Source: an uncultured Tateyamaria sp. (GTDB lineage: Bacteria > Pseudomonadota > Alphaproteobacteria > Rhodobacterales > Rhodobacteraceae). From it: a stretch of 64,000 nt of DNA. The DNA lies in NCBI RefSeq assembly GCF_947503465.1, contig NZ_CANNDN010000001.1:1116001-1180000 (forward strand), in the 5' to 3' direction. Positions within the stretch are counted from its first letter, which is position 1; every line of letters starts with the position of its first letter. Both the position numbers and the translations under genes were made by a program. Shown piece after piece: positions 1 through 64,000 of the stretch. The notes beneath the pieces were generated by a model. The model worked only from the letters and a program-made list of their open reading frames with translations. It did no database searches and was not told where the DNA came from.

Positions 1-1910
1 GGGGGGCCGGGGGGGAGGCCGACCTCATCCCATACGTCGAAAACAAACCCATCATGCAGCCCTTCGGCGACCGCTCCAAGGTCGTGATCGAGCCCCTGCT
101 CACCGACCAATGGTTCGTGGACACCGACAAAATCGTCGGCCCCGCGCTGGAGGCTGTGAAGAATGGCGACGTCAAAATCCTGCCCGAAAGCGGCGAAAAG
201 GTCTATTTCCACTGGCTCGAAAACATCGAGCCCTGGTGCATTTCGCGCCAACTCTGGTGGGGGCACCAGATCCCGGTTTGGTACGCTATGGACCCAGAAG
301 CTGGGCAAGACCTAAAGTTTACCACATTCTGTGCATCAGACTTTGAAATCGCAAAAAAGGATGCCTTCTTACATTACAGCAGTAAGTTCCCAGACGCTAA
401 CGTCTCCATTGAAGAGATGTTTGACGACGTTACCGATGCATGGCCTGAGTCCGAAGAAGACTACGCTGAATACAATGAGTTTGCCGAACAACACGGTTTA
501 ACCAAACGATACAAAACGCAAAAGTTGACGGGGAGCAGAGCCAGCAGGTGGCGGGTTACAAATGACAAGATAACCGGCCAACAAACGCTGACTTTTTGGC
601 TTAGACGCGACCCCGACGTCCTCGACACCTGGTTCTCCTCCGGCCTCTGGCCCATCGGCACCCTCGGCTGGCCCGAGAACACCGAGGAACTGCAAAAATA
701 CTTCCCCACCTCCGACCTCATCACTGGCCAGGACATCCTGTTCTTCTGGGTCGCCCGCATGATGATGATGCAACTGGCGGTGACAGACAAAATCCCCTTC
801 GACACCGTCTACCTCCACGGGCTCGTGCGCGACGCCAAGGGCAAGAAGATGTCGAAATCCACCGGCAACGTCATCGACCCGCTCGACCTGATCGACGAAT
901 ACGGCGCCGACGCGCTCCGCTTCGCCTCCGCCGCGATGGCCTCGCTTGGCGGCACGCTCAAACTCGACACCCAGCGCATCGCAGGCTACCGCAACTTCGG
1001 CACCAAGCTCTGGAATGCTGCCAGCTACGGCGAGATGCGCGGCACCTTTGACGTGCCGCACACCGCCGACATCCCCGACACCAACCACCCGCTCAACGCC
1101 TGGATCAAAGGTGAAGTCGCCAAGACCCGCGAAACCGTCGACCAAGCGCTGAACGACTACCGCTTCAACGACGCGGCATCGGCCCTCTACGCCTTCACCT
1201 GGAATACGTTCTGCGACTGGTATCTCGAATTCACCAAACCCATCTTCGACGAAGGCACGCCCGAAGAGATCGCAGAAACCAAAGCCACCTACGCCTGGGC
1301 ACTCGACCAATGCCTGATCCTGCTGCACCCGATCATGCCCTTCATCACCGAAGAACTGTGGGGCCAAAAACAGCGCCCCAAACGCCTGATCCACGCCGAC
1401 TGGCCCACCTACACAACCGATCTGGTGGACGCAGAGGCCGACGCGGAACTCAATTGGGTGATCAAGCTGATCGAAGCCATCCGCTCCGCCCGCGCCCAGA
1501 TGCACGTCCCCGCAGGCGCCTACGTCCCCTGCGTCGTCAAAGGGTTCGAACCTGCGGCACGCGCGGCCTACGACCGCAACAAGGCGCTCATCCACCGCTT
1601 CGCCCGACTGGAATCGCTCACGGAGGTCAACGACTTCCCCAAAGGCACCGTCGCACTTGCCATCTCCGGCGGCACGTTCGGCCTGCCGCTTGCAGACGTG
1701 ATCGACGTCACCGAAGAAATCGCCCGTCTCGAAAAAACCTTGGGCAAACTCGCCAAGGAACTCGGCGGCCTGCGCGGACGGCTCAAGAACCCCAAATTCG
1801 CACAAAGCGCCCCGCCAGAAGTTGTCGAAGAAACCAAAGCCAACCTGGCTTTGCGCGAAGACGAAGAAAGCAAACTCCAGGAAGCGCTCACCCGGCTCAA
1901 AGAACTCTGA
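1..1910 (+). CDS. valS: valine--tRNA ligase, 5' end outside window
   Basis: Charges tRNA-Val with valine in the cytosol. The frame is open from base 3 of the window, so the N-terminal part of the enzyme, with the HIGH motif, is missing. Visible class Ia motifs are the editing/catalytic segments WWGHQIPVWY and DPDVLDTWFSS, the KMSKS loop (GKKMSKSTGN near base 850), the anticodon-binding region, and a C-terminal coiled-coil tail rich in E, K and L. Between WWGHQIPVWY and DPDVLDTW there are about 108 residues (about bases 292-604) where most ValRS have far fewer. That stretch is clearly AT-richer than the rest of the gene but stays in frame. Identity is certain; the extra segment is the only oddity. 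Confidence 0.97.
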   Translation, partial: GAGGEADLIPYVENKPIMQPFGDRSKVVIEPLLTDQWFVDTDKIVGPALEAVKNGDVKILPESGEKVYFHWLENIEPWCISRQLWWGHQIPVWYAMDPEAGQDLKFTTFCASDFEIAKKDAFLHYSSKFPDANVSIEEMFDDVTDAWPESEEDYAEYNEFAEQHGLTKRYKTQKLTGSRASRWRVTNDKITGQQTLTFWLRRDPDVLDTWFSSGLWPIGTLGWPENTEELQKYFPTSDLITGQDILFFWVARMMMMQLAVTDKIPFDTVYLHGLVRDAKGKKMSKSTGNVIDPLDLIDEYGADALRFASAAMASLGGTLKLDTQRIAGYRNFGTKLWNAASYGEMRGTFDVPHTADIPDTNHPLNAWIKGEVAKTRETVDQALNDYRFNDAASALYAFTWNTFCDWYLEFTKPIFDEGTPEEIAETKATYAWALDQCLILLHPIMPFITEELWGQKQRPKRLIHADWPTYTTDLVDAEADAELNWVIKLIEAIRSARAQMHVPAGAYVPCVVKGFEPAARAAYDRNKALIHRFARLESLTEVNDFPKGTVALAISGGTFGLPLADVIDVTEEIARLEKTLGKLAKELGGLRGRLKNPKFAQSAPPEVVEETKANLALREDEESKLQEALTRLKEL

Positions 1911-1930
1911 TCCTCGTCATCTTGCCAGAT

Positions 1931-1996
1931 AAACTCCGGGGAGTTTGAGGGGCTGAGCCCCTCATTCAGAAAGAGATCGCGCCGCGCGTCAGCGCG
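1931..1996. repeat. two-hairpin intergenic repeat, copy 1
   Basis: Just after the valS stop lie a 16-bp dyad (AAACTCCGGGGAGTTT, 1931-1946), a hairpin GAGGGGC-TGA-GCCCCTC (1947-1963), the bases ATTCA, and a second hairpin CGCGC-GTCA-GCGCG (1983-1996). The same order and spacing (hairpin, ATTCA, about 36 bp, CGCGC hairpin, GTCC) recurs at 38864-38914, so this is a repeated element and not a chance terminator. It may act as a transcription terminator for valS, but there is no T-tract. Confidence 0.6.
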
Positions 1997-2053
1997 TCCT
2001 GTTGATCAACATATCGTAAATGCACCGTCCGCTCCGTTAACGCGGGCAACGAG

Positions 2054-2103
2054 GTGCATCCCCGGTGTACGGACTGTGCACAGGTTGTGCACACATGGTG
2101 CAC
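2054..2103. repeat. array of five GTGCAC-type hexamers at exact 11-bp spacing
   Basis: Hexamers start at 2054 (GTGCAT), 2065 (GTGTAC), 2076, 2087 and 2098 (all GTGCAC), a perfect 11-bp period with variable 5-bp spacers. The array lies between two convergent genes (valS and the crotonase), so it is not an obvious promoter element for either. A second array with the same period is at 50104-50142. Helical phasing of a palindromic hexamer suggests a cooperative DNA-binding protein; the protein is unknown. Confidence 0.6.
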
Positions 2104-2167
2104 AGCCCTTTTCATGCGGCAAAAACGGTTAACCTATTTGAATATATGGTAAATCACACGCCGCGAC

Positions 2168-2962
2168 TCAGTCCGTGAACACAGGGGCCCGCTTCTGGAT
2201 TTGCGCCGCCACAACCTCCATCTGCTCCGGTGTGCCCATCAACTCCGCCTGCACCCGGCTCTCTTCCAGCAACACCTCATCCGGCCCATGCGTCTCGGCA
2301 TATCCAATCAACGCCTTCGCGGCCCGCAACGCCGCCGGTGACTTCAGGCTCAATGCCTCGGCCAACGTCATTGCAGCCGCCAGCGGGTCCTCGGCCAACT
2401 CCGTGACCACCCCCCAGGCCTCTGCTTTCCCGGCAGAAATCGGCTCGGCCGTATAGGTCAGCTTGCGCAACACGTCCCCGCGCACCAGCCGCGGCAAAAG
2501 CACCATGCCGCCCATGTCCGGCACGATCCCCCACTTCATTTCCATCACCGCCAGGCGCGCATCAGGCGCCGCGATGCGTATATCCGCGCCCAATGCCAGC
2601 TGCAGACCCGCGCCGTAACAGACCCCATGCACCGCTGCGATCACCGGCATCGGCACCCGGGTCCAGACCATGGCCACCTCCTGCCACTGGTTCGTGGTGC
2701 CGTCCCCATGGGTGCGGGGCATCAGCAAGTCATTGGGATCCTTGCCAATCATGGCCCCCAAGCCCCCCACATCGATGCCCGCACAAAACCCCTTGCCCTC
2801 GCCCGAGATCACGCAAACCCGCGCTTTCGAGGACGCCACCTCGCGCCCCGCCGCAATGATCGCGTCGATCATCGCCTGATCCACGGCATTCATCTTGTCC
2901 GCACGGGTCAGGCGCACATGGGCAATGTGGTTTTCGTAGGTGATGGACACGCGATCAGACAT
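2168..2962 (-). CDS. crotonase/enoyl-CoA hydratase family protein
   Basis: A 264-residue crotonase-fold protein acting on acyl-CoA thioesters. The oxyanion-hole region CAGIDVGG and the second one near YGAGLQLALGADIRIA are present. The first of the two classical hydratase glutamates (as in GGGCE) aligns with Gln in GAGLQ; the second is kept in VMEMKWGIVP. This favours an isomerase or other crotonase activity over a classical hydratase. The start ATG at 2962 (MSDRVSITYEN) fits family length; an upstream in-frame extension to 3241 is probably not translated because it covers the intergenic region and the start of the divergent aminotransferase gene. It is divergent from that gene. Confidence 0.88.
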   Translation of the reverse strand: MSDRVSITYENHIAHVRLTRADKMNAVDQAMIDAIIAAGREVASSKARVCVISGEGKGFCAGIDVGGLGAMIGKDPNDLLMPRTHGDGTTNQWQEVAMVWTRVPMPVIAAVHGVCYGAGLQLALGADIRIAAPDARLAVMEMKWGIVPDMGGMVLLPRLVRGDVLRKLTYTAEPISAGKAEAWGVVTELAEDPLAAAMTLAEALSLKSPAALRAAKALIGYAETHGPDEVLLEESRVQAELMGTPEQMEVVAAQIQKRAPVFTD

Positions 2963-3065
2963 GGGGGGCCTCCTCTTTGCGCCCACCCAACCCCAAAGCG
3001 GCCCGGCGCACCAGCAAAACGTAAGGGCATTGCCCATGGGCAACGCCCGCGCTACGCCTGCCTGC

Positions 3066-4169
3066 ATGACCGATCTTCGCCTGACCCCGCTTGCCGCCAG
3101 CCTGCCCTCCACCGTGCCCTTTGTCGGCCCCGAAGCGCAGGAACGCGCGCGCCAAGCCACCTTCGATGCCCGGCTGGGCGCAAACGAAAGCGTCTTCGGC
3201 CCCTCGCCCCGCGTGGCCGAGGCCATGGCAAGATCCAGCATCTGGAAATACGGAGACCCGGAAAATCACGACCTGCGTCACGCACTTGCCGCCCATCATG
3301 ACATCGACGCCGCGCATATCATGGTGGGCGAAGGCATCGATGGCCTGTTGGGCTATCTCGTGCGTTTGTTTGTCGGACCAGGCGACCATGTGGTGACATC
3401 GCTGGGTGCCTACCCGACCTTCAACTACCACGTGGCCGGGTATGGCGGCACGGTACACACCGTGCCCTACGCCGACGATCACGAAGATCCCGAGACCCTG
3501 TTTGCCAGGGCGGCAGAAACGAATGCCAAGCTGGTTTACCTCGCCAATCCGGACAACCCGATGGGCACCTGGCATGACGGCTCCGCCCTCACACAGGCCC
3601 TCAGGACCCTACCGTCAGGCAGCGTACTCGTGCTGGACGAAGCCTATATCGATTGTGCGCCGGCAGGCACGGCCCCGGCACTTGATCCACATGACCCGCG
3701 CGTCATTCGCATGCGCACATTTTCCAAGGCCTACGGCCTCGCCGGTGCCCGTGTCGGCTATGCGATCGGCCATCCGGCGCTGATCGATGCGTTCAACAAG
3801 GTGCGCAACCACTTTGGGATGAACCGGGCCGCGCAGGCGGGGGCGCTTGCCGCGTTGCAGGACCAAGACCACCTTGCGCACGTGCTGGCGCAGATTGATG
3901 ACGCACGTGCGCGGATCACGCGGATTGCAGCGGACAATGGGCTGACGGCGATCCCGTCGGCCACGAATTTCGTCGCCATCGACTGCGGCAGGGACGGCGC
4001 ATTTGCCAAATCCGTGTTGGATGGACTGATCGCGCGCGGCATTTTTGTGCGCATGCCCTTTGCCGCACCCCAAAATCGCTGCATCCGCATCAGCTGTGGC
4101 ACACCCCGGAACCTCGATGCCCTTGCACGCGCCCTTCCGCGTGCACTGAAGGCGGCCAGAGGGGGCTGA
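3066..4169 (+). CDS. HisC-like PLP-dependent aminotransferase
   Basis: A 367-residue fold-type I aminotransferase of the class I/II, histidinol-phosphate aminotransferase-like group. It has the sugar/phosphate-binding motif NPDNPMGTW, the cofactor aspartate region VLDEAYID, and the PLP lysine in TFSKAYGLAGARVGYAIG near residue 225. The C-terminal substrate arginine region is RISCGTPRNLDAL. The start MTDLRLTPLA at 3066 is chosen; an earlier in-frame Met at 3036 is possible. As a lone gene away from his genes it may act on another amino acid, so hisC is not assigned. Confidence 0.88.
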   Translation: MTDLRLTPLAASLPSTVPFVGPEAQERARQATFDARLGANESVFGPSPRVAEAMARSSIWKYGDPENHDLRHALAAHHDIDAAHIMVGEGIDGLLGYLVRLFVGPGDHVVTSLGAYPTFNYHVAGYGGTVHTVPYADDHEDPETLFARAAETNAKLVYLANPDNPMGTWHDGSALTQALRTLPSGSVLVLDEAYIDCAPAGTAPALDPHDPRVIRMRTFSKAYGLAGARVGYAIGHPALIDAFNKVRNHFGMNRAAQAGALAALQDQDHLAHVLAQIDDARARITRIAADNGLTAIPSATNFVAIDCGRDGAFAKSVLDGLIARGIFVRMPFAAPQNRCIRISCGTPRNLDALARALPRALKAARGG

Positions 4170-4224
4170 CAGGTCAGATTGTCGCACTATAGTTGGTGTC
4201 ACCTGGCACAAACCCGAGGCAACA

Positions 4225-4443
4225 ATGAACGATCACAGCATTGGACCCGCGCCCAACTACACCCGCGCCTGCATCGTGATGTTTGGCGTGAACATCACAT
4301 GGGTTCTGGTGGCCATCTGGGCCATCTGGGGCCTCATAGCCGCGATGCTGCTGGGCTTGGGCGTGAACCACCTGATTGAACGCGGCAAAGTATGGGCCGC
4401 GCAACGACAGGCCGCGTCCATCCGGCGTGGCAAACAGGTTTGA
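4225..4443 (+). CDS. small membrane protein of unknown function
   Basis: A 72-residue protein starting MNDHSIGPAPNYTRAC, preceded by a GAGG ribosome-binding site 7 nt upstream. One long hydrophobic stretch (about residues 17-50, VMFGVNITWVLVAIWAIWGLIAAMLLGLG) can form one long or two short membrane helices. A basic tail (AAQRQAASIRRGKQ) would face the cytoplasm. I do not recognise a named family. Good codon use and a clear RBS support it as a real gene. Confidence 0.7.
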   Translation: MNDHSIGPAPNYTRACIVMFGVNITWVLVAIWAIWGLIAAMLLGLGVNHLIERGKVWAAQRQAASIRRGKQV

Positions 4444-4583
4444 TGCGCCAATCCTCCAAACACGTGCGTTAACACTCGCGAAACTCTTGGGGGCTAAGCG
4501 GATAGAATGGTTTGGCATCGTTCGGACATCATACGATACGTGACAGCAAGCGACGCGGCGTGTTCCCCGGGAAGGTCGAAAAG

Positions 4584-5324
4584 TTGAAACTGCACCATGT
4601 CCTGATGATGTTGATCACGGCGGTGGTGCTGGCACCGGTCCACGCCCTGGCAGACACGCGCCCTGTCGACAAGGTTGTCGCGGCGCACTATCCGCCGCTG
4701 ATGGTGGACGGCGATCCTGACAAACCCGGATACGCGGTCGAGGTGCTGCGCGAGGCGGCCAATCGCGCCGGTCGCGACATCGACCTGCAATTCCTGCCAT
4801 TTGAACGTGCCATTCATGCCATTCTGTCAGAGGCTGATACGCTGATGCCCGCCCTGTTCAAGGGCAAGAAGCGGGACAAGGATATCCTTTGGCTGGCAGA
4901 GGTTGATCGCACCGCGCTCCGATTTGCGAGCGTTTCTGACCCGGTCAACACCCTGGATCAGGCGCGCACCCTGCCCTTGATCGTGGTTGAACGCGGCACG
5001 ACGTCCGAATTCTTTCTGAGTGAGCTTGGCTTTACCAACGTACAGGAACCCCGGTCACCGCAGGCCAGTGCCAGCATGCTGGCGTCCAAGCGGGCGCATG
5101 CGTGGCTGCTGACGGAAGAGTTGATGCGCCGGACATGGCGCATGATGGGGCGCGAAACGGACTTGATTGTCGGGGACATGATCCACGAAATCCCGGTGTT
5201 CATGGTGGCAAGCCTGCGCCTGCCCGATGACACGCGCCTGGCATATCAGACGGCCATTGCGGACATGCGTGCGGACGGGACGTTGGACCGCATCTCGGAA
5301 CACTATCGCGGCGACCTGCAATAG
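4584..5324 (+). CDS. periplasmic solute-binding protein (PAAT-like)
   Basis: An amino-acid-type (SBP_bac_3-like) binding domain of about 220 residues, with motifs such as PGYAVEVLREAANRAGRDIDLQFLPFERA. I chose the TTG start at 4584 because it gives a normal signal peptide (MKLHHVLMMLITAVVLAPVHALA, cut near ALA-DT) and has GGAAGG upstream; a further in-frame TTG at 4512 would bury the signal peptide. No permease or ATPase lies beside it, so it is an orphan binding protein or a sensor of small solutes. The ligand cannot be told from sequence. Confidence 0.75.
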   Translation: MKLHHVLMMLITAVVLAPVHALADTRPVDKVVAAHYPPLMVDGDPDKPGYAVEVLREAANRAGRDIDLQFLPFERAIHAILSEADTLMPALFKGKKRDKDILWLAEVDRTALRFASVSDPVNTLDQARTLPLIVVERGTTSEFFLSELGFTNVQEPRSPQASASMLASKRAHAWLLTEELMRRTWRMMGRETDLIVGDMIHEIPVFMVASLRLPDDTRLAYQTAIADMRADGTLDRISEHYRGDLQ

Positions 5325-5394
5325 GCGCGCAGACCCGGTCAGCCACCCGCATCGTCAACTGGCAGGCCGAACGCCCCCCATCTCTCGCGGCGGT

Positions 5395-6603
5395 CTACCC
5401 TTTGGCGATCTGGCCTGCCGCCGCGCTCAGCGCCCCTGTCCCGTGGGGCACGCCCAGCGCTTTGAGGCCTGTTTCGATCCCGCCAAGCATCCCCATGATC
5501 ATGTGACCGTTCACGTGCCCCATATGCCCAAGCCGGAAGAACCCGTGCCAGGCAGGGTCGCCCGGTGGGGCCATGCCCAGGCCGATCCCTAGCGTCAGGC
5601 CCAGATTCTGCTCTGTCCAATCACGCAGCGCGGTTGCGTGCGGTGCCTCCAGTCGCAGCGCCGTCACAGCCGTGCTGCGGTGCGCCGCGTCAGCCACATT
5701 CAATTCCAGTGGCCCCTCTGCGCCCCATGCGTCGCACGCCGCCCAAATGGCGCGCGCCAATTGTGCGTGGCGGGCCCAGACCGCCTCCATCCCTTCGGCG
5801 TGGATCATATCCAGCGCGGTTCGCAGACCGAACAGGTGATGCGTGGGGGCCGTGCCATTCCAATACATGAAAAACTCGTCCGGATTGGCGCGTGGGGACC
5901 AGTCCCAATACCGGCTGACCCGCTGCAGCGCGCGCCGTGCCGCATCCGCCTTGGCGTTGAAGAACACAAACGCCATGCCCGGTGGCACCATCAGCCCCTT
6001 TTGACACCCGGCAACCATCACATCGACGCCCCAGCCATCCATATCGAAATGGTCGCAGCCCAGCGACGCAATGCAGTCTGCCATCAACAAAGCCGGATGA
6101 CCGACATCGTCCAGCAGCCCCCGCAACGCGGCAACATCGTTCCGGATGGATGTCGACGTGTCCACATGCACCGCCAGGACCGCTTTGATGCGATGCGACT
6201 TGTCGGCACGCAACGCCTCTGCAATCCGGTCCATGTCCCAAGGCGCGCGCTTGCCGAAATCAAGGATGTGCGGCTCGGCCCCCAAACCTTCGGCCATGTC
6301 CGCCCAGCCGTGCCCGAAGCGGCCGCTGGCCGGCACCAGAACCGCGTCCCCCGGAGCGATGGTGTTTGCAAGGGCCGCTTCCCATGCGGCATGCCCGTTG
6401 CCGATATACATTGCGACATGCCCAGCCGTGCGCGCAACGGACTTGAGGTCCGGCACCAGGCTGGCCGCGATCTCGACAATCTCGCCTGCATAGATGTTCG
6501 GGGCGGCGCGGTGCATGGCCTGCAACACGGCGTCCGGCATCACCGATGGGCCCGGAATCGCCAGATACGCGCGCCCGGAAGACCTTGTATTCCTTGATGA
6601 CAT
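5395..6603 (-). CDS. class V PLP-dependent aminotransferase (alanine/serine-glyoxylate type)
   Basis: A 402-residue class V enzyme. The N-terminal IPGPSVMPDAVLQAMHRA and the glycine-rich GNGHAAWEAALAN are typical of the serine-glyoxylate and alanine-glyoxylate aminotransferases. The PLP lysine is in VAGCQKGLMVPPGMAF near residue 200. These enzymes make glycine from glyoxylate. The start ATG at 6603 (MSSRNTRSS) is preferred; MRRSTG slightly upstream is possible. The leader contains a stretch resembling the 3' part of a glycine aptamer (see 6716-6732). It is divergent from the ABC exporter gene. Exact substrates are inferred from family only. Confidence 0.85.
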   Translation of the reverse strand: MSSRNTRSSGRAYLAIPGPSVMPDAVLQAMHRAAPNIYAGEIVEIAASLVPDLKSVARTAGHVAMYIGNGHAAWEAALANTIAPGDAVLVPASGRFGHGWADMAEGLGAEPHILDFGKRAPWDMDRIAEALRADKSHRIKAVLAVHVDTSTSIRNDVAALRGLLDDVGHPALLMADCIASLGCDHFDMDGWGVDVMVAGCQKGLMVPPGMAFVFFNAKADAARRALQRVSRYWDWSPRANPDEFFMYWNGTAPTHHLFGLRTALDMIHAEGMEAVWARHAQLARAIWAACDAWGAEGPLELNVADAAHRSTAVTALRLEAPHATALRDWTEQNLGLTLGIGLGMAPPGDPAWHGFFRLGHMGHVNGHMIMGMLGGIETGLKALGVPHGTGALSAAAGQIAKG

Positions 6604-6715
6604 GCCCGTGCTCCGCCTCATGTGGTATGCGCGCACCCTAGCGCGCGCCAGCGCGGCGTCAATCACGCCGCAGCGCTTGCCCCTGCCTGCGCACCACGCT
6701 AAGCCTGACCTCCAA

Positions 6716-6732
6716 TGTCCCTTACCTGAGAG
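6716..6732 (-). promoter_or_regulatory. glycine-aptamer-like 3' motif in aminotransferase leader
   Basis: Read on the minus strand, the sequence is CTCTCAGGTAAGGGACA, which resembles the conserved CUCUCAGG...GGACA part of glycine riboswitches. It lies about 110 nt upstream of a predicted glyoxylate aminotransferase, which would be a sensible target. I cannot find the matching 5' GGAGAG strand or the GCCGAAGG hairpin upstream, so this may be coincidence or a degenerate remnant. Confidence 0.2.
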
Positions 6733-6758
6733 CGGCGGTTCGCCGACCGACACCACGC

Positions 6759-8627
6759 GTGACCGAGACAGTGCCCCCCCATCAACCGACCGAGGATTCG
6801 CGCGAGCTCTTGCGCTGGATCTGGCACGGCTACCTCAAGAAACACACCGGTTTGATGAGCATCGCGGTGCTGTTCATGCTGATCGAAGGATCCATGCTGG
6901 GCGCGCTCAGCTACATGATGCAGCCCATGTTCGACAATGTGTTCGTCGAAGGGGACGGCGGCATGTTGATCTGGGTCGGTTTCCTGGTGATCGCGATTTT
7001 TATCGTCCGGGCCAGCGCATCCGTTGTCCAGAAACTGATCCTGACGCGGGTCGCGCTTGTAACATCGGCAGCTTTGCGCATGGACCTGCTGGACCGTATC
7101 ATGCTTCAGGACGGTGCATTTCACCAATCACATCCCCCGGGCTTTCTGATCCAGCGCGTGCAGGGCGATGTGGGGGCCGTGGGGGACGTCTGGCGCGCCA
7201 TCATCACGGGTGCGGGCCGCGACTTTCTGGGTCTGATCGTTCTGTTGGGCGTCGCGATCAGTGTCGATCCGATCTGGGCCATGTTGGCACTGATCGGTAT
7301 CCCGGTTCTGGTCCTTCCCGCCGCGATGGCACAACGCTATGTGCGCAAGCAGGCGCGTAAGTCGCGTGATCTGGGTGCAGGTCTGTCCACGCGCCTGGAT
7401 GAGGTGTTTCATGGCATCGTGCAGGTCAAGCTGAACGCGCTCGAGGCCTATCAGGCGCGCCAATATCGCGGCCTGACGGAACGCTTTATCCATACCGAAA
7501 CAAAAACCGCCTTTGGTGGTGCGGCGATCCCCGCGATGATCGACATCATCTCGGGCGTCGGCTTCATGGCTGTCATTCTGTATGGCGGGTCCGAGATCAT
7601 CTCGGGCGAAAAGACCATCGGTCAGTTCATGACCTTCTTTACCGCGATGGGGTTCGCATTTGATCCGATGCGGCGTCTTGGGGCCATTTCCGGGCTGTGG
7701 CAAGCCGCAGCTGCGTCTATCGAACGGGTCAAGGAGCTGATGGACACACCGCTTGCCCTGACCTCTCCGCCCAATGCCAAACCGGCGCCGGGTGGCGTAC
7801 CCGAGGTGCGGCTGGACAATGTCGAACTGGCCTATAGCGACACGCCGGTGCTGCGCGGCGTGTCGCTGACCGCGCGCCCCGGTCAGACCACGGCGCTGGT
7901 CGGTGCGTCGGGGGCGGGCAAATCCACGATTTTCAATGTGCTCACCCGTCTGATCGATCCGCAAAACGGCACGGTCTATGTGGGCGATACCGCGACCACG
8001 ACCATGGATTTGGCCGGCCTTCGCAGCCTTTATTCCGTGGTGACGCAAGAGGCGCTGTTGTTCGACGAAAGCCTGCGGGAAAACATTCTGCTGGGCCGCA
8101 CCGATGTCAGCGATGAACGGTTGAAGGAAGTGATGGACGCCGCCCACGTGACGGATTTCGTGGAAAAGCTGCCAAATGGCCTCGACGCACATGTCGGCCC
8201 GCGTGGGTCGGCCCTGTCCGGCGGGCAGCGGCAGCGTGTCGTCATTGCCCGCGCCCTGTTGCGCGACACACCCATCCTGCTGCTGGACGAAGCAACCTCG
8301 GCCCTTGATGCGCAATCCGAAAAGGTGGTGCAGGACGCGCTGGATCGTCTGTCTGCCGGTCGCACGACGCTGGTCATCGCGCACCGTCTGTCCACAATTC
8401 GCGGCGCGGATCAGATCGTTGTGATGGACCGGGGCGAGGTGGTGGATACCGGCACCCATGAGGAGTTGTTGGAGCGGGGCGGTATCTATGCCGACCTTTA
8501 CCGACTGCAGTTCAAGGACGGCAAGACGGTGATTGATGCCCCGCTGTCGGATGTGCTGCGCAACCGGGAGGACGTCAATGAATCCCGCAGTCTCTTTACG
8601 CGTCTTCGGTCACGCCTGTTCGGTTAG
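6759..8627 (+). CDS. ABC exporter, fused permease/ATPase (MsbA/lipid exporter type)
   Basis: A 622-residue half-transporter that would work as a homodimer in the inner membrane. Six transmembrane helices span about residues 30-325. The ATPase domain follows, with Walker A (GASGAGKST, near 381), Q-loop, signature LSGGQRQR (near 486), Walker B ILLLDEATSALD (near 507) and the switch His in VIAHRLST. The organisation matches MsbA-like lipid or polysaccharide exporters; the cargo is not determined. The start is GTG at 6759. It ends by overlapping the convergent glycosyltransferase gene by 4 nt. Confidence 0.9.
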   Translation: MTETVPPHQPTEDSRELLRWIWHGYLKKHTGLMSIAVLFMLIEGSMLGALSYMMQPMFDNVFVEGDGGMLIWVGFLVIAIFIVRASASVVQKLILTRVALVTSAALRMDLLDRIMLQDGAFHQSHPPGFLIQRVQGDVGAVGDVWRAIITGAGRDFLGLIVLLGVAISVDPIWAMLALIGIPVLVLPAAMAQRYVRKQARKSRDLGAGLSTRLDEVFHGIVQVKLNALEAYQARQYRGLTERFIHTETKTAFGGAAIPAMIDIISGVGFMAVILYGGSEIISGEKTIGQFMTFFTAMGFAFDPMRRLGAISGLWQAAAASIERVKELMDTPLALTSPPNAKPAPGGVPEVRLDNVELAYSDTPVLRGVSLTARPGQTTALVGASGAGKSTIFNVLTRLIDPQNGTVYVGDTATTTMDLAGLRSLYSVVTQEALLFDESLRENILLGRTDVSDERLKEVMDAAHVTDFVEKLPNGLDAHVGPRGSALSGGQRQRVVIARALLRDTPILLLDEATSALDAQSEKVVQDALDRLSAGRTTLVIAHRLSTIRGADQIVVMDRGEVVDTGTHEELLERGGIYADLYRLQFKDGKTVIDAPLSDVLRNREDVNESRSLFTRLRSRLFG

Positions 8628-9292
8628 CGGCGATATTCAGCGGCAAGCCGTTCGGGGCTGACACCTGCGAAATAGCGCAACAGGGTCCACAGATTGCGGG
8701 TGCCGCGGGTCATCCAACCTTGGGCGCGATACTTGTCGGCGCGCGTCACCGCCACGCCGTCCAGTCGGGTCAACCGCCCCCGCAGGGCACGGGCAATGGA
8801 TACGTCTTCCATAAGCGGAATGTCGGGGTAGCCCCCAACCTGCGCATAGAGGTTGCGGCGCACCAACAACCCCTGATCGCCATAGGGCAGTCCGAACCAG
8901 CGTGACCGCAGGTTGGCCCATCCCGCCACACAGCGTCCGCCCCGGTCAAAGGCCAGCCTGAAATAGCCCGCATTGGCCTGCCCCAGATGTGCGATCACGG
9001 CATCCGTCCACCCCGGTGACAACACCGTGTCGGCATGAAGCACGAGGTACCATTCGCCCCGCGCCGCATCGCAGCCGCGCCGCAGCTGTCCGCCGCGCGA
9101 TGCAGCACCCGTGACGATGTTGGCCCCCCAAGCATCCGCCAGCCTGAGCGTGTCATCAGTCGATCCGCCATCGGACACGACAACCTCGGCCAGCAATCCG
9201 GCATCGACGCCTTCCATCAACGCCTCGAGGCAGGCCTGCAGAACGCCCGCGGCGTTCAGCGTTGGAATGATGACAGAGATCGGTGCAGGCAC
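8624..9292 (-). CDS. family 2 glycosyltransferase (TIGR04283-like)
   Basis: A 222-residue GT-A glycosyltransferase. It begins with ISVIIPTLNAAGVLQACLEAL, has the nucleotide-binding VSDGGSTDDT, the metal-binding LHADTVL (DXD-like HAD), and a C-terminal EDVSIARAL acceptor motif. The compact size and the GGQLRRGCDAARGEW segment fit the rSAM/selenodomain-associated transferase group (TIGR04283). I chose the GTG at 9292, which has AGAGGGG upstream; a longer frame to 9442 crosses into the divergent ygfZ. Donor and acceptor are unknown. Confidence 0.85.
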   Translation of the reverse strand: MPAPISVIIPTLNAAGVLQACLEALMEGVDAGLLAEVVVSDGGSTDDTLRLADAWGANIVTGAASRGGQLRRGCDAARGEWYLVLHADTVLSPGWTDAVIAHLGQANAGYFRLAFDRGGRCVAGWANLRSRWFGLPYGDQGLLVRRNLYAQVGGYPDIPLMEDVSIARALRGRLTRLDGVAVTRADKYRAQGWMTRGTRNLWTLLRYFAGVSPERLAAEYRR

Positions 9293-9359
9293 GTGCGCCC
9301 CTCTTTCGGATGGATGGTGCGCTGCTATATGACAAGGGACGCATCGAAAAGGAACTCTC

Positions 9360-10100
9360 ATGTCCGATCGCCATGTCTTTCGTCTGTCCGGTCCAGACGC
9401 CCGCAGCTTCCTGCAAGGTCTGGTGACCAATGATGTCGACAAGATTGACGGGGGCCTGGTCTACGCCGCCTTGTTGACGCCGCAGGGCAAGTTCATGGCC
9501 GATTTTTTCCTCAGCAAGGACGGCGACGCGGTGCTGCTGGATGCACATGAGGCCCAGGCGGACATGTTGCGGCAGCGTCTGAGCATGTACAAGCTGCGCG
9601 CTGATGTTGTGATCGAGGACGCTGGCCTGCAGGTGCACCGCGGGTTGGGCGACGTGCCTGCTGGCGGGTACGCAGACCCCCGGCACCCCGACATGGGGTG
9701 GCGCGCCTACCGCACGGACCCGCAACCGGACACCGGCACGGATTGGACGGCCCTGCGGGTGGCGCACCTGATCCCGGAAACGGGGATCGAATTGACACCC
9801 GACACCTTCATCCTCGAAGCCGGGTTCGAAGCGTTGCACGGCGTCGATTTCCGCAAAGGCTGTTATGTGGGACAGGAAGTCACCGCGCGGATGAAGCACA
9901 AAACGACTCTGCGCAAGGGTCTTGCCCCGGTGACTGTGGCGGGTGACGCCGACAGCGGCACCGAAATTGAGGCAAACGGAAAACCTGCGGGCACGCTTTT
10001 GTCACGCGCGGGCGATCGGGCCATCGCCTATCTGCGGTTTGATCGGGCGACGGGCGACATGAAGGCGGGCGACGCGACGGTGTCGCGGATCGAGGTCTAG
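9360..10100 (+). CDS. ygfZ: folate-binding protein YgfZ
   Basis: A 246-residue tetrahydrofolate-binding protein related to GcvT that supports maintenance or assembly of iron-sulfur enzymes. The diagnostic motif KGCYVGQEVTARM is present at about residues 173-185, with the N-terminal SGPDARSFLQGLVTNDV typical of the family. It is divergently arranged with the glycosyltransferase gene. No partner Fe-S genes are nearby. Confidence 0.92.
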   Translation: MSDRHVFRLSGPDARSFLQGLVTNDVDKIDGGLVYAALLTPQGKFMADFFLSKDGDAVLLDAHEAQADMLRQRLSMYKLRADVVIEDAGLQVHRGLGDVPAGGYADPRHPDMGWRAYRTDPQPDTGTDWTALRVAHLIPETGIELTPDTFILEAGFEALHGVDFRKGCYVGQEVTARMKHKTTLRKGLAPVTVAGDADSGTEIEANGKPAGTLLSRAGDRAIAYLRFDRATGDMKAGDATVSRIEV

Positions 10101-10139
10101 TCACCGGCCAGACGGCCGGTGACCTGCGCGCGTGGGCTC

Positions 10140-10712
10140 TTATTCGGCCGCGATATGCGTGTTCGAACGGGTCCACAGCAAGGGGCGGAACACCTCATCC
10201 ACGGGCGTCTGTGCCATGTGGTTGATGTAGTTCGACATGGTCTTCTGCGCGAGGCCCAGAACCACGTCGAGAACCGCGCGGTGGCCGTATCCTGCATCGA
10301 AAAAGGCAGCCATCTGGTCCTCTGTCACATTGCCACGCGACCGCACCATTTGCAGGGTGAAGGTCCGCAGCGCTTCCAGTTTGGCAGTGGGCAGCGCGGT
10401 TTCATTGCGCAGCGCGTCAGAGATGTCGTCCGACACCTTCATCATCTTGGCAATGCCCGTATGTGCCGGGACGCAGTAATGGCATTCGTGTTCCACGTTG
10501 ATCGTTTGCCAGACAACCGTCAGTTCATCTGCATCAAAGTCGGTTTCGGTGAACAGTTTGTGCAGCACCTGATAGCCTTCAAAGGCTTGCGGGCTTTCGG
10601 ACAGCACCTTGTGCAGGCCCGGCAACCGGCCAAAGGCCTTCAATGAATTTTCCAGAAGCGGCTTGGAACCTTCGGGGGCGGAATCGAGATCGTGGGAGGG
10701 GAAGTTGGACAT
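10140..10712 (-). CDS. carboxymuconolactone decarboxylase/AhpD-like protein
   Basis: A 190-residue all-helical protein of the CMD family. The redox CXXC-type pair and proton-relay His are seen in EHECHYCVPAHTG (about residues 74-86), as in alkylhydroperoxidase AhpD. It probably reduces peroxides or related electrophiles, or acts as a thiol redox partner. The start MSNFPSHDLD at 10712 has AAAGGA 8-9 nt upstream; MIRMSN just before it is less likely. It is divergent from a TetR gene, with two palindromic operators between them, so it is probably the repressor's target. Confidence 0.87.
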   Translation of the reverse strand: MSNFPSHDLDSAPEGSKPLLENSLKAFGRLPGLHKVLSESPQAFEGYQVLHKLFTETDFDADELTVVWQTINVEHECHYCVPAHTGIAKMMKVSDDISDALRNETALPTAKLEALRTFTLQMVRSRGNVTEDQMAAFFDAGYGHRAVLDVVLGLAQKTMSNYINHMAQTPVDEVFRPLLWTRSNTHIAAE

Positions 10713-10756
10713 CCTGATCATCCTTTTGTGTTGGCGATGCACACCAATTGACCTTT

Positions 10757-10799
10757 CTTGAGTGATCATTCAAGTATATATCTTGAGTGAACGTTCAAG
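10757..10799. promoter_or_regulatory. tandem TetR-type operators
   Basis: Two 18-bp partial palindromes, CTTGAGTGATCATTCAAG (10757-10774) and CTTGAGTGAACGTTCAAG (10782-10799), lie 25 bp apart in the divergent promoter region between the AhpD-like gene and tetR. The sequence between and within them is AT-rich (GTATATAT), suitable for a -10 box. Binding would block both promoters, giving autoregulation. Confidence 0.75.
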
Positions 10800-10812
10800 A
10801 AAAGGTGATCCC

Positions 10813-11385
10813 ATGCCGCGCAAACCGCAATATGACCGCGACGACCTGATCAATCGGGCGCGTGACCTGTTTTGGGCGCGTGGGTGGGCGGGGACATCGC
10901 TGAAGGATTTGGAAGGCGAACTGAAGCTCAAGCCCGGCAGCTTCTATGCCGCATTTGGGTCCAAGGACGCGCTGTTTGAACTGGCGCTGCGACGCTATGC
11001 CAGGGATGGAACAGCGCGTCTGCACAACCTGGCCGAAACACATGGCGCGCTTACAGCGCTCAAACTCTACCCGCGATTGGTGATCGACACGCCGGACGCA
11101 CCGGCCAAGGCGTGCATGATGACCAAGACGCTGCTTGAGTTGCAGGCGCAGGATCACCCGTTGGCAGGTGTGGCAAATGACAACCTGCGGCGCATGGAAC
11201 AGGCGTTTGCGCAGCTGTTCCAGCAAGCGCAGGCCGACAAAGAGATCGGTGCCACCTACGATCCATTCAGTCTGGCGCGGCGGTACCAGTCCGATTTGTT
11301 GGGCCTGCGCATGTCAGCCGAACGGACGGGCGTTGATGCGCTTGCCATCGCCCAAGAGATCGCGGACGGATTGGACCGGCTTTAA
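10813..11385 (+). CDS. TetR/AcrR family transcriptional repressor
   Basis: A 190-residue repressor. The N-terminal helix-turn-helix is clear: RDDLINRARDLFWARGWAGTSLKDLEGELKLKPGSFYAAFGSKDALFELALRRY, about residues 8-60. The C-terminal ligand domain carries a Cys in KACMMTKTLLELQAQ, often seen in TetR proteins with TetR_C-like domains. The start ATG at 10813 follows AAAGGTG. The second operator half sits directly before its ribosome-binding site. It likely senses an electrophile or peroxide handled by the divergent AhpD-like protein (inference). Confidence 0.9.
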   Translation: MPRKPQYDRDDLINRARDLFWARGWAGTSLKDLEGELKLKPGSFYAAFGSKDALFELALRRYARDGTARLHNLAETHGALTALKLYPRLVIDTPDAPAKACMMTKTLLELQAQDHPLAGVANDNLRRMEQAFAQLFQQAQADKEIGATYDPFSLARRYQSDLLGLRMSAERTGVDALAIAQEIADGLDRL

Positions 11386-11451
11386 CCGCCCAAGCCCCAG
11401 CAAATCGGGGCGCCGAAGTGCCCCGCCCTCTGCACCGATCATGGCAAGCCG

Positions 11452-12015
11452 TCAGGCGCGCTCGGCGTATTCCATGGTTTCCGTGTTCACCACGATATCT
11501 TCGTCCTGGCCCACAAACGGGGGCACCATGACCTTGACCCCATTGTCAAGGATTGCCGGTTTGAACGAATTGGCGGCTGTCTGGCCTTTGACCACGGGTT
11601 CCGTCTCGACAATCTTGCAAACGACCTTTTGCGGCACCGTCGCGTTCAGCGCCTCTTCGTCGTAAAATTCCACCACGATGGTCATGCCGTCCTGCAGGAA
11701 CGGACGACGGTCGCCCAGCAACTCGGCTGGCAGTTCGATCTGTTCGTAGGTGTCGGCATCCATGAACACCAGCATGCCGTCATTTTCATACAGGAACTGC
11801 TGGTCTTTTTGTTCAAGGCGTACCCGCTCGACCTTGTCGGCGCTGCGAAAGCGTTCGTTCAGCTTGGACCCGTTGCGCAGGTTGCGCAGTTCGACCTGGG
11901 CAAAGGCCCCGCCCTTGCCGGGCTTCACATGGTCGACCTTAACAGCGGCCCACAGGCCATCGTTATGCTCCAGCACGTTTCCGGGGCGGATCTCGTTTCC
12001 GTTGATTTTTGGCAT
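11452..12015 (-). CDS. efp: elongation factor P
   Basis: A 187-residue tRNA-like translation factor that relieves ribosome stalling at proline runs. All three beta-barrel domains are present. The modified lysine is Lys34 in [10 protein letters not shown], as in enterobacterial EF-P where it is beta-lysylated; no epmA or epmB gene is in this window. The start [12 protein letters not shown] is at 12015, within a longer open frame. It is divergent from the small DUF-type gene. Confidence 0.97.
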
Positions 12016-12057
12016 GCGACAAAACCGTGGCAAAAGGTTGATGAAAAGTTGATGCCC

Positions 12058-12086
12058 CCTATATCTCGCGGAAGCATGCCCGGCAA
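12058..12086 (-). promoter_or_regulatory. predicted sigma-70 promoter of efp
   Basis: On the minus strand, TTGCCG (12086-12081) and TATAGG (12063-12058) are separated by 17 bp. They lie about 43 bp upstream of the efp start codon. No other good pair was seen in this 219-bp divergent region. Confidence 0.4.
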
Positions 12087-12234
12087 GACAACGAAATACG
12101 GTGCTGCACCCGCAGCGAGTTATGCGCTGGTTGCAAAGGTGCCATGCAGAAACGGGGTATCCGAATCGGCCAGCTTCGTCCATAACGAGCGTCACGCCGA
12201 AAAGACAAGAGCAAGAATAAAGGAAGGACGACGA

Positions 12235-12555
12235 ATGAAAGATTTCGTTGACGGCACAGCCTTTAACAATGAACAAGGCAACCGTGCACGTAAACTATTT
12301 GCAGCCGTTGTGTTGGCTGCACTCGACGATGCCATCGCCGACGACAAGAAATATGGCAATGGTCCCGAGCAGATTGCCCGCTGGGCACGCTCGCGCGATG
12401 GGCGCGAAGTGCTGAGCTGTGCAGGCATCGATCCAAATGAACGGGTCGTGGAAGGGCTTATGGAATTTGTGGGTAAAGGCGTGCGGACATCCGTCGCGCT
12501 GAGCCGCGAAGAATCTGAGCGGCGCAATGCCGCACAGCAGGCCGAAGCCGCCTGA
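12235..12555 (+). CDS. conserved small protein, DUF6280-like
   Basis: A 106-residue soluble protein starting [22 protein letters not shown] after a strong AAGGAAGGAC ribosome-binding site. It is mostly alpha-helical, with an [21 protein letters not shown] helix and a hydrophilic Ala/Glu-rich C-terminus. I take it to be a Rhodobacterales-specific family (DUF6280 from memory, not checked). No function is known to me. A strong rho-independent terminator follows. Confidence 0.8.
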
Positions 12556-12578
12556 TCCAAAAAGTTTGCTGCCTTAAG

Positions 12579-12613
12579 GAAAACGCGCTCTGACCGGGCG
12601 CGTTTTCTTTTTT
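12579..12613 (+). terminator. rho-independent terminator
   Basis: Stem GAAAACGCGC (12579-12588) pairs with GCGCGTTTTC (12598-12607) around a 9-nt loop and is followed by a T-rich run. It ends the transcript of the small DUF-type gene and, read in reverse, starts with an A-run and could also serve the convergent hydrolase gene. Confidence 0.85.
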
Positions 12614-12616
12614 CGC

Positions 12617-13195
12617 CTACCCGCTTGCGAAGAAAAAGAGCCATTGGCGGACCACCCAATATTCCGCCGCCAGCAACATCAGAACACAGGGAATGGCCCA
12701 TATGGGCAAGCTGCGTTGCCACAGGATCACGGCGGCCGCTGTTGCACAGGCCGCCTCGACCGGTGCGATCCACGCCGCACCATGTCCCCGATCCCAATAG
12801 CTGAACGGGCTTTCGAACACCCACCAGGTCGCCGGCCAGAAATGTGGACGCCCATCATCGTGATGCAGCGGAAAATCCAGCACCACATGCAACAGCGCTG
12901 CGCCTGTCAGGGCAATTGCCCAGGGTGATTTGTACCAGACCGCAAGCGCACACAAACCGCCCCAGACGACAAATGAATTGTCGATGGCAAAGACGGTTTG
13001 CCATGCATCGGAAAAATACAGGTCGTTGAAAACGACGCTTGGCGGAATGCCCAGCACGGCAAGCGACACACCCGCCATAACGTACAGCGACAAATCGGGC
13101 AACAGCCCCCCTGCAAATGCAGCGGCAAGAATGCGGTTATGCGCCGGTTTGCCGAAGACGGCCGCGCCGACAAGCAGATGCGCAGGTGTGTTCAC
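12617..13195 (-). CDS. membrane-bound YdjM/DUF457-like hydrolase
   Basis: A 192-residue membrane protein. The N-terminal NTPAHLLVGAAVFG...AAFAGGLLPDLSLY, with conserved His and Asp, and the later LLHVVLDFPLHHDDGRPHFWP (His/Asp cluster) match the membrane-bound metal-dependent hydrolase family that is often mislabelled CobQ in this order. I chose the GTG at 13195, preceded by AAGG, because related proteins begin at NTPAHL; ATG at 13210 is the alternative. It lies just downstream of popZ on the same strand. Confidence 0.75.
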   Translation of the reverse strand: MNTPAHLLVGAAVFGKPAHNRILAAAFAGGLLPDLSLYVMAGVSLAVLGIPPSVVFNDLYFSDAWQTVFAIDNSFVVWGGLCALAVWYKSPWAIALTGAALLHVVLDFPLHHDDGRPHFWPATWWVFESPFSYWDRGHGAAWIAPVEAACATAAAVILWQRSLPIWAIPCVLMLLAAEYWVVRQWLFFFASG

Positions 13196-13233
13196 GCCAC
13201 CTTGGCCCATCGCTGACCGAGGCGCGGCAACGC

Positions 13234-14127
13234 CTATTCCAGGTCCTGCGCAGCAAGCGCCCGGTGGATTTCGCGCCGCACCAATTTGCGGACGTTGCGC
13301 GTGATCCGTTCACCCAAAGCGCCTTGCAGCTCTTCACGCACGATGTCGCTGACCAGATCGCGCAACGCGTCTTCGTCCAGCACATCCTCGTCGCTTGAAA
13401 AGATCTGCGCCTCATCCGGCGCAGCCCCGACCGGCGGGTGCTGGTCGGGCGTCGCCATCTCTGGCGCGGCATCAACAAGGTCGTCTTCGTCCGCGTCTTC
13501 CCATTCCAGGGTTGGCGCTTCGGTACCTGCGTTCTCTCCGTCACCGGCCATGTCGGGTTCAAATTCACCCGTTTGACCGGCAATCAGTGTCTCCAGCGCA
13601 GCAATCTTATCGCTGAGCGTATTTGCGTCCGACGTCCGGTCGCTCTCTGGCACAGGCGCGGCGTCGGTCGCTTCATCCTTGTCGATGTCTGCAAAGGCAT
13701 CCTGGATCGACATCAGGGTGTCCTGATCCAGATCCACAGTATCAAGCGTGATCGGTTCGCCTTCGTCATAGTCCGAGGCTGCGTCGGGCTCGTGACGCAC
13801 TTCTTCCGCCGCGTCTTCGGACATGGCGTCCAACTGCGCCTCTTCATCCGAAACATCCGCATCCTCGCGCGACGTATCCTCGGTCACGTCAAAGGCGGGC
13901 ACGGCTTCAGCCTGCGCGTGAACATCCTGCGCAATGTCATCGCGTTCCGCTGTGTCGTTCTTGTTCGGTGCGGCGTCGTCCATGACGCGCAATGCCGGCG
14001 TCAGCACCAGGCGATCAGACGCCACAGCGGATTTTTCCTGTGATTCCGGTCGGTTGTCATCAGACACCAAGCGCCGGATAGACGCCAAAACGTCCTCCAC
14101 CTCGGTGTTGGTCATTGGATCAGACAT
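13234..14127 (-). CDS. popZ: PopZ-like cell-pole organising protein (DUF2497)
   Basis: A 297-residue acidic protein. It has the conserved N-terminal helix EDVLASIRRLVSDDN (residues 10-24), a long disordered middle rich in D, E, A and P (about residues 50-240), and a conserved C-terminal oligomerisation region DEDALRDLVSDIVREELQGALGERITRNVRKLVRREI, all hallmarks of PopZ/DUF2497. PopZ condenses at the pole and anchors the chromosome origin in Caulobacter. Its place near tolC, pcm and valS fits the alphaproteobacterial gene neighbourhood. Confidence 0.9.
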   Translation of the reverse strand: MSDPMTNTEVEDVLASIRRLVSDDNRPESQEKSAVASDRLVLTPALRVMDDAAPNKNDTAERDDIAQDVHAQAEAVPAFDVTEDTSREDADVSDEEAQLDAMSEDAAEEVRHEPDAASDYDEGEPITLDTVDLDQDTLMSIQDAFADIDKDEATDAAPVPESDRTSDANTLSDKIAALETLIAGQTGEFEPDMAGDGENAGTEAPTLEWEDADEDDLVDAAPEMATPDQHPPVGAAPDEAQIFSSDEDVLDEDALRDLVSDIVREELQGALGERITRNVRKLVRREIHRALAAQDLE

Positions 14128-14201
14128 GTCAAAGTACCACTCTCAACCTCAGCCCCAGCTTACCCCGCGGGTGAGAGTCGCACAATACTGTGCTGAAAAC
14201 C

Positions 14202-15635
14202 TTAATCGTCTACCTGCAATGCCCGCAGCACGCGATCCAGTTGCTTGCCCTGCTTGGATTGCTTGGCGGGCCCATCCTTGACCAGATTGTAATATGCAGC
14301 CGGATCATAGATCTGGACCGGCAGGTTCAGACGTTGTGCTGTCAACAGACCCATGGATTCCAGAACTGCATACGCGGCAATATACTGATCCGCCTGCGCA
14401 GAAATCCGGTTGGTTTCGGCATCCAAAAGGTCCTGTTCGGCGTCAAGCACATCCAGCGTGGTCCGCGCGCCCAGCGTCGCCTCTTCGCGCACGCCCTGGA
14501 ACGCGACACGGGCCGCACGGATCTGCTGTTCCGATGCAACAAGGCTGGCGCGCGCCGCCTCGAAATCGGAAATCGCGTTAACAACATCCTGTTGCACATC
14601 ATGGCGGACATTGTGCAGGTTACCGCGCGACGCATCGCGAACCGCGATGGCCCGACGCTCCAGCGCCGTCAACTGTCCGCCCTGGTAGATGGGGCCGGTG
14701 ACATTCAACCCGACAGTCGCGGTTTCACTGGCGTCCGGATCCCCGAATTCCTCGGTCACACGCAGCGTACCGTTCAGCGTGACAACTGGCAGCATGTCTT
14801 TGAACGCGGCTGTCACCAGCAGTTCATTGGCGGACACCTGGCGTCGCGCCTCTTCCATGTCCGGGTGCGTGCGGACGGCAACGGCCTGCGCGGCCTCGAC
14901 CCGGGTTTCGGTGCGCGGCAACGGTGGAAGGCCGGCAAGGCGCCCGGGCTTGCGCCCCACGACGTTTGTATACTCCGCCTGCGCCTGGATCAGGTCACGC
15001 TGGGCATCCGCAAGGTTGCTGCGCGCCTGCGCGACAGCGGCTTCGGCCAATGACACATCCGTGCGGGTCACTTCGCCAACTTCAAAGCGGTCAGAGGCCG
15101 CGCGCAGTTCTTCCTGCAGAAGGCCCAGGTTGTTTCGGCTGAGTGCCACAAGGCTTTCCGACCGTCCGACGTTGAAATATGCCGTGGCTGCCTGCAACAG
15201 CAGCAACTGCTCTACGTCCAGAAGGGTCGCGCGGGTGGCCAGGACCGTTTCCTTGGTCGCTTCGACCCGGGCCGCGTCGGCACCAAAGTCATAGACTTGC
15301 CATTGCAACGCGAGTTCCAGAAAGATCGTCGTGCTGTCAATCGCATTTGTGCTGACGGCCCCCGAGAAACCACGCGAGGTCGACTCTCCGAGCTGTTGCG
15401 TGATGTTGCCGGTCCAAGTGATGATCGGCCGCAGGGCGGCCAAAGCAATCGGAACATCCTCGTCCGCGGCGCGCAGCAACGCGCGGTTCTGATCCAGCAG
15501 ACCGCTGTGGGTGTAGGCCCCGACCAATGCGTCGGCCAGCGTATCGGCCTTTGCCGACAGGCCCCCAACGCCCATTGCCAGCGCACCCAAGACCGCCGTT
15601 GTGTTCAGAAACTTACGCGTCAACTTGCTGATCAT
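14202..15635 (-). CDS. tolC: TolC-family outer membrane efflux protein
   Basis: A 477-residue outer-membrane channel with tandem OEP repeats. An N-terminal signal peptide (MISKLTRKFLNTTAVLGALAMGVGGLSAKA) is followed by the mature DTLADALVGAYTHSGLLDQNRALL. The Ala/Gln/Arg-rich coiled coils and the DVLDAEQDLLDAETNRI segment are characteristic of TolC. The ATG at 15635 is the start; the longer frame to 15803 overlaps pcm. It is 43 bp downstream of pcm, probably co-transcribed. Confidence 0.95.
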   Translation of the reverse strand: MISKLTRKFLNTTAVLGALAMGVGGLSAKADTLADALVGAYTHSGLLDQNRALLRAADEDVPIALAALRPIITWTGNITQQLGESTSRGFSGAVSTNAIDSTTIFLELALQWQVYDFGADAARVEATKETVLATRATLLDVEQLLLLQAATAYFNVGRSESLVALSRNNLGLLQEELRAASDRFEVGEVTRTDVSLAEAAVAQARSNLADAQRDLIQAQAEYTNVVGRKPGRLAGLPPLPRTETRVEAAQAVAVRTHPDMEEARRQVSANELLVTAAFKDMLPVVTLNGTLRVTEEFGDPDASETATVGLNVTGPIYQGGQLTALERRAIAVRDASRGNLHNVRHDVQQDVVNAISDFEAARASLVASEQQIRAARVAFQGVREEATLGARTTLDVLDAEQDLLDAETNRISAQADQYIAAYAVLESMGLLTAQRLNLPVQIYDPAAYYNLVKDGPAKQSKQGKQLDRVLRALQVDD

Positions 15636-15678
15636 CTGCCCTGCCCTCTGATGACGTGCCGGACCGGTCCCTGCCCGG

Positions 15679-16332
15679 TCAAAGCGTGAATGCGTGTTCT
15701 TTTTCAAACCCCGGCAAGACCGGTGCCCCTGCATTGAACGCACGGCGCCACGACACGGCCCCGTCCCGCTTGTATCCGATGCGCACCTCCCCAAGTGCGG
15801 CATCCATGAACAGGCAGGCGATGCGCCCGCCGTCCTTCAATTGGGCAATCAGGGCATCCGGAACGTCCGTGACCCCTCCTTCGATGACGATGACGTCATA
15901 GGGCCCGTGTTCCGCGGCACCGTCGCGCAGCGGTGCAACATGGGTGATCACATTGTCGATGCCGCTGTTCAGCAGCGTTTCCTGCGCCTCGTTTGCGCGC
16001 GTCTCGTCTTCCTCCAGCGCAACAACGGCTTGCGCCATTTGTGCGATCACGGCGGCCGAGTAACCAAGTGCGGAGCCAACGTCCAAGACCAGCTCATCCG
16101 GCGCGATATCAAGCGCATCGAGCATCTTGGCCAGCGTGCGCGGTTCCAAGATCACACGCCCGGCCCCCAATTCGATATTCTCGCCCATATACGCCATCTC
16201 GCGCTGCGCCGACGGGACATAGTCTTCGCGTTGGATCGTCAGCATGGCGTCAATGATTGGAAACTTCGTCACATCCGACGGACGGACCTGCGTGTCCACC
16301 ATCATTGTTCTGCGGGTCGGAAAGTCAGGCAT
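15679..16332 (-). CDS. protein-L-isoaspartate O-methyltransferase family protein
   Basis: A 217-residue SAM-dependent methyltransferase of the PCMT family. Motif I is VLDVGSALGYSAAVIAQMA (about residues 82-100), with ALEEDETRA as the acidic ribose-binding segment. The family N-terminus with REDYVPSAQREMAYMGENIELG is present, but the usual PCMT motif I is altered, as in the Rhodobacterales homologues next to tolC, so true isoaspartyl repair activity is not certain. It is first in the pcm-tolC cluster. Confidence 0.88.
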   Translation of the reverse strand: MPDFPTRRTMMVDTQVRPSDVTKFPIIDAMLTIQREDYVPSAQREMAYMGENIELGAGRVILEPRTLAKMLDALDIAPDELVLDVGSALGYSAAVIAQMAQAVVALEEDETRANEAQETLLNSGIDNVITHVAPLRDGAAEHGPYDVIVIEGGVTDVPDALIAQLKDGGRIACLFMDAALGEVRIGYKRDGAVSWRRAFNAGAPVLPGFEKEHAFTL

Positions 16333-16448
16333 TGCAGCTAAACTCTTTGGTTCACATTTGTCTCTTCACGTGTGCCACAGTCCGCCCGGCTGAGCAACGC
16401 GGCACGTCCCATCTGCGGCATTTTCCTACAAGGCGTTGCCGGACGGCC

Positions 16449-16477
16449 TTGCACGGGCTTTGCTTATGGTCTATCGC
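16449..16477 (+). promoter_or_regulatory. predicted promoter of tRNA-Cys
   Basis: TTGCAC (16449-16454) and TATCGC (16472-16477) are 17 bp apart and end 18 bp before the mature tRNA 5' end. The -10 element is weak; an alternative TATGGT lies just upstream. Confidence 0.35.
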
Positions 16478-16495
16478 CGCTCACACACCACGGAT

Positions 16496-16569
16496 GGCGA
16501 GTTGGCGGAGTGGTGACGCAGCGGATTGCAAATCCGTGTACACCGGTTCGATTCCGGTACTCGCCTCCA
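16496..16569 (+). tRNA. tRNA-Cys (GCA)
   Basis: A 74-nt cloverleaf with encoded CCA. The acceptor stem is GGCGAGT/ACTCGCC, the discriminator is T, and the tail is CCA (16567-16569). The anticodon loop TTGCAAA, closed by GCGGA/TCCGT, gives anticodon GCA for cysteine. The T arm contains GGTTCGATTCC. It stands alone between pcm and the threonate dehydrogenase gene. Confidence 0.97.
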
Positions 16570-17177
16570 CGATCCTGTAACAGTTTGGAAGACAGCACTC
16601 CGTAAGCGCGGCGCACTTTGCCCGCTCCGGCCGCCCGCAGCGCACGACCTCATCCATTGCCGACGCAGGCGCTCAACGGGGCCCTGCCGGGACGGCGCGT
16701 TGGTGCCAACCCCGGGCGATCATGTCCAAATACCGGGCCGAGCCCATCCCCTGCTTGCAGGAAATGCTGACGCGCACCATGGCCCGGGCGAAACCGCCAG
16801 CGGCGAGGGTCATGATGTCTTGCAGCGCGTGCGCGGGCTGCGACCGTTCCATTGCACGCACCGCGTCAAGACGGGCGCAGTCTGCGCCCGCATCAGCACT
16901 GCATACGGTCGTAACGATCGGCACAAGCGCAATGAATGTGTCGCATGACGGCGTGGAACACGCTGTGCATCGGCCAGTTCAACAAGGAAATGGCACACAA
17001 CCCTGGGGCTCAAAGGGTCATGGCAAAGTTGCATGTCAGGATCGTGCGGGCCCGGCCGGGAATGGCAAACCGCGCGCCGGCGGCGGTGCTTGCCAAGGAA
17101 AAGCACCTGTTCCGAGGGCCTTGCCCTTTGGCCTGCCATGCCCATGATGGCGCCGACCCACAAGACAGGAGAGCGCA
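16570..17177. other. 608-bp gap without a convincing gene
   Basis: Several overlapping open frames exist on both strands, but none has a ribosome-binding site, protein-like composition or recognisable motif. A strong dyad CGGGCGCA-GTC-TGCGCCCG (16872-16890) lies in the middle. The last bases (ACAGGAGAGCGC) are the ribosome-binding site of the next gene. A decayed gene cannot be excluded. Confidence 0.5.
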
Positions 17178-18077
17178 ATGCCCAATGTAACCGCCGTCTT
17201 CGGCCTCGGCTCCATGGGCTATGGCATGGCGCAATCCTGCCTGGCTGCAGGCCACATCACGCACGGGTTCGATATCAACCCCGACGCCGTCGCGCGGTTC
17301 CAATCAGAGGGCGGCACACCGGGCGCCCTGTCCGACATCGCAGGCACACTCGACACGGTCGTGACGGTGGTTCTGAACGCGGCGCAAACCGAAACGGTCC
17401 TGTTTGGCGACGCAGGTATTGTCGCCCGTCTGAAACCCGGCGCCTGCGTGATCGGCTGTGCCACCGTGCCGCCGGACTTTGCCCGGGACATGGAAAACCG
17501 CTGTCAGGCCCATGGGGTCCACTATCTCGACGCGCCGATCTCGGGCGGGTCCGTGAAGGCGGCGCAGGGGGCGCTGACGATGATGGCCGCAGGCACACCC
17601 GCGGCCTTCGCTGCCGCCCAACCGGCGCTTGATGCGATGGCGGAAACGGTCTTTGAACTGGGTGACCACGCAGGCCCGGGGTCAGCCATGAAAGCCGTCA
17701 ACCAGTTGCTGGCCGGTGTGCATATCGCCACCATGGCCGAGGCGCTGACCTTCGGCATGACCCAAGGGGTCGCGCCGGACCAGTTCCTGAACGTGATCTC
17801 GAAATGCGCAGGCACTTCCTGGATGCTGGAAAACCGCGCGCCGCATATCGTGGCGGGCGACTACACGCCTCATTCATCGGTCAACATCTGGCCCAAGGAT
17901 CTCGGCATCGTTCTCGACATCGCCAAATCTGCCAGCTTTTCCGCCCCCATCACGGCAGCCGCATTGCAACAATTCATCGCAGCGGCGGGCATGGGCCTTG
18001 GTGGCGAGGATGACGCCGCCGTCGCCAAGGTCTATGCCCGCAACGCCAGCCTGGCGCTGCCCGGAGACGACACATGA
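17178..18077 (+). CDS. ltnD: 3-hydroxyisobutyrate-type dehydrogenase, probably L-threonate dehydrogenase
   Basis: A 299-residue NAD-dependent beta-hydroxyacid dehydrogenase. The N-terminal Rossmann motif is GLGSMGYGMA, the substrate loop is DAPISGGSVKAAQGALTMM, and the catalytic lysine is Lys172 in GSAMKAVNQLLAG. It overlaps by 4 nt (ATGA) with a hydroxypyruvate isomerase-like gene. The pair ltnD-otnI converts L-threonate to 2-oxotetronate and then its isomer in the known four-sugar acid pathway. The kinase and aldolase of that route are not seen nearby, so the assignment is by family and neighbour. Confidence 0.8.
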   Translation: MPNVTAVFGLGSMGYGMAQSCLAAGHITHGFDINPDAVARFQSEGGTPGALSDIAGTLDTVVTVVLNAAQTETVLFGDAGIVARLKPGACVIGCATVPPDFARDMENRCQAHGVHYLDAPISGGSVKAAQGALTMMAAGTPAAFAAAQPALDAMAETVFELGDHAGPGSAMKAVNQLLAGVHIATMAEALTFGMTQGVAPDQFLNVISKCAGTSWMLENRAPHIVAGDYTPHSSVNIWPKDLGIVLDIAKSASFSAPITAAALQQFIAAAGMGLGGEDDAAVAKVYARNASLALPGDDT

Positions 18078-18820
18078 AATTCTCGGCCAATCTCGGCTTT
18101 CTATGGAAGGATCGCCCACTGCCCGATGCGATCCACGCGGCCAAGGCGGCAGGGTTTCATGCGGTCGAATGCCACTGGCCCTACGACACTCCGGCGCGGG
18201 ATGTGCGCGCGGCGCTCGATGCCACAGGCCTGCCCATGCTGGGCCTCAACACTTCACGCGGCGATGTGGGCGCGGGTGAAAATGGCCTTGCCGCCCTGCC
18301 CGGTCGGACACAGGACGCGCAGGCGGCAATCGACCAGGCGATTGCATATGCCGATACGGTGCAGGCCGGCGCAATCCACGTCATGTCCGGCTTTGCCAGC
18401 GGACCCGCCGCGCACGCGACCTTTGCCGAAAACCTGCGCTATGCGTGCGCGGCCACCGGCAGAACCATCCTGATCGAACCGCTGAACCGCCATGACGCGC
18501 CGGGCTACTTCCTGCAGACAACGGACCAGGCCCGCGCCATCCTGAACGAGGTGGCGGCACCAAACCTCAGGCTGATGTTCGATTGCTACCACGTGGGCCG
18601 TACCGAAGGGGATATCCTGACCCGACTGTCGGACCTGTCGGACATCATCGGCCATATCCAGTTTGCATCCGTCCCCGACCGGGGGGCACCGGATCACGGG
18701 GAACTGGATTATGCCACCATCTTCGAGGCACTTGGCGATTGGCCCCACCCCCTGGGTGCGGAATACAAACCGATTGGGGATACGGATGCTACGCTGGGGT
18801 GGATGCAACGGTTTGGCTGA
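18074..18820 (+). CDS. otnI: hydroxypyruvate isomerase family, probable 2-oxotetronate isomerase
   Basis: A 248-residue TIM-barrel isomerase. Metal-binding and catalytic glutamates are visible in LIEPLNRHDAPGYFL and GAEYKP, and FDCYHVGRTEGD supplies the metal-binding Asp/His. The start overlaps the preceding dehydrogenase stop. Its 3' end overlaps the convergent arsJ coding sequence by 32 nt, so both proteins' C-termini are encoded by the same bases. Confidence 0.82.
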   Translation: MKFSANLGFLWKDRPLPDAIHAAKAAGFHAVECHWPYDTPARDVRAALDATGLPMLGLNTSRGDVGAGENGLAALPGRTQDAQAAIDQAIAYADTVQAGAIHVMSGFASGPAAHATFAENLRYACAATGRTILIEPLNRHDAPGYFLQTTDQARAILNEVAAPNLRLMFDCYHVGRTEGDILTRLSDLSDIIGHIQFASVPDRGAPDHGELDYATIFEALGDWPHPLGAEYKPIGDTDATLGWMQRFG

Positions 18821-20051
18821 TGCGCCCAATGGACAGCCAGCTTAGCAAAATCATCACCGCGGCCGTTGCCAGGCACAGCGGCACGCCGCCCAACTGGTAA
18901 GTCAGTCCGGACAGAACCGTTCCAATCAACCGCCCTGCCGCGTTCGCCATATAGTAAAATCCCACATCCATCGTGACCCGTTTTGCATCCGTGAATGCGA
19001 GGATAAGGTAGGAATGCAGGGATGAATTCAGCGCAAAAAGCACCCCGAAGATCAGCAGCCCCACGACCACGACACCGGTCAGCCACAAGGTGGGGGTGCC
19101 CACCAGCCAAACCGCTGTCGCCAAGGCGGCAGGCACAAAGAACAACGTCCCGACCCAAAACCGTGCCGCACCGGCCAAATCCGCCTCGCTGCGCCGGGCG
19201 CTGCCCAAAAGCGATGGCGCCTTGGCCTGAACAGCACCATACAGGATCACCCAAACGGCCATGAAAATGCCGATCATGAAGAATGCGGCGCGCTGGCCTT
19301 CGGGGCTGCCATCGCTCAGCACCGAATAAAAGTAGATCGGGATCCCCACCACAAACCACACGTCCCGTGCCCCAAACAGAAACACACGCGCCGCACTCAA
19401 CCAGTTGATACGCGGGTTCTTGGACAGCACGTCCTTGAACTTTGCATCCTTGCGGCCGCCGGGCAGACCCGCGGGCATTCGCACCAAGACCACGATCAGG
19501 ATCAGGCCAAGTATCGCGGCCATACCCAGAACCGACGGCACGAACCCGAACAGCGCAAGCGCCCCGGCCCCCAGCAGAAACCCAAGGCCCTTCACGGCGT
19601 TTTTTGATCCGGTCAGCAGCGCAACCCACCGAAACAGCCCGTCGCCTTCGGCCGGGGCCAACAGCTTTACCGCGGATTTCGACGACATCTTGGCCAGGTC
19701 CTTGGCGACGCCGGACAGCCCCTGAACCGCCATCACAAAGGCCACGGACGCAGCGATGGACCAGGCCGGATCAAGTTGGGTCAGCGCCAGAAGGGCCACA
19801 ACCTGCAACCCGAGGCCCACATACAGGGTCGATGTCAGACCAAACCGCGCCGCAATCCAACCCGCGCTCAGGTTCGTCACGACCCCGGCGATCTCGTACA
19901 GCACAAACAGATACGCCAGGTGTACCGGCGAAAAGCCCAGGCTGTTGAAGTGCAGCAGCACCAGCATGCGCAGCGCGCCATCGGTCAGCATGAAGGCCCA
20001 ATAGGCGGCCGTCACCGCGACATAGGCGGCAAAACCTTCCGGTCGGGTCAA
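18789..20051 (-). CDS. arsJ: organoarsenical efflux MFS transporter ArsJ
   Basis: A 420-residue major facilitator with about 12 transmembrane helices. Characteristic segments are [17 protein letters not shown] and [22 protein letters not shown], known from ArsJ, which exports 1-arseno-3-phosphoglycerate. It directly follows the ArsJ-associated GAPDH gene (overlap of 4 nt), which makes that substrate from arsenate and glyceraldehyde-3-phosphate. Its last 32 nt overlap otnI. Confidence 0.93.
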
Positions 20052-21040
20052 AGACTGGCCCCCACCATCTGCGCAACATCAACCAGCCGGTGGGCATAGC
20101 CCCATTCGTTGTCATACCAGGCATAGATTTTTACCTGGGTCCCGTTCACGACCATGGTGCTGGGCGCATCCACGATGGACGACCGCGCATCGTTGACATA
20201 GTCGGTCGACACCAGGGGCCGGGTTTCGTACCCAAGGATCCCCCGCAGCGGTCCATTGGCCGCGGTTTCGAACAGGCCATTGACCTCTTCAACCGTCGTG
20301 GGCCGCGTCACTTCGAACACGCAATCCGTCAGCGAGGCGTTCAGCAGCGGCACCCGCACCGCATGTCCGTTCAGCTTGCCGGTCAGTTCGGGATAGATCA
20401 GCGTGATGGCCGTGGCCGAGCCGGTGGTGGTCGGGATCAGCGAATTCAGCGCCGAGCGTGCGCGCCGCAGATCCTTGGCAGGGCGGTCCACAATGGTCTG
20501 TGTATTGGTCACGTCATGGATGGTCGTGATTGACCCGTGGGCAATCCCGATACCCTCATGTATCACTTTAACAACAGGCGCCAAGCAATTGGTCGTACAG
20601 GATGCAGCCGTCACAATTGATTGCCCGACATAGGCGTCGCTATTCACCCCGTAAACGATGTTCGCAGTGTCGCCATCCTTGACCGGCGCCGACACGACAA
20701 CCTTCTTCACGCCAGCCGCAAAGTACGGCGCAAGCGCGGCTTCGGTCTTGAAAACTCCCGTGCAGTCGATGACCACATCCACACCGTCCAGCGGCAAACC
20801 TTCGATCCGGCGCGTGGACAGTGCGGGGATACGGGTGCCGTTGATGCTGATGCTCTGCTCATCCGCCGCAAATTCCGCATCCCAGCGCCCATGCACGGTG
20901 TCAAACTCCAGCAGGTGCGCATGCATCGCCGGATCGCCCAGGGCGTCGTTCACGAAGGCTATCTCGCATCCACGTTCAAGCAGAGGCTTCAACGCCAGTT
21001 TTCCGATACGGCCCAGGCCGTTCAGCGCATAAGTTGTCAT
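20048..21040 (-). CDS. ArsJ-associated glyceraldehyde-3-phosphate dehydrogenase
   Basis: A 330-residue GAPDH. The NAD-binding N-terminus is [15 protein letters not shown] and the catalytic Cys is in [17 protein letters not shown], with the His in the usual C-terminal half. With arsenate in place of phosphate it forms the unstable 1-arseno-3-phosphoglycerate that ArsJ pumps out. It sits between arsR-arsC and arsJ as in known ars operons. A housekeeping gapA is expected elsewhere. Confidence 0.93.
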
Positions 21041-21868
21041 CTAGTGGTCCTTGGTCCGGCCGATCTGATCGACCTCTTGTTGCAACGACGCGCGGCTGAG
21101 CGTTTCAAGCGGCAGCGCTGTGAAAGCGGAAATGCGGTTGCGCATTGCACCATAGGTTTGCTGGAACGCCAGACGCTTTTCCGCGTCTGTGCCCTCTGCC
21201 TTTACCGGGTCAGGCAGGCCCCAATGCGCGCTGATGGGCTGGCCGTCCCAGGGGGCGCACTCCTCGTTCGCGGCCAGATCGCAGACGGTGAACACGAAAT
21301 CCAGATGCGGGGCATCAGGGCCCTGAAACTCGGCGACGTTCTTGGCACGCAAATCGCCCGGGTCGATGCCCTTTTGTTTCAGCATCTCGACGGCAAAGGG
21401 GTTGAGTTCGGACGTTGGCCGCGTCCCCGCAGAGAACACCTTGAACCGGTCCCCCGCCGTGTGGCGCATGATCGCTTCGGCGATGATCGACCGGGCCGAA
21501 TTGCCGGTACAAATGAACAAGACAGTGTGCTTTTGGTCAGACATGGGACCCATCCTTGTGTTCGGATCAACCATTGCAGGCGGACACAGGTCGGGCCGCC
21601 CATTGCAACAGTCCAGAAACAGCTGCGCCACCATCTCGCGGGCACCCCCCAGATCGGCGGCATAGCGCAGGGACGTGCCCGCGCGTGACTGCTGGATCAG
21701 CCCCGCCTTGTGCAGGGCCGCCAGATAGACCGACGTGGTCGACGGCTTGAACCCCAGCACCTGCGCCACCTCGCCGGCAGGCACCGCGTCAGGGCAGCGC
21801 CGCATCAGCAGGCGAAACACGCGCATCCGTTCGGGATGGCTCAGGGTCGAGAGTTGGTCGAGCAGCAT
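21041..21868 (-). CDS. ArsR-ArsC fusion: arsenic-responsive repressor and arsenate reductase
   Basis: A 275-residue two-domain protein. Residues 1-105 are an ArsR winged helix (HPERMRVFRLL...KPSTTSVYLAALHKAGLI) with the As(III)-sensing cysteines in LFLDCCNGRPDLC (Cys87, 88, 95). Residues 109-275 are a low-molecular-weight-phosphatase-type arsenate reductase with the P-loop VLFICTGNSARS (Cys120). An internal Met109 has AAGGA 8 nt upstream, so a free ArsC could also be made. The operon is arsR/arsC, gapdh, arsJ. A perfect inverted repeat precedes its start. Confidence 0.92.
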   Translation of the reverse strand: MLLDQLSTLSHPERMRVFRLLMRRCPDAVPAGEVAQVLGFKPSTTSVYLAALHKAGLIQQSRAGTSLRYAADLGGAREMVAQLFLDCCNGRPDLCPPAMVDPNTRMGPMSDQKHTVLFICTGNSARSIIAEAIMRHTAGDRFKVFSAGTRPTSELNPFAVEMLKQKGIDPGDLRAKNVAEFQGPDAPHLDFVFTVCDLAANEECAPWDGQPISAHWGLPDPVKAEGTDAEKRLAFQQTYGAMRNRISAFTALPLETLSRASLQQEVDQIGRTKDH

Positions 21869-21879
21869 GGGGTCATTCT

Positions 21880-21899
21880 ATTTCATGATTCCATGAAAT
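21880..21899 (-). promoter_or_regulatory. predicted ArsR operator
   Basis: ATTTCATG-ATTC-CATGAAAT is a perfect 8-bp inverted repeat with a 4-bp spacer, ending 12 bp before the arsR-arsC start codon. It sits where the repressor would block the short leader. Typical ArsR boxes are imperfect ATTC/GAAT dyads of this size. Confidence 0.65.
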
Positions 21900-21933
21900 A
21901 TATATGACGCCCGATGCAGCGGCCGCAACGCCC

Positions 21934-23850
21934 TTATCTCGACTGGCGCAAAACGCCCGCCGGGGGCAGCGTGTGACCCGCGACCTGCACAGGCCGATCC
22001 GAATAATTAAACCAGAACCGCTCGGTGCCGGTGTCACGGCGGCGCACCCCCTCTGGCATCCGCTCCACATCCAGGCCCGGCGCCAACGTCTCGATCAGAC
22101 GCATGTGCATCACGTCGTCGCCCCAGCCCCCGACATATGCCACATGATCGGCACAGCGCACCGCAACAAAGGCCCCGTCATCGGCTGTCATGACACTGTC
22201 GCCCGTGCCCTCCAACTGCTCGAGATAGCCAATGACCTGCCCACCTCCCTGTATGGGAACCGGCAGATCGGGCCGCATGGATTGCACGCGACTGACGGTC
22301 AGATCGCTGCCGGGCCACGCGGGCGGCAACGGTGTGGGAATGTTGAAATCGCCATCCCGCGCAGCAGTGCGTGGACCTAAAATAACTTGCGTATCAGAAT
22401 TTTGCAGCGCGACCTTCAAGTCATCCGGCATGTGCATCATGCCCGGCACCACCACCAATTCATAGCCATCGAAGCGGCGCGTATCAGGCGGCAGGATGTC
22501 CATGGACAGGCCCAGCTTGCGACAGGCCCGATACCAGTCAAACACCAACCCAAAGTAACTCAGACCTGCGCCATGCGGCTGCACGGACCACGCCCAATCC
22601 GCATCATAGTCAAACAGGATCGCAACCGGCGCCTGTGCGGGGGCCACGTCAGGCGCGTCTGACAACTCGGCCATCACATCACGGGCCTCGGCAAAGGCTT
22701 CGGCTTCGGCGGAATCAGGCCGCAAAAGCCCCGCATGCATTTGTTCCTGCGCAAAAGGGGCTTGCCGCCAGCGAAAGTAACAGACCGCTTCGGCCCCGTG
22801 GGCAAAGGCCTCCCAGGACCACAGGCGCACCATGCCGGGCAGCGGTGACGGGTTGTAGGGTGCCCAGTTCACCGGGCCGGGTTGCTGTTCCATGATCCAC
22901 CAGCGGCCCTTGCCGACGGCCCGGTACAGATCATGGTGAAACGCCTGAAAATCCGGGTCACCCTGGCGCGCATAAACACGTTGATGGCCGGGATCCGCCC
23001 CGACACGGTCCTCCAGAAACCCCAGCGGATAACTGTCCCAGGACGCGATATCCAGATCATCGCCAACCTTGAAGTGATCGAATTCGGTCACGCGGCCCAT
23101 GTAATTGTGGGCAATGGGCGCGTCGGAAAACCTGCGAATGATGTCGACCTGCGCCTTGTTGAAGGCGACGACTTCGTCGCTGGCAAACCGGCGAAAGGCG
23201 TGCACATGGGCTGGGTTCGGTTCGGTAACCGTCAGGTTGGGCAGGCCGATCTCGTCAAAATCGTCATAGTCCATCGACCAGAACACATTGCCCCATGCGG
23301 CGTTCAGCGCATTGATGTCACCATCGTTCCCCTGCCCCGGAAACTGTCCACGCAACCAGTCGCGAAACCGGTCACGGGCAGCGTTCGAATAGCTGAGCAC
23401 CGTATCATGACACCCGTATTCATTGTCCGTCTGCCACGCCGCCACATGGGGGTTGCGGCCATAGCGGTCGGCCATGGCGCGCACGATCCTGCGGCTTTCC
23501 TCCAGAAACCCTTGATGGGAAAAACAGTAATGCCGGCGCGACCCATAGCCGCGCACATGGCCCTGCGCATCCACCGCAAACATGTCGGGATGCTTCTTGC
23601 ACACCCATTTGGGCGGTGTGGCCGTGGGTGTGCCCAGCACAACCTTCAGTCCGGCCCGCCCCAGCGTGTCAATGGCGCGGTCCAGCCAACCCCACTGGTA
23701 ATCGCCTTCGCGCGGTTCCATCCGCTTCCACGCGAATTCACCGATCCGTACCCAGGTCAGGCCCAGATCCGCCATGCGCTGCGCATCCTCGGCCCATCGC
23801 GTCTCGGGCCAGTGTTCGGGGTAATAGCATACCCCAAGTGTTCGTTTCAT
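21934..23850 (-). CDS. beta-galactosidase, glycoside hydrolase family 42
   Basis: A 638-residue GH42 enzyme beginning MKRTLGVCYYPEHWPETRW. The acid/base glutamate is in AAWQTDNEYGCHD (near residue 144) and the nucleophile in WWIMEQQPGPVNW (near residue 321). The trimerisation domain (VAILFDYDADWAWSVQPHG...) and a C-terminal beta domain follow. No signal peptide, so it acts on imported beta-galactosides in the cytoplasm. It is last in the galactoside operon and overlaps the lactonase gene by 4 nt. Confidence 0.94.
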   Translation of the reverse strand: MKRTLGVCYYPEHWPETRWAEDAQRMADLGLTWVRIGEFAWKRMEPREGDYQWGWLDRAIDTLGRAGLKVVLGTPTATPPKWVCKKHPDMFAVDAQGHVRGYGSRRHYCFSHQGFLEESRRIVRAMADRYGRNPHVAAWQTDNEYGCHDTVLSYSNAARDRFRDWLRGQFPGQGNDGDINALNAAWGNVFWSMDYDDFDEIGLPNLTVTEPNPAHVHAFRRFASDEVVAFNKAQVDIIRRFSDAPIAHNYMGRVTEFDHFKVGDDLDIASWDSYPLGFLEDRVGADPGHQRVYARQGDPDFQAFHHDLYRAVGKGRWWIMEQQPGPVNWAPYNPSPLPGMVRLWSWEAFAHGAEAVCYFRWRQAPFAQEQMHAGLLRPDSAEAEAFAEARDVMAELSDAPDVAPAQAPVAILFDYDADWAWSVQPHGAGLSYFGLVFDWYRACRKLGLSMDILPPDTRRFDGYELVVVPGMMHMPDDLKVALQNSDTQVILGPRTAARDGDFNIPTPLPPAWPGSDLTVSRVQSMRPDLPVPIQGGGQVIGYLEQLEGTGDSVMTADDGAFVAVRCADHVAYVGGWGDDVMHMRLIETLAPGLDVERMPEGVRRRDTGTERFWFNYSDRPVQVAGHTLPPAGVLRQSR

Positions 23851-24680
23851 AGGATCACCCGATGTTCGCGCTGGCCATTTGTGCCTGCGGGTCCGTAAAA
23901 GGTTTTCCCTCCCTCCGCCTCGTCCAGCCCGTCTGCTGCGGTCGTGACGAACAGCGTCGTGGCGTCATGCCCGCCGAAGGCCGGGCAACTCGCCTGGCGG
24001 GCCGGCACGTCGATGGCGTGCAGGAACACACCGTTCGGCCCATAGCAGGCCACGCGGCCCGCCCCCCATTGCGCGTTCCACAGGTTGCCCTCTGCGTCCA
24101 CGACCGCGCCGTCCGGGTTCAGCCCATCCTTGCGCAGATCCACAAACACCTCCGGCGCACCCGTGGGCCAGCCGTCAGCATCCAAGGCAACCTTCTGAAT
24201 TTTTTGCGAAAACGTGTCCGCGAAATAGGCGCACCTGCCATCCGGCGCAAAACAGATCGCGTTCGAAATCGTGATCCGGTCAAACAGTTGACGCAGCTCA
24301 CCCCGGAAGTAGCGATAGATCGCCCCGGCAAAGGGTTCGGCCTGCACGCCCATCGTCCCGATCCAGAACCCGCCCTGCGGATCGGCGCGCCCGTCATTGG
24401 ACCGCGTGACCGGATTGTCGGCCTCAAGCGCGGCCACCAGGTCACGATCTCCGGTCGGAATGTCGAACCGCCACAGGCCGGATGATGACGCCATCAGCAG
24501 CGTGTCCCGGTCCACCCAGCCACAGGCAGACACATGTTCATCGAAATCCCAGGACGCGCGGCGCGCGCCTTTGGACATCATCTGTTTGCCCAGAATATCG
24601 AACCAGAAAAGCTCGCCCCGTTCCGGGTGCCACATCGGCCCCTCGCCCAAAGCACAGGCATGATCGTCAAAGACCTGCAT
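23847..24680 (-). CDS. SMP-30/gluconolactonase family lactonase (likely galactonolactonase)
   Basis: A 277-residue six-bladed beta-propeller. Metal ligands typical of the family are seen in ALGEGPMWHPERGELFW (Glu), TRSNDGRADPQGGFWIGTMG and AICFAPDGRCAYFADT and LNPDGAVVDAEGNLWNAQW. The start MQVFDDHACALGEG at 24680 abuts the dgoA stop (TGATG). Together with the SDR and the Dgo enzymes it should hydrolyse galactono-lactone to galactonate; the substrate is inferred from context. Confidence 0.85.
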   Translation of the reverse strand: MQVFDDHACALGEGPMWHPERGELFWFDILGKQMMSKGARRASWDFDEHVSACGWVDRDTLLMASSSGLWRFDIPTGDRDLVAALEADNPVTRSNDGRADPQGGFWIGTMGVQAEPFAGAIYRYFRGELRQLFDRITISNAICFAPDGRCAYFADTFSQKIQKVALDADGWPTGAPEVFVDLRKDGLNPDGAVVDAEGNLWNAQWGAGRVACYGPNGVFLHAIDVPARQASCPAFGGHDATTLFVTTAADGLDEAEGGKTFYGPAGTNGQREHRVIL

Positions 24681-25282
24681 CACGCGCCCGCGTCGTAGGC
24701 CGCCACCATGTCCGCGGCCCGGCTGGCGACATCCGCCACCGACATGCCGGGTTTGTAAAGGGCCGACCCGATGCCAAAGCCCGTGACACCCGCCGCGAAC
24801 CAATCCGCGAAATTGGCAGGGCCAACACCGCCCACGGCATAGGTCCTGGTCCCTTTGGGCAAGACCGCGCCGATGGCCTTCAACCCCTCGATCCCGAGCA
24901 GGGACGCCGGAAACAGTTTCAGCCCATCGGCCCCCGCGTGCAGCGCGGCAAAGCACTCCGTTGGGGTCATCACACCGGGGAAGGACATCATGCCTGCCTG
25001 CTTGGTCGCGACAATGACGCTGGCGTTCGCGTCCGGCGATACAACCATATGCGCACCCATGTCGTGCAGCCGCTCGACATCACGCACGTCCAGAACGGTG
25101 CCCGCGCCGATCATTGCCGCGTCCTTGTGCGCATCCAGCAACTTGCCAATGCTGTCAAAGGGATCAGGCGAATTCAGCGGCACCTCGATACGGGTGATGC
25201 CCGACGCGACCAGCGCATCGGCGACCGGCACAGCCTCATCCGGGGTGATCCCGCGCAGGATGGCAATGATCTCTCGGCTCAT
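24680..25282 (-). CDS. dgoA: 2-dehydro-3-deoxy-6-phosphogalactonate aldolase
   Basis: A 200-residue class I KDPG/KDPGal aldolase. The catalytic Glu is in TRIEVPLNSPDP, and the Schiff-base Lys is in ADGLKLFPASLLG; GTVLDVRDVERL is also typical. It splits KDPGal to pyruvate and glyceraldehyde-3-phosphate. Its start overlaps the dgoK stop by 4 nt. The IEVPLNSP form of the motif, with Asn-Ser, favours the galactose version over Eda. Confidence 0.92.
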   Translation of the reverse strand: MSREIIAILRGITPDEAVPVADALVASGITRIEVPLNSPDPFDSIGKLLDAHKDAAMIGAGTVLDVRDVERLHDMGAHMVVSPDANASVIVATKQAGMMSFPGVMTPTECFAALHAGADGLKLFPASLLGIEGLKAIGAVLPKGTRTYAVGGVGPANFADWFAAGVTGFGIGSALYKPGMSVADVASRAADMVAAYDAGA

Positions 25283-26169
25283 GCGGCCTCTCCGTAAATC
25301 TGCGTGTAGGCGGCCGTCAGGCCTGCCAATGTCATCTCTTCCGCGCCCGCGATCTGGGTGGGCACGCCCTGTGTCTGCAATGCGTCGGCATAGGCCGCCG
25401 ACAGCCGTTCCGCCCCGATCAGCGCAACCTGCTGGCCCAGCCAATAGGGCCGCATCGCCGCCAGCTCCGCCCCGACCAGAAGGCCCGACAGACGCGCACG
25501 TGCAATGTCTCCGTCCAACCCGTCCAACAGGCCTTCGGCCCGCAAGGAAAACAGCGCCGCCGCCAACCCTTCGGGCCGCGACAGCGACTGATCCACACCA
25601 GCAGCAAAGGCCTCGGCATCCCACCCCTCGCCCATGGAATGGCGCAGCACGGACCGTTCCGACAGCAGGGCAAACATCTCGCCCGTCATGGCGGTGCGGA
25701 AACTCACAATCTCGCCCGCGCTCACATGCGCCCACTTGGTGTGGGTGCCGGGCAGGCAGATCACCCCGTCAAAGCCGGGGGACGTGGCCAGATACCCGGA
25801 AATCTGCGTCTCTTCCCCGCGCATCACATCCGCAGGCCGCCCCTGTTTCACGCCGGGCAGAATGCGGACATCCAGATCGGTGCCCGCAACCTGAACCGCC
25901 TCGGTCGCAGAGGGCGGCGCACAAGGCACCGCGGCATAGGGCGCTTCGGCCCAGCCCTGCCGCGACCCGACCATCCCGCAAGCCAGCACAGGCGCAGGCA
26001 ACACATCACCGACCAACGCGCGCAAGGCAGGCTCGAACCCGCCCCGGTCCAGCGTGCCCATCCCTTGCGCGGACATCCGTCGATCCAGAACGACCCCATC
26101 CGCGCGCATCACCCACGCACGGACATGCGACGTCCCCCAATCCACAGCAATCCACGCAACATCTGCCAT
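25279..26169 (-). CDS. dgoK: 2-dehydro-3-deoxygalactonokinase
   Basis: A 296-residue ASKHA-fold kinase that phosphorylates 2-keto-3-deoxygalactonate. The N-terminal phosphate loop is AVDWGTSHVRAWV, and the family signature CLPGTHTKWAHVSAGEIVSFRTAMTGEMFALL lies about residues 137-170. It is coupled to dgoA and the SDR by overlaps of 4 and 1 nt. Together they complete the lower De Ley-Doudoroff branch. Confidence 0.94.
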   Translation of the reverse strand: MADVAWIAVDWGTSHVRAWVMRADGVVLDRRMSAQGMGTLDRGGFEPALRALVGDVLPAPVLACGMVGSRQGWAEAPYAAVPCAPPSATEAVQVAGTDLDVRILPGVKQGRPADVMRGEETQISGYLATSPGFDGVICLPGTHTKWAHVSAGEIVSFRTAMTGEMFALLSERSVLRHSMGEGWDAEAFAAGVDQSLSRPEGLAAALFSLRAEGLLDGLDGDIARARLSGLLVGAELAAMRPYWLGQQVALIGAERLSAAYADALQTQGVPTQIAGAEEMTLAGLTAAYTQIYGEAA

Positions 26170-26939
26170 CAGCCGGTCACCACCACACCACCATCAATCA
26201 CCAGGGACTGGCCGGTCATCATCTTCGACGTGCCCGAGGCCAGGAACAAGGTAGCACCGACAATATCATCCGGCTCCAGATGGTCTTTCAAACACTGACG
26301 CTCCATATGGGCCGCCAGACCTTCGGGCGTCGCCCACTGGTCCAGCTGCTTTTGCGTCAACACCCAACCAGGGGCCAGGGCATTCACACGGATGCGATCG
26401 GGCCCAAATTCGCGCGCAAGCGACCGTGTCATCCCGTTGATGCCGGCATTCGCCCCGGTATACAGCGGATAGCCCGCATTCCCCATCATGTAGCTGATCG
26501 ATGAAAAGTTGATGATGGATCCACCGCCTGCGGCCCGCATGCCCTGGATCACCGCCTGACAGGCAAAGAAATAGGCCTTGAAGTTGATCGCCATCATCCA
26601 GTCGAAAAAGTCGCTGTCGACCTCGGCCGTGGTATGGCGCTTGTCATTGGCGGCGTTGTTGACCAGCGTCGTGACAGGCCCGTGGGCCTCTGCCGCCTGG
26701 TCCATGCAGGCCTTCAATCGGTCCGTATCGGTGATATCGCACTGCATGAACAGCGGACGTGCGCCATGCTTGGCCTCCATCTCGTCACAAAAGGCCGTCG
26801 CGTCCGACCGGCCCACAAAGGCCACCCTGGCCCCCTGATCCAGAAACCCGTCCGTCAGCGATGCGCCAATGCCCGACCCGCCCCCGGTGATGAACACCGA
26901 TGCGCCGTTCAAATCGTGGAATGTGGCTGTCTCTTTCAT
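26169..26939 (-). CDS. short-chain dehydrogenase, probable D-galactose 1-dehydrogenase
   Basis: A 256-residue SDR resembling the XylB-type aldose 1-dehydrogenases. The cofactor loop is TGGGSGIG, NNAAND is the central motif, and SSISYMMGNAGYPLYTGANAG holds the Ser and Tyr of the active site. In the usual YXXXK motif, the lysine position is Asn (YTGAN), confirmed at the codon AAT on the minus strand. By context it should oxidise galactose to its lactone, the first step before the lactonase. The missing Lys means activity should be treated with care. Confidence 0.8.
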   Translation of the reverse strand: MKETATFHDLNGASVFITGGGSGIGASLTDGFLDQGARVAFVGRSDATAFCDEMEAKHGARPLFMQCDITDTDRLKACMDQAAEAHGPVTTLVNNAANDKRHTTAEVDSDFFDWMMAINFKAYFFACQAVIQGMRAAGGGSIINFSSISYMMGNAGYPLYTGANAGINGMTRSLAREFGPDRIRVNALAPGWVLTQKQLDQWATPEGLAAHMERQCLKDHLEPDDIVGATLFLASGTSKMMTGQSLVIDGGVVVTG

Positions 26940-26962
26940 GGCATCACTCTTTCTGCGCAGGT

Positions 26963-29047
26963 TCAGGCAAGGTCACCCTTGATCACCCACATCCGTTCCG
27001 GGAAACTCCATGGCAGCGTCAGGCCATGGTACATCAAATAGGAACCGCTCACCACAATCGGGCCGGTTTTCAGCGCATTCTGGCCACGCGACAAGTGGCT
27101 GGCATCCTCGCGGTTGATCAACTCGACGCGGTACTTGGCGTCGGGCGTCAACCGGGTCAGATGCAAGGGGCGCGGCGCAATCTGGTCGCTGGTGGCGGCC
27201 TTGCCGGCGAACACGACAAACTGCCCACCGCCCAGTTCCAGATGCTGTTCGGCAAAGACCGCCGGGTCTGCACTGTCCAGACGCAGAATATCCGCACCGT
27301 ACATCCAGTCGCGGTTGTGCTTCCACCACCCGGTGACGTCTGTCAGCACGCGCATTTCTTCGTCGGACAACTCGCGCGGGTCCATTTCGAACCCCATATG
27401 CCGCTGGGCGGCCACCCAGGCCCGAAACCGGATGTCCAGGGTGCGGCCCGAGGTGTGGCAGGTGCGCGGCCCCACATGCGACCCGGTGACCGCCATGGGC
27501 AAGAAGATCGACGCGTTGTGCTGAATACGCAGCCGTTCAACCGCGTCGTTGCTGTCACTCAGCCATACCCGCTGCGTTCGCTCCATGATGCCAAAGTCGA
27601 TGCGCCCGCCCCCGCTTGCGCAGCTTTCGATTTCAACATCCGGGAACCGCTGCCGCAGCCGGTCCAGCAAGGTGTATGATCCGCGCGTCTGGGCGGCATC
27701 GGGCATGGGCAGCACGCGGTTGTGGTCCCATTTCACATACTCGATGTCGTGGCGGCTCAGGATGTCACTGATCCGTTCGAACAGGAACGACTGCACCGCC
27801 GGCAGGGCCATGTTCAACGCCATCTGCTGGCGGCCCATGATCTGGTCTTCGCCCCCGAACGCCCAATCTGGATGCGCACGAAAGATGTCCGAATTCTGGT
27901 TGATCATCTCCGGCTCGAACCAGATGCCAAAGGTCATGCCCAGTGATTTCACATGATCAATCAGCGGGGTCAGACCGTCGGGGTACTTGCGCGGATCAAC
28001 TTCCCAATCCGACAGCGCCTGCGTGTCGTCGTCGCGATTGCCAAACCAACCGTCATCCAGAACAAACCGCTCCGCGCCCAGCTTTGCGGCGCGTTCGGCA
28101 ATATCTTTCAACGCATCCAGGTTATGGTCGAAATAGACGGCTTCCCAGCAATTATAGTGCACGGGCCGCGGCGTATCGGGTCGGGGAAAGGTCACGATCC
28201 GGTCGCGCAGATGGCGCTGGAACGCCACCGCACACCCGTTCAGACCGTCGTCCGAGAACACGGCATACAGCTTGCCGGTTGCAAACGTCTTTTGCGCCGC
28301 CCCCTCAACCCGCGCCGCATGCCCGAACTGGATCTGCCGCCGCCCATCGGGCAGTTCTTCGGCCACCATCCGGTGGCCACCGGACCAACCATAATGAAAG
28401 GCATAGGCATGGCCCGCCGCGTTCGTTGCGCCGCGCACGGGCACAATCAACCCGGGGAAATGTTCGTGCCCCGTCCGCCCCGTCCGGTTCTCGCGATAGC
28501 GGATACCGGGCGACCAGGGCGTGCGGTTCATCTGGAATTCACCGCACCAGCGCCCGGCAAAGTCGATCATGTCATCGGCCAGTTGCGGCGCGGGAAACAC
28601 GGGCGCTGCCAGCCAATGCAGGTGCATCGGCTCCATCGCGTCCAGTTCCGCGCTGGCCTCGATGATATGCGTCTCGGGATCGATGGCGAACCGCGCGCGA
28701 TAGGTCAGCACCCGGTCCTGGTCCATGTAGGTCAGGATCAGCACATTGTCGGCCACATCCGACCGTTCCAGACAGAACTTGGGCAGAAACGGCGTGCCGT
28801 CCCCGTGCCGGATGATCAGGCCGGGCTGTCCGGGAAAGGACCGTGTCGCTTCCGGGCAGATGCTGAGTTCGGGATTCGCATCCAGCATTCCGCCCGTCAC
28901 ATCAAGGGTATAGGCCTCATAGAGGGTCGTCAGGTCTTCTTCGTCCGGCAGGCGGGGGCCCCAATAGACAACCTCCGCCAGTCGGCCCCTGTCAGAGCCG
29001 AGAACCAAAGACTGACGCCCATCATCCAGGCGCCAACATCTTATCAC
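26963..29047 (-). CDS. alpha-galactosidase, glycoside hydrolase family 36
   Basis: A 694-residue GH36 enzyme. Motifs are LDDGWFGNRDDD, the nucleophile Asp in EYVKWDHNR (near residue 440), ESCASGGGRID and the acid/base Asp in VWLSDSNDAVERLRIQ (near 500). There is no signal peptide, so it hydrolyses imported alpha-galactosides such as melibiose or raffinose in the cytoplasm. The GTG start at 29047 overlaps the permease stop by 4 nt, so translation is coupled to transport. Confidence 0.95.
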   Translation of the reverse strand: MIRCWRLDDGRQSLVLGSDRGRLAEVVYWGPRLPDEEDLTTLYEAYTLDVTGGMLDANPELSICPEATRSFPGQPGLIIRHGDGTPFLPKFCLERSDVADNVLILTYMDQDRVLTYRARFAIDPETHIIEASAELDAMEPMHLHWLAAPVFPAPQLADDMIDFAGRWCGEFQMNRTPWSPGIRYRENRTGRTGHEHFPGLIVPVRGATNAAGHAYAFHYGWSGGHRMVAEELPDGRRQIQFGHAARVEGAAQKTFATGKLYAVFSDDGLNGCAVAFQRHLRDRIVTFPRPDTPRPVHYNCWEAVYFDHNLDALKDIAERAAKLGAERFVLDDGWFGNRDDDTQALSDWEVDPRKYPDGLTPLIDHVKSLGMTFGIWFEPEMINQNSDIFRAHPDWAFGGEDQIMGRQQMALNMALPAVQSFLFERISDILSRHDIEYVKWDHNRVLPMPDAAQTRGSYTLLDRLRQRFPDVEIESCASGGGRIDFGIMERTQRVWLSDSNDAVERLRIQHNASIFLPMAVTGSHVGPRTCHTSGRTLDIRFRAWVAAQRHMGFEMDPRELSDEEMRVLTDVTGWWKHNRDWMYGADILRLDSADPAVFAEQHLELGGGQFVVFAGKAATSDQIAPRPLHLTRLTPDAKYRVELINREDASHLSRGQNALKTGPIVVSGSYLMYHGLTLPWSFPERMWVIKGDLA

Positions 29048-29892
29048 TTAACAGCCCCCAGCGTCAGACCGGCAATAAAGTGCCGCTGCATAAGAAAAAA
29101 GCATACCACAGGTGGGATCGCCGCCAGCAAGGACGCCGCCGACACCAGGTGCCAGTTGTTCACGAACTGCCCGTTCAGCGCGCGCACACCCGCCGTGATC
29201 GGCTTGGCGCTCTCGCCTTGGGTCAACACGTTGGCCCAGAAGAAATCGTTCCAGACAAAGGTGAAGATCAGCACCGCCAGCGCCGCAATCGCGGGCCGGA
29301 CCAGTGGCAGGACAACGTACCAGAAGATGCGCCATTCCGCGACACCTTCGATCCGCGCGGATTCCACAAGGTCGAAGGGCAACGCCTTGATAAAGTTACG
29401 CATAAACAGCGTACAGAACCCGGTTTGGAAGGCCGCATGGAACAGGAACTGACCTGCGATCGTGTCGTAAAGCCCGGTCTGCACGGACATGTCGCGCACC
29501 GGCACCATCAGGATCTGGAACGGGATGAAGTTGCCCGCCACGAACAGGAAGAACAGCGGCAGCGCCACCTTGAACTTATAGATCGCCAGCGCGTAGCCCG
29601 CGAGGCAGGCAAGGGCGACCGAGATGGCGACTGTGGGCACGGTGATCAGCACCGAGTTCCACATGTATTGCGCCGCCGCCGATTGGGTGAACACGGCCGT
29701 ATAGTTCTCGATGATGGCAAACTCGCTAGGCCAACCAAACACGTTGCCCGAGTTGATGTCCTTGGCCGACCGGATCGACGTCAGGAAAATCGCCAGCAAG
29801 GGCAGAAGCCACAGGATCAATGCGACGGGCAGAAAGGCCTGATAGGCGGCCTTGGCCCCGGGGCCGGATTTCTCGATAGGACGCGGAAACAT
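29044..29892 (-). CDS. carbohydrate ABC transporter permease, MalG type
   Basis: A 282-residue inner-membrane permease with six transmembrane helices. The EAA loop is ESARIEGVAEWRIFWYVVLPLVRP (about residues 185-208), which contacts the ATPase. The start MFPRPIEKSGPG at 29892 lies 1 nt after the partner permease gene. It forms a heterodimer with the MalF-type permease. Confidence 0.94.
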   Translation of the reverse strand: MFPRPIEKSGPGAKAAYQAFLPVALILWLLPLLAIFLTSIRSAKDINSGNVFGWPSEFAIIENYTAVFTQSAAAQYMWNSVLITVPTVAISVALACLAGYALAIYKFKVALPLFFLFVAGNFIPFQILMVPVRDMSVQTGLYDTIAGQFLFHAAFQTGFCTLFMRNFIKALPFDLVESARIEGVAEWRIFWYVVLPLVRPAIAALAVLIFTFVWNDFFWANVLTQGESAKPITAGVRALNGQFVNNWHLVSAASLLAAIPPVVCFFLMQRHFIAGLTLGAVK

Positions 29893-29893
29893 C

Positions 29894-30889
29894 TTAGCGG
29901 CCCCCCTTCTCGTCTTGGTACATGCGCCACAGGAAGTAGCTGATGAAGAACAGCATGATGCCGAACAGGACCGTCGCCACGGACGACCCGTACCCGTACC
30001 GTTCACCGAACTCGGAGATCGCAACCTCGAACATGTAATGCGACAGAACGTTGGTGGACCCGAACGGCCCGCCCTGTGTCATGATCGCGATCATGTCGAA
30101 CGACCGTAGCGCCCCGATGACCGTCACCACCACAGCAATGAAGGTCGCGGGCTTCAGCTGGGGCACAACCACGTACCACAGCATCTTCCAGCCCTTGGCA
30201 CCGTCAAGGCGCGCGGCTTCGATCTGGTCGGCGGCCACGTTGTTCAGCCCCGTAAGGTACAGGATCATGCAATACGCGATCTGCGGCCACAGACCGGCGG
30301 CGATGATGCCGTAGGTCGCCCATTCCGGGCTCGACAGGATGTCCGGCACGGGGCGCGCGCAGTTGAAGGTGACGTTGCCGACGATGTTGACCGTTTCCTC
30401 GCAGAACAACGCCTTCCAGACGGTACCGACCACGCCGAAGTCCGGGTTGTAGAACCAGCCAAAGATCAGGCCCACAACGACTTGGCTGATCACGAAGGGA
30501 AAGAAGAACATGGACTTGTAAAACCGCATCCCCGTGACCGTCTGGTTCAGGAACAGCGCGATGAACAGGCCCAGCGGCACGGCCAGCATGTAAAGCACCA
30601 GCCACAGAATGTTGTTGCGCAGGGACGTCCAGAAATTGGGATCGTCCCACAGCTTCACATAGTTGTCGAACCCGACCCATGTGGCGGTGGAATTGCCGTT
30701 GGCATCGTAGAGGCCGTTCCACTCGTAAAGGCTGAGCCAGAGCGATTCGAAGATCGGAATGACCACGTAGATCGCAAAGAAGATCAGCGCCGGGATCAGG
30801 AATATCCAAGGGGAAATGGCCAGCTTGTTTCGCCTGAACCAACTGGGCTCACCCCGGGGTCCTGTGTCGGTGACAACTGCATCTGCCAT
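29894..30889 (-). CDS. carbohydrate ABC transporter permease, MalF type
   Basis: A 331-residue permease with an N-terminal cytoplasmic tail and about six to seven helices. The EAA loop is IEAARLDGAKGWKMLWYVVVPQLKP. A periplasmic insert (CEETVNIVGNVTFNCARPVPD) carries two Cys that may pair. The ATG at 30889 has GGAGG at ideal distance; a TTG at 30895 overlaps that site and is rejected. The binding protein gene lies upstream across a highly structured 186-bp gap. Confidence 0.93.
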   Translation of the reverse strand: MADAVVTDTGPRGEPSWFRRNKLAISPWIFLIPALIFFAIYVVIPIFESLWLSLYEWNGLYDANGNSTATWVGFDNYVKLWDDPNFWTSLRNNILWLVLYMLAVPLGLFIALFLNQTVTGMRFYKSMFFFPFVISQVVVGLIFGWFYNPDFGVVGTVWKALFCEETVNIVGNVTFNCARPVPDILSSPEWATYGIIAAGLWPQIAYCMILYLTGLNNVAADQIEAARLDGAKGWKMLWYVVVPQLKPATFIAVVVTVIGALRSFDMIAIMTQGGPFGSTNVLSHYMFEVAISEFGERYGYGSSVATVLFGIMLFFISYFLWRMYQDEKGGR

Positions 30890-30914
30890 GGGCAACCTCC
30901 TGGTCTGAGGGCAT

Positions 30915-31061
30915 CTGTCCCCGCGGGGACAGGTCTAACCTTTTGAAAAAACAGAAATTAATTTTTGTTTACAGAAGGTTAAGCGGTAAAAGTCGGGTTG
31001 TGAGGCATGGTGCGCGCAGAGCGCACACCCTACGGTGTAGGGTGCGCCTTTACGGCGCACC
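30915..31061 (-). promoter_or_regulatory. structured intercistronic region between binding-protein and permease genes
   Basis: Four dyads are packed in 147 bp: an 18-bp perfect palindrome CTGTCCCCGCGGGGACAG (30915-30932); TAACCTT/AAGGTTA (30936-30981), enclosing a near-palindrome around AAATTAATTT; CACCCTAC-GGT-GTAGGGTG (31026-31044); and GGTGCGCC-TTTAC-GGCGCACC (31041-31061). The last two share 31041-31044, so they cannot form together. The last hairpin starts 15 nt after the binding-protein stop. Such structures commonly protect the binding-protein mRNA and lower permease expression. Confidence 0.6.
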
Positions 31062-31075
31062 GCACGTCTTGGAGA

Positions 31076-32305
31076 TCAGTAAACCTCGGCTTGAACCTCA
31101 TCCAGGCGCTGCAGGATCGCGTCTTTCTTGGACGGATCCAGCATGAACTCCTGGAAGCCTTCCATGCCCGCCTTGGCCATCGCCGCCGGTGCGTCGCGGT
31201 CATAGAACTGCGCCAGACCGGTGGCGCCGTTCAGCAGGGCAAACCCTTCCTGGATGAACTTGTCATCCGAGATGTCGGCCTTGGAGTTAATGGGCAGCTG
31301 ACCGATGGTCTTGTTCCACTGGGTCTGCACATCAGGGCGCGCAACGAAGGCCAGGAATTTCTTGGCATCTTCGACGTTCTTGGCGTTCGTGGGGATAAAG
31401 AAGGCGTCTGCAGGCGCTTCTTCAGCCGGAGGCACGTCCGCGTTGATCGTCGGGAATGGCATGAAATCGATCTGGTCTTCGGTCAGACCCGCGTTCTTGT
31501 AGCCGTCGACCGAGAAGTTGCCCATCACGTACATGGCCGCGTCGCCATTGGCGAAGGGTGCAATCGCATCCTGCCAGGACATCGACGCGTGGTTGTCCAC
31601 GAAACCGCATTCGTTGATCAGCTGTTCCCAGTTGTCGAATGTGGCGACAATGCGCGGATCGGTATACTTGATCTCGCCCGCCGTCAGCGCGTTGTGCACG
31701 TCATAGCCGTTGGTGCGCAGGTTGATGTAGTCGAACACACCCGCAGCGGTCCAAAGGAACTTGGTGCCGATGGTGAAGGGCGTCACGCCGTTCTCTTTCA
31801 TCTTGCCGCACGCCGCCAGCAGCTCGTCCCAGGTCTGGGGCTCTTCCAGCTCGAGCAGGTCAAAGATGTCTTTGCGGTAGTAGATACCCCACTGGTAGTA
31901 GCTGTAGGGCACGCCCCAGATCTTGCCATCGCGGCTCATCGTGGCCTTGATCGCGGCCAGATCCTCGTTGAAACCGTTTTCTTCCCACACGTCGTCGATG
32001 GGCTGGAACAGGCCCGCATCGACGAAGGGCGCCATGCGGTTGCCGGGATACCAGCTGGTCACGTCAGGCGCGTCAGCGGTCAGGAAGTTGCGGATCGCGG
32101 TCTTGTGCGCTTCGCGGTCGTTGATGTTGACGATCACGTTGATGTCGGGGTTTTCCGACTTGAACTGCTCCACTGCATCCTCGAACCCTTTTTTGGGGCC
32201 GGGGTTCAGGTCATCGAAGTTGATGACCAGATCACGCGCGAATGCGGTGCTGGCCACAGCCGACAGTGCAATTGCCGCAACCGCGGTTTTCAGATTAAGG
32301 AACAT
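31076..32305 (-). CDS. galactoside ABC transporter substrate-binding protein
   Basis: A 409-residue periplasmic binding protein of the carbohydrate uptake family 1. The signal peptide is MFLNLKTAVAAIALSAVASTAFA, followed by RDLVINFDDLNPG. Typical features are GVPYSYYQWGIYYRKDIFD and the hinge region. ATG at 32305 has GGGAGGAG upstream; a longer frame to 32353 is rejected. It heads the operon that continues to the GH42 gene, so its ligands are probably alpha- and beta-galactosides (inference from enzymes). Confidence 0.92.
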   Translation of the reverse strand: MFLNLKTAVAAIALSAVASTAFARDLVINFDDLNPGPKKGFEDAVEQFKSENPDINVIVNINDREAHKTAIRNFLTADAPDVTSWYPGNRMAPFVDAGLFQPIDDVWEENGFNEDLAAIKATMSRDGKIWGVPYSYYQWGIYYRKDIFDLLELEEPQTWDELLAACGKMKENGVTPFTIGTKFLWTAAGVFDYINLRTNGYDVHNALTAGEIKYTDPRIVATFDNWEQLINECGFVDNHASMSWQDAIAPFANGDAAMYVMGNFSVDGYKNAGLTEDQIDFMPFPTINADVPPAEEAPADAFFIPTNAKNVEDAKKFLAFVARPDVQTQWNKTIGQLPINSKADISDDKFIQEGFALLNGATGLAQFYDRDAPAAMAKAGMEGFQEFMLDPSKKDAILQRLDEVQAEVY

Positions 32306-32410
32306 TGGTTCTCCTCCCGTTGGTTCCATTACGCTCCGCCGCCGAGCGTGCAATTTCCTGTCGGCGACGAAAAGTCAGTTTTTCTTTGACACCGGCCCCT
32401 GCTTTGTGAA

Positions 32411-32449
32411 TGTTCCACATAGTGAAACCGGTTTCCAACTATTGGAACA
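32411..32449. promoter_or_regulatory. tandem IclR-type operators
   Basis: Two dyads, TTCCAC-ATA-GTGAAA (32413-32427) and TTCCAA-CTA-TTGGAA (32433-32447), have centres 20 bp apart, about two helical turns. They fit inside a larger symmetry TGTTCCA...TGGAACA (32411-32449) around AAACCGGTTT. They lie between the divergent binding-protein operon and the iclR gene, so one regulator could control both. Confidence 0.7.
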
Positions 32450-32511
32450 CTACGGGGCACTTGGGCGGCAGGTCAACAGATTTTGTCGCGCCGGTCTTTG
32501 GGAGGAGACAG

Positions 32512-33300
32512 ATGAACACCGCAGCCCCCCGGTCGGGGGAAGGAACCATTGCCAAGGCGCTGGATGTGCTGGACCTTGTGGCCCAGCTGGAACGTCCTGT
32601 GCGGTTTTCCGAACTGCTGTCCCTGTCCCCCCACCCCAAGGCGACACTGTACCGCCTGGTGCAGAATCTGACCGCCCTTGGCATGCTGAAATACGACACC
32701 GACCGTCAGACCTATGCCCCCGGTTTGCGCCTTGTGCGCCTGGCCCATGCGGCATGGCGGCAAAGTTCGCTTGCCCCGATTGCGCGCCCCTTTATCGATG
32801 CGCTGAGCGCGCAGGTCGGAGAGACGGTGCACCTGGCGCAGATGGACGGCGGGCAGGTTCTGTACGTCGACAAACGCAACGCCGCCGAACCGCTCGAGAT
32901 GTTTTCACAGGCGGGCAAGGTCGGCCCCGGATATTGCACGGGCGTGGGCAAGGCGATGCTGGCCTTCCTGGGTGACGAGGCACTGGAAGTGGCGCTGTCC
33001 CAGCAGGCGTGGTTTGCCCATACCGCCCACACCCACACCAGCCGCGATTCCCTGTGTTCCGAGTTTGCCGCGATTCGGAGCGATGGCGTTGCCTATGACC
33101 GCGAAGAGCACGAACCCGGCATCATCTGCGTGGCCGCCCCCATCCTGTCGGATGCGGGCCGTTCCATCGGTGCGCTGAGCGTCACCACGTCCACCGCGCG
33201 CAAGTCACTGGCCGATCTGGCCAAGCTTGCGCCGCATCTTCAATCCACCGCGCGCGATATCGCCGGTGCCGCTGCCAACTGGCAGTTTCCAAGTCAATAA
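32512..33300 (+). CDS. IclR family transcriptional regulator
   Basis: A 262-residue regulator. The N-terminal winged helix (GTIAKALDVLDLVAQLERPVRFSELLSLSPHPKATLYRLVQNLTALGML) covers about residues 10-60, and the C-terminal ligand domain includes AGKVGPGYCTGVGKAMLAFL. The start follows GGAGGAG at 32501. It is divergent from the galactoside operon and upstream of the transport ATPase gene, so it most likely regulates both in response to a galactoside or a galactonate-pathway intermediate. Confidence 0.92.
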   Translation: MNTAAPRSGEGTIAKALDVLDLVAQLERPVRFSELLSLSPHPKATLYRLVQNLTALGMLKYDTDRQTYAPGLRLVRLAHAAWRQSSLAPIARPFIDALSAQVGETVHLAQMDGGQVLYVDKRNAAEPLEMFSQAGKVGPGYCTGVGKAMLAFLGDEALEVALSQQAWFAHTAHTHTSRDSLCSEFAAIRSDGVAYDREEHEPGIICVAAPILSDAGRSIGALSVTTSTARKSLADLAKLAPHLQSTARDIAGAAANWQFPSQ

Positions 33301-33325
33301 GGCCAGATAAACGAGGGAGGACACC

Positions 33326-34387
33326 ATGACCGGCGTCACATTGCAGAAAGCCATCAAGCGATACGGGGCCACACAGGTCATTCACGGTGTGGACCTGACC
33401 ATTGAAGACGGCGAGTTCTGCGTCTTTGTCGGCCCGTCGGGCTGCGGCAAATCCACGTTGCTGCGCATGATTGCAGGCCTGGAGGAGACAAGCGACGGCC
33501 AGATCAACATCGGCGCACGGGACGTCACCCATATGGACCCGGCCGAGCGTGGCGTGGCGATGGTGTTCCAGACCTATGCGCTTTACCCGCACATGACGGT
33601 CGAGGAAAACATGGGCTTTGGCCTGAAGATGAATGGCGTCGACAAGGAGACCATCAAGAAGAAGGTCGATGGCGCGTCGAAGATCCTGAAGCTGGACGAC
33701 TATCTGGCCCGCAAGCCTGCCGCGCTGTCAGGGGGGCAACGTCAGCGCGTGGCCATTGGCCGGTCGATTGTGCGCGGTCCCGAAGTGTTCCTGTTTGACG
33801 AGCCGTTGTCGAACCTGGATGCCGAATTGCGTGTCGACATGCGCGTCGAGATTGCCCGCCTGCACAAGGAATTGGGCACCACGATGATCTACGTGACCCA
33901 CGACCAGGTCGAGGCGATGACGCTGGCCGACAAGATCGTCGTCCTGCGCGCCGGGTATATCGAGCAGGTCGGATCGCCCATGCATCTGTATCAGGACCCG
34001 GACAACAAGTTTGTCGCAGGCTTCATCGGCTCGCCCGCCATGAACTTTGTCAGGGGCGTGGTCGAGGCAGAGGGCGTGCGCGTACCCGGCCTGGCCGATC
34101 GGGTGGTCCGCACAACCGTGGCCCTGCCCGCCGCCGGGACCGAGGTGACCGTGGGTGTCCGCCCGCAGGACATGGAACTGACCGAGGGCGCGTCGCCCAT
34201 CAAGCTGGACATCCGCGAGCGGTTGGGCGGTGTGGCCTATGACTATCTGACCACGCCTACCGGCGAGCGGCTGATTGTGGAATCAAAGGGCGACATGGCG
34301 ATGGAGGAAGGTACCGAGGTCACCATCAGCTTTGCCGATGACCGCGTGATGTTCTTTGATACCCAGAGCGAACAGCGTCTACGTTAA
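33326..34387 (+). CDS. sugar ABC transporter ATPase (UgpC/MalK type)
   Basis: A 353-residue ATPase. Walker A is GPSGCGKST (residues 37-45), the signature LSGGQRQRVAIGRS near 134, Walker B VFLFDEPLSNLD near 154 and the switch His in MIYVTHDQVEAM. A C-terminal TOBE/regulatory domain with VTVGVRPQDMEL follows. It is in the iclR transcript, not in the permease operon, but is the only suitable partner for the MalF/MalG-type permeases here. Confidence 0.92.
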   Translation: MTGVTLQKAIKRYGATQVIHGVDLTIEDGEFCVFVGPSGCGKSTLLRMIAGLEETSDGQINIGARDVTHMDPAERGVAMVFQTYALYPHMTVEENMGFGLKMNGVDKETIKKKVDGASKILKLDDYLARKPAALSGGQRQRVAIGRSIVRGPEVFLFDEPLSNLDAELRVDMRVEIARLHKELGTTMIYVTHDQVEAMTLADKIVVLRAGYIEQVGSPMHLYQDPDNKFVAGFIGSPAMNFVRGVVEAEGVRVPGLADRVVRTTVALPAAGTEVTVGVRPQDMELTEGASPIKLDIRERLGGVAYDYLTTPTGERLIVESKGDMAMEEGTEVTISFADDRVMFFDTQSEQRLR

Positions 34388-34406
34388 GCGTTTTTTGAAC
34401 AAGATT

Positions 34407-34441
34407 GGCCGCCGTCTGTGATGCAGGTGGCGGCCTTTTTT
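34407..34441 (+). terminator. rho-independent terminator after iclR-ATPase operon
   Basis: GGCCGCC (34407-34413) pairs with GGCGGCC (34429-34435) around a 15-nt loop and is followed at once by six T bases. It ends the plus-strand transcript 20 bp after the ATPase stop. Confidence 0.85.
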
Positions 34442-34690
34442 GTGAAAATTTGCAGTTTGGGGAGGGTTTGGGGAGATATTGGTTATTTGAAATTTCACCT
34501 GATTAAACTGCGGAAATTTCCGAATTTTGGCGTGCTTTTTGAAATTTTTCCACCGCGCTTTCAATTCGAATTCACGCTGTGCCGAGGCGATCAGTGCACG
34601 CGGCGGGCCCTGTGGATAAGTCAAGGCCTCTTGAGGCAACGCATGACGTTTACCGCGTACTGGATTGAATCATAACCGAAATCCATCACC
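34442..34690. other. AT-rich intergenic segment with AAATTT palindromes
   Basis: No gene is convincing. The first 120 bp are strongly AT-rich for this genome and hold AAATTT cores near 34447, 34492 (TGAAATTTCA, palindrome), 34516 (CGGAAATTTCCG, palindrome) and 34544. Short open frames exist on both strands but have low-complexity, non-protein-like sequences. It lies between convergent transcripts (ATPase and ptsP). Confidence 0.5.
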
Positions 34691-36961
34691 TCAGCTCTGA
34701 CTGCGCAGATACTCCATAATCGCGGGTCGCACGTTCATATCGCCCCTGTGGCGCGCATCCGCGATGACCTTTCGCACGTCATCCAGATTTGACCGCCTTA
34801 ACAAGGACTTGACCGGACCGATAGAGGCTGGGCGCATGGACAGGCTGCGCAAGCCAATGGCGGCAAAACACAGCGCTTCGACCGGACGGCCCGCATCCTC
34901 GCCACAAAAGGACAGTGGTGTGTCGGTCTGGTTGCAGCGTTCGACAATGCGTTCGATGAAGGACAGGAACGACACGTTCAGCGTGTCATAGCGCCGCCGC
35001 ACCCGTTCGTTCTCTCGGTCGGCGGCAAAGAAGAACTGCTTGAGGTCATTGCCCCCGATGGACAGGAACCCGACCTCTTCAAAGAATTTCCGGGGCGCAA
35101 AGGCCAGGCTGGGGGTCTCCAGCATGGCGCCGACCTTGATCTCGGACGGCAGCACATGGCCCAGCCGCGCCTCGCGGTCGAGCGCCTTGTCCACCTCGGC
35201 GCGGGCCAGGGTGTATTCCTCGTATTGCGCCACGAAGGGGAACATGATGGTCAGGGGCCGCCCATTCGCACCGCGGATCAACGCCTGCAACTGCATCCGC
35301 ATCACGCCGGGCTTGTCCAGCCCCACGCGGATCGCGCGCCACCCCAGCGCCGGGTTCGGTTCGTCATTGGGCTTCATATACGGCAGCACCTTGTCCGACC
35401 CGATATCAAGCGTGCGAAACACCACCGGCTTGCCACCCGCCGCGTCCAGCACGCGGGCATAAAGCGCCGACAGTTCGGACCGTTTGGGCATCTGATTGCG
35501 CACCAGAAACTGCAGTTCGGTGCGGAACAGGCCCACCCCTTCGGCCCCGGACCCTTCCAGCGAGGGCAGGTCCGCCATAAGCCCTGCATTCATGTGCAAC
35601 GCCACGGTCGATCCGCACAAGGTGCAGGCCGGCTTGTCACGGATCGAGGCATAGCGTTCCACGGCAGCCGCCTGCATCGCCATCTTGTCGCGGAAGGCGG
35701 TCACAACCGTATCGTCAGGGCGCAAATGCACGATGCCCTGTTCGCCATCGACCATGACATGGTCGCCGTTCAGCGCCTCAAGCGTGGCGCGTTCGGCGTG
35801 CACAATCAGCGGGATGGCCAGCGCGCGTGCGACAATGGCCGCATGGCTGCCCACGGACCCGGCCTCGAGAATGATACCCCGAAGCGACCGCCCGTAATCC
35901 AGCAATTCGGCAGGGCCGATATTGCGCGCCACAAGGATCGGATCGGCAGGCATTTCGGCACCTGTATCGGACCCCTGCCCCGTCAGGATGCGCAGCAGGC
36001 GGTTCGACAGGTCATCCAGATCGCTCAACCGTTCGCGCAGGTAATTGTCCGTCGCCTGCCCCATGCGGGCACGGGCCAGCGATTGCTCCTTCTCAACGGC
36101 GGCCTCGGCGCTCAGCCCGTTCGCGATGTCCTCTTGCATGCGCCGCATCCAGCCCTTGGAATTGGCAAACATGCGATAGGCTTCAAGGACTTGCGCCTGT
36201 TCCTTGTCAGCCGCCAGCGCCAGCATCTTGTCGACACCCACGCGCAATTCCTCGACCGCCTCGGTCAGACGTTCCAGTTCGCGATGCGGATCGTCGGCAA
36301 TGGGGTTGGTGACGACCACCCGCGGTTCATGCAGCCAGATATGGCCCTCGGCCACGCCCTCCTGGGCGACCGTGCCGCGCAACATGGACGGCTGCGAATG
36401 GCGCGCGCCCATGGCCGCCCCCTCGCCCACGAACGCGCCCAGTTCGGCCATTTCGGCCAACACCATGGCGACCACTTCCAGCGCATAGACTTCGTCAGCC
36501 GAAAATTCCCGCGCCTGCTTGGACTGCACCACCAGTACGCCCAACGAGTCGCCCAGCCGCTGGATCGGTACGCCCAGAAAGCTGGAAAATACCTCTTCCC
36601 CGGTTTCGGGCATGTAACGGAAGCCGCCCGCGTTCGGGGCATCAGCGGTGTTGACGACCTGCCGTCGCCGCGCAACCCGCCCCACCAGCCCTTCGCCCAG
36701 CCGCATGCGGGTCTGGTGCACAGCATCCGGGTTCAGACCCTCGGTGGCACACAGTTCCAGCGTGTCTTCGTCCCGAAACAGGTAGATCGAGCACACTTCG
36801 CACCCGATGCTGTCGGCAATCAGGTGGGTGATCTTGTCCAGCCGCGCCTGGCCGGGATCATCCCCCGCCATCGCGTCACGCAAGCGGCCCAGCAGCTTGC
36901 GGCTTTCTGTTTCGATGCGTTCGGCCATGGCCGCGCTGTCCCCACCTTCGTCCTGCGACAT
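34691..36961 (-). CDS. ptsP: phosphoenolpyruvate-protein phosphotransferase PtsP (EI-Ntr)
   Basis: A 756-residue enzyme I of the nitrogen phosphotransferase system. A GAF domain (about residues 30-175) comes first, then the PEP-utiliser N-domain, the phosphohistidine motif GSVGSHAAIVARALAIP, and a TIM-barrel PEP-binding domain with GIGGNDLKQF-like FLSIGGNDLKQFFFAADRENERV and the catalytic Cys in LSFCGEDAGRP. It passes phosphate from PEP to NPr. It is downstream of lysC, the common order in Rhodobacterales, separated by 559 bp. Confidence 0.96.
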   Translation of the reverse strand: MSQDEGGDSAAMAERIETESRKLLGRLRDAMAGDDPGQARLDKITHLIADSIGCEVCSIYLFRDEDTLELCATEGLNPDAVHQTRMRLGEGLVGRVARRRQVVNTADAPNAGGFRYMPETGEEVFSSFLGVPIQRLGDSLGVLVVQSKQAREFSADEVYALEVVAMVLAEMAELGAFVGEGAAMGARHSQPSMLRGTVAQEGVAEGHIWLHEPRVVVTNPIADDPHRELERLTEAVEELRVGVDKMLALAADKEQAQVLEAYRMFANSKGWMRRMQEDIANGLSAEAAVEKEQSLARARMGQATDNYLRERLSDLDDLSNRLLRILTGQGSDTGAEMPADPILVARNIGPAELLDYGRSLRGIILEAGSVGSHAAIVARALAIPLIVHAERATLEALNGDHVMVDGEQGIVHLRPDDTVVTAFRDKMAMQAAAVERYASIRDKPACTLCGSTVALHMNAGLMADLPSLEGSGAEGVGLFRTELQFLVRNQMPKRSELSALYARVLDAAGGKPVVFRTLDIGSDKVLPYMKPNDEPNPALGWRAIRVGLDKPGVMRMQLQALIRGANGRPLTIMFPFVAQYEEYTLARAEVDKALDREARLGHVLPSEIKVGAMLETPSLAFAPRKFFEEVGFLSIGGNDLKQFFFAADRENERVRRRYDTLNVSFLSFIERIVERCNQTDTPLSFCGEDAGRPVEALCFAAIGLRSLSMRPASIGPVKSLLRRSNLDDVRKVIADARHRGDMNVRPAIMEYLRSQS

Positions 36962-37520
36962 CAGCTTAGATCACAGGGACGCCCAAAGCGAAACGACAAA
37001 GCGGCGGTGCCGCTTGCATTTCTCCCGCAGAAGTAGAAATCGCGCAGTAATCCGCAGCCGCGGGCGCTTCATTCCGCCAATTGGGCGATCATCCTGTCAA
37101 CATGGGCGTGGCACAGGAAAACCGCACACCTATTGCCGTGCCGACCAGCCAAACCTGCGCATGGCCTGAATTGCAGGGGCACGCGTGAATACCAGTCAAT
37201 ACGGGACAGCATGTTCAGCGCCGTTGTGATCAGGACACGGTTGGCCACAGCCACCCGCTCCGGATCAACGCGCAGTCCCACTTCGCGCACACGGGCCATC
37301 CAAAGCGGTGCGCGCGCCGCCGCCAGCCACGCAACAGGTCGGGTTCCATATCGGCACAAGCAGCTTGGGTGTCGTCATTCATGCCATTGCAGTTGGCCCG
37401 CCCGCCGGAACGGCAGGTCCACCGCATGCGCAGCGTCGTGTGCAATCACATGCACCAAATCGTATGGCGTGCGCAACATGGGTCGCGCCCTGGCGCCGGT
37501 GATACGCGCGGGCTCCGGGG
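36962..37520. other. 559-bp gap between lysC and ptsP without a convincing gene
   Basis: Both strands contain short frames. The best minus-strand one (37069-37359) starts at TTG, has no ribosome-binding site, and contains GLRVDPERVAVANRVLITTALNML. A neighbouring frame carries a short peptide with HVIAHDAAHAVDLPF. These could be pieces of one frame-shifted small gene, but no family is recognisable. Confidence 0.4.
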
Positions 37521-38759
37521 TCAGGCGGCCTTGTCCAATTCAAACGCATCATGCAGCGCCTGCACGGCCAGTTCCATGTATTTTCGGTCGATCAGAACGC
37601 TGATCTTGATCTCGGACGTGGTGATGACCTTGATATTGATGCCTTCGGCGCTCAGGCACTGGAACATCTTGGCCGCCACACCTGTGTGGCTGCGCATGCC
37701 GATGCCCACGACGCTGATCTTGGCCACGTCGGTGTCGGCGATAAGTTCGTGGAAATTGATGATGCCAGCGGCCTTGGCCTCGGCCATCGCCTTTTCGGCC
37801 CGCGCCACCTGGTCGGTGGGGCAGGAAAAGGTCATGTCCGTCCGCCCCTCTTCCGAGATGTTCTGGACGATCATGTCCACGTTCACACCCGCCTCGGAGA
37901 GTGCGGTAAAGATGGTGGCCGCGATGCCCGGGCGGTCGGCCACAGACACCAGCGTCATCTTGGCCTCGTCCCGGGAAAAGGCCACACCGGCCACGACATT
38001 GCTTTCCATGATATCCTCCTCATCGCAGACCAGGGTTCCGGCCTCGTCGGATTGTTCCTCGAAACTGCTCAGCACACGCAGCTTGACCTTGTACCGCATC
38101 GCCAATTCGACCGACCGGGTCTGCAGCACCTTGGCGCCCAGCGACGCCAGTTCCAGCATCTCTTCGAACGCGATCCTGTCCAGTTTGCGCGCCTTGGCGC
38201 TGACACGCGGGTCGGTGGTATAGACACCGTCCACATCGGTGTAGATGTCGCAGCGCTCGGCCCCAAACGCGGCGGCAAAGGCTACGGCGGTCGTGTCCGA
38301 CCCGCCCCGGCCCAGCGTGGTGATCCGGCCCTCGGGGCTGATACCCTGAAAACCTGCCACCACGGCGACGCGCATGCCCTGATCGAACTTGGCATTGATG
38401 TTGTCGGTCGGAATCTCCTCGATCCGGGCCGAGGAGTGCGCGGAATTGGTCTTCAGCGGCACCTGCCAGCCTTGCCAGGACCGCGCGGGCACGTCCATTT
38501 CCTGCAAGGTCAGCGCCATCAGCCCGGCCGTCACGTTTTCACCCGACGACACAACGGCATCATATTCGCGGGCATCGAACAAGGGCGAGGTTTCGTTGAC
38601 CCAGCCCACCAATTCGTTGGTTTTGCCCGACATGGCCGACACGATGACAATCACGTCATAGCCCTTGGCAACCTCGACGCCCACACGCTTGGCGGCGCGG
38701 CGGATGCGGTCCAGGGTGGCGACCGATGTGCCACCGAATTTCATCACGAGAACAGGCAT
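37521..38759 (-). CDS. lysC: aspartate kinase
   Basis: A 412-residue monofunctional aspartokinase for lysine, methionine and threonine synthesis. The kinase domain starts MPVLVMKFGGTSVATLDRI (catalytic Lys) and contains GRGGSDTTAVAFAAAF; two C-terminal ACT domains (KMTLVSVADRPGIAATIF and KISVVGIGMRSHTGVAAKMF) give feedback control. The ATG at 38759 is chosen over a TTG at 38771. thrC of the same pathway is at 58.7-60.1 kb. Confidence 0.96.
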   Translation of the reverse strand: MPVLVMKFGGTSVATLDRIRRAAKRVGVEVAKGYDVIVIVSAMSGKTNELVGWVNETSPLFDAREYDAVVSSGENVTAGLMALTLQEMDVPARSWQGWQVPLKTNSAHSSARIEEIPTDNINAKFDQGMRVAVVAGFQGISPEGRITTLGRGGSDTTAVAFAAAFGAERCDIYTDVDGVYTTDPRVSAKARKLDRIAFEEMLELASLGAKVLQTRSVELAMRYKVKLRVLSSFEEQSDEAGTLVCDEEDIMESNVVAGVAFSRDEAKMTLVSVADRPGIAATIFTALSEAGVNVDMIVQNISEEGRTDMTFSCPTDQVARAEKAMAEAKAAGIINFHELIADTDVAKISVVGIGMRSHTGVAAKMFQCLSAEGINIKVITTSEIKISVLIDRKYMELAVQALHDAFELDKAA

Positions 38760-38860
38760 GACAGGCCCCAATTTTCCGTCCGCCTGCCCTTATCCCCGCG
38801 ACAACCAAGTTGCAAGGCGGGGCGCCGCTGCGGCTTCTTCTGACCAGAAATACGACGGGG

Positions 38861-38914
38861 GTTTGGGGGCAGAGCCCCCATTCACAAACACAGGTCGTGT
38901 CGCGCGTATGCGCG
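38861..38914. repeat. two-hairpin intergenic repeat, copy 2
   Basis: TGGGGGC-AGA-GCCCCCA (38864-38880), then TTCA, then CGCGC-GTAT-GCGCG (38901-38914) and GTCC. The two stems have different bases from copy 1 (1947-1996) but keep pairing and spacing (37 bp between stem starts versus 36). That compensatory pattern supports a structured repeat family. It lies between the lysC promoter region and the end of the SDR gene. Confidence 0.6.
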
Positions 38915-38934
38915 TCCGCTGGATCGGGCCCGCT

Positions 38935-39576
38935 TCAATAGGGGTGCGCCTGCCCGTCCCATGTCTCGAAACAGCCGGTGGTGTCATGGGTCAGGGCGGC
39001 AAAGCGCCGGATCAACCCCTCGACAGCCTCATCCACGGTGATGGCAGCGCTGCCGCCGCCCATATCCGTCTGCACCCAGCCCGGGTGATAGATGCCCACC
39101 GCCACCTCACCGGCAAGATCCGCAGCCAGGTTGCGCCCCAGGTTCAGCACTGCCGCCTTGGACGCCCGGTAGATATAGCTGCCGCCGGGGGCGCGTGTGT
39201 GCGACGCCATCTGCGACGAGATGATGGCGATGCGGGGCGCCGGCGCCGCGCGCAGATTGGGCAACAGCGCCTGCACCGTCAAAAACACACCCGTCACATT
39301 GGCGGCGAAGGTCTGGTTCCACAGATCCGGGGCATAGCCCGTTTCCAGCGCGTTGTTCTTGTCCAGATACACCCCGGCATTGCACACCAAGAGGTCAATG
39401 GGCCGCCCGTCCAGCTGGGCGGCCATGGCCCGGTGATCCGGCGGCTGGGTGACATCCAATGTCACCTCGGCCCCCGACGACCGGCCGGTGCCCGTCACGT
39501 CATGTCCTTGCGCGCGATATGCTGCTGCCAGCCCCGCACCAATGCCGCGGGTGGCCCCGGTAATCAGAATATGCAT
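38935..39576 (-). CDS. short-chain dehydrogenase/reductase
   Basis: A 213-residue SDR. The cofactor motif is TGATRGIG, CNAG is present, and the active site Ser (IISSQMA) and YRASK (Tyr, Lys) are intact. It has no special neighbours to suggest a substrate. It ends just before the two-hairpin repeat. Confidence 0.88.
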   Translation of the reverse strand: MHILITGATRGIGAGLAAAYRAQGHDVTGTGRSSGAEVTLDVTQPPDHRAMAAQLDGRPIDLLVCNAGVYLDKNNALETGYAPDLWNQTFAANVTGVFLTVQALLPNLRAAPAPRIAIISSQMASHTRAPGGSYIYRASKAAVLNLGRNLAADLAGEVAVGIYHPGWVQTDMGGGSAAITVDEAVEGLIRRFAALTHDTTGCFETWDGQAHPY

Positions 39577-39582
39577 GTAAAA

Positions 39583-40029
39583 TCAGTTCGCTTTGCGTGA
39601 TGGAATAAAGGGCAGTGGGGCGACGGGCACGCCGTCATCGATCAGGCGCTTGGCCTCTTCGCGGTTGGCCTCGCCCCAGATGGGCCTGTCGGGCCGCTCG
39701 CCCAGATGCTGCGCCAGCGCTTCGGAAGCAAAGTTGCCGCCCACATAGGTGGCGTTCTTCTCGACGGCCTCGCGCATCCTGGACATCGCCGCTTCGACAT
39801 CTGATGCGGGCGCGGCCAGCGGTGCGACATCCTTGGGCGCATCGCCCTGTGCCGCCGCCTGCCGGCCGGTGCTGACCCGCGGGGCCATGATCGCCTTCGA
39901 TACATCAGCGCTGCCACACAGGGCGCAGGCCACATGGCCCGCAGACTTCAGGGTTTCGAACGCATCGGCACTTGCAAACCAGCTGTCAAAGCTGTGCCCC
40001 CGGTCACATTTGAGCGTGTACTTGATCAT
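39583..40029 (-). CDS. DUF1178 family protein
   Basis: A 148-residue protein. Its N-terminus MIKYTLKCDRGHSFDSWF and the CALCGSADVSKAIMAPRV segment supply two Cys pairs, suggesting a small zinc-binding domain. The tail NREEAKRLIDDGVPVAPLPF is also typical of DUF1178. Function is unknown. It is followed after 6 bp by the SDR gene on the same strand. Confidence 0.92.
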   Translation of the reverse strand: MIKYTLKCDRGHSFDSWFASADAFETLKSAGHVACALCGSADVSKAIMAPRVSTGRQAAAQGDAPKDVAPLAAPASDVEAAMSRMREAVEKNATYVGGNFASEALAQHLGERPDRPIWGEANREEAKRLIDDGVPVAPLPFIPSRKAN

Positions 40030-40084
40030 AGCCTGTCAAACATAAGGGCGCGGACGCCCACGTCAAAGCGCTAAATGTCGGAAA

Positions 40085-40558
40085 TCAGGCCAGAAACCGT
40101 GGGTCAAAATCGCGCAGGATACGGGACAGTTCGGGCGAATCCACCATTTTCGCCGCCTTTCTCGGGCTCACCCATTTGCGGGTGCGCTCGGCGGCTTCGG
40201 GAAAATCCATGGCCAATGACTTGACCTTGACCGCATAGACCATGGCCGCAATCGGCAGACCCGCATCTTCGCCCATGTCCTTGCTGTACGTAAACATGCC
40301 CAGGGCGCGCTGATCGGCACGCCCGACCACACCGCCTTCTTCCCAGGCTTCCTGCGCTGCGCTGTCGGCGGGTGTAAGACCATCCATCGGCCAGCCCTTG
40401 GGGATGATCCAGCGGCGCATCCGGCGCGAGGTCACCAACAATACCTGCACCTTGTCTTTTTTCACACGGTAGCAGAGGGCGGCAAACTGCGTCCGCACAT
40501 CCGCCTTTCTCACGCGTCCCAGATTCAAGGGAAGCTGCTTGATCATTGGGGCCGTCAC
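40085..40558 (-). CDS. NUDIX hydrolase, diphosphoinositol-phosphohydrolase-like
   Basis: A 157-residue Nudix protein. The box region is PKGWPMDGLTPADSAAQEAWEEGGVVG: the EAWEEGG part is kept, but the first Glu of the consensus is Leu and the Arg is Gln. The PKGWP lead-in is typical of the DIPP-like subgroup. GTG at 40558 has GGAGG at good distance; the frame also opens to 40582. The substrate is probably a nucleotide or polyphosphate (family inference). It is divergent from modA. Confidence 0.87.
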   Translation of the reverse strand: MTAPMIKQLPLNLGRVRKADVRTQFAALCYRVKKDKVQVLLVTSRRMRRWIIPKGWPMDGLTPADSAAQEAWEEGGVVGRADQRALGMFTYSKDMGEDAGLPIAAMVYAVKVKSLAMDFPEAAERTRKWVSPRKAAKMVDSPELSRILRDFDPRFLA

Positions 40559-40570
40559 TGCCCTGCCCTC

Positions 40571-40593
40571 CATAATTGCCAATAATATAACGC
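40571..40593. promoter_or_regulatory. possible molybdate (ModE-type) box
   Basis: CATAATTGCCAATAATATAACG contains half-sites that could resemble the ATATAACG end of ModE/Mop boxes. It sits in the divergent region between the Nudix gene and modABC. The left half is poor. No modE gene is visible in the window. Confidence 0.2.
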
Positions 40594-40736
40594 GCTTTTG
40601 GTGGAATTACCAGTTTCCGTGCTGAACATTTCAGGTCCATGACATAGCGCAACAGGGTTGAAACATCGTATGCGACGGCAGCACGGGCACGTTTAGCCCT
40701 TGAGGGGATGCACCCATTGCCCAATAGTCGGGCGTG

Positions 40737-41468
40737 ATGAAAACCCTGAACCGGATCAAGGGGTTGGTGCTTGCATCTGTGATGATCTTCGTCACCGGCG
40801 CCACCCAGGCAGAGCCTTTGCGAGTCTTTGCGGCGGCCTCGTTGCAGGGGCCGCTCGATGCCGTGGCAAACAGTTGGGACAGCCCCGTTGTCATCAGCTA
40901 CGGCGGCAGCGGTGCAATGGCCCGGCAAGTGAGCCAGGGCGCACCGGCGGATGTCGTGATCCTGGCCAACATGGCCTGGGCCGACTGGTTGGCGGCCACG
41001 GGGCGTGTTCCGGGCACCCCGCGCCCATTGCTGTCCAACACGTTGGTAATCATAGAAAAAACCGGCGCCCGCGCCTTGCCTGATGCGCGTGCAGGCACGC
41101 TTTTGAACAGGCTGGATGGCCGCCGCCTTGCCATGGGCCAGCACATGTCCGTGCCTGCCGGTATCTATGCCAAGGCCTGGCTGGACCGGGTCGGCACATG
41201 GGACAGCCTGCGTCCCCATCTGGCAGAAACGGAAAACGTGCGCGCGGCCCTGGCCCTGGTCGCCCGGGGCGAAGCGCCATTGGGAATCGTCTATGCCTCG
41301 GATGCGGCGGCCAGCGATCAGGTCGATGTCGTCTACTCCGTCCCGGCAGACAGCCATCCGCCCATCCTGTATCCCGGCCTGGCCCTGACCCCGGCAGGGG
41401 CTGCGTTCCTTGACCACGTGACGGCGCGAATCGACCGCTTTGTGGCTGCCGGGTTCAGCGTCCCATGA
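40737..41468 (+). CDS. modA: molybdate-binding protein
   Basis: A 243-residue periplasmic binding protein. The signal peptide MKTLNRIKGLVLASVMIFVTGATQA precedes EPLRVFAAASLQGPLDAVA, and SYGGSGAMARQVSQGAPADVVILAN is the molybdate/tungstate site typical of ModA. It overlaps modB by 4 nt. It delivers molybdate to the ModBC pump. Confidence 0.95.
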   Translation: MKTLNRIKGLVLASVMIFVTGATQAEPLRVFAAASLQGPLDAVANSWDSPVVISYGGSGAMARQVSQGAPADVVILANMAWADWLAATGRVPGTPRPLLSNTLVIIEKTGARALPDARAGTLLNRLDGRRLAMGQHMSVPAGIYAKAWLDRVGTWDSLRPHLAETENVRAALALVARGEAPLGIVYASDAAASDQVDVVYSVPADSHPPILYPGLALTPAGAAFLDHVTARIDRFVAAGFSVP

Positions 41469-42157
41469 TGTTGGACGCCGCCGGATGGACGGCCTTGCGC
41501 CTGTCGCTGCTTGTCGGTGTGACGGCCACGCTTGTGGCCCTGCCCCTTGCGATCTGGGTGGCCTGGCTGCTGGCGCGACGCGCGTTCTGGGGCAAGCAGG
41601 TGTTGAACGCGCTGGTGCACCTGCCGCTTGTGCTGCCTCCGGTCGTGACGGGGTACCTGCTGCTGATCGCCTTTGGCCGCAACGGACCCGCGGGCCGCTT
41701 TCTGGAAGAGACATTCGGCCTTGTCCTTGCCTTCCGTTGGACGGGGGCCGCGCTGGCGGCCGCTGTCATGGGGTTTCCGCTGATGGTGCGCGCCATTCGC
41801 CTTGCCATCGAGGCCGTGGATCCAAAGATCGAAGAGGCCGCCCGCACCCTTGGCGCGCCGGGCTGGGCGGTCTTCGGGTCCATCACCCTGCCCCTGATCC
41901 TGCCGGGCGTGCTGGCCGGGGCCGTCATGGGATTTGCCAAGGCCATTGGCGAATTTGGCGCAACCATCACCTTTGTCGCCAATATCCCGGGTGAGACTCA
42001 GACCCTGCCATCGGCCATCTATGCCCTGTTGCAGGTGCCGGGTGGCGAGGATGCCGCGATCCGATTGGTGATCTGGGCCTGCCTCATCGCCCTGGGCGCG
42101 GTGGTGGTATCGGAGTGGCTGGCGCGCCGCGTCGCGCGAAGGATCGCGGGCACATGA
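41465..42157 (+). CDS. modB: molybdate ABC transporter permease
   Basis: A 230-residue permease with five or six membrane helices. Key segments are LPLVLPPVVTGYLLL and the EAA loop EEAARTLGAPGWAVFGSITLPLILPGVLAG, followed by AIGEFGATITFVANIPGETQTLP, which is diagnostic of ModB. Start overlaps modA, stop overlaps modC by 4 nt. Confidence 0.96.
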   Translation: MMLDAAGWTALRLSLLVGVTATLVALPLAIWVAWLLARRAFWGKQVLNALVHLPLVLPPVVTGYLLLIAFGRNGPAGRFLEETFGLVLAFRWTGAALAAAVMGFPLMVRAIRLAIEAVDPKIEEAARTLGAPGWAVFGSITLPLILPGVLAGAVMGFAKAIGEFGATITFVANIPGETQTLPSAIYALLQVPGGEDAAIRLVIWACLIALGAVVVSEWLARRVARRIAGT

Positions 42158-43221
42158 CGCTGTCGGTCTCCCTGCGCCACCGGTTCGGTGACTTTGCGCT
42201 TGATATCGGCTTCGAGGCGGGACCGGGGGTGACGGCGCTGTTTGGCCGGTCCGGTGCAGGCAAGACAACCATCGTCAATGCCATTGCCGGGCTGTTGCGG
42301 CCCGATCATGCGCAGATCACCCTGGATGGCATCCGCTTTGACACCCTGCCCGTGCACAGGCGCCGGGTTGGATACGTGTTTCAGGACGCGCGCCTGTTTC
42401 CCCATCTGAGTGTCGCCGACAATCTGGATTATGCAGGTCGGTTCGGTGCGCGGGCCAGGGACCGTCCCCGTATCATCGAGATGCTGGGGATCGGCGCCCT
42501 GCTGGAGCGTCGCCCGGCCACCCTGTCCGGGGGGGAAAGACAGCGCGTGGCGCTTGGGCGCGCTTTGCTGTCCGATCCGCGCCTGTTGCTGATGGACGAA
42601 CCGCTTGCGGCGCTCGACGCCCCCCGCAAGGCCGAGATCCTGCCCTATCTCGACCGGCTCAAGGCCGAAACCGGTGTGCCCATTCTCTATGTCAGTCACG
42701 CGGTGGACGAGGTGGCGCGTCTGGCCGACACCATGGTGCTGTTGGCCCACGGCCGCGTGGCGCGCGCCGGGCCGCTGTTCGATGTGATGGCGGATCCCGC
42801 CGCGGTCCCCCTTCTGGGCGTGCGCGAGGCAGGCGCGGTCCTGCGGGCCCGTGTGACCGCACATGACGATGACGGGCTCAGCACGCTGGCGCTGGCGGCG
42901 GGGTCGGTGCAGCTCTTGGGGGTGCAGGCCCCTGTCGGCGCAGAGGTACGGTTGCGCGTGCTGGCGCAGGATGTGCTTTTGTCGCTGACCGAACCTGCGG
43001 GATTGAGTGCGCAGAACATCCTGCCCGTGACCATCACCGCGATCCGTGCAGGCGACGGGCCGGGGGCTGCGATTGCACTGGATGCGGGCGGGGACGCGCT
43101 GTTGGCGCGGGTGACCGCCCGGGCCGTGCACCGCATGGGCCTGACCGAGGGGCAGCACCTGTTTGCAGTGATCAAGGCCACGTCCGTGGCCCAATCGGCC
43201 ATTTCGGGCGCGGCTACCTGA
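42154..43221 (+). CDS. modC: molybdate ABC transporter ATPase
   Basis: A 355-residue ATPase: Walker A FGRSGAGKTT (about residues 31-40), signature LSGGERQRVALGR near 124 and Walker B LLLMDEPLAALD near 147. The C-terminal half carries a Mop/TOBE domain (SAQNILPVTITAIRAG) that binds oxyanions. The start ATG overlaps the modB stop. Its last 8 nt overlap the convergent EcsC gene. Confidence 0.95.
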   Translation: MTLSVSLRHRFGDFALDIGFEAGPGVTALFGRSGAGKTTIVNAIAGLLRPDHAQITLDGIRFDTLPVHRRRVGYVFQDARLFPHLSVADNLDYAGRFGARARDRPRIIEMLGIGALLERRPATLSGGERQRVALGRALLSDPRLLLMDEPLAALDAPRKAEILPYLDRLKAETGVPILYVSHAVDEVARLADTMVLLAHGRVARAGPLFDVMADPAAVPLLGVREAGAVLRARVTAHDDDGLSTLALAAGSVQLLGVQAPVGAEVRLRVLAQDVLLSLTEPAGLSAQNILPVTITAIRAGDGPGAAIALDAGGDALLARVTARAVHRMGLTEGQHLFAVIKATSVAQSAISGAAT

Positions 43222-43972
43222 GCGCCAGCACCTCGCGCCGCAACCGGTCCACCATCACGGCGTGCGGCTGATCGGCCTCCACCGCCAGACGGCGCAGGCC
43301 GAAATGCACATGCGCCATGTCGGTGTAGTACTTGGTGTAGCTGAAATTGATCGCCGCACCCGCCGCGGCCCCCAGCAGCGGCACGGCCTGGGCCGCCAGC
43401 TTCTGTCCCAGCACCACGGCAAGGCGCGGTGCCACCCGGGCGATCAGCGCCTGCATCGCAGCCCCCGACAGCGCCATCCGGGCCGACAGAAAGGCGATAT
43501 CAGACCCGTCATCATGATCCAGCGGGCCCGCCGCGGCAAAGACCTGTACGCAGTCGAACCGCACCGATGCGGCCTGCGGATCAAACCCGTGGTCTTCGGC
43601 GACCCCTTCGATCACGCGCAACAGCAGCGTCGTTGTCACCGGCAATTCGGCCAGCGCCGTCGGCAGGCCGCCAAATCCGCCCGCCGCTCCCATGGCCGCG
43701 CTGACCGTGGCGTTCAGCCACTCGGCCTGATCGGGGACGACACCGCGCGACGTGCTTGCCGCGCTCAGCGCCTGGGTCAGGGCCGCGCGGGTGGCCTCGT
43801 TCAACTGGTTGCGCACCGGTTCGGGCAAGCGCCCCAGCAACCCGTCAGCCTGCGTGCCCAGCGCATTGAGCAGCTGGATACCAAGGCCGCCAGCCGCCTT
43901 GTAGCGCCGGGCGAGGCGCTCGACTTCCGCTTCTGCATCCACCGGGTCGGGCACAACTATGATCTCGTTCAT
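43214..43972 (-). CDS. EcsC family protein
   Basis: A 252-residue protein. It contains GGLGIQLLNALGTQADGLLGRLPEPVR and the AAMGAAGGFGGLPTALAELPVTTTLLLRVIEGVAEDHG segment, which is the EcsC core, plus a C-terminal LGAAAGAAINFSYTKYYTDMAHVHF. The amphipathic helices suggest membrane association. Function is unknown in this group. The start MNEIIVVPDP at 43972 is chosen; a MRAHLGA extension is possible. It is 31 bp downstream of a GNAT gene. Confidence 0.87.
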   Translation of the reverse strand: MNEIIVVPDPVDAEAEVERLARRYKAAGGLGIQLLNALGTQADGLLGRLPEPVRNQLNEATRAALTQALSAASTSRGVVPDQAEWLNATVSAAMGAAGGFGGLPTALAELPVTTTLLLRVIEGVAEDHGFDPQAASVRFDCVQVFAAAGPLDHDDGSDIAFLSARMALSGAAMQALIARVAPRLAVVLGQKLAAQAVPLLGAAAGAAINFSYTKYYTDMAHVHFGLRRLAVEADQPHAVMVDRLRREVLALR

Positions 43973-44003
43973 GGCCCCAAGATGGGCGCGCATCGCCGCA
44001 TAA

Positions 44004-44489
44004 TCAACCGAACCGCGTGACGTCGCCTTGCACGGCGCTCCATGCCCCGGCTGTCAGATCGCGGCCCAGCACCCGCTCCGGATTGGTCGGCGGGGGCATC
44101 ACGACACCTGTCAGCTTCCGAAACCCGAAACGCGCGTAATAGGGGGCATCGCCCACCAGCATGACGCGGTCCCAGCCTGCGCCTGCCGCCTCGGCGAGCG
44201 AGCTTTCGATCAACTCGCCGCCCAGCCCTTCGCCCTGACGGGTGGGGTGCACCGCCACCGGTCCCAAAAGCAGCGTGGAATGCCCCCCGACCCGCACCGG
44301 CCAATAGCGGATGGCACCCGCCAGAATACCGTCCGGATCGCGGGCGACATGGCTCAGCCCAGCCACAGGCGGGACATCATCGCGCAGACGGTAGGACGAC
44401 AGCGCCTCGCGCCCCGGCGCGAAACACAGGTCATAAAGGGCCTCGACCTCCCACCGGTCTTCGGGCGTCTCTGTGCGCAGATGGTACAT
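44004..44489 (-). CDS. GNAT family N-acetyltransferase
   Basis: A 161-residue acetyltransferase of the COG3153 type. LLLGPVAVHPTRQGEGLGGELIESSL is the acetyl-CoA pyrophosphate loop (R/Q-x-x-G-x-G), and LVGDAPYYARFGFRKLT is the C-terminal motif. The acceptor is unknown. It is co-oriented with the EcsC gene. Confidence 0.9.
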   Translation of the reverse strand: MYHLRTETPEDRWEVEALYDLCFAPGREALSSYRLRDDVPPVAGLSHVARDPDGILAGAIRYWPVRVGGHSTLLLGPVAVHPTRQGEGLGGELIESSLAEAAGAGWDRVMLVGDAPYYARFGFRKLTGVVMPPPTNPERVLGRDLTAGAWSAVQGDVTRFG

Positions 44490-44580
44490 GGGGGATGCGA
44501 GGTATACCGTTCGTCAGGGCTGGCCCCCGCCCTAGCATGGGGCTATCCCTTGCGCAAACGCACGACCTATCGGAGCCTTC

Positions 44581-45186
44581 ATGTTCTACCGCCCAGCCGA
44601 TGGCCACGGCCTGCCCCACAACCCGTTCAACGCCATTGTCACCCCCCGCCCCATCGCCTGGGTGTCGACGCGCGGCAGCGACGGGTCCGACAACCTGGCA
44701 CCCTATTCCTTCTTCAACGCCACGGCGTACGTGCCGCCGCAACTGATGTTTGCCTCGACCAGCGCCAAGCCGGACCGGGACGGGACCAAGGACACCGTTG
44801 CAAACATCCGCGACACCGGAGTGTTTTGCGTGAACATCGTGGAATACGCGATGAAGGACGTGATGAACCAGACGTCAGGCGACTGGACGGCGGACACGGA
44901 TGAATTTGCACTGGCCTCGGTCGACAAGGCCGAATGTTCGGAAATCAATGCCCCGCGTGTCGCCACCGCGCCCGCGTCCCTTGAATGCCGGATGACCCAG
45001 ATTCACAAGATCGAGGGCGACACAAACTATGTCGTCTTCGGCGAGGTCGTGGGCATCCACCTGCGCGATGACTGTGTCGTGGACGGTATTTTCGATGTGA
45101 CGCAGTTCAACCCGCTGACGCGCATGGGATATCGCGACTATTCCGTGATCCGCGAGAAGTTCAGCCTGAAACGACCGGGTGAATGA
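44581..45186 (+). CDS. flavin reductase-like FMN-binding protein
   Basis: A 201-residue split-barrel flavoprotein. The N-terminal NPFNAIVTPRPIAWVSTRGSDGSDNLAPYSFFNATAYVPPQLMF and FCVNIVEYAMKDVMNQTSG are the FMN-binding elements of the family. It likely reduces flavin or acts as a small NADPH:FMN oxidoreductase. It overlaps the next gene by 4 nt. Confidence 0.9.
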   Translation: MFYRPADGHGLPHNPFNAIVTPRPIAWVSTRGSDGSDNLAPYSFFNATAYVPPQLMFASTSAKPDRDGTKDTVANIRDTGVFCVNIVEYAMKDVMNQTSGDWTADTDEFALASVDKAECSEINAPRVATAPASLECRMTQIHKIEGDTNYVVFGEVVGIHLRDDCVVDGIFDVTQFNPLTRMGYRDYSVIREKFSLKRPGE

Positions 45187-45815
45187 GACTTCCCGACCCA
45201 AGCCGCGCCTACCCCGTGACCCTGCCTGACGGGTCCGAACATCAGGGCACGGTGTTTCTGAACCGGGTCATCGATCACGCCGCCTGGACGATTGGCGACT
45301 ACAGCTATGCCTCCAGCTTTGACGTGGTCGAGGATTGGGCAACCCATCTGGCACCCTACCTTTTCGGCTACGGACCCGAAACGCTGCAGATCGGCAGATA
45401 CTGCCAGATCGCGCATGGGGTACGGTTCATCACATCCGGGGCCAATCACGCGATGGATGGGGTGACCACCTTTCCTTTCCCCATCTTCGATCCGGCGCAG
45501 ATGGCGGAGTATCAACCCGACAGCCGCGACACGATCATCGGCCACGATGTCTGGCTGGGGTACGGCGCACTGATCTGTCCCGGCGCGCGCATCGGCAACG
45601 GGGTGATCGTGGGCGCGGGCGCTGTGGTGCGGGGCACCGTGCCTGACTACGCGATCGTCGCAGGCAACCCGGCGCAGGTCGTGCGCATGCGGTTTTCCCA
45701 AGCGGAGGTCGAGACGCTGAACGCGCTGGCCTGGTGGGACTGGCCCGCAGACCGGGTCGCCGCAGCGGTGCCAACGCTGCTGGCGGGCGATTTGGATGGG
45801 CTGCTCTCCTGCTAG
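45183..45815 (+). CDS. CatB-related O-acetyltransferase (hexapeptide repeat)
   Basis: A 210-residue left-handed beta-helix acetyltransferase. The xenobiotic/virginiamycin acetyltransferase-like signature includes ANHAMDGVTTFPF, IIGHDVWLGYGALICPGARIGNGVIVGAGAVV and DYAIVAGNPAQVVRMRF. The acceptor may be a sugar or small metabolite; antibiotic resistance is not implied. It is translationally coupled to the flavin reductase. Confidence 0.9.
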   Translation: MRLPDPSRAYPVTLPDGSEHQGTVFLNRVIDHAAWTIGDYSYASSFDVVEDWATHLAPYLFGYGPETLQIGRYCQIAHGVRFITSGANHAMDGVTTFPFPIFDPAQMAEYQPDSRDTIIGHDVWLGYGALICPGARIGNGVIVGAGAVVRGTVPDYAIVAGNPAQVVRMRFSQAEVETLNALAWWDWPADRVAAAVPTLLAGDLDGLLSC

Positions 45816-46479
45816 ACCTGGACAGCGGCACGGCCTTGCGCGCCGCACGCAACGGCCCCGGCCTTGGCACCACGACGCCGGGGGAACTGGCGTTTGTTCA
45901 GGCCGCGAACCACGGCCGAGGGCCAAACAGCATTGGCACTTGGCACCGCATCCGACCCTACGACCCGTGTCATCGCCCAACTTTTGGAGAAGGCCGGCGG
46001 GGGTCATCCCTCACCACCATCGATATCGGCACGCTGTGTTTCGGTGATCACGGCACGCCGGTTGGGTGCGTGGCGGCGAACATCCATGATGGTCGGGCCA
46101 TCGACACTCGGATCGCTGCGCGCAAGACGGCCCTTGATCCGGGCACGCCGGGCGGTGCGTGGACTGGTCCGCCCATGTCGCAGGCCAGGTTGGATCGCTT
46201 TCGCGCACATATCGAAGCCCGTCATGGTGCGGATCTGGCGGACGTGCGGACCGAGACTGCGCGCCTTAGCCGCGGGTCATTGCCAAGGCGCGCCGGGTTC
46301 GCGCTGCGGTACCGGCGCCGCCAAGATGCACACTGCAAGGTGCGGCGCCAACCGCCCCTGACGCCAGACGCCTGATCGGCGAGTTGATGCGCAATTCCGG
46401 GCCCTGCCGCCAAACCTTTCGAACCACGCAGCCTCCGGTGCTAGCCTGACGGCACATCAACGGCTCAGGAGAGTGGCAC
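45816..46479. other. 664-bp gap with a possible gene remnant
   Basis: One plus-strand frame (45734-46375) stays open to 46375, and another contains ALGTASDPTTRVIAQLLEKAG, which reads like a real protein segment. They lie in different frames and neither has a start with a ribosome-binding site, so a broken gene is possible. No family is recognised. Confidence 0.35.
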
Positions 46480-46665
46480 ATGCGCAGAATTTTGGCTTTG
46501 ACGGCAACGGTTTCAATTCTGGGGCTTGCAGCTTGCGGCGACAATGGCGTCGAACGGGCCGTGATTGGCGGGGCCATCGGCTGTGCCGCGGGCGAAGTAC
46601 TGGCCAATGGGCGCTGCGTCGAAGGGGCCGTCGTCGGTGCGGGCGTGGGCGTGATCACCAACTGA
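46480..46665 (+). CDS. small predicted lipoprotein
   Basis: A 61-residue protein. A lipoprotein signal peptide MRRILALTATVSILGLAAC ends in the lipobox LAAC (Cys19). The rest is Gly/Ala/Val-rich (VIGGAIGCAAGEVLANGRCVEGAVVGAGVG), with two Cys, resembling glycine-zipper-type small lipoproteins. GGAGAG lies 7 nt before the ATG. It stands alone, convergent with sulP. Confidence 0.75.
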   Translation: MRRILALTATVSILGLAACGDNGVERAVIGGAIGCAAGEVLANGRCVEGAVVGAGVGVITN

Positions 46666-46757
46666 CCCCGCCCGGCGCATTTCGGTGCGCCACCACCACT
46701 CCACGCAAGCGTCATCCGCCCGTTGGCAGAAACGGCTTGGCGGGCGGCGGCGGGCGG

Positions 46758-48383
46758 TCAGTGGCCGCCCAGAATACCCGTCCGCACGCCATAATCCGTT
46801 GCGATTTCGTAGTCGGGGTCGTCATCGCTGTCGACGATAAGGTGCCCGGCCTTGGTCAGCAGCTTGTGACAATCGTGCGTCAGGTGGCGCAATTGCACAC
46901 GCTTGCCTGCCGCCTCGTATTTTTGCGCAATCGCTTCGATGGCCTGCAGCGCGGATTGATCCACAACACGGCTGTCGGCAAAGTCGATGATCACCTCGCG
47001 CGGATCGGTATCGACCTTGAACAATTCCACAAACCCCGTCGCCGACCCGAAGAACAGCGGGCCCTGCACCTGATAGACACGTGCGCCTTCGGGGGTGGTG
47101 TAGGTCTTGGCATGGATACGGCGTGCGTTGTTCCAGGCATAGGCCAGCGCCGATACGATCACACCCACGACCACGGCAACCGCCAGGTCTTCCATCACGG
47201 TCACGACCGTCACCAGCAAAATGACAAAGGCGTCAATCCGGGGCACCTTGCGCAGGATCTTGAGGCTGTTCCACGCGAATGTGCCGATCACCACCATGAA
47301 CATGACACCGACCAGCGCCGCCAGCGGGATCAGTTCGATAATGCTCGACCCGACCAGGATGAAGGCCAAGAGGAACAGCGCCGCCGACACGCCTGCAATC
47401 CGCGTGCGCCCACCGGACTTCACGTTGATCATGGACTGGCCGATCATCGCGCACCCACCCATGCCGCCGAAAAAGCCGGTGGCCGTGTTGGCGACACCCT
47501 GGGCAATACACTCCTGCGACGCCCCGCCGCGCTGGTTGGTCAGATCACCCACCAGGTTCAGGGTCAGCAGGCTTTCGATCAGGCCAATGGCCGCCAGGAT
47601 CACGGCATAGGGCAGGATGATCTGCAACGTCTCCCACGTCAGCGGCACGGCCGGAATGTGGAACGGCGGCAGCCCGCCTTCGATGCTGGCCAGATCGCCC
47701 ACGCGCGGCACATCAAGGCCAAAGAAGATGACGATGGCGGCAACGATTCCGATGCCCGCCAACGGCGCAGGGATCGCCCGCGTCACGCGCGGGGCCAGCC
47801 AGATGATCAACATGGTCAGCCCCACAAGGCCCAGCATCAGGTACAGCGGCAGACCCGACAGCCATTCACCCCCCGCCATGCCGTGGCCCGACGCCTCGGC
47901 ACTGCCGGGCACCTTGAACTGGGTCAGCTGCGCCAGGAAAATCACGATGGCGAGGCCATTGACGAACCCCAGCATCACCGGATGCGGCACAAGGCGGATG
48001 AACTTGCCCCACTGCATGACCCCGGCAAAGATCTGCAACAGCCCCATCAGGACCACGGTGGCAAAGAGGTATTCGACCCCGTGTTGCGCAACCAGCGCAA
48101 CCATCACCACGGCCAGCGCGCCGGTCGCACCCGAAATCATGCCGGGCCGCCCGCCGAAAACGGCCGTGATCAACCCCACCATGAACGCGGCATAAAGGCC
48201 AACCAGCGGATGCACGCCCGCGACAAAGGCAAAGGCCACCGCTTCGGGCACCAGCGCCAGCGCCACGGTCAGACCCGACAGCAGGTCGGTCTTGATCTGG
48301 CCCGGGGTCAGCTTGGTGTCGCCGGGGGCGATGGAAAAATCGCCAAAGCGTGTCTTGGTGTTCAGATTGTCAAGAAAGGCCAT
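46758..48383 (-). CDS. SulP family anion transporter with STAS domain
   Basis: A 541-residue membrane transporter. The membrane domain begins GQIKTDLLSGLTVALALVPEAVAFAFVAGVHPLVGLYAAF, the SulP signature. The STAS domain (about residues 430-541; IIDFADSRVVDQSALQAIEAIAQKY) regulates transport. Such proteins move sulfate or bicarbonate; the QRGGASQECIAQGVANTATGFFGGMGGC segment is typical of bacterial SulP bicarbonate transporters. The start is ATG at 48383. There is no neighbour carbonic anhydrase. Confidence 0.9.
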   Translation of the reverse strand: MAFLDNLNTKTRFGDFSIAPGDTKLTPGQIKTDLLSGLTVALALVPEAVAFAFVAGVHPLVGLYAAFMVGLITAVFGGRPGMISGATGALAVVMVALVAQHGVEYLFATVVLMGLLQIFAGVMQWGKFIRLVPHPVMLGFVNGLAIVIFLAQLTQFKVPGSAEASGHGMAGGEWLSGLPLYLMLGLVGLTMLIIWLAPRVTRAIPAPLAGIGIVAAIVIFFGLDVPRVGDLASIEGGLPPFHIPAVPLTWETLQIILPYAVILAAIGLIESLLTLNLVGDLTNQRGGASQECIAQGVANTATGFFGGMGGCAMIGQSMINVKSGGRTRIAGVSAALFLLAFILVGSSIIELIPLAALVGVMFMVVIGTFAWNSLKILRKVPRIDAFVILLVTVVTVMEDLAVAVVVGVIVSALAYAWNNARRIHAKTYTTPEGARVYQVQGPLFFGSATGFVELFKVDTDPREVIIDFADSRVVDQSALQAIEAIAQKYEAAGKRVQLRHLTHDCHKLLTKAGHLIVDSDDDPDYEIATDYGVRTGILGGH

Positions 48384-48660
48384 ACATCGTCCGTCTGTTC
48401 GTGAGGTCGCGATCGGGGGTGGGTAAACCATTCATGGGTCAATAACCATTGCACCAGTCGCGGGGCTGTCATGTGCGCTGGACATAACAGGTCTGACACG
48501 GATGGCACGGTATTTCTGGGTATGCAGAAACCGGCTTCCAGTCGGAGGCACAACAAGTTGCTAACCGTATCCTCTCCATCCGACACGGTGATAGGTGAAA
48601 GAATTTGACGAAAACCGTTTTGATCGCGCAACCTACTCTTAGTTGATTGGGAGATTTACA

Positions 48661-50022
48661 GTGGCTGACGCATTTCCAACATTTTTGTCCCAAGGCGAAC
48701 AAGCGCGACTTTTTCCAGTCTTAGCAACAACGTCAAAGGAAGGCAGGACGACCTCAATAGTTTTGGCATGTCTCGCGAAGATTGACGAACTTGGCGCAGC
48801 TTTATTGTCCAGTGTCGGAAAGAAAGTCGGCGTTCGATCAAAGATTGAAACTTACACAGAAATTGTTTGCAAAAATGGAACGTCTGAAATCAAAGATCGA
48901 CCAGACGGACTAGTCATTCTCAGAAACGGGAGCAACGAGTGGCGGGCGCTGGTCGAAACCAAAATTGGAAATAACGAACTGGAGACTTCCCAGATCGAAA
49001 GGTACCGACAGCTCGCAAAAGACAATAGAATTGATTGTGTCATCACGATTTCGAACCAGTTTGCCACCAGACCAACGGTGCATCCGCTTGCTGATGTAAA
49101 CAAAAGCCGTTCAAAAGTTCCAGTATTTCATTGGTCTTGGATGTACATCCTGACCGAGGCCGATCTGCTCATCAGTCAAGACACTGTGGCTGACGTTGAC
49201 CAGCGCACTTTGCTGAATGAACTCAGGCGTTTCCTTTCCCACGAAAGTGCGGGTGTCAAAGGTTTCGATCGAATGCCAAAAGAGTGGAGCGATCTAAACA
49301 AATTGGTTTCAAGCGGCGGTGCGATTCCTGCAAAGTCAGAAGATGCAGTTGCAGTATTAGCTGCTTGGCATCAGGAAACACGAGACCTCGCACTGATTCT
49401 TAGTCGGTTGACCGAGGCGAGTGTTTCGGAGCGGCTCAGCAAGAAACACAGAACCGATGCAACTTTACGTATCAAGGATGAGTTGACCACGCTAAGAGAC
49501 AAGAAACAAATCTCTGTTTTTCTTGAAATTCCTGATGCGGCTGCCCCCCTTGAAGTGTTCGCAGACCTACCGCGTCGAACGGTTGACGTCGGGATGTCCC
49601 TTCGCGCGCCAGAGGACCGAGTTTCAACAAAGGCGCGTGTCAATTGGTTGCTTCGACAAATCAAATCTGATCGCGACAGTGATTTACACATACGCCTGAT
49701 GTGGCCCGGAAAAAACGAACCGACCCAACATAGTGTCGAAGCTCTGCGTGAGAACGTTGAGATTGCATCCGAAGGCAAGGCACACCTCGCTCCGCACAGT
49801 TTCCATGTTTTCCATTCCAAACGGCTGGGCGCGAGGTTCACGCAACAAGTGAACTTCATTACAGATCTCGAAGAGTGTGTGCCAGCATTTTACAGGGATG
49901 TGGGAAGCGATTTGTCCGCTTGGAAGAAACCTGCCCCGAAAATCAAACACGATAGGAATTCGGCAAACGACGTGACAACCGAAGCGATAGAAGAAGATGC
50001 GGAGGCTTACAGGCCGACTTAG
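48661..50022 (+). CDS. predicted PD-(D/E)XK nuclease-like orphan protein
   Basis: A 453-residue soluble protein in a clearly AT-richer stretch than its neighbours. The N-terminal half has the spaced motif PDG (residues 81-83) and ETK (99-101) in DRPDGLVILRNGSNEWRALVETKIGNNELETSQIERY, the order expected for a PD-(D/E)XK active site. Glu64 in KIETYTEIVC could be the helix glutamate. The C-terminal half lacks a known domain. GTG at 48661 follows GGGAG; the frame is open from a TTG at 48643. The gene sits alone between sulP and mtnP, like a small acquired island. A role in defence or DNA processing is inference. Confidence 0.6.
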   Translation: MADAFPTFLSQGEQARLFPVLATTSKEGRTTSIVLACLAKIDELGAALLSSVGKKVGVRSKIETYTEIVCKNGTSEIKDRPDGLVILRNGSNEWRALVETKIGNNELETSQIERYRQLAKDNRIDCVITISNQFATRPTVHPLADVNKSRSKVPVFHWSWMYILTEADLLISQDTVADVDQRTLLNELRRFLSHESAGVKGFDRMPKEWSDLNKLVSSGGAIPAKSEDAVAVLAAWHQETRDLALILSRLTEASVSERLSKKHRTDATLRIKDELTTLRDKKQISVFLEIPDAAAPLEVFADLPRRTVDVGMSLRAPEDRVSTKARVNWLLRQIKSDRDSDLHIRLMWPGKNEPTQHSVEALRENVEIASEGKAHLAPHSFHVFHSKRLGARFTQQVNFITDLEECVPAFYRDVGSDLSAWKKPAPKIKHDRNSANDVTTEAIEEDAEAYRPT

Positions 50023-50037
50023 TCGAAACGCGAACTG

Positions 50038-50084
50038 GTCACTCGGCGCCACTGCAATCACCGGAATCATCCGGCGCGAGTGAC
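50038..50084. repeat. long inverted repeat after the nuclease-like gene
   Basis: GTCACTC and GCGCC (50038-50050, with one bulged G) pair with GGCGC and GAGTGAC (50073-50084), giving a 12-bp stem and a 22-nt loop. It begins 16 bp after the stop codon. There is no T-tract. It may be a terminator or the edge of an inserted segment. Confidence 0.5.
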
Positions 50085-50103
50085 CGCGCAATGCACAAAA
50101 CCG

Positions 50104-50142
50104 GTGCACGGCCTGTGCACACTCTGTGCACGGGTTGTGCAC
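50104..50142. repeat. array of four GTGCAC hexamers at exact 11-bp spacing
   Basis: Hexamers start at 50104, 50115, 50126 and 50137, all perfect GTGCAC with 5-bp spacers. The third-to-fourth unit (GTGCACGGGTTGTGCACAC) closely matches the 2076-2094 piece of the other array. Here the array ends 49 bp upstream of the mtnP start, where it could regulate transcription. Confidence 0.65.
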
Positions 50143-50191
50143 ACGCATTTTGGCTGATTAAGTCGCCCCGACCCACCAATACGAGGCCCCC

Positions 50192-51064
50192 ATGACCCAG
50201 ACCAAAATCGCCGTGATCGGCGGCTCCGGCATCTATGATATCGACGGGCTGGAGGAGGCGGAATGGACCACCGTCGACAGCCCCTGGGGCGCGGCGTCGG
50301 ATCAGATCCTCACCGGTACGCGGGACGGCGTCGCCATGGCCTTTCTGCCGCGCCACGGACGGGGGCATGTGCACTCACCGACCACCGTGCCCTACCGTGC
50401 CAATATCGACGCGCTGAAGCGTCTTGGATGCACGGATGTGATCTCGGTCTCGGCCTGCGGCAGTTTCCGGGAAGAGATGGCGCCGGGTGATTTTGTCATT
50501 GTAGATCAATTCATTGACCGGACCTTTGCCCGCGAGAAGTCGTTTTTCGGGACGGGCTGTGTCGCCCACGTGTCGGTTGCCCACCCCACCTGCCCGCGCC
50601 TCAGCGATGCCTGCGAAACAGCCGCCAGGAGCGCGGGCATCCAGGTGCATCGCGGCGGGACGTATCTGGCGATGGAAGGGCCACAGTTCTCGACCCTTGC
50701 CGAGAGCAAGATGTACCATGAAAGCTGGGGGGCGGACGTGATTGGCATGACCAACATGCCTGAGGCAAAACTCGCCCGCGAGGCAGAGCTGTGCTATGCT
50801 TCCGTCGCCATGATCACCGACTATGACAGTTGGCATCCAGACCATGGCGAAGTCGACGTAACCCAAATCATTCAAACACTTATGGGCAATGCCGACAAGG
50901 GCCGCGCACTGGTCAAAGGGCTGCCCACGCTGCTGGGGGTCGACCGCGCGCCCTGCCCGCACGGCTGTGACCGGGCGCTGGAATTCGCGATCCTCACTCA
51001 ACCCGACAACCGCGACCCTGCGCTTATGGCCAAGCTGGATGCCGTGGCCGGGCGCATGCTCTGA
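50192..51064 (+). CDS. mtnP: S-methyl-5'-thioadenosine phosphorylase
   Basis: A 290-residue phosphorylase of the PNP/MTAP family. It contains AVIGGSGIYDIDGL, LPRHGRGHVHSPTTVPYRANIDALK, GGTYLAMEGPQFSTLAESKMYHESWGADVIGMTNMPEAKLARE and MITDYDSWHP, all MTAP features (phosphate and substrate binding). It releases adenine from methylthioadenosine; adenine would go to the Apt protein encoded downstream. Confidence 0.95.
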   Translation: MTQTKIAVIGGSGIYDIDGLEEAEWTTVDSPWGAASDQILTGTRDGVAMAFLPRHGRGHVHSPTTVPYRANIDALKRLGCTDVISVSACGSFREEMAPGDFVIVDQFIDRTFAREKSFFGTGCVAHVSVAHPTCPRLSDACETAARSAGIQVHRGGTYLAMEGPQFSTLAESKMYHESWGADVIGMTNMPEAKLAREAELCYASVAMITDYDSWHPDHGEVDVTQIIQTLMGNADKGRALVKGLPTLLGVDRAPCPHGCDRALEFAILTQPDNRDPALMAKLDAVAGRML

Positions 51065-51074
51065 AAGGTTCCTC

Positions 51075-51707
51075 ATGCCCTTTGATCTTTGGCTGCCCTT
51101 CGTGGTCGCCTCGACCGCCCTGCTGGTCATCCCCGGCCCGACCCTGATGATGGTCCTCAGCTACGCCATGACCCAAGGCCGCCGGGTCGCGATTGCCTCC
51201 GCCCTAGGCGTGGCGACCGGAGACCTGATCGCGATGACCTTGTCGGTGATCGGGCTCGGAGCCCTTTTTCTGACCTCGGCCCTTGCCTTTACGGTGCTGA
51301 AATGGGTGGGGGCAGTGTACCTTGTCTATCTCGGCCTGCGCATGCTGTGGAGCGCACGCACCCCTGCCGAAACCACCTTGGTGAACAAGCCCGATGGGCA
51401 AAGGGCAGGCAAGGTGTTTCGGGACCTGACAACCGTGACGGCGCTGAACCCCAAATCCAATACATTCTTTGTGGCGTTCGTCCCGCAGTTCATTGACCCG
51501 GCGGCCGCCTTCGCACCACAAGCCGCCATTCTGATCGCGACCTTTGTCATCATTGCCGGTATCAACGCCCTGTTCTTTGCGCTGGCCGCCAATGCCATGC
51601 GCAGCCGCATCACGCGACCCCGCGTCCAGATGTGGATGACCCGCGCGGGCGGGGCCACACTGGTCGGCATGGGCCTGCTGACCGCCACCCTACGGAGAGC
51701 CACATGA
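51075..51707 (+). CDS. LysE family export protein
   Basis: A 210-residue LysE/RhtB-type exporter with about six helices. [36 protein letters not shown] is the family signature. The cargo is unknown; sitting between two purine salvage genes, it may export a metabolite of methionine recycling. The ATG at 51075 lies 11 bp after mtnP; the stop overlaps the apt start by 4 nt. Confidence 0.9.
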
Positions 51708-52234
51708 AGACCGTTCAGGACTATATCCGCACCATCGTCGACTTCCCCCACGAAGGGATCATGTTTCGGGATGTCACCACCTTGTTTGCTGACCCGCGCG
51801 GGTTCCGGATTGCTGTGGATCAGATGCTGCATCCCTATGCCGGGCTTGAGATTGACAAGGTCGTCGGGCTGGAGGCGCGCGGCTTCATCCTGGGGGGTGC
51901 AATTGCCCACCAATTGAGCGTCGGTTTCGTGCCCATCCGCAAGAAGGGTAAACTGCCGGGCGCCACGATTTCCCAAGCCTACACGCTGGAATACGGCGAA
52001 GCGATTGTCGAGGTGCATGACGACGCGATCAAGGCTGGCGAAAAGATCCTGCTGGTCGATGACCTCTTGGCGACGGGCGGGACGGCCGAAGCCGGGATCA
52101 AGCTGGTGGAACGGCTGGGCGGAGAAATCGTGTCCTGCGCCTTTGTCATCGATCTGCCCGACCTTGGCGGACGGGCACGGCTGGAAGCGATGGGGATGGA
52201 TGTGCACGCATTGTGCGCTTTTGACGGGGAATAA
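51704..52234 (+). CDS. apt: adenine phosphoribosyltransferase
   Basis: A 176-residue type I phosphoribosyltransferase. The PRPP loop is [22 protein letters not shown], and [14 protein letters not shown] plus [17 protein letters not shown] are APT motifs. It converts adenine and PRPP to AMP, the logical step after MtnP in the same operon. Confidence 0.95.
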
Positions 52235-52269
52235 CAAAGGCTTGCCAAAGTGCAGGCCCGGCGGTCAGA

Positions 52270-53712
52270 GTGTCGGCATTTAAACGTCTGCATTCGGACC
52301 CTGCCTTGACCACACTTGCCCTGCCTTATCCCGTGGCCCCGATATCACCTGCCAGGATCAACAGCCACGTGCCCGAGCGCGAAGAGAGATCGCTTGCCAC
52401 GTCCGGCGTGATCGCGCGATATCACGCGCTGCTGAACACGCCCTATTCGCACCCGTTCTCGGGCGCCGGATATCTGATCGGGATCGAAAAAAGCCCCCGC
52501 ACACGCATCGGTGCGCCCGAAAAAGGCCCGGATTTCGAGCGGCTGCAAGCCCCGCACAAAGTGCCCGAGGGTGGGTTGACGCGGGACCTGGACCAGCAAC
52601 AACGGACCTTTACCGCCGTCATGGACGATCCCAAGGTCATGTTCGTGTCGCATATCCTGCGCTACGGCCAGTCGCCCGATACAGCCAAGTCCACAACCGA
52701 CCTGCACTATAGCGCGTACAGCCAAACAGCCTTTGGCCAAACGCCCGACAGCCCGCGCCTGAACGAAAGCTATGCGCGTGGCTGGAACGCGCTGGCCGAT
52801 CTTGAAACGCAGATCGGTGCCGATCTTGCCGCGGCCTCTGACGCGGGACGCCCGTTCACCCACCTGATGCTGTTGTCCATGGGCTGGAACAATGACCAGT
52901 TCGAAGCACTGGAACGCTATAACGCCATCTATCAACACAGCACCCGGTGGGCCGCCGCGCAGGGCCGTGCCTTCAACCCGATGGTCATCGGGCTGACATG
53001 GCCTTCGGTCTGGGGTGGTCTGTCCCCCAACGACCTGGCCAATCGCGCGCTGCATCTGGGCAGTTACGCCACCAAATCCATGGATGCGGACGAAATTGGC
53101 TTTGGCATTGCCAATCACATCGTCAACGCCATGCTTCCCCGCCTTGAAGCACAAACGGGGCTGCGCAGCGTCCTGATCGGGCATTCGATGGGCGCGCGTA
53201 TCCTGACACGCGCCTATTATGCGGCCGATGTGTTGCGCGACGCTGCCGTGCGCACGACGCAAGGTCCCATCGTGATCGGATTGCAGGCCGCGTTCAGCAT
53301 GAACCGCTTCCGCAAGGGCGCACGGCTGTTGCCGCCGTTCCGCTGGCTGACCACGGGCGAAGGAGCGCCCTATCAGGATCACGCAGGGCCGGGCGGCGCG
53401 CTGGCGCTGACCTGGGCCAAGGGCGACACCGCCAATCCGGTGGCCCGCTTTGCCACCGGCGCGGCCCATGTCGGGGGCAAGATCGGACATGATGTGCTGG
53501 CAAGGCGGTCGGAACTGGCCCCCCTGTTCGAGCGCGCGGTCATCGCATCCCCTTCGGACCTGCCGAACGTTGTGGCTATGGGTAAAAAGGTGAAGCAAAA
53601 CAAGAAGGTGCTGTACGTCGACGCCAGCGCCATCATCGCCAGCCACGGCGACATCCGAAATCCGCATGTCGGCGAACTGGTCTGGCGGCTTATTGACGGC
53701 ATGGGGGGCTGA
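52270..53712 (+). CDS. alpha/beta-hydrolase-like protein of unknown function
   Basis: A 480-residue protein starting at GTG. The nucleophile elbow GHSMGARILTRAYYAA (Ser near residue 303) and SMGWNNDQFEALERYN support an alpha/beta-hydrolase fold with a large N-terminal extension (about residues 1-190) lacking recognisable domains. No signal peptide. The catalytic Asp and His are not certain (candidate SHGDIRNPHVGELVW near the C-terminus). It follows apt by 35 bp, on the same strand, and overlaps the SGNH gene at its end. Confidence 0.65.
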   Translation: MSAFKRLHSDPALTTLALPYPVAPISPARINSHVPEREERSLATSGVIARYHALLNTPYSHPFSGAGYLIGIEKSPRTRIGAPEKGPDFERLQAPHKVPEGGLTRDLDQQQRTFTAVMDDPKVMFVSHILRYGQSPDTAKSTTDLHYSAYSQTAFGQTPDSPRLNESYARGWNALADLETQIGADLAAASDAGRPFTHLMLLSMGWNNDQFEALERYNAIYQHSTRWAAAQGRAFNPMVIGLTWPSVWGGLSPNDLANRALHLGSYATKSMDADEIGFGIANHIVNAMLPRLEAQTGLRSVLIGHSMGARILTRAYYAADVLRDAAVRTTQGPIVIGLQAAFSMNRFRKGARLLPPFRWLTTGEGAPYQDHAGPGGALALTWAKGDTANPVARFATGAAHVGGKIGHDVLARRSELAPLFERAVIASPSDLPNVVAMGKKVKQNKKVLYVDASAIIASHGDIRNPHVGELVWRLIDGMGG

Positions 53713-54421
53713 AAAGGTGCGGCGCGTGCCCACGCGCCGCTTCCACGACCTTGCCTGCCCAGATGTCATAGACCGGGGCCCCGGGGTGAAACCCGTCTTG
53801 CGCCATCTGCGCCGTATCGACGGGCGCGTCAAAGGGCAGTTGTAACGCGGTCGGGGTGTCGCGGCACAGGTTCGCCAGCACCGCGTCAAACCGGCTGGCG
53901 CGCGCGCCGAGAACACCGCGCAGCGGCGGCGGCAGCAGCGGAAACGCCCCCAGGGGCGGCACACCGGACGCAACACAACAGGTCGCGCCGTGCCTGCGCC
54001 GCAATGTGTCGAGGATGGTGGCATAGTTCCTGCGCCATTTCGTGATGTGGACACCGTTTTTGACGTCATTCACTCCAACGGCAATCACTGCCAGATCAAC
54101 CGCGGCGGGTGCCAGTTGCTCCAACGCGTGACAGGCCTGACGGCTGGTCCAGCCCGATTTCGCCTCAAGCGACCAGGACAGGCCGTGCCCCGCACCCAAA
54201 TGATGAACAAGCCGCCCGGCCAGCGCGTCGGTTTGATGATCGACACCAACCCCGGCAGCCGAGGAGTCACCGACAATCAAGACCCGCAATCCGGGCGCAG
54301 GGCCCAAAATGCCCGAACGCGGCCCCGCCGCCTCGGGCAGCCGCATCGCACGTGATGCCACCCATATGGCCTGCGGCAGAAGGACCGGCGCCAACAGCGC
54401 CATGCGTATGCCCGCCCTCAT
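53690..54421 (-). CDS. SGNH/GDSL-like hydrolase
   Basis: A 243-residue lipase/esterase-like hydrolase. The block I nucleophile is VLIVGDSSAAGVG, block III is VGVND, and block V is QDGFHPGAPVYD (Asp/His). A hydrophobic N-terminus (MALLAPVLLPQAIWVA) may anchor it in the membrane. The start at 54421 after the FAD oxidase stop is preferred to an upstream ATG. Its 3' end overlaps the convergent alpha/beta-hydrolase gene by 23 nt. Confidence 0.85.
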   Translation of the reverse strand: MRAGIRMALLAPVLLPQAIWVASRAMRLPEAAGPRSGILGPAPGLRVLIVGDSSAAGVGVDHQTDALAGRLVHHLGAGHGLSWSLEAKSGWTSRQACHALEQLAPAAVDLAVIAVGVNDVKNGVHITKWRRNYATILDTLRRRHGATCCVASGVPPLGAFPLLPPPLRGVLGARASRFDAVLANLCRDTPTALQLPFDAPVDTAQMAQDGFHPGAPVYDIWAGKVVEAARGHAPHLFSPPCRQ

Positions 54422-54434
54422 CCGGCACGCCGCT

Positions 54435-55856
54435 TCATAGGGCCTGACTGCGCAGCACCGCACCCGGGTTCATGATGCCATGCGGATCAAGCGCCGTCTT
54501 GATCGCGCGCATGGCTGCCAGTTTCGTCGGGTCGCCGTAGCGTTCCAGATCGCCCACCTTGAGCCTGCCAACCCCATGTTCTGCACTGACCGACCCACCC
54601 ATCTCGTGCACGAGGTCATGTACCGTGCGTTTGATGTCGGACCGTTGATCGTCGTGATCGGCGCGGGATTTTCCGGGCATCGGAAACACGTTGTAGTGCA
54701 GGTTACCGTCCCCCACATGACCGAAGCAATTGATACGGAACGCGCCCAGGCCCGCAATACGCCTGTCGACTTCCGCGATGAAATCGGCCAGCGCCCCCAA
54801 TGGGACAGAAATGTCATGCGAACTGACCGACCCGATGCGCCGGTTGGCCTCGGGTATGGTTTCGCGGATCGCCCAAAAGTCGGCTGCCTGCTGGCTATTC
54901 TGCGCGATCATGCCATCCTGCACCAGATCCGCGCCCACCGCCGCCTCGAACAGCTGTTCCAGCGCCGTGGCGGGATCTTGGCCGCCGGACATGCCCACCT
55001 CGATCAGGACGCACCATGCCGGGGTTCGGTCCCATGGGTTGCGCACTTGGGGCAACGTTTCGGCCAGAAAGGCAAAGCCTTGCGCGCTGATCAGCTCGAA
55101 CGCCGACACGGTGTCCCCCATATGGTCGCGCGCCACTGCCAGGAGTGACAGCGCGGCGGCGGGCGACGCCACCTGCAAAAGCGCCGTGCCGGTTGCGGTG
55201 GGGCGCGGAAACAGCTTGAGCGCAGCCGCGGTGATGATGCCCAGCGTACCTTCGGCCCCGATCAGCAGGTGGCGCAGATCATATCCGGTGTTGTCCTTGC
55301 GCAGGCGGCTGAGGCCGTTGAAGATGTCACCGTTGGGCAGCACCGCTTCGATCCCCAGGCACAGGTCGCGCGCATTGCCGTACCGCAAGACCCCTGTCCC
55401 GCCCGCATTGGTGCTGAGGGTGCCACCGATGCGCGCGGACCCTTCCGACGCCAAAGACAGCGGGAAGAGCCTGTTCGCCTCGTTCGCCGCGGCCTGCACA
55501 TCGGCCAGGATCACGCCCGCATCCGCGACAAGAACGTTTTCGTCCGGGAAGACACCCCGCAGGGACACCATCTTTTCAAGGGACAGGATCAGCGGCACGG
55601 GGCCTTCCTCTGCCACCTGGCCACCAACCAGGCCCGTGCCACCGCCATAAGGTACGATCGGAACACGCAAGTCCGCCGCCGCGCGGACCAGCCGTGCGAC
55701 TTCTTCCGTGCTGCGCGGGCGCGCGAGCAGCCCGGCCTGCCCATGATACCGTCCCCGCGGCTCTTGCAGATGCGCGTCGTCGGCTTGGGAAAACCGGTCT
55801 TTGGGCAACACTGCGCAAAGCGCCTCTGCCGTGTCCGCAGTCATTGAAATCAGCAT
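54435..55856 (-). CDS. FAD-linked oxidase, GlcD/D-2-hydroxyacid dehydrogenase type
   Basis: A 473-residue VAO/PCMH flavoprotein. FAD binding is shown by PYGGGTGLVGGQ, GGTLSTNAGGTGVLRYGNARD and GAEGTLGIITAAALKLFP; the C-terminal cap has HDISVPLG, GHVGDGNLHYNVF and EHGVGRLKVGDLERY. The substrate is an alpha-hydroxy acid such as D-lactate, glycolate or 2-hydroxyglutarate. ATG at 55856 has GAGG 6 nt upstream. Glycolate oxidase partners GlcE/F are absent. Confidence 0.9.
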   Translation of the reverse strand: MLISMTADTAEALCAVLPKDRFSQADDAHLQEPRGRYHGQAGLLARPRSTEEVARLVRAAADLRVPIVPYGGGTGLVGGQVAEEGPVPLILSLEKMVSLRGVFPDENVLVADAGVILADVQAAANEANRLFPLSLASEGSARIGGTLSTNAGGTGVLRYGNARDLCLGIEAVLPNGDIFNGLSRLRKDNTGYDLRHLLIGAEGTLGIITAAALKLFPRPTATGTALLQVASPAAALSLLAVARDHMGDTVSAFELISAQGFAFLAETLPQVRNPWDRTPAWCVLIEVGMSGGQDPATALEQLFEAAVGADLVQDGMIAQNSQQAADFWAIRETIPEANRRIGSVSSHDISVPLGALADFIAEVDRRIAGLGAFRINCFGHVGDGNLHYNVFPMPGKSRADHDDQRSDIKRTVHDLVHEMGGSVSAEHGVGRLKVGDLERYGDPTKLAAMRAIKTALDPHGIMNPGAVLRSQAL

Positions 55857-55928
55857 GTCGATCCTCGGAACAGCGATACATCCCGTGGTGCCAGAAAGAC
55901 CGGCACGGGACAATATCGAAGCGCCGTC

Positions 55929-56765
55929 TTACTCCTCGGGCGTGGCACGCAACCAGGCGGGGCGCAGCACCATGATGGTCGGGCGGCCCGGCAACCGATC
56001 AAGCGAGACATCCAGCGACGGGCCGCCCACTTCGACAACCGCGAATTCTTCGGCCATGCCTGCCAGAAACGCGTCCAATGTGAACTCTCCGAACCAGTGC
56101 ATCGGGATCACGATCGAGGATTTGAGGCGCGACACGATCCGCATCATGGTGGGCAGGTCAACGGTCATGCCCCCGTCCACGGCTGCCATGACCACATCCA
56201 GGCGCCCAATGGCTGCATATTGTTCGTCACTGGGCTCGTGGTGCAGGTGGCCCAGGTGCCCGATGCACAGGCCCGCCACTTCGAAAATGAAGATCGAGTT
56301 GCCATTGTCCTCGACGCCCGACCATTGCGACCGGATATCTGTGGATACGTTACGGATCAGCACCTCGCCAAGGTCAAGACGGTGGTCGATACCCGCCCCG
56401 AACTCTTCCCCCCATCCGGGCAGGACATGGGGAATGGCCGGATCCGGAAAGGCGGTCCAGTGTGTTTCATGAGCGTGGTTCATCGTGACCACATCCGGGA
56501 TCATCGGGGCTGAGCCGGTGAAGCCGGTGAAATCCGTCACCATGTTCAACCCGCCTGCCGTACGGATGAGAAATGAGGCGTGCGCAATGTAGTGCAGGCG
56601 CACCGTTTCCGGCGCTACCTGCACGTCAAAGCTGGCTTTGCGCGCGAACGCGGCCCCGTCGATCTGGTCGGCAAGGGCAATGCAATGGCTGGGGGTACGG
56701 ACATCCTGGGCGGCCAATGACATCGGCACGACACAGAACGCGAAGGCTAGGATCAAGAAACGCAT
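55929..56765 (-). CDS. secreted metallo-beta-lactamase-fold hydrolase
   Basis: A 278-residue MBL-fold protein with a signal peptide (MRFLILAFAFCVVPMSLAA). HASFLIRTAGGLNMVTDFTGFTG matches UlaG-like hydrolases. The usual HXHXDH is replaced by NHAHETHW, and GHLGHLHH and VIPMHWFGEF supply later His ligands. So metal coordination is probably non-standard. It probably acts in the periplasm; the substrate is unknown. Confidence 0.8.
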   Translation of the reverse strand: MRFLILAFAFCVVPMSLAAQDVRTPSHCIALADQIDGAAFARKASFDVQVAPETVRLHYIAHASFLIRTAGGLNMVTDFTGFTGSAPMIPDVVTMNHAHETHWTAFPDPAIPHVLPGWGEEFGAGIDHRLDLGEVLIRNVSTDIRSQWSGVEDNGNSIFIFEVAGLCIGHLGHLHHEPSDEQYAAIGRLDVVMAAVDGGMTVDLPTMMRIVSRLKSSIVIPMHWFGEFTLDAFLAGMAEEFAVVEVGGPSLDVSLDRLPGRPTIMVLRPAWLRATPEE

Positions 56766-56829
56766 GAATTGAGGTTAGCGCACCTTGAGATTTTTACAAA
56801 AAATCTTGGCAAAAATCCGTGTCGGGTTT

Positions 56830-57414
56830 TTATCCCGCGTCGGTTCGACCGCGCCGGTCCATCCGCAGGGCCGCATACAGGACATGGGTGCGCCAACGCC
56901 CGTCGATTTGCAAATAGCTCTGCGCGACGCCTTCGTATTTGAACCCGCACGTTTCCAACAGCCCGCGCGACGCCACGTTTTCCGGGAGGCAGGCCGCTTC
57001 GATCCGGCTCAGATCCAGCCGGGTGAACGCGTGGTGGACCACCGCAAGGATCGCTTCGCGCATGTATCCCTGCCGCGCATGGGCCGCACCCGTCCAATAG
57101 CCCAGCGTTCCCGCCTGTGCAGGCCCGCGCCGAATATTGTCCAACGTAATGGCGCCCAGCAGCGTATCGTCGGCACGCCGCAGCAGGAACAATGGCATGG
57201 CTGTGCCGCTCGTGACCGACCGCTGAGCCCAATAGACCCGATTGGTGAAGGCTTTGCGCGTCAGATGATCATTTGCCCAGCTCGGCTCCCACGGGGTCAG
57301 ATGCTCTGCGCTGGTGGCCCGAAGAGACGCCCAATCGCGAAAGTCGGAATGTGTCGGCGGGCGCAGCGTCATACGCTCCGTTTCGATCCGCAGTTTCCGC
57401 TTGTTCAGGATCAT
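56830..57414 (-). CDS. GNAT family N-acetyltransferase, RimJ/RimL type
   Basis: A 194-residue GNAT. TERMTLRPPTHSDFRDW opens the fold, GAAHARQGYMREAILAVVHHAF is the CoA loop, and ENVASRGLLETCGFKYEGVA is the family end motif. Such proteins acetylate protein N-termini or small amines. Its start overlaps the M16 peptidase stop (TGATG type). Confidence 0.9.
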   Translation of the reverse strand: MILNKRKLRIETERMTLRPPTHSDFRDWASLRATSAEHLTPWEPSWANDHLTRKAFTNRVYWAQRSVTSGTAMPLFLLRRADDTLLGAITLDNIRRGPAQAGTLGYWTGAAHARQGYMREAILAVVHHAFTRLDLSRIEAACLPENVASRGLLETCGFKYEGVAQSYLQIDGRWRTHVLYAALRMDRRGRTDAG

Positions 57415-58676
57415 CAGGCGGCGCGCCGCTCCTGCAGGGTGGCACGCGTCGGCGCGGCATCAATCGGCCCGTAGAGGGCCAGCGCCATGGGCGCCTGTGT
57501 TGCCATGTGCTGTGCAAAGACCCGGACATCTTCCACCGTCACACTATCGATCAACGCGACGGTTTCGTTCAGCGCCGGGACCCGGTCCCAGATCTGGACC
57601 AGCCGCGCGAGCCGTTCGGCCCGGTTGGAAGGGCTTTCAAGGCCCATGAGAAGGCCCGCCTTCATCTGCGCCCGCGCGCGATCAACCTCTGCCGCGGTCA
57701 TATCGTCGGCCGCGCGCTTGATCTCGTCCAGTGTGATGGTGGCCAGATCGGCGACCTGTTCGGCAGAGGTGCCTGCATAGACCGTGGTCATGCCCGTATC
57801 CGCATACGCCCCCGCTTGCGCAAAGATCGTGTAACACAGGCCGCGATTTTCGCGCACCTCCTGGAACAGTCGGCTGGACATGCCACCGCCCAGCGCACTG
57901 GCATAAATCTGCGCCGTATAGATCGCGTCGTCCCTGTATCCGGGCGATTCGAAAGCCATCGCGAAATGGGCCTGTTCCAGCGCCTTGCTGCGCCGGTCTT
58001 CACCGCCCGAAAAGGTCGCAAGATCCGCAACCCGTTTCGGGCGTGGCGAAAGATGCCCGAACAACGTCTCGGCCAGCCGAACAACCGCGTCGTGGTCGAC
58101 CGCGCCAGCAGCCGACAGGATCATCTGTTCCGGACCGTAATGTTCATCAACAAACCGGGACAGGTCAGCGCGGTTAAAGGCGGAAACGCGTTCGGATGGT
58201 CCCAGGATCGTGCGCCCAAGGGGCTGTTCGGGATAGGCTTGCTCTTGCAACCAGTCAAAGATGACATCGTCCGGCGTATCCAGCGCCTGGCCGATCTCTT
58301 GCAGGATCACGCCGCGCTCCACCTCGATCTCGTTCTGATCAAAGACGGGATTGAGAAGAATATCCGCCAGCACGTCCAATGCCAGCGGCACATCGTTCTC
58401 AAGCACCCGCGCGTAATAAGCGGTCACCTCGCGACTGGTATAGGCGTTGATGTAGCCACCCACATCCTCAATGGCCTCGGCGATCTGCAAGGCGCTTCGC
58501 CGCTTGGTGCCCTTGAACGCCATGTGTTCGAGGAAATGCGCGATCCCGTTCTGTTCGGGTGCTTCGTGCCGGGCGCCGGCCCCGACCCAGATGCCGATCG
58601 AGGCCGAGGCGAGCCCGGGCATGTGTTCGGTCACGATACGAAAGCCGTTCTTCAGACGATGGGTGTGCGTGGTCAA
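57414..58676 (-). CDS. M16 family zinc metallopeptidase
   Basis: A 420-residue insulinase-family (mitochondrial processing peptidase-like) protein. The inverted zinc motif HFLEH (His47, Glu50, His51) in GIAHFLEHMAFKGT is present, with a distal Glu near 127. The second M16 domain with GGGMSSRLFQEVRENRGLCYTIFA follows. It lies directly downstream of thrC, the usual Rhodobacterales order. The substrate in bacteria is not known. Confidence 0.93.
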   Translation of the reverse strand: MTTHTHRLKNGFRIVTEHMPGLASASIGIWVGAGARHEAPEQNGIAHFLEHMAFKGTKRRSALQIAEAIEDVGGYINAYTSREVTAYYARVLENDVPLALDVLADILLNPVFDQNEIEVERGVILQEIGQALDTPDDVIFDWLQEQAYPEQPLGRTILGPSERVSAFNRADLSRFVDEHYGPEQMILSAAGAVDHDAVVRLAETLFGHLSPRPKRVADLATFSGGEDRRSKALEQAHFAMAFESPGYRDDAIYTAQIYASALGGGMSSRLFQEVRENRGLCYTIFAQAGAYADTGMTTVYAGTSAEQVADLATITLDEIKRAADDMTAAEVDRARAQMKAGLLMGLESPSNRAERLARLVQIWDRVPALNETVALIDSVTVEDVRVFAQHMATQAPMALALYGPIDAAPTRATLQERRAA

Positions 58677-58697
58677 TTCAGTCTCACTGCCGTTTGG

Positions 58698-60086
58698 TCA
58701 CTGCGCGCGATGGTCAAGGATATGCGCCTTGAGCGCTTCAAGGTCGTTGGGCACCCGCGTCAGCCGTTCCGCGCGTTCATACAGGTCTGCCATCCGCGGT
58801 GGAAGGGGGGGTGTGATGCCTGTCGCCGCCTCGACCGCCGCAGGGAATTTGGCGGGATGCGCCGTCGCCAGTGTGATCATGGGCGTGTCGGACGTACGGA
58901 TCGCATCCGCCACGTGGACCCCGACGGCAGAGTGTGGGCACAAAAGCTCTCCGGTGGCCTTCAGCGACGTGGTGATCTGGGCGCTGGTTTCCTCTTCGGA
59001 CACGCGGCCAGAGGCATAGTGGTCCTGTAGCACCTGCATCGCGCCCTGGCTGACATCGAACCCGCCATCTTTCAGTTCGTCCATCAACTGCGCCACGGCC
59101 GATCCATCCCTGTCGTAGGCGTCAAACAGCGCCCGTTCGAAATTGGAACTGACCTGAATGTCCATGGATGGGCTGATCGACGGGATCGTTGCACCCTTGT
59201 GGTAACCCTGCCCGCTGAGGCAGCGATGCAGAATGTCGTTCTGGTTGGTTGCAACCACCAGCTTGTCTATGGGCAGACCCATCCGTTTTGCGATGTAGCC
59301 CGCAAAGATATCGCCGAAGTTGCCGGTCGGCACGGTAAAGCTGACCTTGCGGTGAGGCGCGCCAAGTGCCACGGCCGAGGAAAAGTAGTAGACGACCTGC
59401 GCCAGCACCCGCGCCCAGTTGATCGAGTTCACCCCGGCAAGGCCCACGCCGTCGCGGAAGTCGAAATCGTTGAACATCTCCTTGAGGCGTGCCTGGCAAT
59501 CATCGAAATCGCCCTCGACGGCGAGGGCATGTACATTGGCCTCGACCGGCGTCGTCATCTGGCGGCGCTGCACTTCGGACACCCGGCCATGGGGGTACAG
59601 GATGAACACGTCAACATTGTCGAGCCCGCGAAACGCTTCGATCGCGGCCGACCCGGTGTCACCGGATGTGGCACCGACAATGGTGACGCGCTGCCCACGC
59701 CGTTTCAGCGCAGTTTGAAACAGCTGCCCGATCAGCTGCATGGCAAAGTCCTTGAACGCCAACGTCGGTCCGTGAAACAGCTCCAGCAGGAAATGGCCCT
59801 GGTCCAGTTGCACCATGGGTGCGCGGGCCGCATGACCGAATCCGGCATAGGCCTTGTCGATGCAGCTATGCACTTCGTCATCGGTAAAGGTGTCCCCGAT
59901 GAAGGGGCGGATCACGGTATAGGCAATCTCTTCGTAGCTTTGCCCGTCCATTGCGGCAATTGCGCCCTGATCCAATGTCGGGATCGTTTCCGGCACATAC
60001 AGGCCCCCATCGCGGGCAAGGCCTGTCAGCATCGTATCTTCGAAGGTCAGCACGGGGGCTTGGCCACGGGTCGAGATGTAGCGCAT
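58698..60086 (-). CDS. thrC: threonine synthase
   Basis: A 462-residue PLP enzyme making threonine from O-phosphohomoserine. The N-terminal MRYISTRGQAPVLTFEDTMLTGLARDGGLYVP, the PLP Lys in GPTLAFKDFAMQLIG (near 111), SGDTGSAAIEAF, and FTVPTGNFGDIFAGYIAKRMG are all typical of the long ThrC form. It sits between the M16 gene and surf1. Confidence 0.96.
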   Translation of the reverse strand: MRYISTRGQAPVLTFEDTMLTGLARDGGLYVPETIPTLDQGAIAAMDGQSYEEIAYTVIRPFIGDTFTDDEVHSCIDKAYAGFGHAARAPMVQLDQGHFLLELFHGPTLAFKDFAMQLIGQLFQTALKRRGQRVTIVGATSGDTGSAAIEAFRGLDNVDVFILYPHGRVSEVQRRQMTTPVEANVHALAVEGDFDDCQARLKEMFNDFDFRDGVGLAGVNSINWARVLAQVVYYFSSAVALGAPHRKVSFTVPTGNFGDIFAGYIAKRMGLPIDKLVVATNQNDILHRCLSGQGYHKGATIPSISPSMDIQVSSNFERALFDAYDRDGSAVAQLMDELKDGGFDVSQGAMQVLQDHYASGRVSEEETSAQITTSLKATGELLCPHSAVGVHVADAIRTSDTPMITLATAHPAKFPAAVEAATGITPPLPPRMADLYERAERLTRVPNDLEALKAHILDHRAQ

Positions 60087-60098
60087 GGGTCGTCTTTC

Positions 60099-60773
60099 TC
60101 AGCGCGGGCTGCGGTTGGTGCGCAGCACGAAATAGGCAGTCATCAGCACCCAGATCGCCGCCAGCGAAAACCAGGTGATTGCGTATTGCAGGTGATCGTT
60201 CGGAATGCCAGCCGTGTCTACCGGCCAGGGCGTCACGCCAAGGTCCATTTCCGGCGTGTCGCGCAGGACGATCAGAACGGGTTGGGTGCCCAGGGCATTT
60301 GCCATGGCGGGTACATCGCGGGCGAACCACAGGCCCTTTTCCAGGTCCGGTGCCGGCGTGAAACTGTCCGCTTCGTTCGGTGAATCAAGATTTCCGACAA
60401 TCGTGAGGGGCAGCAGAGGCGCATCCTGCACCTCGGCCCCGCCCGGCACCCACCCCGTGTCGATCAGGACAGGGCCAAAACCATCGGCCTCGAAGGGCCG
60501 GATGATCCGGTACACCGCGCCGGTCGTTTTGCGCGAGGCCAGCATACGCGCCTGCCCGTCGGCAAAGGTCCCCGTAACCTCCACCGGCGCATACCGCCGG
60601 AATTCAGGCTGCGTCGCGGCAGCGAGTGTGACGGGCGGTGCTTCGATCTGCGCCTCGATCCGGGCGAGCATCTCTTGCTTCGAGGCCAGGCGCTCGACCT
60701 GCCACACACCCAGTCTGATCAGGATACCTGCCCCCATCAGGCCAAAGGTCAAAAGAAAGAGGAAGCGACGCAT
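60099..60773 (-). CDS. SURF1 family protein (cytochrome oxidase assembly)
   Basis: A 224-residue membrane protein with one helix at each end (FLFLLTFGLMGAGILIRLGVW and YAITWFSLAAIWVLMTAYFVL) and a periplasmic domain between. SURF1 aids heme a insertion into cytochrome oxidase subunit I. It is last in the cta operon; a strong hairpin separates it from ctaE. Confidence 0.92.
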   Translation of the reverse strand: MRRFLFLLTFGLMGAGILIRLGVWQVERLASKQEMLARIEAQIEAPPVTLAAATQPEFRRYAPVEVTGTFADGQARMLASRKTTGAVYRIIRPFEADGFGPVLIDTGWVPGGAEVQDAPLLPLTIVGNLDSPNEADSFTPAPDLEKGLWFARDVPAMANALGTQPVLIVLRDTPEMDLGVTPWPVDTAGIPNDHLQYAITWFSLAAIWVLMTAYFVLRTNRSPR

Positions 60774-60800
60774 CCGCCTGGTTGTCCTGTCTGAAAGTGA

Positions 60801-60825
60801 AAAGCGCGCGGAAACCGCGCGCTTT
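60801..60825 (-). terminator. GC-rich hairpin between ctaE and surf1
   Basis: AAAGCGCGCGG (60801-60811) pairs perfectly over 11 bp with CCGCGCGCTTT (60815-60825), loop of 3. Read on the minus strand it lies between ctaE and surf1, with TTTTCACTTTC after the stem, a weak U-tract. It may be a partial terminator or attenuator. Confidence 0.55.
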
Positions 60826-60848
60826 GGCCTTGGTGCATGTGCCGCGGA

Positions 60849-61706
60849 TCAGTGATCGAGGCCGGGCATCGTGCTGACGCCCCAGATGTAGACGGCCATG
60901 AACAGGAACAGCCACACGACATCCACAAAGTGCCAATACCACGCCGCCGCTTCGAACCCGATATGCTTCTCGGCCGAGAAATGTCCCTTCATCGCCCGCA
61001 GGAGGCAAACAAACAGGAAGATGGTGCCGATGATCACATGTGCCCCGTGGAACCCGGTTGCCATGAAGAAGCCCGAAAAGAACTTGTCGCCGCCAAATTC
61101 CCAGCCCTGGTACAGCAGGTAGGAATATTCGTAGGCCTGCAAAGCGGTAAACGCGACACCCAGAACCACGGCGATGGCAAGGCCGTTGATTACGTCCTTG
61201 CGTTCCCCGCCATGCACCAGCGCGTGGTGCGCCCAGGTCACGGCACAACCGGACAGCAAAAGGATCAACGTGTTGATCAGCGGCAGGTGGAATGCATCCA
61301 CATGGTAGATTTCGGGCTGGACGTATTCAGTGCCGACATATTCACTCATCGGGTAGATGTAGCTTTTGAACGAGGCCCAGAACCAGGCGGCAAAGAACAT
61401 CACCTCGGACATGATGAACAGGATAAAGCCATAGCGTAGGCCAATGCGCACGACGGGTGTGTGATCGCCAATCCGGCTTTCGGCAACAACGTCAGCCCAC
61501 CAACCGAACATCGTATAAAGGACAGCGACAAAGCCGATCAGGAACAACCATGGACCGCTCAATTCGATCGACTTGAAGAAGATGGTCATACCGCCGGACA
61601 TCCAGCAAACGGCGCCAAACAACATGGCAAAGCCCGCAAGCGCGCCAAGCAAAGGCCAGGTCGATGGCGCAAGAATGTGGTAGTCGTGATTTTTTGCGTG
61701 GGCCAT
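60849..61706 (-). CDS. ctaE: cytochrome c oxidase subunit III
   Basis: A 285-residue subunit III of aa3 oxidase. Seven transmembrane helices; motifs [41 protein letters not shown] and [19 protein letters not shown], and the C-terminal [18 protein letters not shown]. It stabilises the catalytic core in the inner membrane. Confidence 0.96.
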
Positions 61707-61716
61707 GGTCCGTCCC

Positions 61717-62292
61717 TCAGTTCAGGTTTGTATCGTCCGCCTGCTCCAACGCGGCATAGCCGTCGGGCAGGTCGATTTGGTAAAAGGTATAACTCAGCGT
61801 GATCGTATGCACATATTTTGCGTCGCGGTCCGTCACGATGTCCGGGTCGACATAGAAGGTCACAGGCATCACCACCCGTTCACCGGGCTGCAAGACCTGT
61901 TCTTCAAAGCAGAAGCAATCGATCTTGGAAAAGAAGCCGCCCGCCTCGTAGGGGGCCACGTTATAGCTGGCCGATCCGGCCACGGGCCGGTCCGTCGGAT
62001 TGTACGCTTCATAAAACGCGAGGCCGGTTTCACCGATGCGTAATTCCATCTCACGCACTTCGGGGGTGAATTGCCACGGCATGTGACGCTCCAGCGATGC
62101 GTCAAAGCGCACCTTGATCGTCTGATCCAGGATATCTTCGTTTGCGACCTCGGACACACCGGGCGTGCCACCGAAACCGGTGACCCGGCAAAACCAATCG
62201 TAGAAGGGCACGGATGCCCACGCCAGGCCACCCATGACCACAACCAGGCCCACGGTCTGGGCGACGGTTCTTGTAGGACCTTCCAGACGCAT
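61717..62292 (-). CDS. ctaG: cytochrome c oxidase assembly protein CtaG (CuB chaperone)
   Basis: A 191-residue membrane-anchored copper chaperone. An N-terminal helix ([33 protein letters not shown]) includes a conserved Cys, and [18 protein letters not shown] holds the CXC copper site. It delivers CuB to subunit I. ATG at 62292 shares its A with the preceding stop (TGATG) and has GAGGAG upstream. Confidence 0.95.
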
Positions 62293-62453
62293 CACTGTGT
62301 CTCCTCGATCCGCGGCAGTTCGAACGCGCCGCCTGTGATTTTCACGAATGTCAGCGCCAGAACCAGCACGACGAATCCGGCCAACATCAGACCCACACCG
62401 ACATTGCGCCCTTTGCGCCGCTGATGGATTTCATGTTCTGCCTTGATGCTCAT
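62292..62453 (-). CDS. 53-aa membrane protein in the cta operon
   Basis: A short open frame of 53 codons starting MSIKAEHEIHQRRKGRN and ending with GGAFELPRIEETQ, with one hydrophobic helix between (VGVGLMLAGFVVLVLAL). It overlaps ctaB by 4 nt (ATGA) and ctaG by 1 nt, so it is embedded in the operon without gaps. The basic N-terminus suggests it faces the cytoplasm. It is probably an oxidase assembly or structural subunit; similar small genes occur between ctaB and ctaG in related bacteria. Confidence 0.85.
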   Translation of the reverse strand: MSIKAEHEIHQRRKGRNVGVGLMLAGFVVLVLALTFVKITGGAFELPRIEETQ

Positions 62454-63388
62454 GCCCAGATCCCCCACGCGGCGGGCAACATCGCCTCAACCAGGATCGC
62501 ACCAAAGTGCAGGAACAGGTACAGCAACGACAGCTTGAAGAATGTCTTCTCGACCGCATAGCCGTCGGCTTCGGCCTGTGCCTCATCCCGGCGCCAGATG
62601 TCGAAGGCCCCCTTGAGGAACAATACGTTCAGGACCACGGCAGCCACCAAGTAGACCGGCCCGCCGATTGACGTGAACGCCGTGCCCACGGCCAGCGCAA
62701 ACAGCAAAGCGGTGTAGGCCAGGATATGCACGCGGGTCACCTTGCGCCCGTGGGTCACGGTTAGCATCGGCACGCCCGCGTCGTCGTAGTCGGACTTCAT
62801 GAACAGGGCCAGCGCCCAGAAGTGGGGCGGCGTCCACATAAAAATGAGCGCAAACATCAGCCACGCCTCGATGGACATGGACCCGGTGGCAATCACCCAG
62901 CCAATGACCGGCGGGAAGGCCCCGGCCGCGCCACCGATCACGATGTTCTGCGGGGTCGAGCGCTTGAGCCACATGGAGTAGATGACGGCATAGAAAAAGA
63001 TGGTGAAGGCAAGCAGCCCGGCGGCCAGCAGGTTCGCGCTGAGCGCAAGCATCATCACCGACATGCCGGACAGGGCAAAGCCAAGCACCTTGGCTTCGTC
63101 CGCGGTTACCTTACCGGCGGGGATGGGCCGTTTGGCCGTGCGCTTCATCACGCCGTCGATATCCGCATCCCACCACATGTTCAGCGCGCCCGACGCGCCC
63201 GCGCCGATGGCCACGAACAGGATCGACGCAAATGCAATGACCGGGTGCACCGGCACCGGGGCAGCCAGCAGGCCGACCAGCGCGGTAAAGACGACCAGAG
63301 ACATTACACGAGGTTTCAGCAGGGCAAAGTAGTCACCCAAGGATGCTTCTGCCTCTTGTGTCTGTGTCTGATAGCTGATGTCGGTCAT
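62450..63388 (-). CDS. ctaB: heme o synthase (protoheme IX farnesyltransferase)
   Basis: A 312-residue UbiA-type prenyltransferase with about nine helices. The conserved acidic loops are MWWDADIDGVMKRTAKRPIPAGKV (DXXXD) and MKSDYDDAGVPMLTVTHGRKVT. It makes heme o from heme b, the precursor to heme a for the aa3 oxidase. It lies between ctaC and the 53-aa gene. Confidence 0.96.
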   Translation of the reverse strand: MTDISYQTQTQEAEASLGDYFALLKPRVMSLVVFTALVGLLAAPVPVHPVIAFASILFVAIGAGASGALNMWWDADIDGVMKRTAKRPIPAGKVTADEAKVLGFALSGMSVMMLALSANLLAAGLLAFTIFFYAVIYSMWLKRSTPQNIVIGGAAGAFPPVIGWVIATGSMSIEAWLMFALIFMWTPPHFWALALFMKSDYDDAGVPMLTVTHGRKVTRVHILAYTALLFALAVGTAFTSIGGPVYLVAAVVLNVLFLKGAFDIWRRDEAQAEADGYAVEKTFFKLSLLYLFLHFGAILVEAMLPAAWGIWA

Positions 63389-63442
63389 TTCAATCCTGCT
63401 GGACGAACGGTGTATGCGGCGGGGTGACCCGCCGCGTCAGCC

Positions 63443-64000
63443 TTAGTTGGTCAGAACCGCGCTCACATCGACATAGTCGCCGCCGTCGCGGTTGGCGTCG
63501 AGCCACGCGGCATACGCGTCTTCGCTGACAACTTTGACAGTGATCGGCATATAGGCATGGGCAATGCCGCACAGTTCAGAGCATTGACCGAAATAGATGC
63601 CTTCCTTCTCGGCTTCGAACCACAGCTCGGCCAGACGGCCGGGCACCGCGTCCTGCTTCACACCGAAAGCCGGGATGGTCCACGCGTGGATCACGTCCGC
63701 ACCGGTAACCTGCATCACGATGGTCTTGCCCACGGGCACGACGACTGCGGTGTCTGTGGCAAGAAGGAAATCTTCCTCGGAATAACCCGCAGCTTGCAGC
63801 TGGGCCACGACCTCGTCGTTCTTGGCATAGTCATACGCCAGCTCGGCATCCAGCGGCGCACTGGCCGGGGCACCGATCATGTAGCTGTCGAATGAGATAT
63901 CCTCGTCCACATACTCGTAGCCCCAGAACCACTGGTAGCCAGTGACCTTGATGGTCACATCCGCTTCGGGGATCTCCTGCTGGTGGAACAGCGTCGGCAA
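63443..64000 (-). CDS. ctaC: cytochrome c oxidase subunit II, N-terminus outside window
   Basis: The C-terminal 185 residues of subunit II are present, up to the right edge; the signal peptide and two helices lie outside. The periplasmic cupredoxin domain begins [16 protein letters not shown] and the binuclear CuA ligands are in [18 protein letters not shown] (two Cys, Glu, His, Met). It accepts electrons from cytochrome c. Confidence 0.96.

Follow-up and report, generated by a model that had tools for sequence, protein, structure and literature searches.

Plasmid partition sites of the parC/StbA type consist of iterons, 11-bp direct repeats that present one site per helical turn. On chromosomes, Noc-type nucleoid-occlusion systems use tens of dispersed protein sites, and REP/BIME repeats, which are associated with RAYT transposases, are extragenic, multicopy and unevenly distributed among relatives. 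AIMS and KOPS are strand-biased octamers, of which KOPS load FtsK; the available part of the source sets the AIMS criterion at 96 or more copies per genome (PMC5993296).

Within the 64,000-nucleotide stretch of DNA analysed here (the window), five GTGYAY hexamers follow one another at exact 11-bp steps on the + strand between positions 2054 and 2103, as a preliminary description had reported: GTGCAT starts at 2054, GTGTAC at 2065 and GTGCAC at 2076, 2087 and 2098, with the last base of the array at 2103. The feature is defined by this reading of the window and by orthologous arrays in the relatives G003 and G011. It does lie between convergent genes, namely the 3' part of a valine--tRNA ligase gene (54-1910, + strand), which starts before the window and scores below the model cut-off for NF004349 because the piece is partial, and a crotonase/enoyl-CoA hydratase family gene (2168-2962, - strand; NF005699, above cut-off). 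Upstream of the array, at 2023-2041 (+ strand), is a copy with one mismatch of a box, CACCGNACGCNNCGTTAAC, recovered in a genome search whose matches lie beside arrays. Downstream, a GTTAAC at 2128-2133, given without strand, represents a motif noticed by eye, and without a statistic, in about half of the retrieved arrays. A second array of four GTGCAC hexamers with the same 11-bp period occupies 50104-50142 (+ strand), about 50 bp upstream of an S-methyl-5'-thioadenosine phosphorylase gene (50192-51064, + strand; NF006492, above cut-off), and the orthologous place in G003 also holds an array (L098). The account of the first array thus stood, although it had overlooked the second array, the box upstream of the first, the agreement of polarity with local skew and the places shared across genera.

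The regularity of these repeats lies far beyond chance, as had been proposed. Allowing up to two mismatches, GTGYAY-N5-GTGYAY-N5-GTGYAY matches the window 11 times against an expectation of 0.12, none of 100 shuffled windows reaches 11, and every match falls within the two arrays (2054-2103 and, at this tolerance, 50093-50142). Over the whole home genome (G000), a similar pattern gave 77 + 72 matches compared with 3 + 1 for a reversed control, and the matches listed define at least 32 distinct places. Same-strand pairs of GTGYAC at 64 loci of two species are spaced by 11 bp 134 times, by 12 bp once and by 13 bp six times. Window expectation, shuffles, the genome-wide reversed control and these spacing counts together led us to reject a chance origin.

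The repeat unit is GTGYAC followed by a less constrained 5-bp spacer, which prefers A or G at position 7, mostly G or C at position 8, mostly C or T at position 10 and T or G at position 11. The unit logo is alike in G000, in G003 and in 109 arrays of a named set retrieved with a four-unit pattern and carrying four to six units each; this set was obtained by removing 11 of the 120 stretches listed as non-Rhodobacteraceae or plain tandem repeats, with names at hand for 80 of the 120 and the rest of the choice guided partly by the look of the sequence and GC content. In G000, one array has three units, 24 have four and seven have five; the corresponding numbers for G003 are 3, 20 and 9, in a set that leaves out one listed single-mismatch place (C1:808011). 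Like parC/StbA iterons, the arrays consist of phased direct repeats with a period of one helical turn, an arrangement suited to head-to-tail assembly. They differ in being dispersed over the genome, mostly with four or five units each, instead of forming a single centromere, and no partition genes were noticed beside them when neighbours were looked over by eye.

The arrays lie outside gene bodies, even though about 0.89 of the sequence of the loci is taken up by called ORFs; 3 of 32 overlap a called ORF, and these only within its first 70 bp, where the start is uncertain. Along the G003 chromosome, 32 places among the matches listed are spaced more evenly than random (CV 0.65, P 0.0075). Tens of dispersed sites per chromosome recall the Noc-type arrangement, from which the arrays differ in being directional and phased.

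A frequency no higher than in shuffled sequence and a lack of conservation in close relatives had been named as refuting conditions, and neither check refuted the proposal. For 25 of the 32 home arrays, G003 also carries an array at the orthologous place (32 G003 loci compared); two further home arrays are matched at orthologous places among eight G013 loci. Across the 25 orthologous G000-G003 pairs, identical bases number 520 of 540 at the fixed hexamer positions, against 237 of 415 in the spacers and 2139 of 3000 in the flanks. Hexamer identity exceeds flank identity in all 25 pairs, and the spacers diverge faster than the flanks. Because the pairs were picked for having arrays in both species, the retained share of 25/32 is the fairer measure of conservation. 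Retention of arrays at 71% flank identity would be unlikely without selection, and the kept hexamers and places argue that the sites are probably under selection now.

Conservation of position extends beyond the genus. An array stands directly before lpd, and in the direction of lpd, in Palleronia, Yoonia, Roseobacter insulae, G311, G283, G235 and G326, and G100 carries a degenerate form at an eighth place. Among 29 genomes with an lpd match, five have the lpd array; it is absent from 10 other array-bearing and 14 array-negative genomes, and by eye no other hexamers were seen at the lpd position in the latter 14. Similarly, Planktomarina and Paracoccus loci carry an array directly after gltD, as do 10 of the 30 genomes searched for it, comprising G000, G003, G005, G007, G011 and, weakly, G010 within the genus, and G221, G311, G108 and G235 from other genera. 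For both gltD and lpd, place and direction are kept across genera. Named genomes among the matches listed include Tateyamaria, Paracoccus, Pontivivens, Yoonia, Palleronia, Nioella, Sulfitobacter, Planktomarina, Leisingera, Roseobacter insulae and others, and the spacers differ by species while the hexamer is fixed. A family sample that took about one genome from each genus gave matches in 29 of 295 genomes, which represent 28 of 294 genera (own genus counted). Four or more matches were found in 21 genomes from 20 genera; the remaining eight genomes had one to three, which is near noise because the reversed control totals five matches in the same sample. With four or more matches in 20 genera and few or none in the rest of the 294, the array system is dispensable. 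A search of plasmid records with a 201-bp query gave no match.

Polarity provided a further chromosome-level property. Each array was oriented as 5'-GTGYAC-R...(T/G)-3' and compared with the local skew over 3-4 kb, and the array strand proved to be the locally C-rich strand at 87 of 91 distinct decided places. By group, agreement was 29/31 in G000, 31/32 in G003, 8/8 in G013 and 19/20 distinct places in seven other genera (22 places minus two duplicates), with one place undecided in this four-group comparison. In the named set, 92 of 108 decided places agreed and one was undecided, and the GTGTAC feature alone agreed at 25/25 places in G003 and 26/28 in G000. Composition drift predicts the opposite sign, since the strand rich in C and A is the one whose spacers end in T or G. 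The skew itself is strand-based and not coding-based, as genes on both strands share it at 4-fold sites. It peaks within about 3 kb of the array and has become weak at a distance of 10 kb on the 3' side, extending longer on the 5' side in G235; near skew exceeded far skew at 22 of 29 sites (p 2.4e-4) in a non-random set for which 7 of 10 G003 sites had been picked for replichore disagreement.

Dispersal, strand orientation and occurrence in related taxa are likenesses to AIMS/KOPS, as far as the available part of the defining source goes (PMC5993296). The differences are that the arrays have three to six phased units, number in the tens, are extragenic and occupy individually conserved places; multi-unit arrays at 32 or more places contrast with the high-copy octamer criterion of at least 96 per genome given in that part of the source (PMC5993296). 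As to the replication-strand bias of AIMS/KOPS, the arrays agree with local skew at 87 of 91 places but less closely with the whole replichore, for which agreement was 23/32 in G003, with boundaries drawn by eye and ori/ter placed roughly from skew, and 9/10 in G235 by our own reading of the data. Few-kb patches of skew opposite to the replichore were observed in G003 near 107 kb, 767 kb and 1886 kb (L168-L169, L172-L173 and L176-L177), and each contains an array that agrees with the patch.

We first favoured the array as the cause of local skew and dropped this after comparisons at gltD and valS. Among genus members, skew at gltD was 0.095 with the array (n=6) and 0.108 without (n=13; p 0.70). 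At valS, the array-less G014 (-0.18) and G008 (-0.20) are at the level of array-bearing genomes, while G006 and G018 show a lower skew of about -0.10. The 4-fold skew of lpd differs weakly, -0.363 with the array (n=8) versus -0.207 without (n=24; p 0.04), and the difference is absent from the 1.4 kb upstream (p 0.33). Taken alone, the lpd 4-fold difference would point to the array as the source of skew, but the gltD test does not. Because the skew at gltD and valS persists in relatives that lack the array, polarity appears to track some feature of the locus, and may merely reflect it; past arrays could conceivably have been the source of that locus skew. Alternatively, polarity could stem from insertion bias or from hairpin avoidance on the lagging-strand template, selection of the latter kind being conceivable because the better-folding strand, judged by the sign of the skew, is the leading-strand template.

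What reading accommodates these properties? The suggestion that a structural, partitioning or regulatory protein may bind such an array remains, on sequence grounds, the best one. We put at about even probability the more specific proposal that the arrays are dispersed directional docking sites for one putative DNA-binding protein, with a role at the level of the chromosome over control of neighbouring genes. Units of 11 bp would put the same near-palindromic hexamer on one face of the helix, and copies of the putative protein may align head to tail along three to five turns of the helix to give a short polar nucleoprotein filament. With at least 32 sites outside gene bodies around the genome, oriented with a replication-type local strand asymmetry, the likeliest role would be chromosome organisation, segregation or the guidance of a machine that travels on DNA. 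Such a role fits better than local regulation because the arrays are extragenic, more evenly spaced than random in G003, kept at orthologous places and strand-aligned. Counting against the docking-site proposal are the dispensability of the system, the looser agreement with whole replichores and the skew that array-less relatives retain.

A bolder version, in which one putative protein and 30 or more phased arrays, their orientation set by the direction of replication, form an undescribed chromosome-wide polar filament system that organises, segregates or protects the chromosome in part of the Rhodobacteraceae, with a fixed hexamer and species-specific spacer dialects, is a tentative proposal to which we assign less than even probability. 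We found no description of such arrays in full-text literature on these hexamers or on intergenic repeats of the family or of Paracoccus, a coverage that mostly excludes subscription papers. In an abundant marine family, the arrays resemble an addressing system on the scale of the chromosome, and offer a ready-made 50-bp DNA bait with which the putative protein could be sought in a single experiment. Furthermore, a genus with zero to many arrays is a natural contrast set for gain and loss of the system and for site polarity, and a fixed hexamer with species-specific spacers exemplifies binding-site dialects that change rapidly under strong constraint.

A dispersed mobile repeat, a small MITE-like transposable element of box-array-box form inserted with a replication-strand bias and with some copies later kept, is an unlikely explanation that nonetheless accounts for several observations. 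Copy number varies from 0 to 138 matches per genome in the genus sample, whose 20 genus members include the array-rich G000, G003, G007 and G011 and the array-poor G006, G014, G017 and G018; 2 of 21 genomes from outside the genus in that sample have one or two. In part of the G000 arrays, a larger layout was recognised by eye in which the upstream box CACCGNACGCNNCGTTAAC is followed by the array and then GTTAAC, often with an inverted copy of the box downstream. With up to one mismatch the box occurs at nine places in the genome, all nine beside arrays; allowing two mismatches gives 19 places, of which 15 adjoin arrays. A reversed control gave nine matches. The site of the array at 2054-2103, here called the valS site, is also informative: the array is present in G000, G003 and G011, G002 has a short remnant resembling the box, G014, G006, G018 and G010 have the same two genes and no array, and several other relatives have a different neighbour gene. 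Against mobility stand the retention of hexamers while spacers and flanks diverge, and the places common to several genera. The arrays are extragenic, multicopy and uneven among relatives in the manner of REP/BIME, but they differ in their fixed hexamers, exact period and shared places. Identity with REP/RAYT was rejected, as the REP transposase PF01797, the sole transposase family searched, was present in 8 of 52 genomes and did not track the arrays; in this search it was absent from G000 and from the array-rich G001, G005, G008, G011, G053, G235 and G326. The sites may still have originated from a mobile element, given the box-array-box form, the array-less valS sites and the uneven copy number. 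Flank types vary among the home loci (L022-L053), some arrays having GTTAAC boxes and inverted CACCGTACGC/GCGTACGGTG ends and others standing alone before a GnCGTTTTC-like stretch.

The arrays might instead be operators at which a global transcription regulator binds phased repeats cooperatively and controls adjacent genes, an explanation we regard as rather improbable. Phased direct repeats are typical of cooperative regulators, and the array stands immediately before the lpd start codon in the eight places described above. The gltD arrays, however, come after the stop codon, and orientation tracks strand skew, not gene direction. Among 31 oriented arrays of G000, flanking genes are arranged +-, -+, ++ and -- six times each, with seven arrays one-sided; in G003, the arrangement is +- for 10, ++ for five, -- for four and -+ for four, and nine have a gene on one side or none. 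Convergent genes thus flank 6 of 24 two-sided arrays in G000 and 10 of 23 in G003. These counts agree with the earlier statement that the array is not a normal promoter element and weaken an operator at promoters as the general role; at the same time they remove the convergent position, previously singled out, as a special feature. Functions of the neighbouring genes look mixed, mostly by eye, which likewise speaks against this explanation.

It is highly unlikely that the arrays act as RNA, transcribed so that the palindromic units fold into hairpins serving as a terminator or stability element. Adjacent units are able to pair, the second window array folds with a z of -5.84 on the + strand, and one terminator-like site overlaps a window array. 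When flanks of 10 nt are included, folding is better on the + strand than on the - strand in 30/32 arrays of G000, 30/32 of G003 and 100/109 of the named set, a preference partly built into the orientation scoring. However, spacer pairing is no better than that of permuted spacers in the G000, G003 and named sets, arrays occur on either strand relative to their neighbours, and hairpins have no need for a fixed 11-bp period. Rfam covariance models gave no match at the gathering score in window positions 1900-2300, and a consensus scan gave no sigma-70-type promoter at the array. The idea that the array precedes an unannotated transcript consequently gained nothing from Rfam, from the promoter scan or from spacer stem co-variation, and we rejected the RNA reading, for which Rfam, folding and spacer permutation support hairpin capacity only.

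Uptake signals occur in far more copies than the 32 or more places counted here, which weighs against a DNA-exchange signal. That the arrays are uptake or packaging sequences, for example for gene transfer agents (GTAs), has a very slight probability, as the dialect-like species-specific spacers, the concentration of GC skew within about 3 kb and the lack of known GTA packaging start sites, according to the part of PMC6854486 available, are offset by the independence of skew from the array at gltD and by the nonspecific DNA binding of the RcGTA small terminase described in the same part (PMC6854486).

The four-unit pattern also matched 22 stretches in IMG/VR. A phage link was rejected after ORFs had been inspected around 9 of these 22 and around five non-Rhodobacteraceae genome matches, some of which lie in coding repeats and none of which resembles the present arrays. 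Repeats of GTGTAC/GTGCAC at 11 bp with other spacers were observed in low-GC genomes (L256, L272, L327, L339 and L340) and viral contigs (L346-L367), some within coding repeats and others iteron-like. Finally, the valine--tRNA ligase gene contains a hypervariable, low-GC stretch at about 294-653 of the window (GC 0.42-0.50 at 301-600). Residues ~81-200 of its ORF have 5-55% identity per 40-residue block to six close relatives; in the adjoining blocks, identity to the same six is mostly 85-95%.
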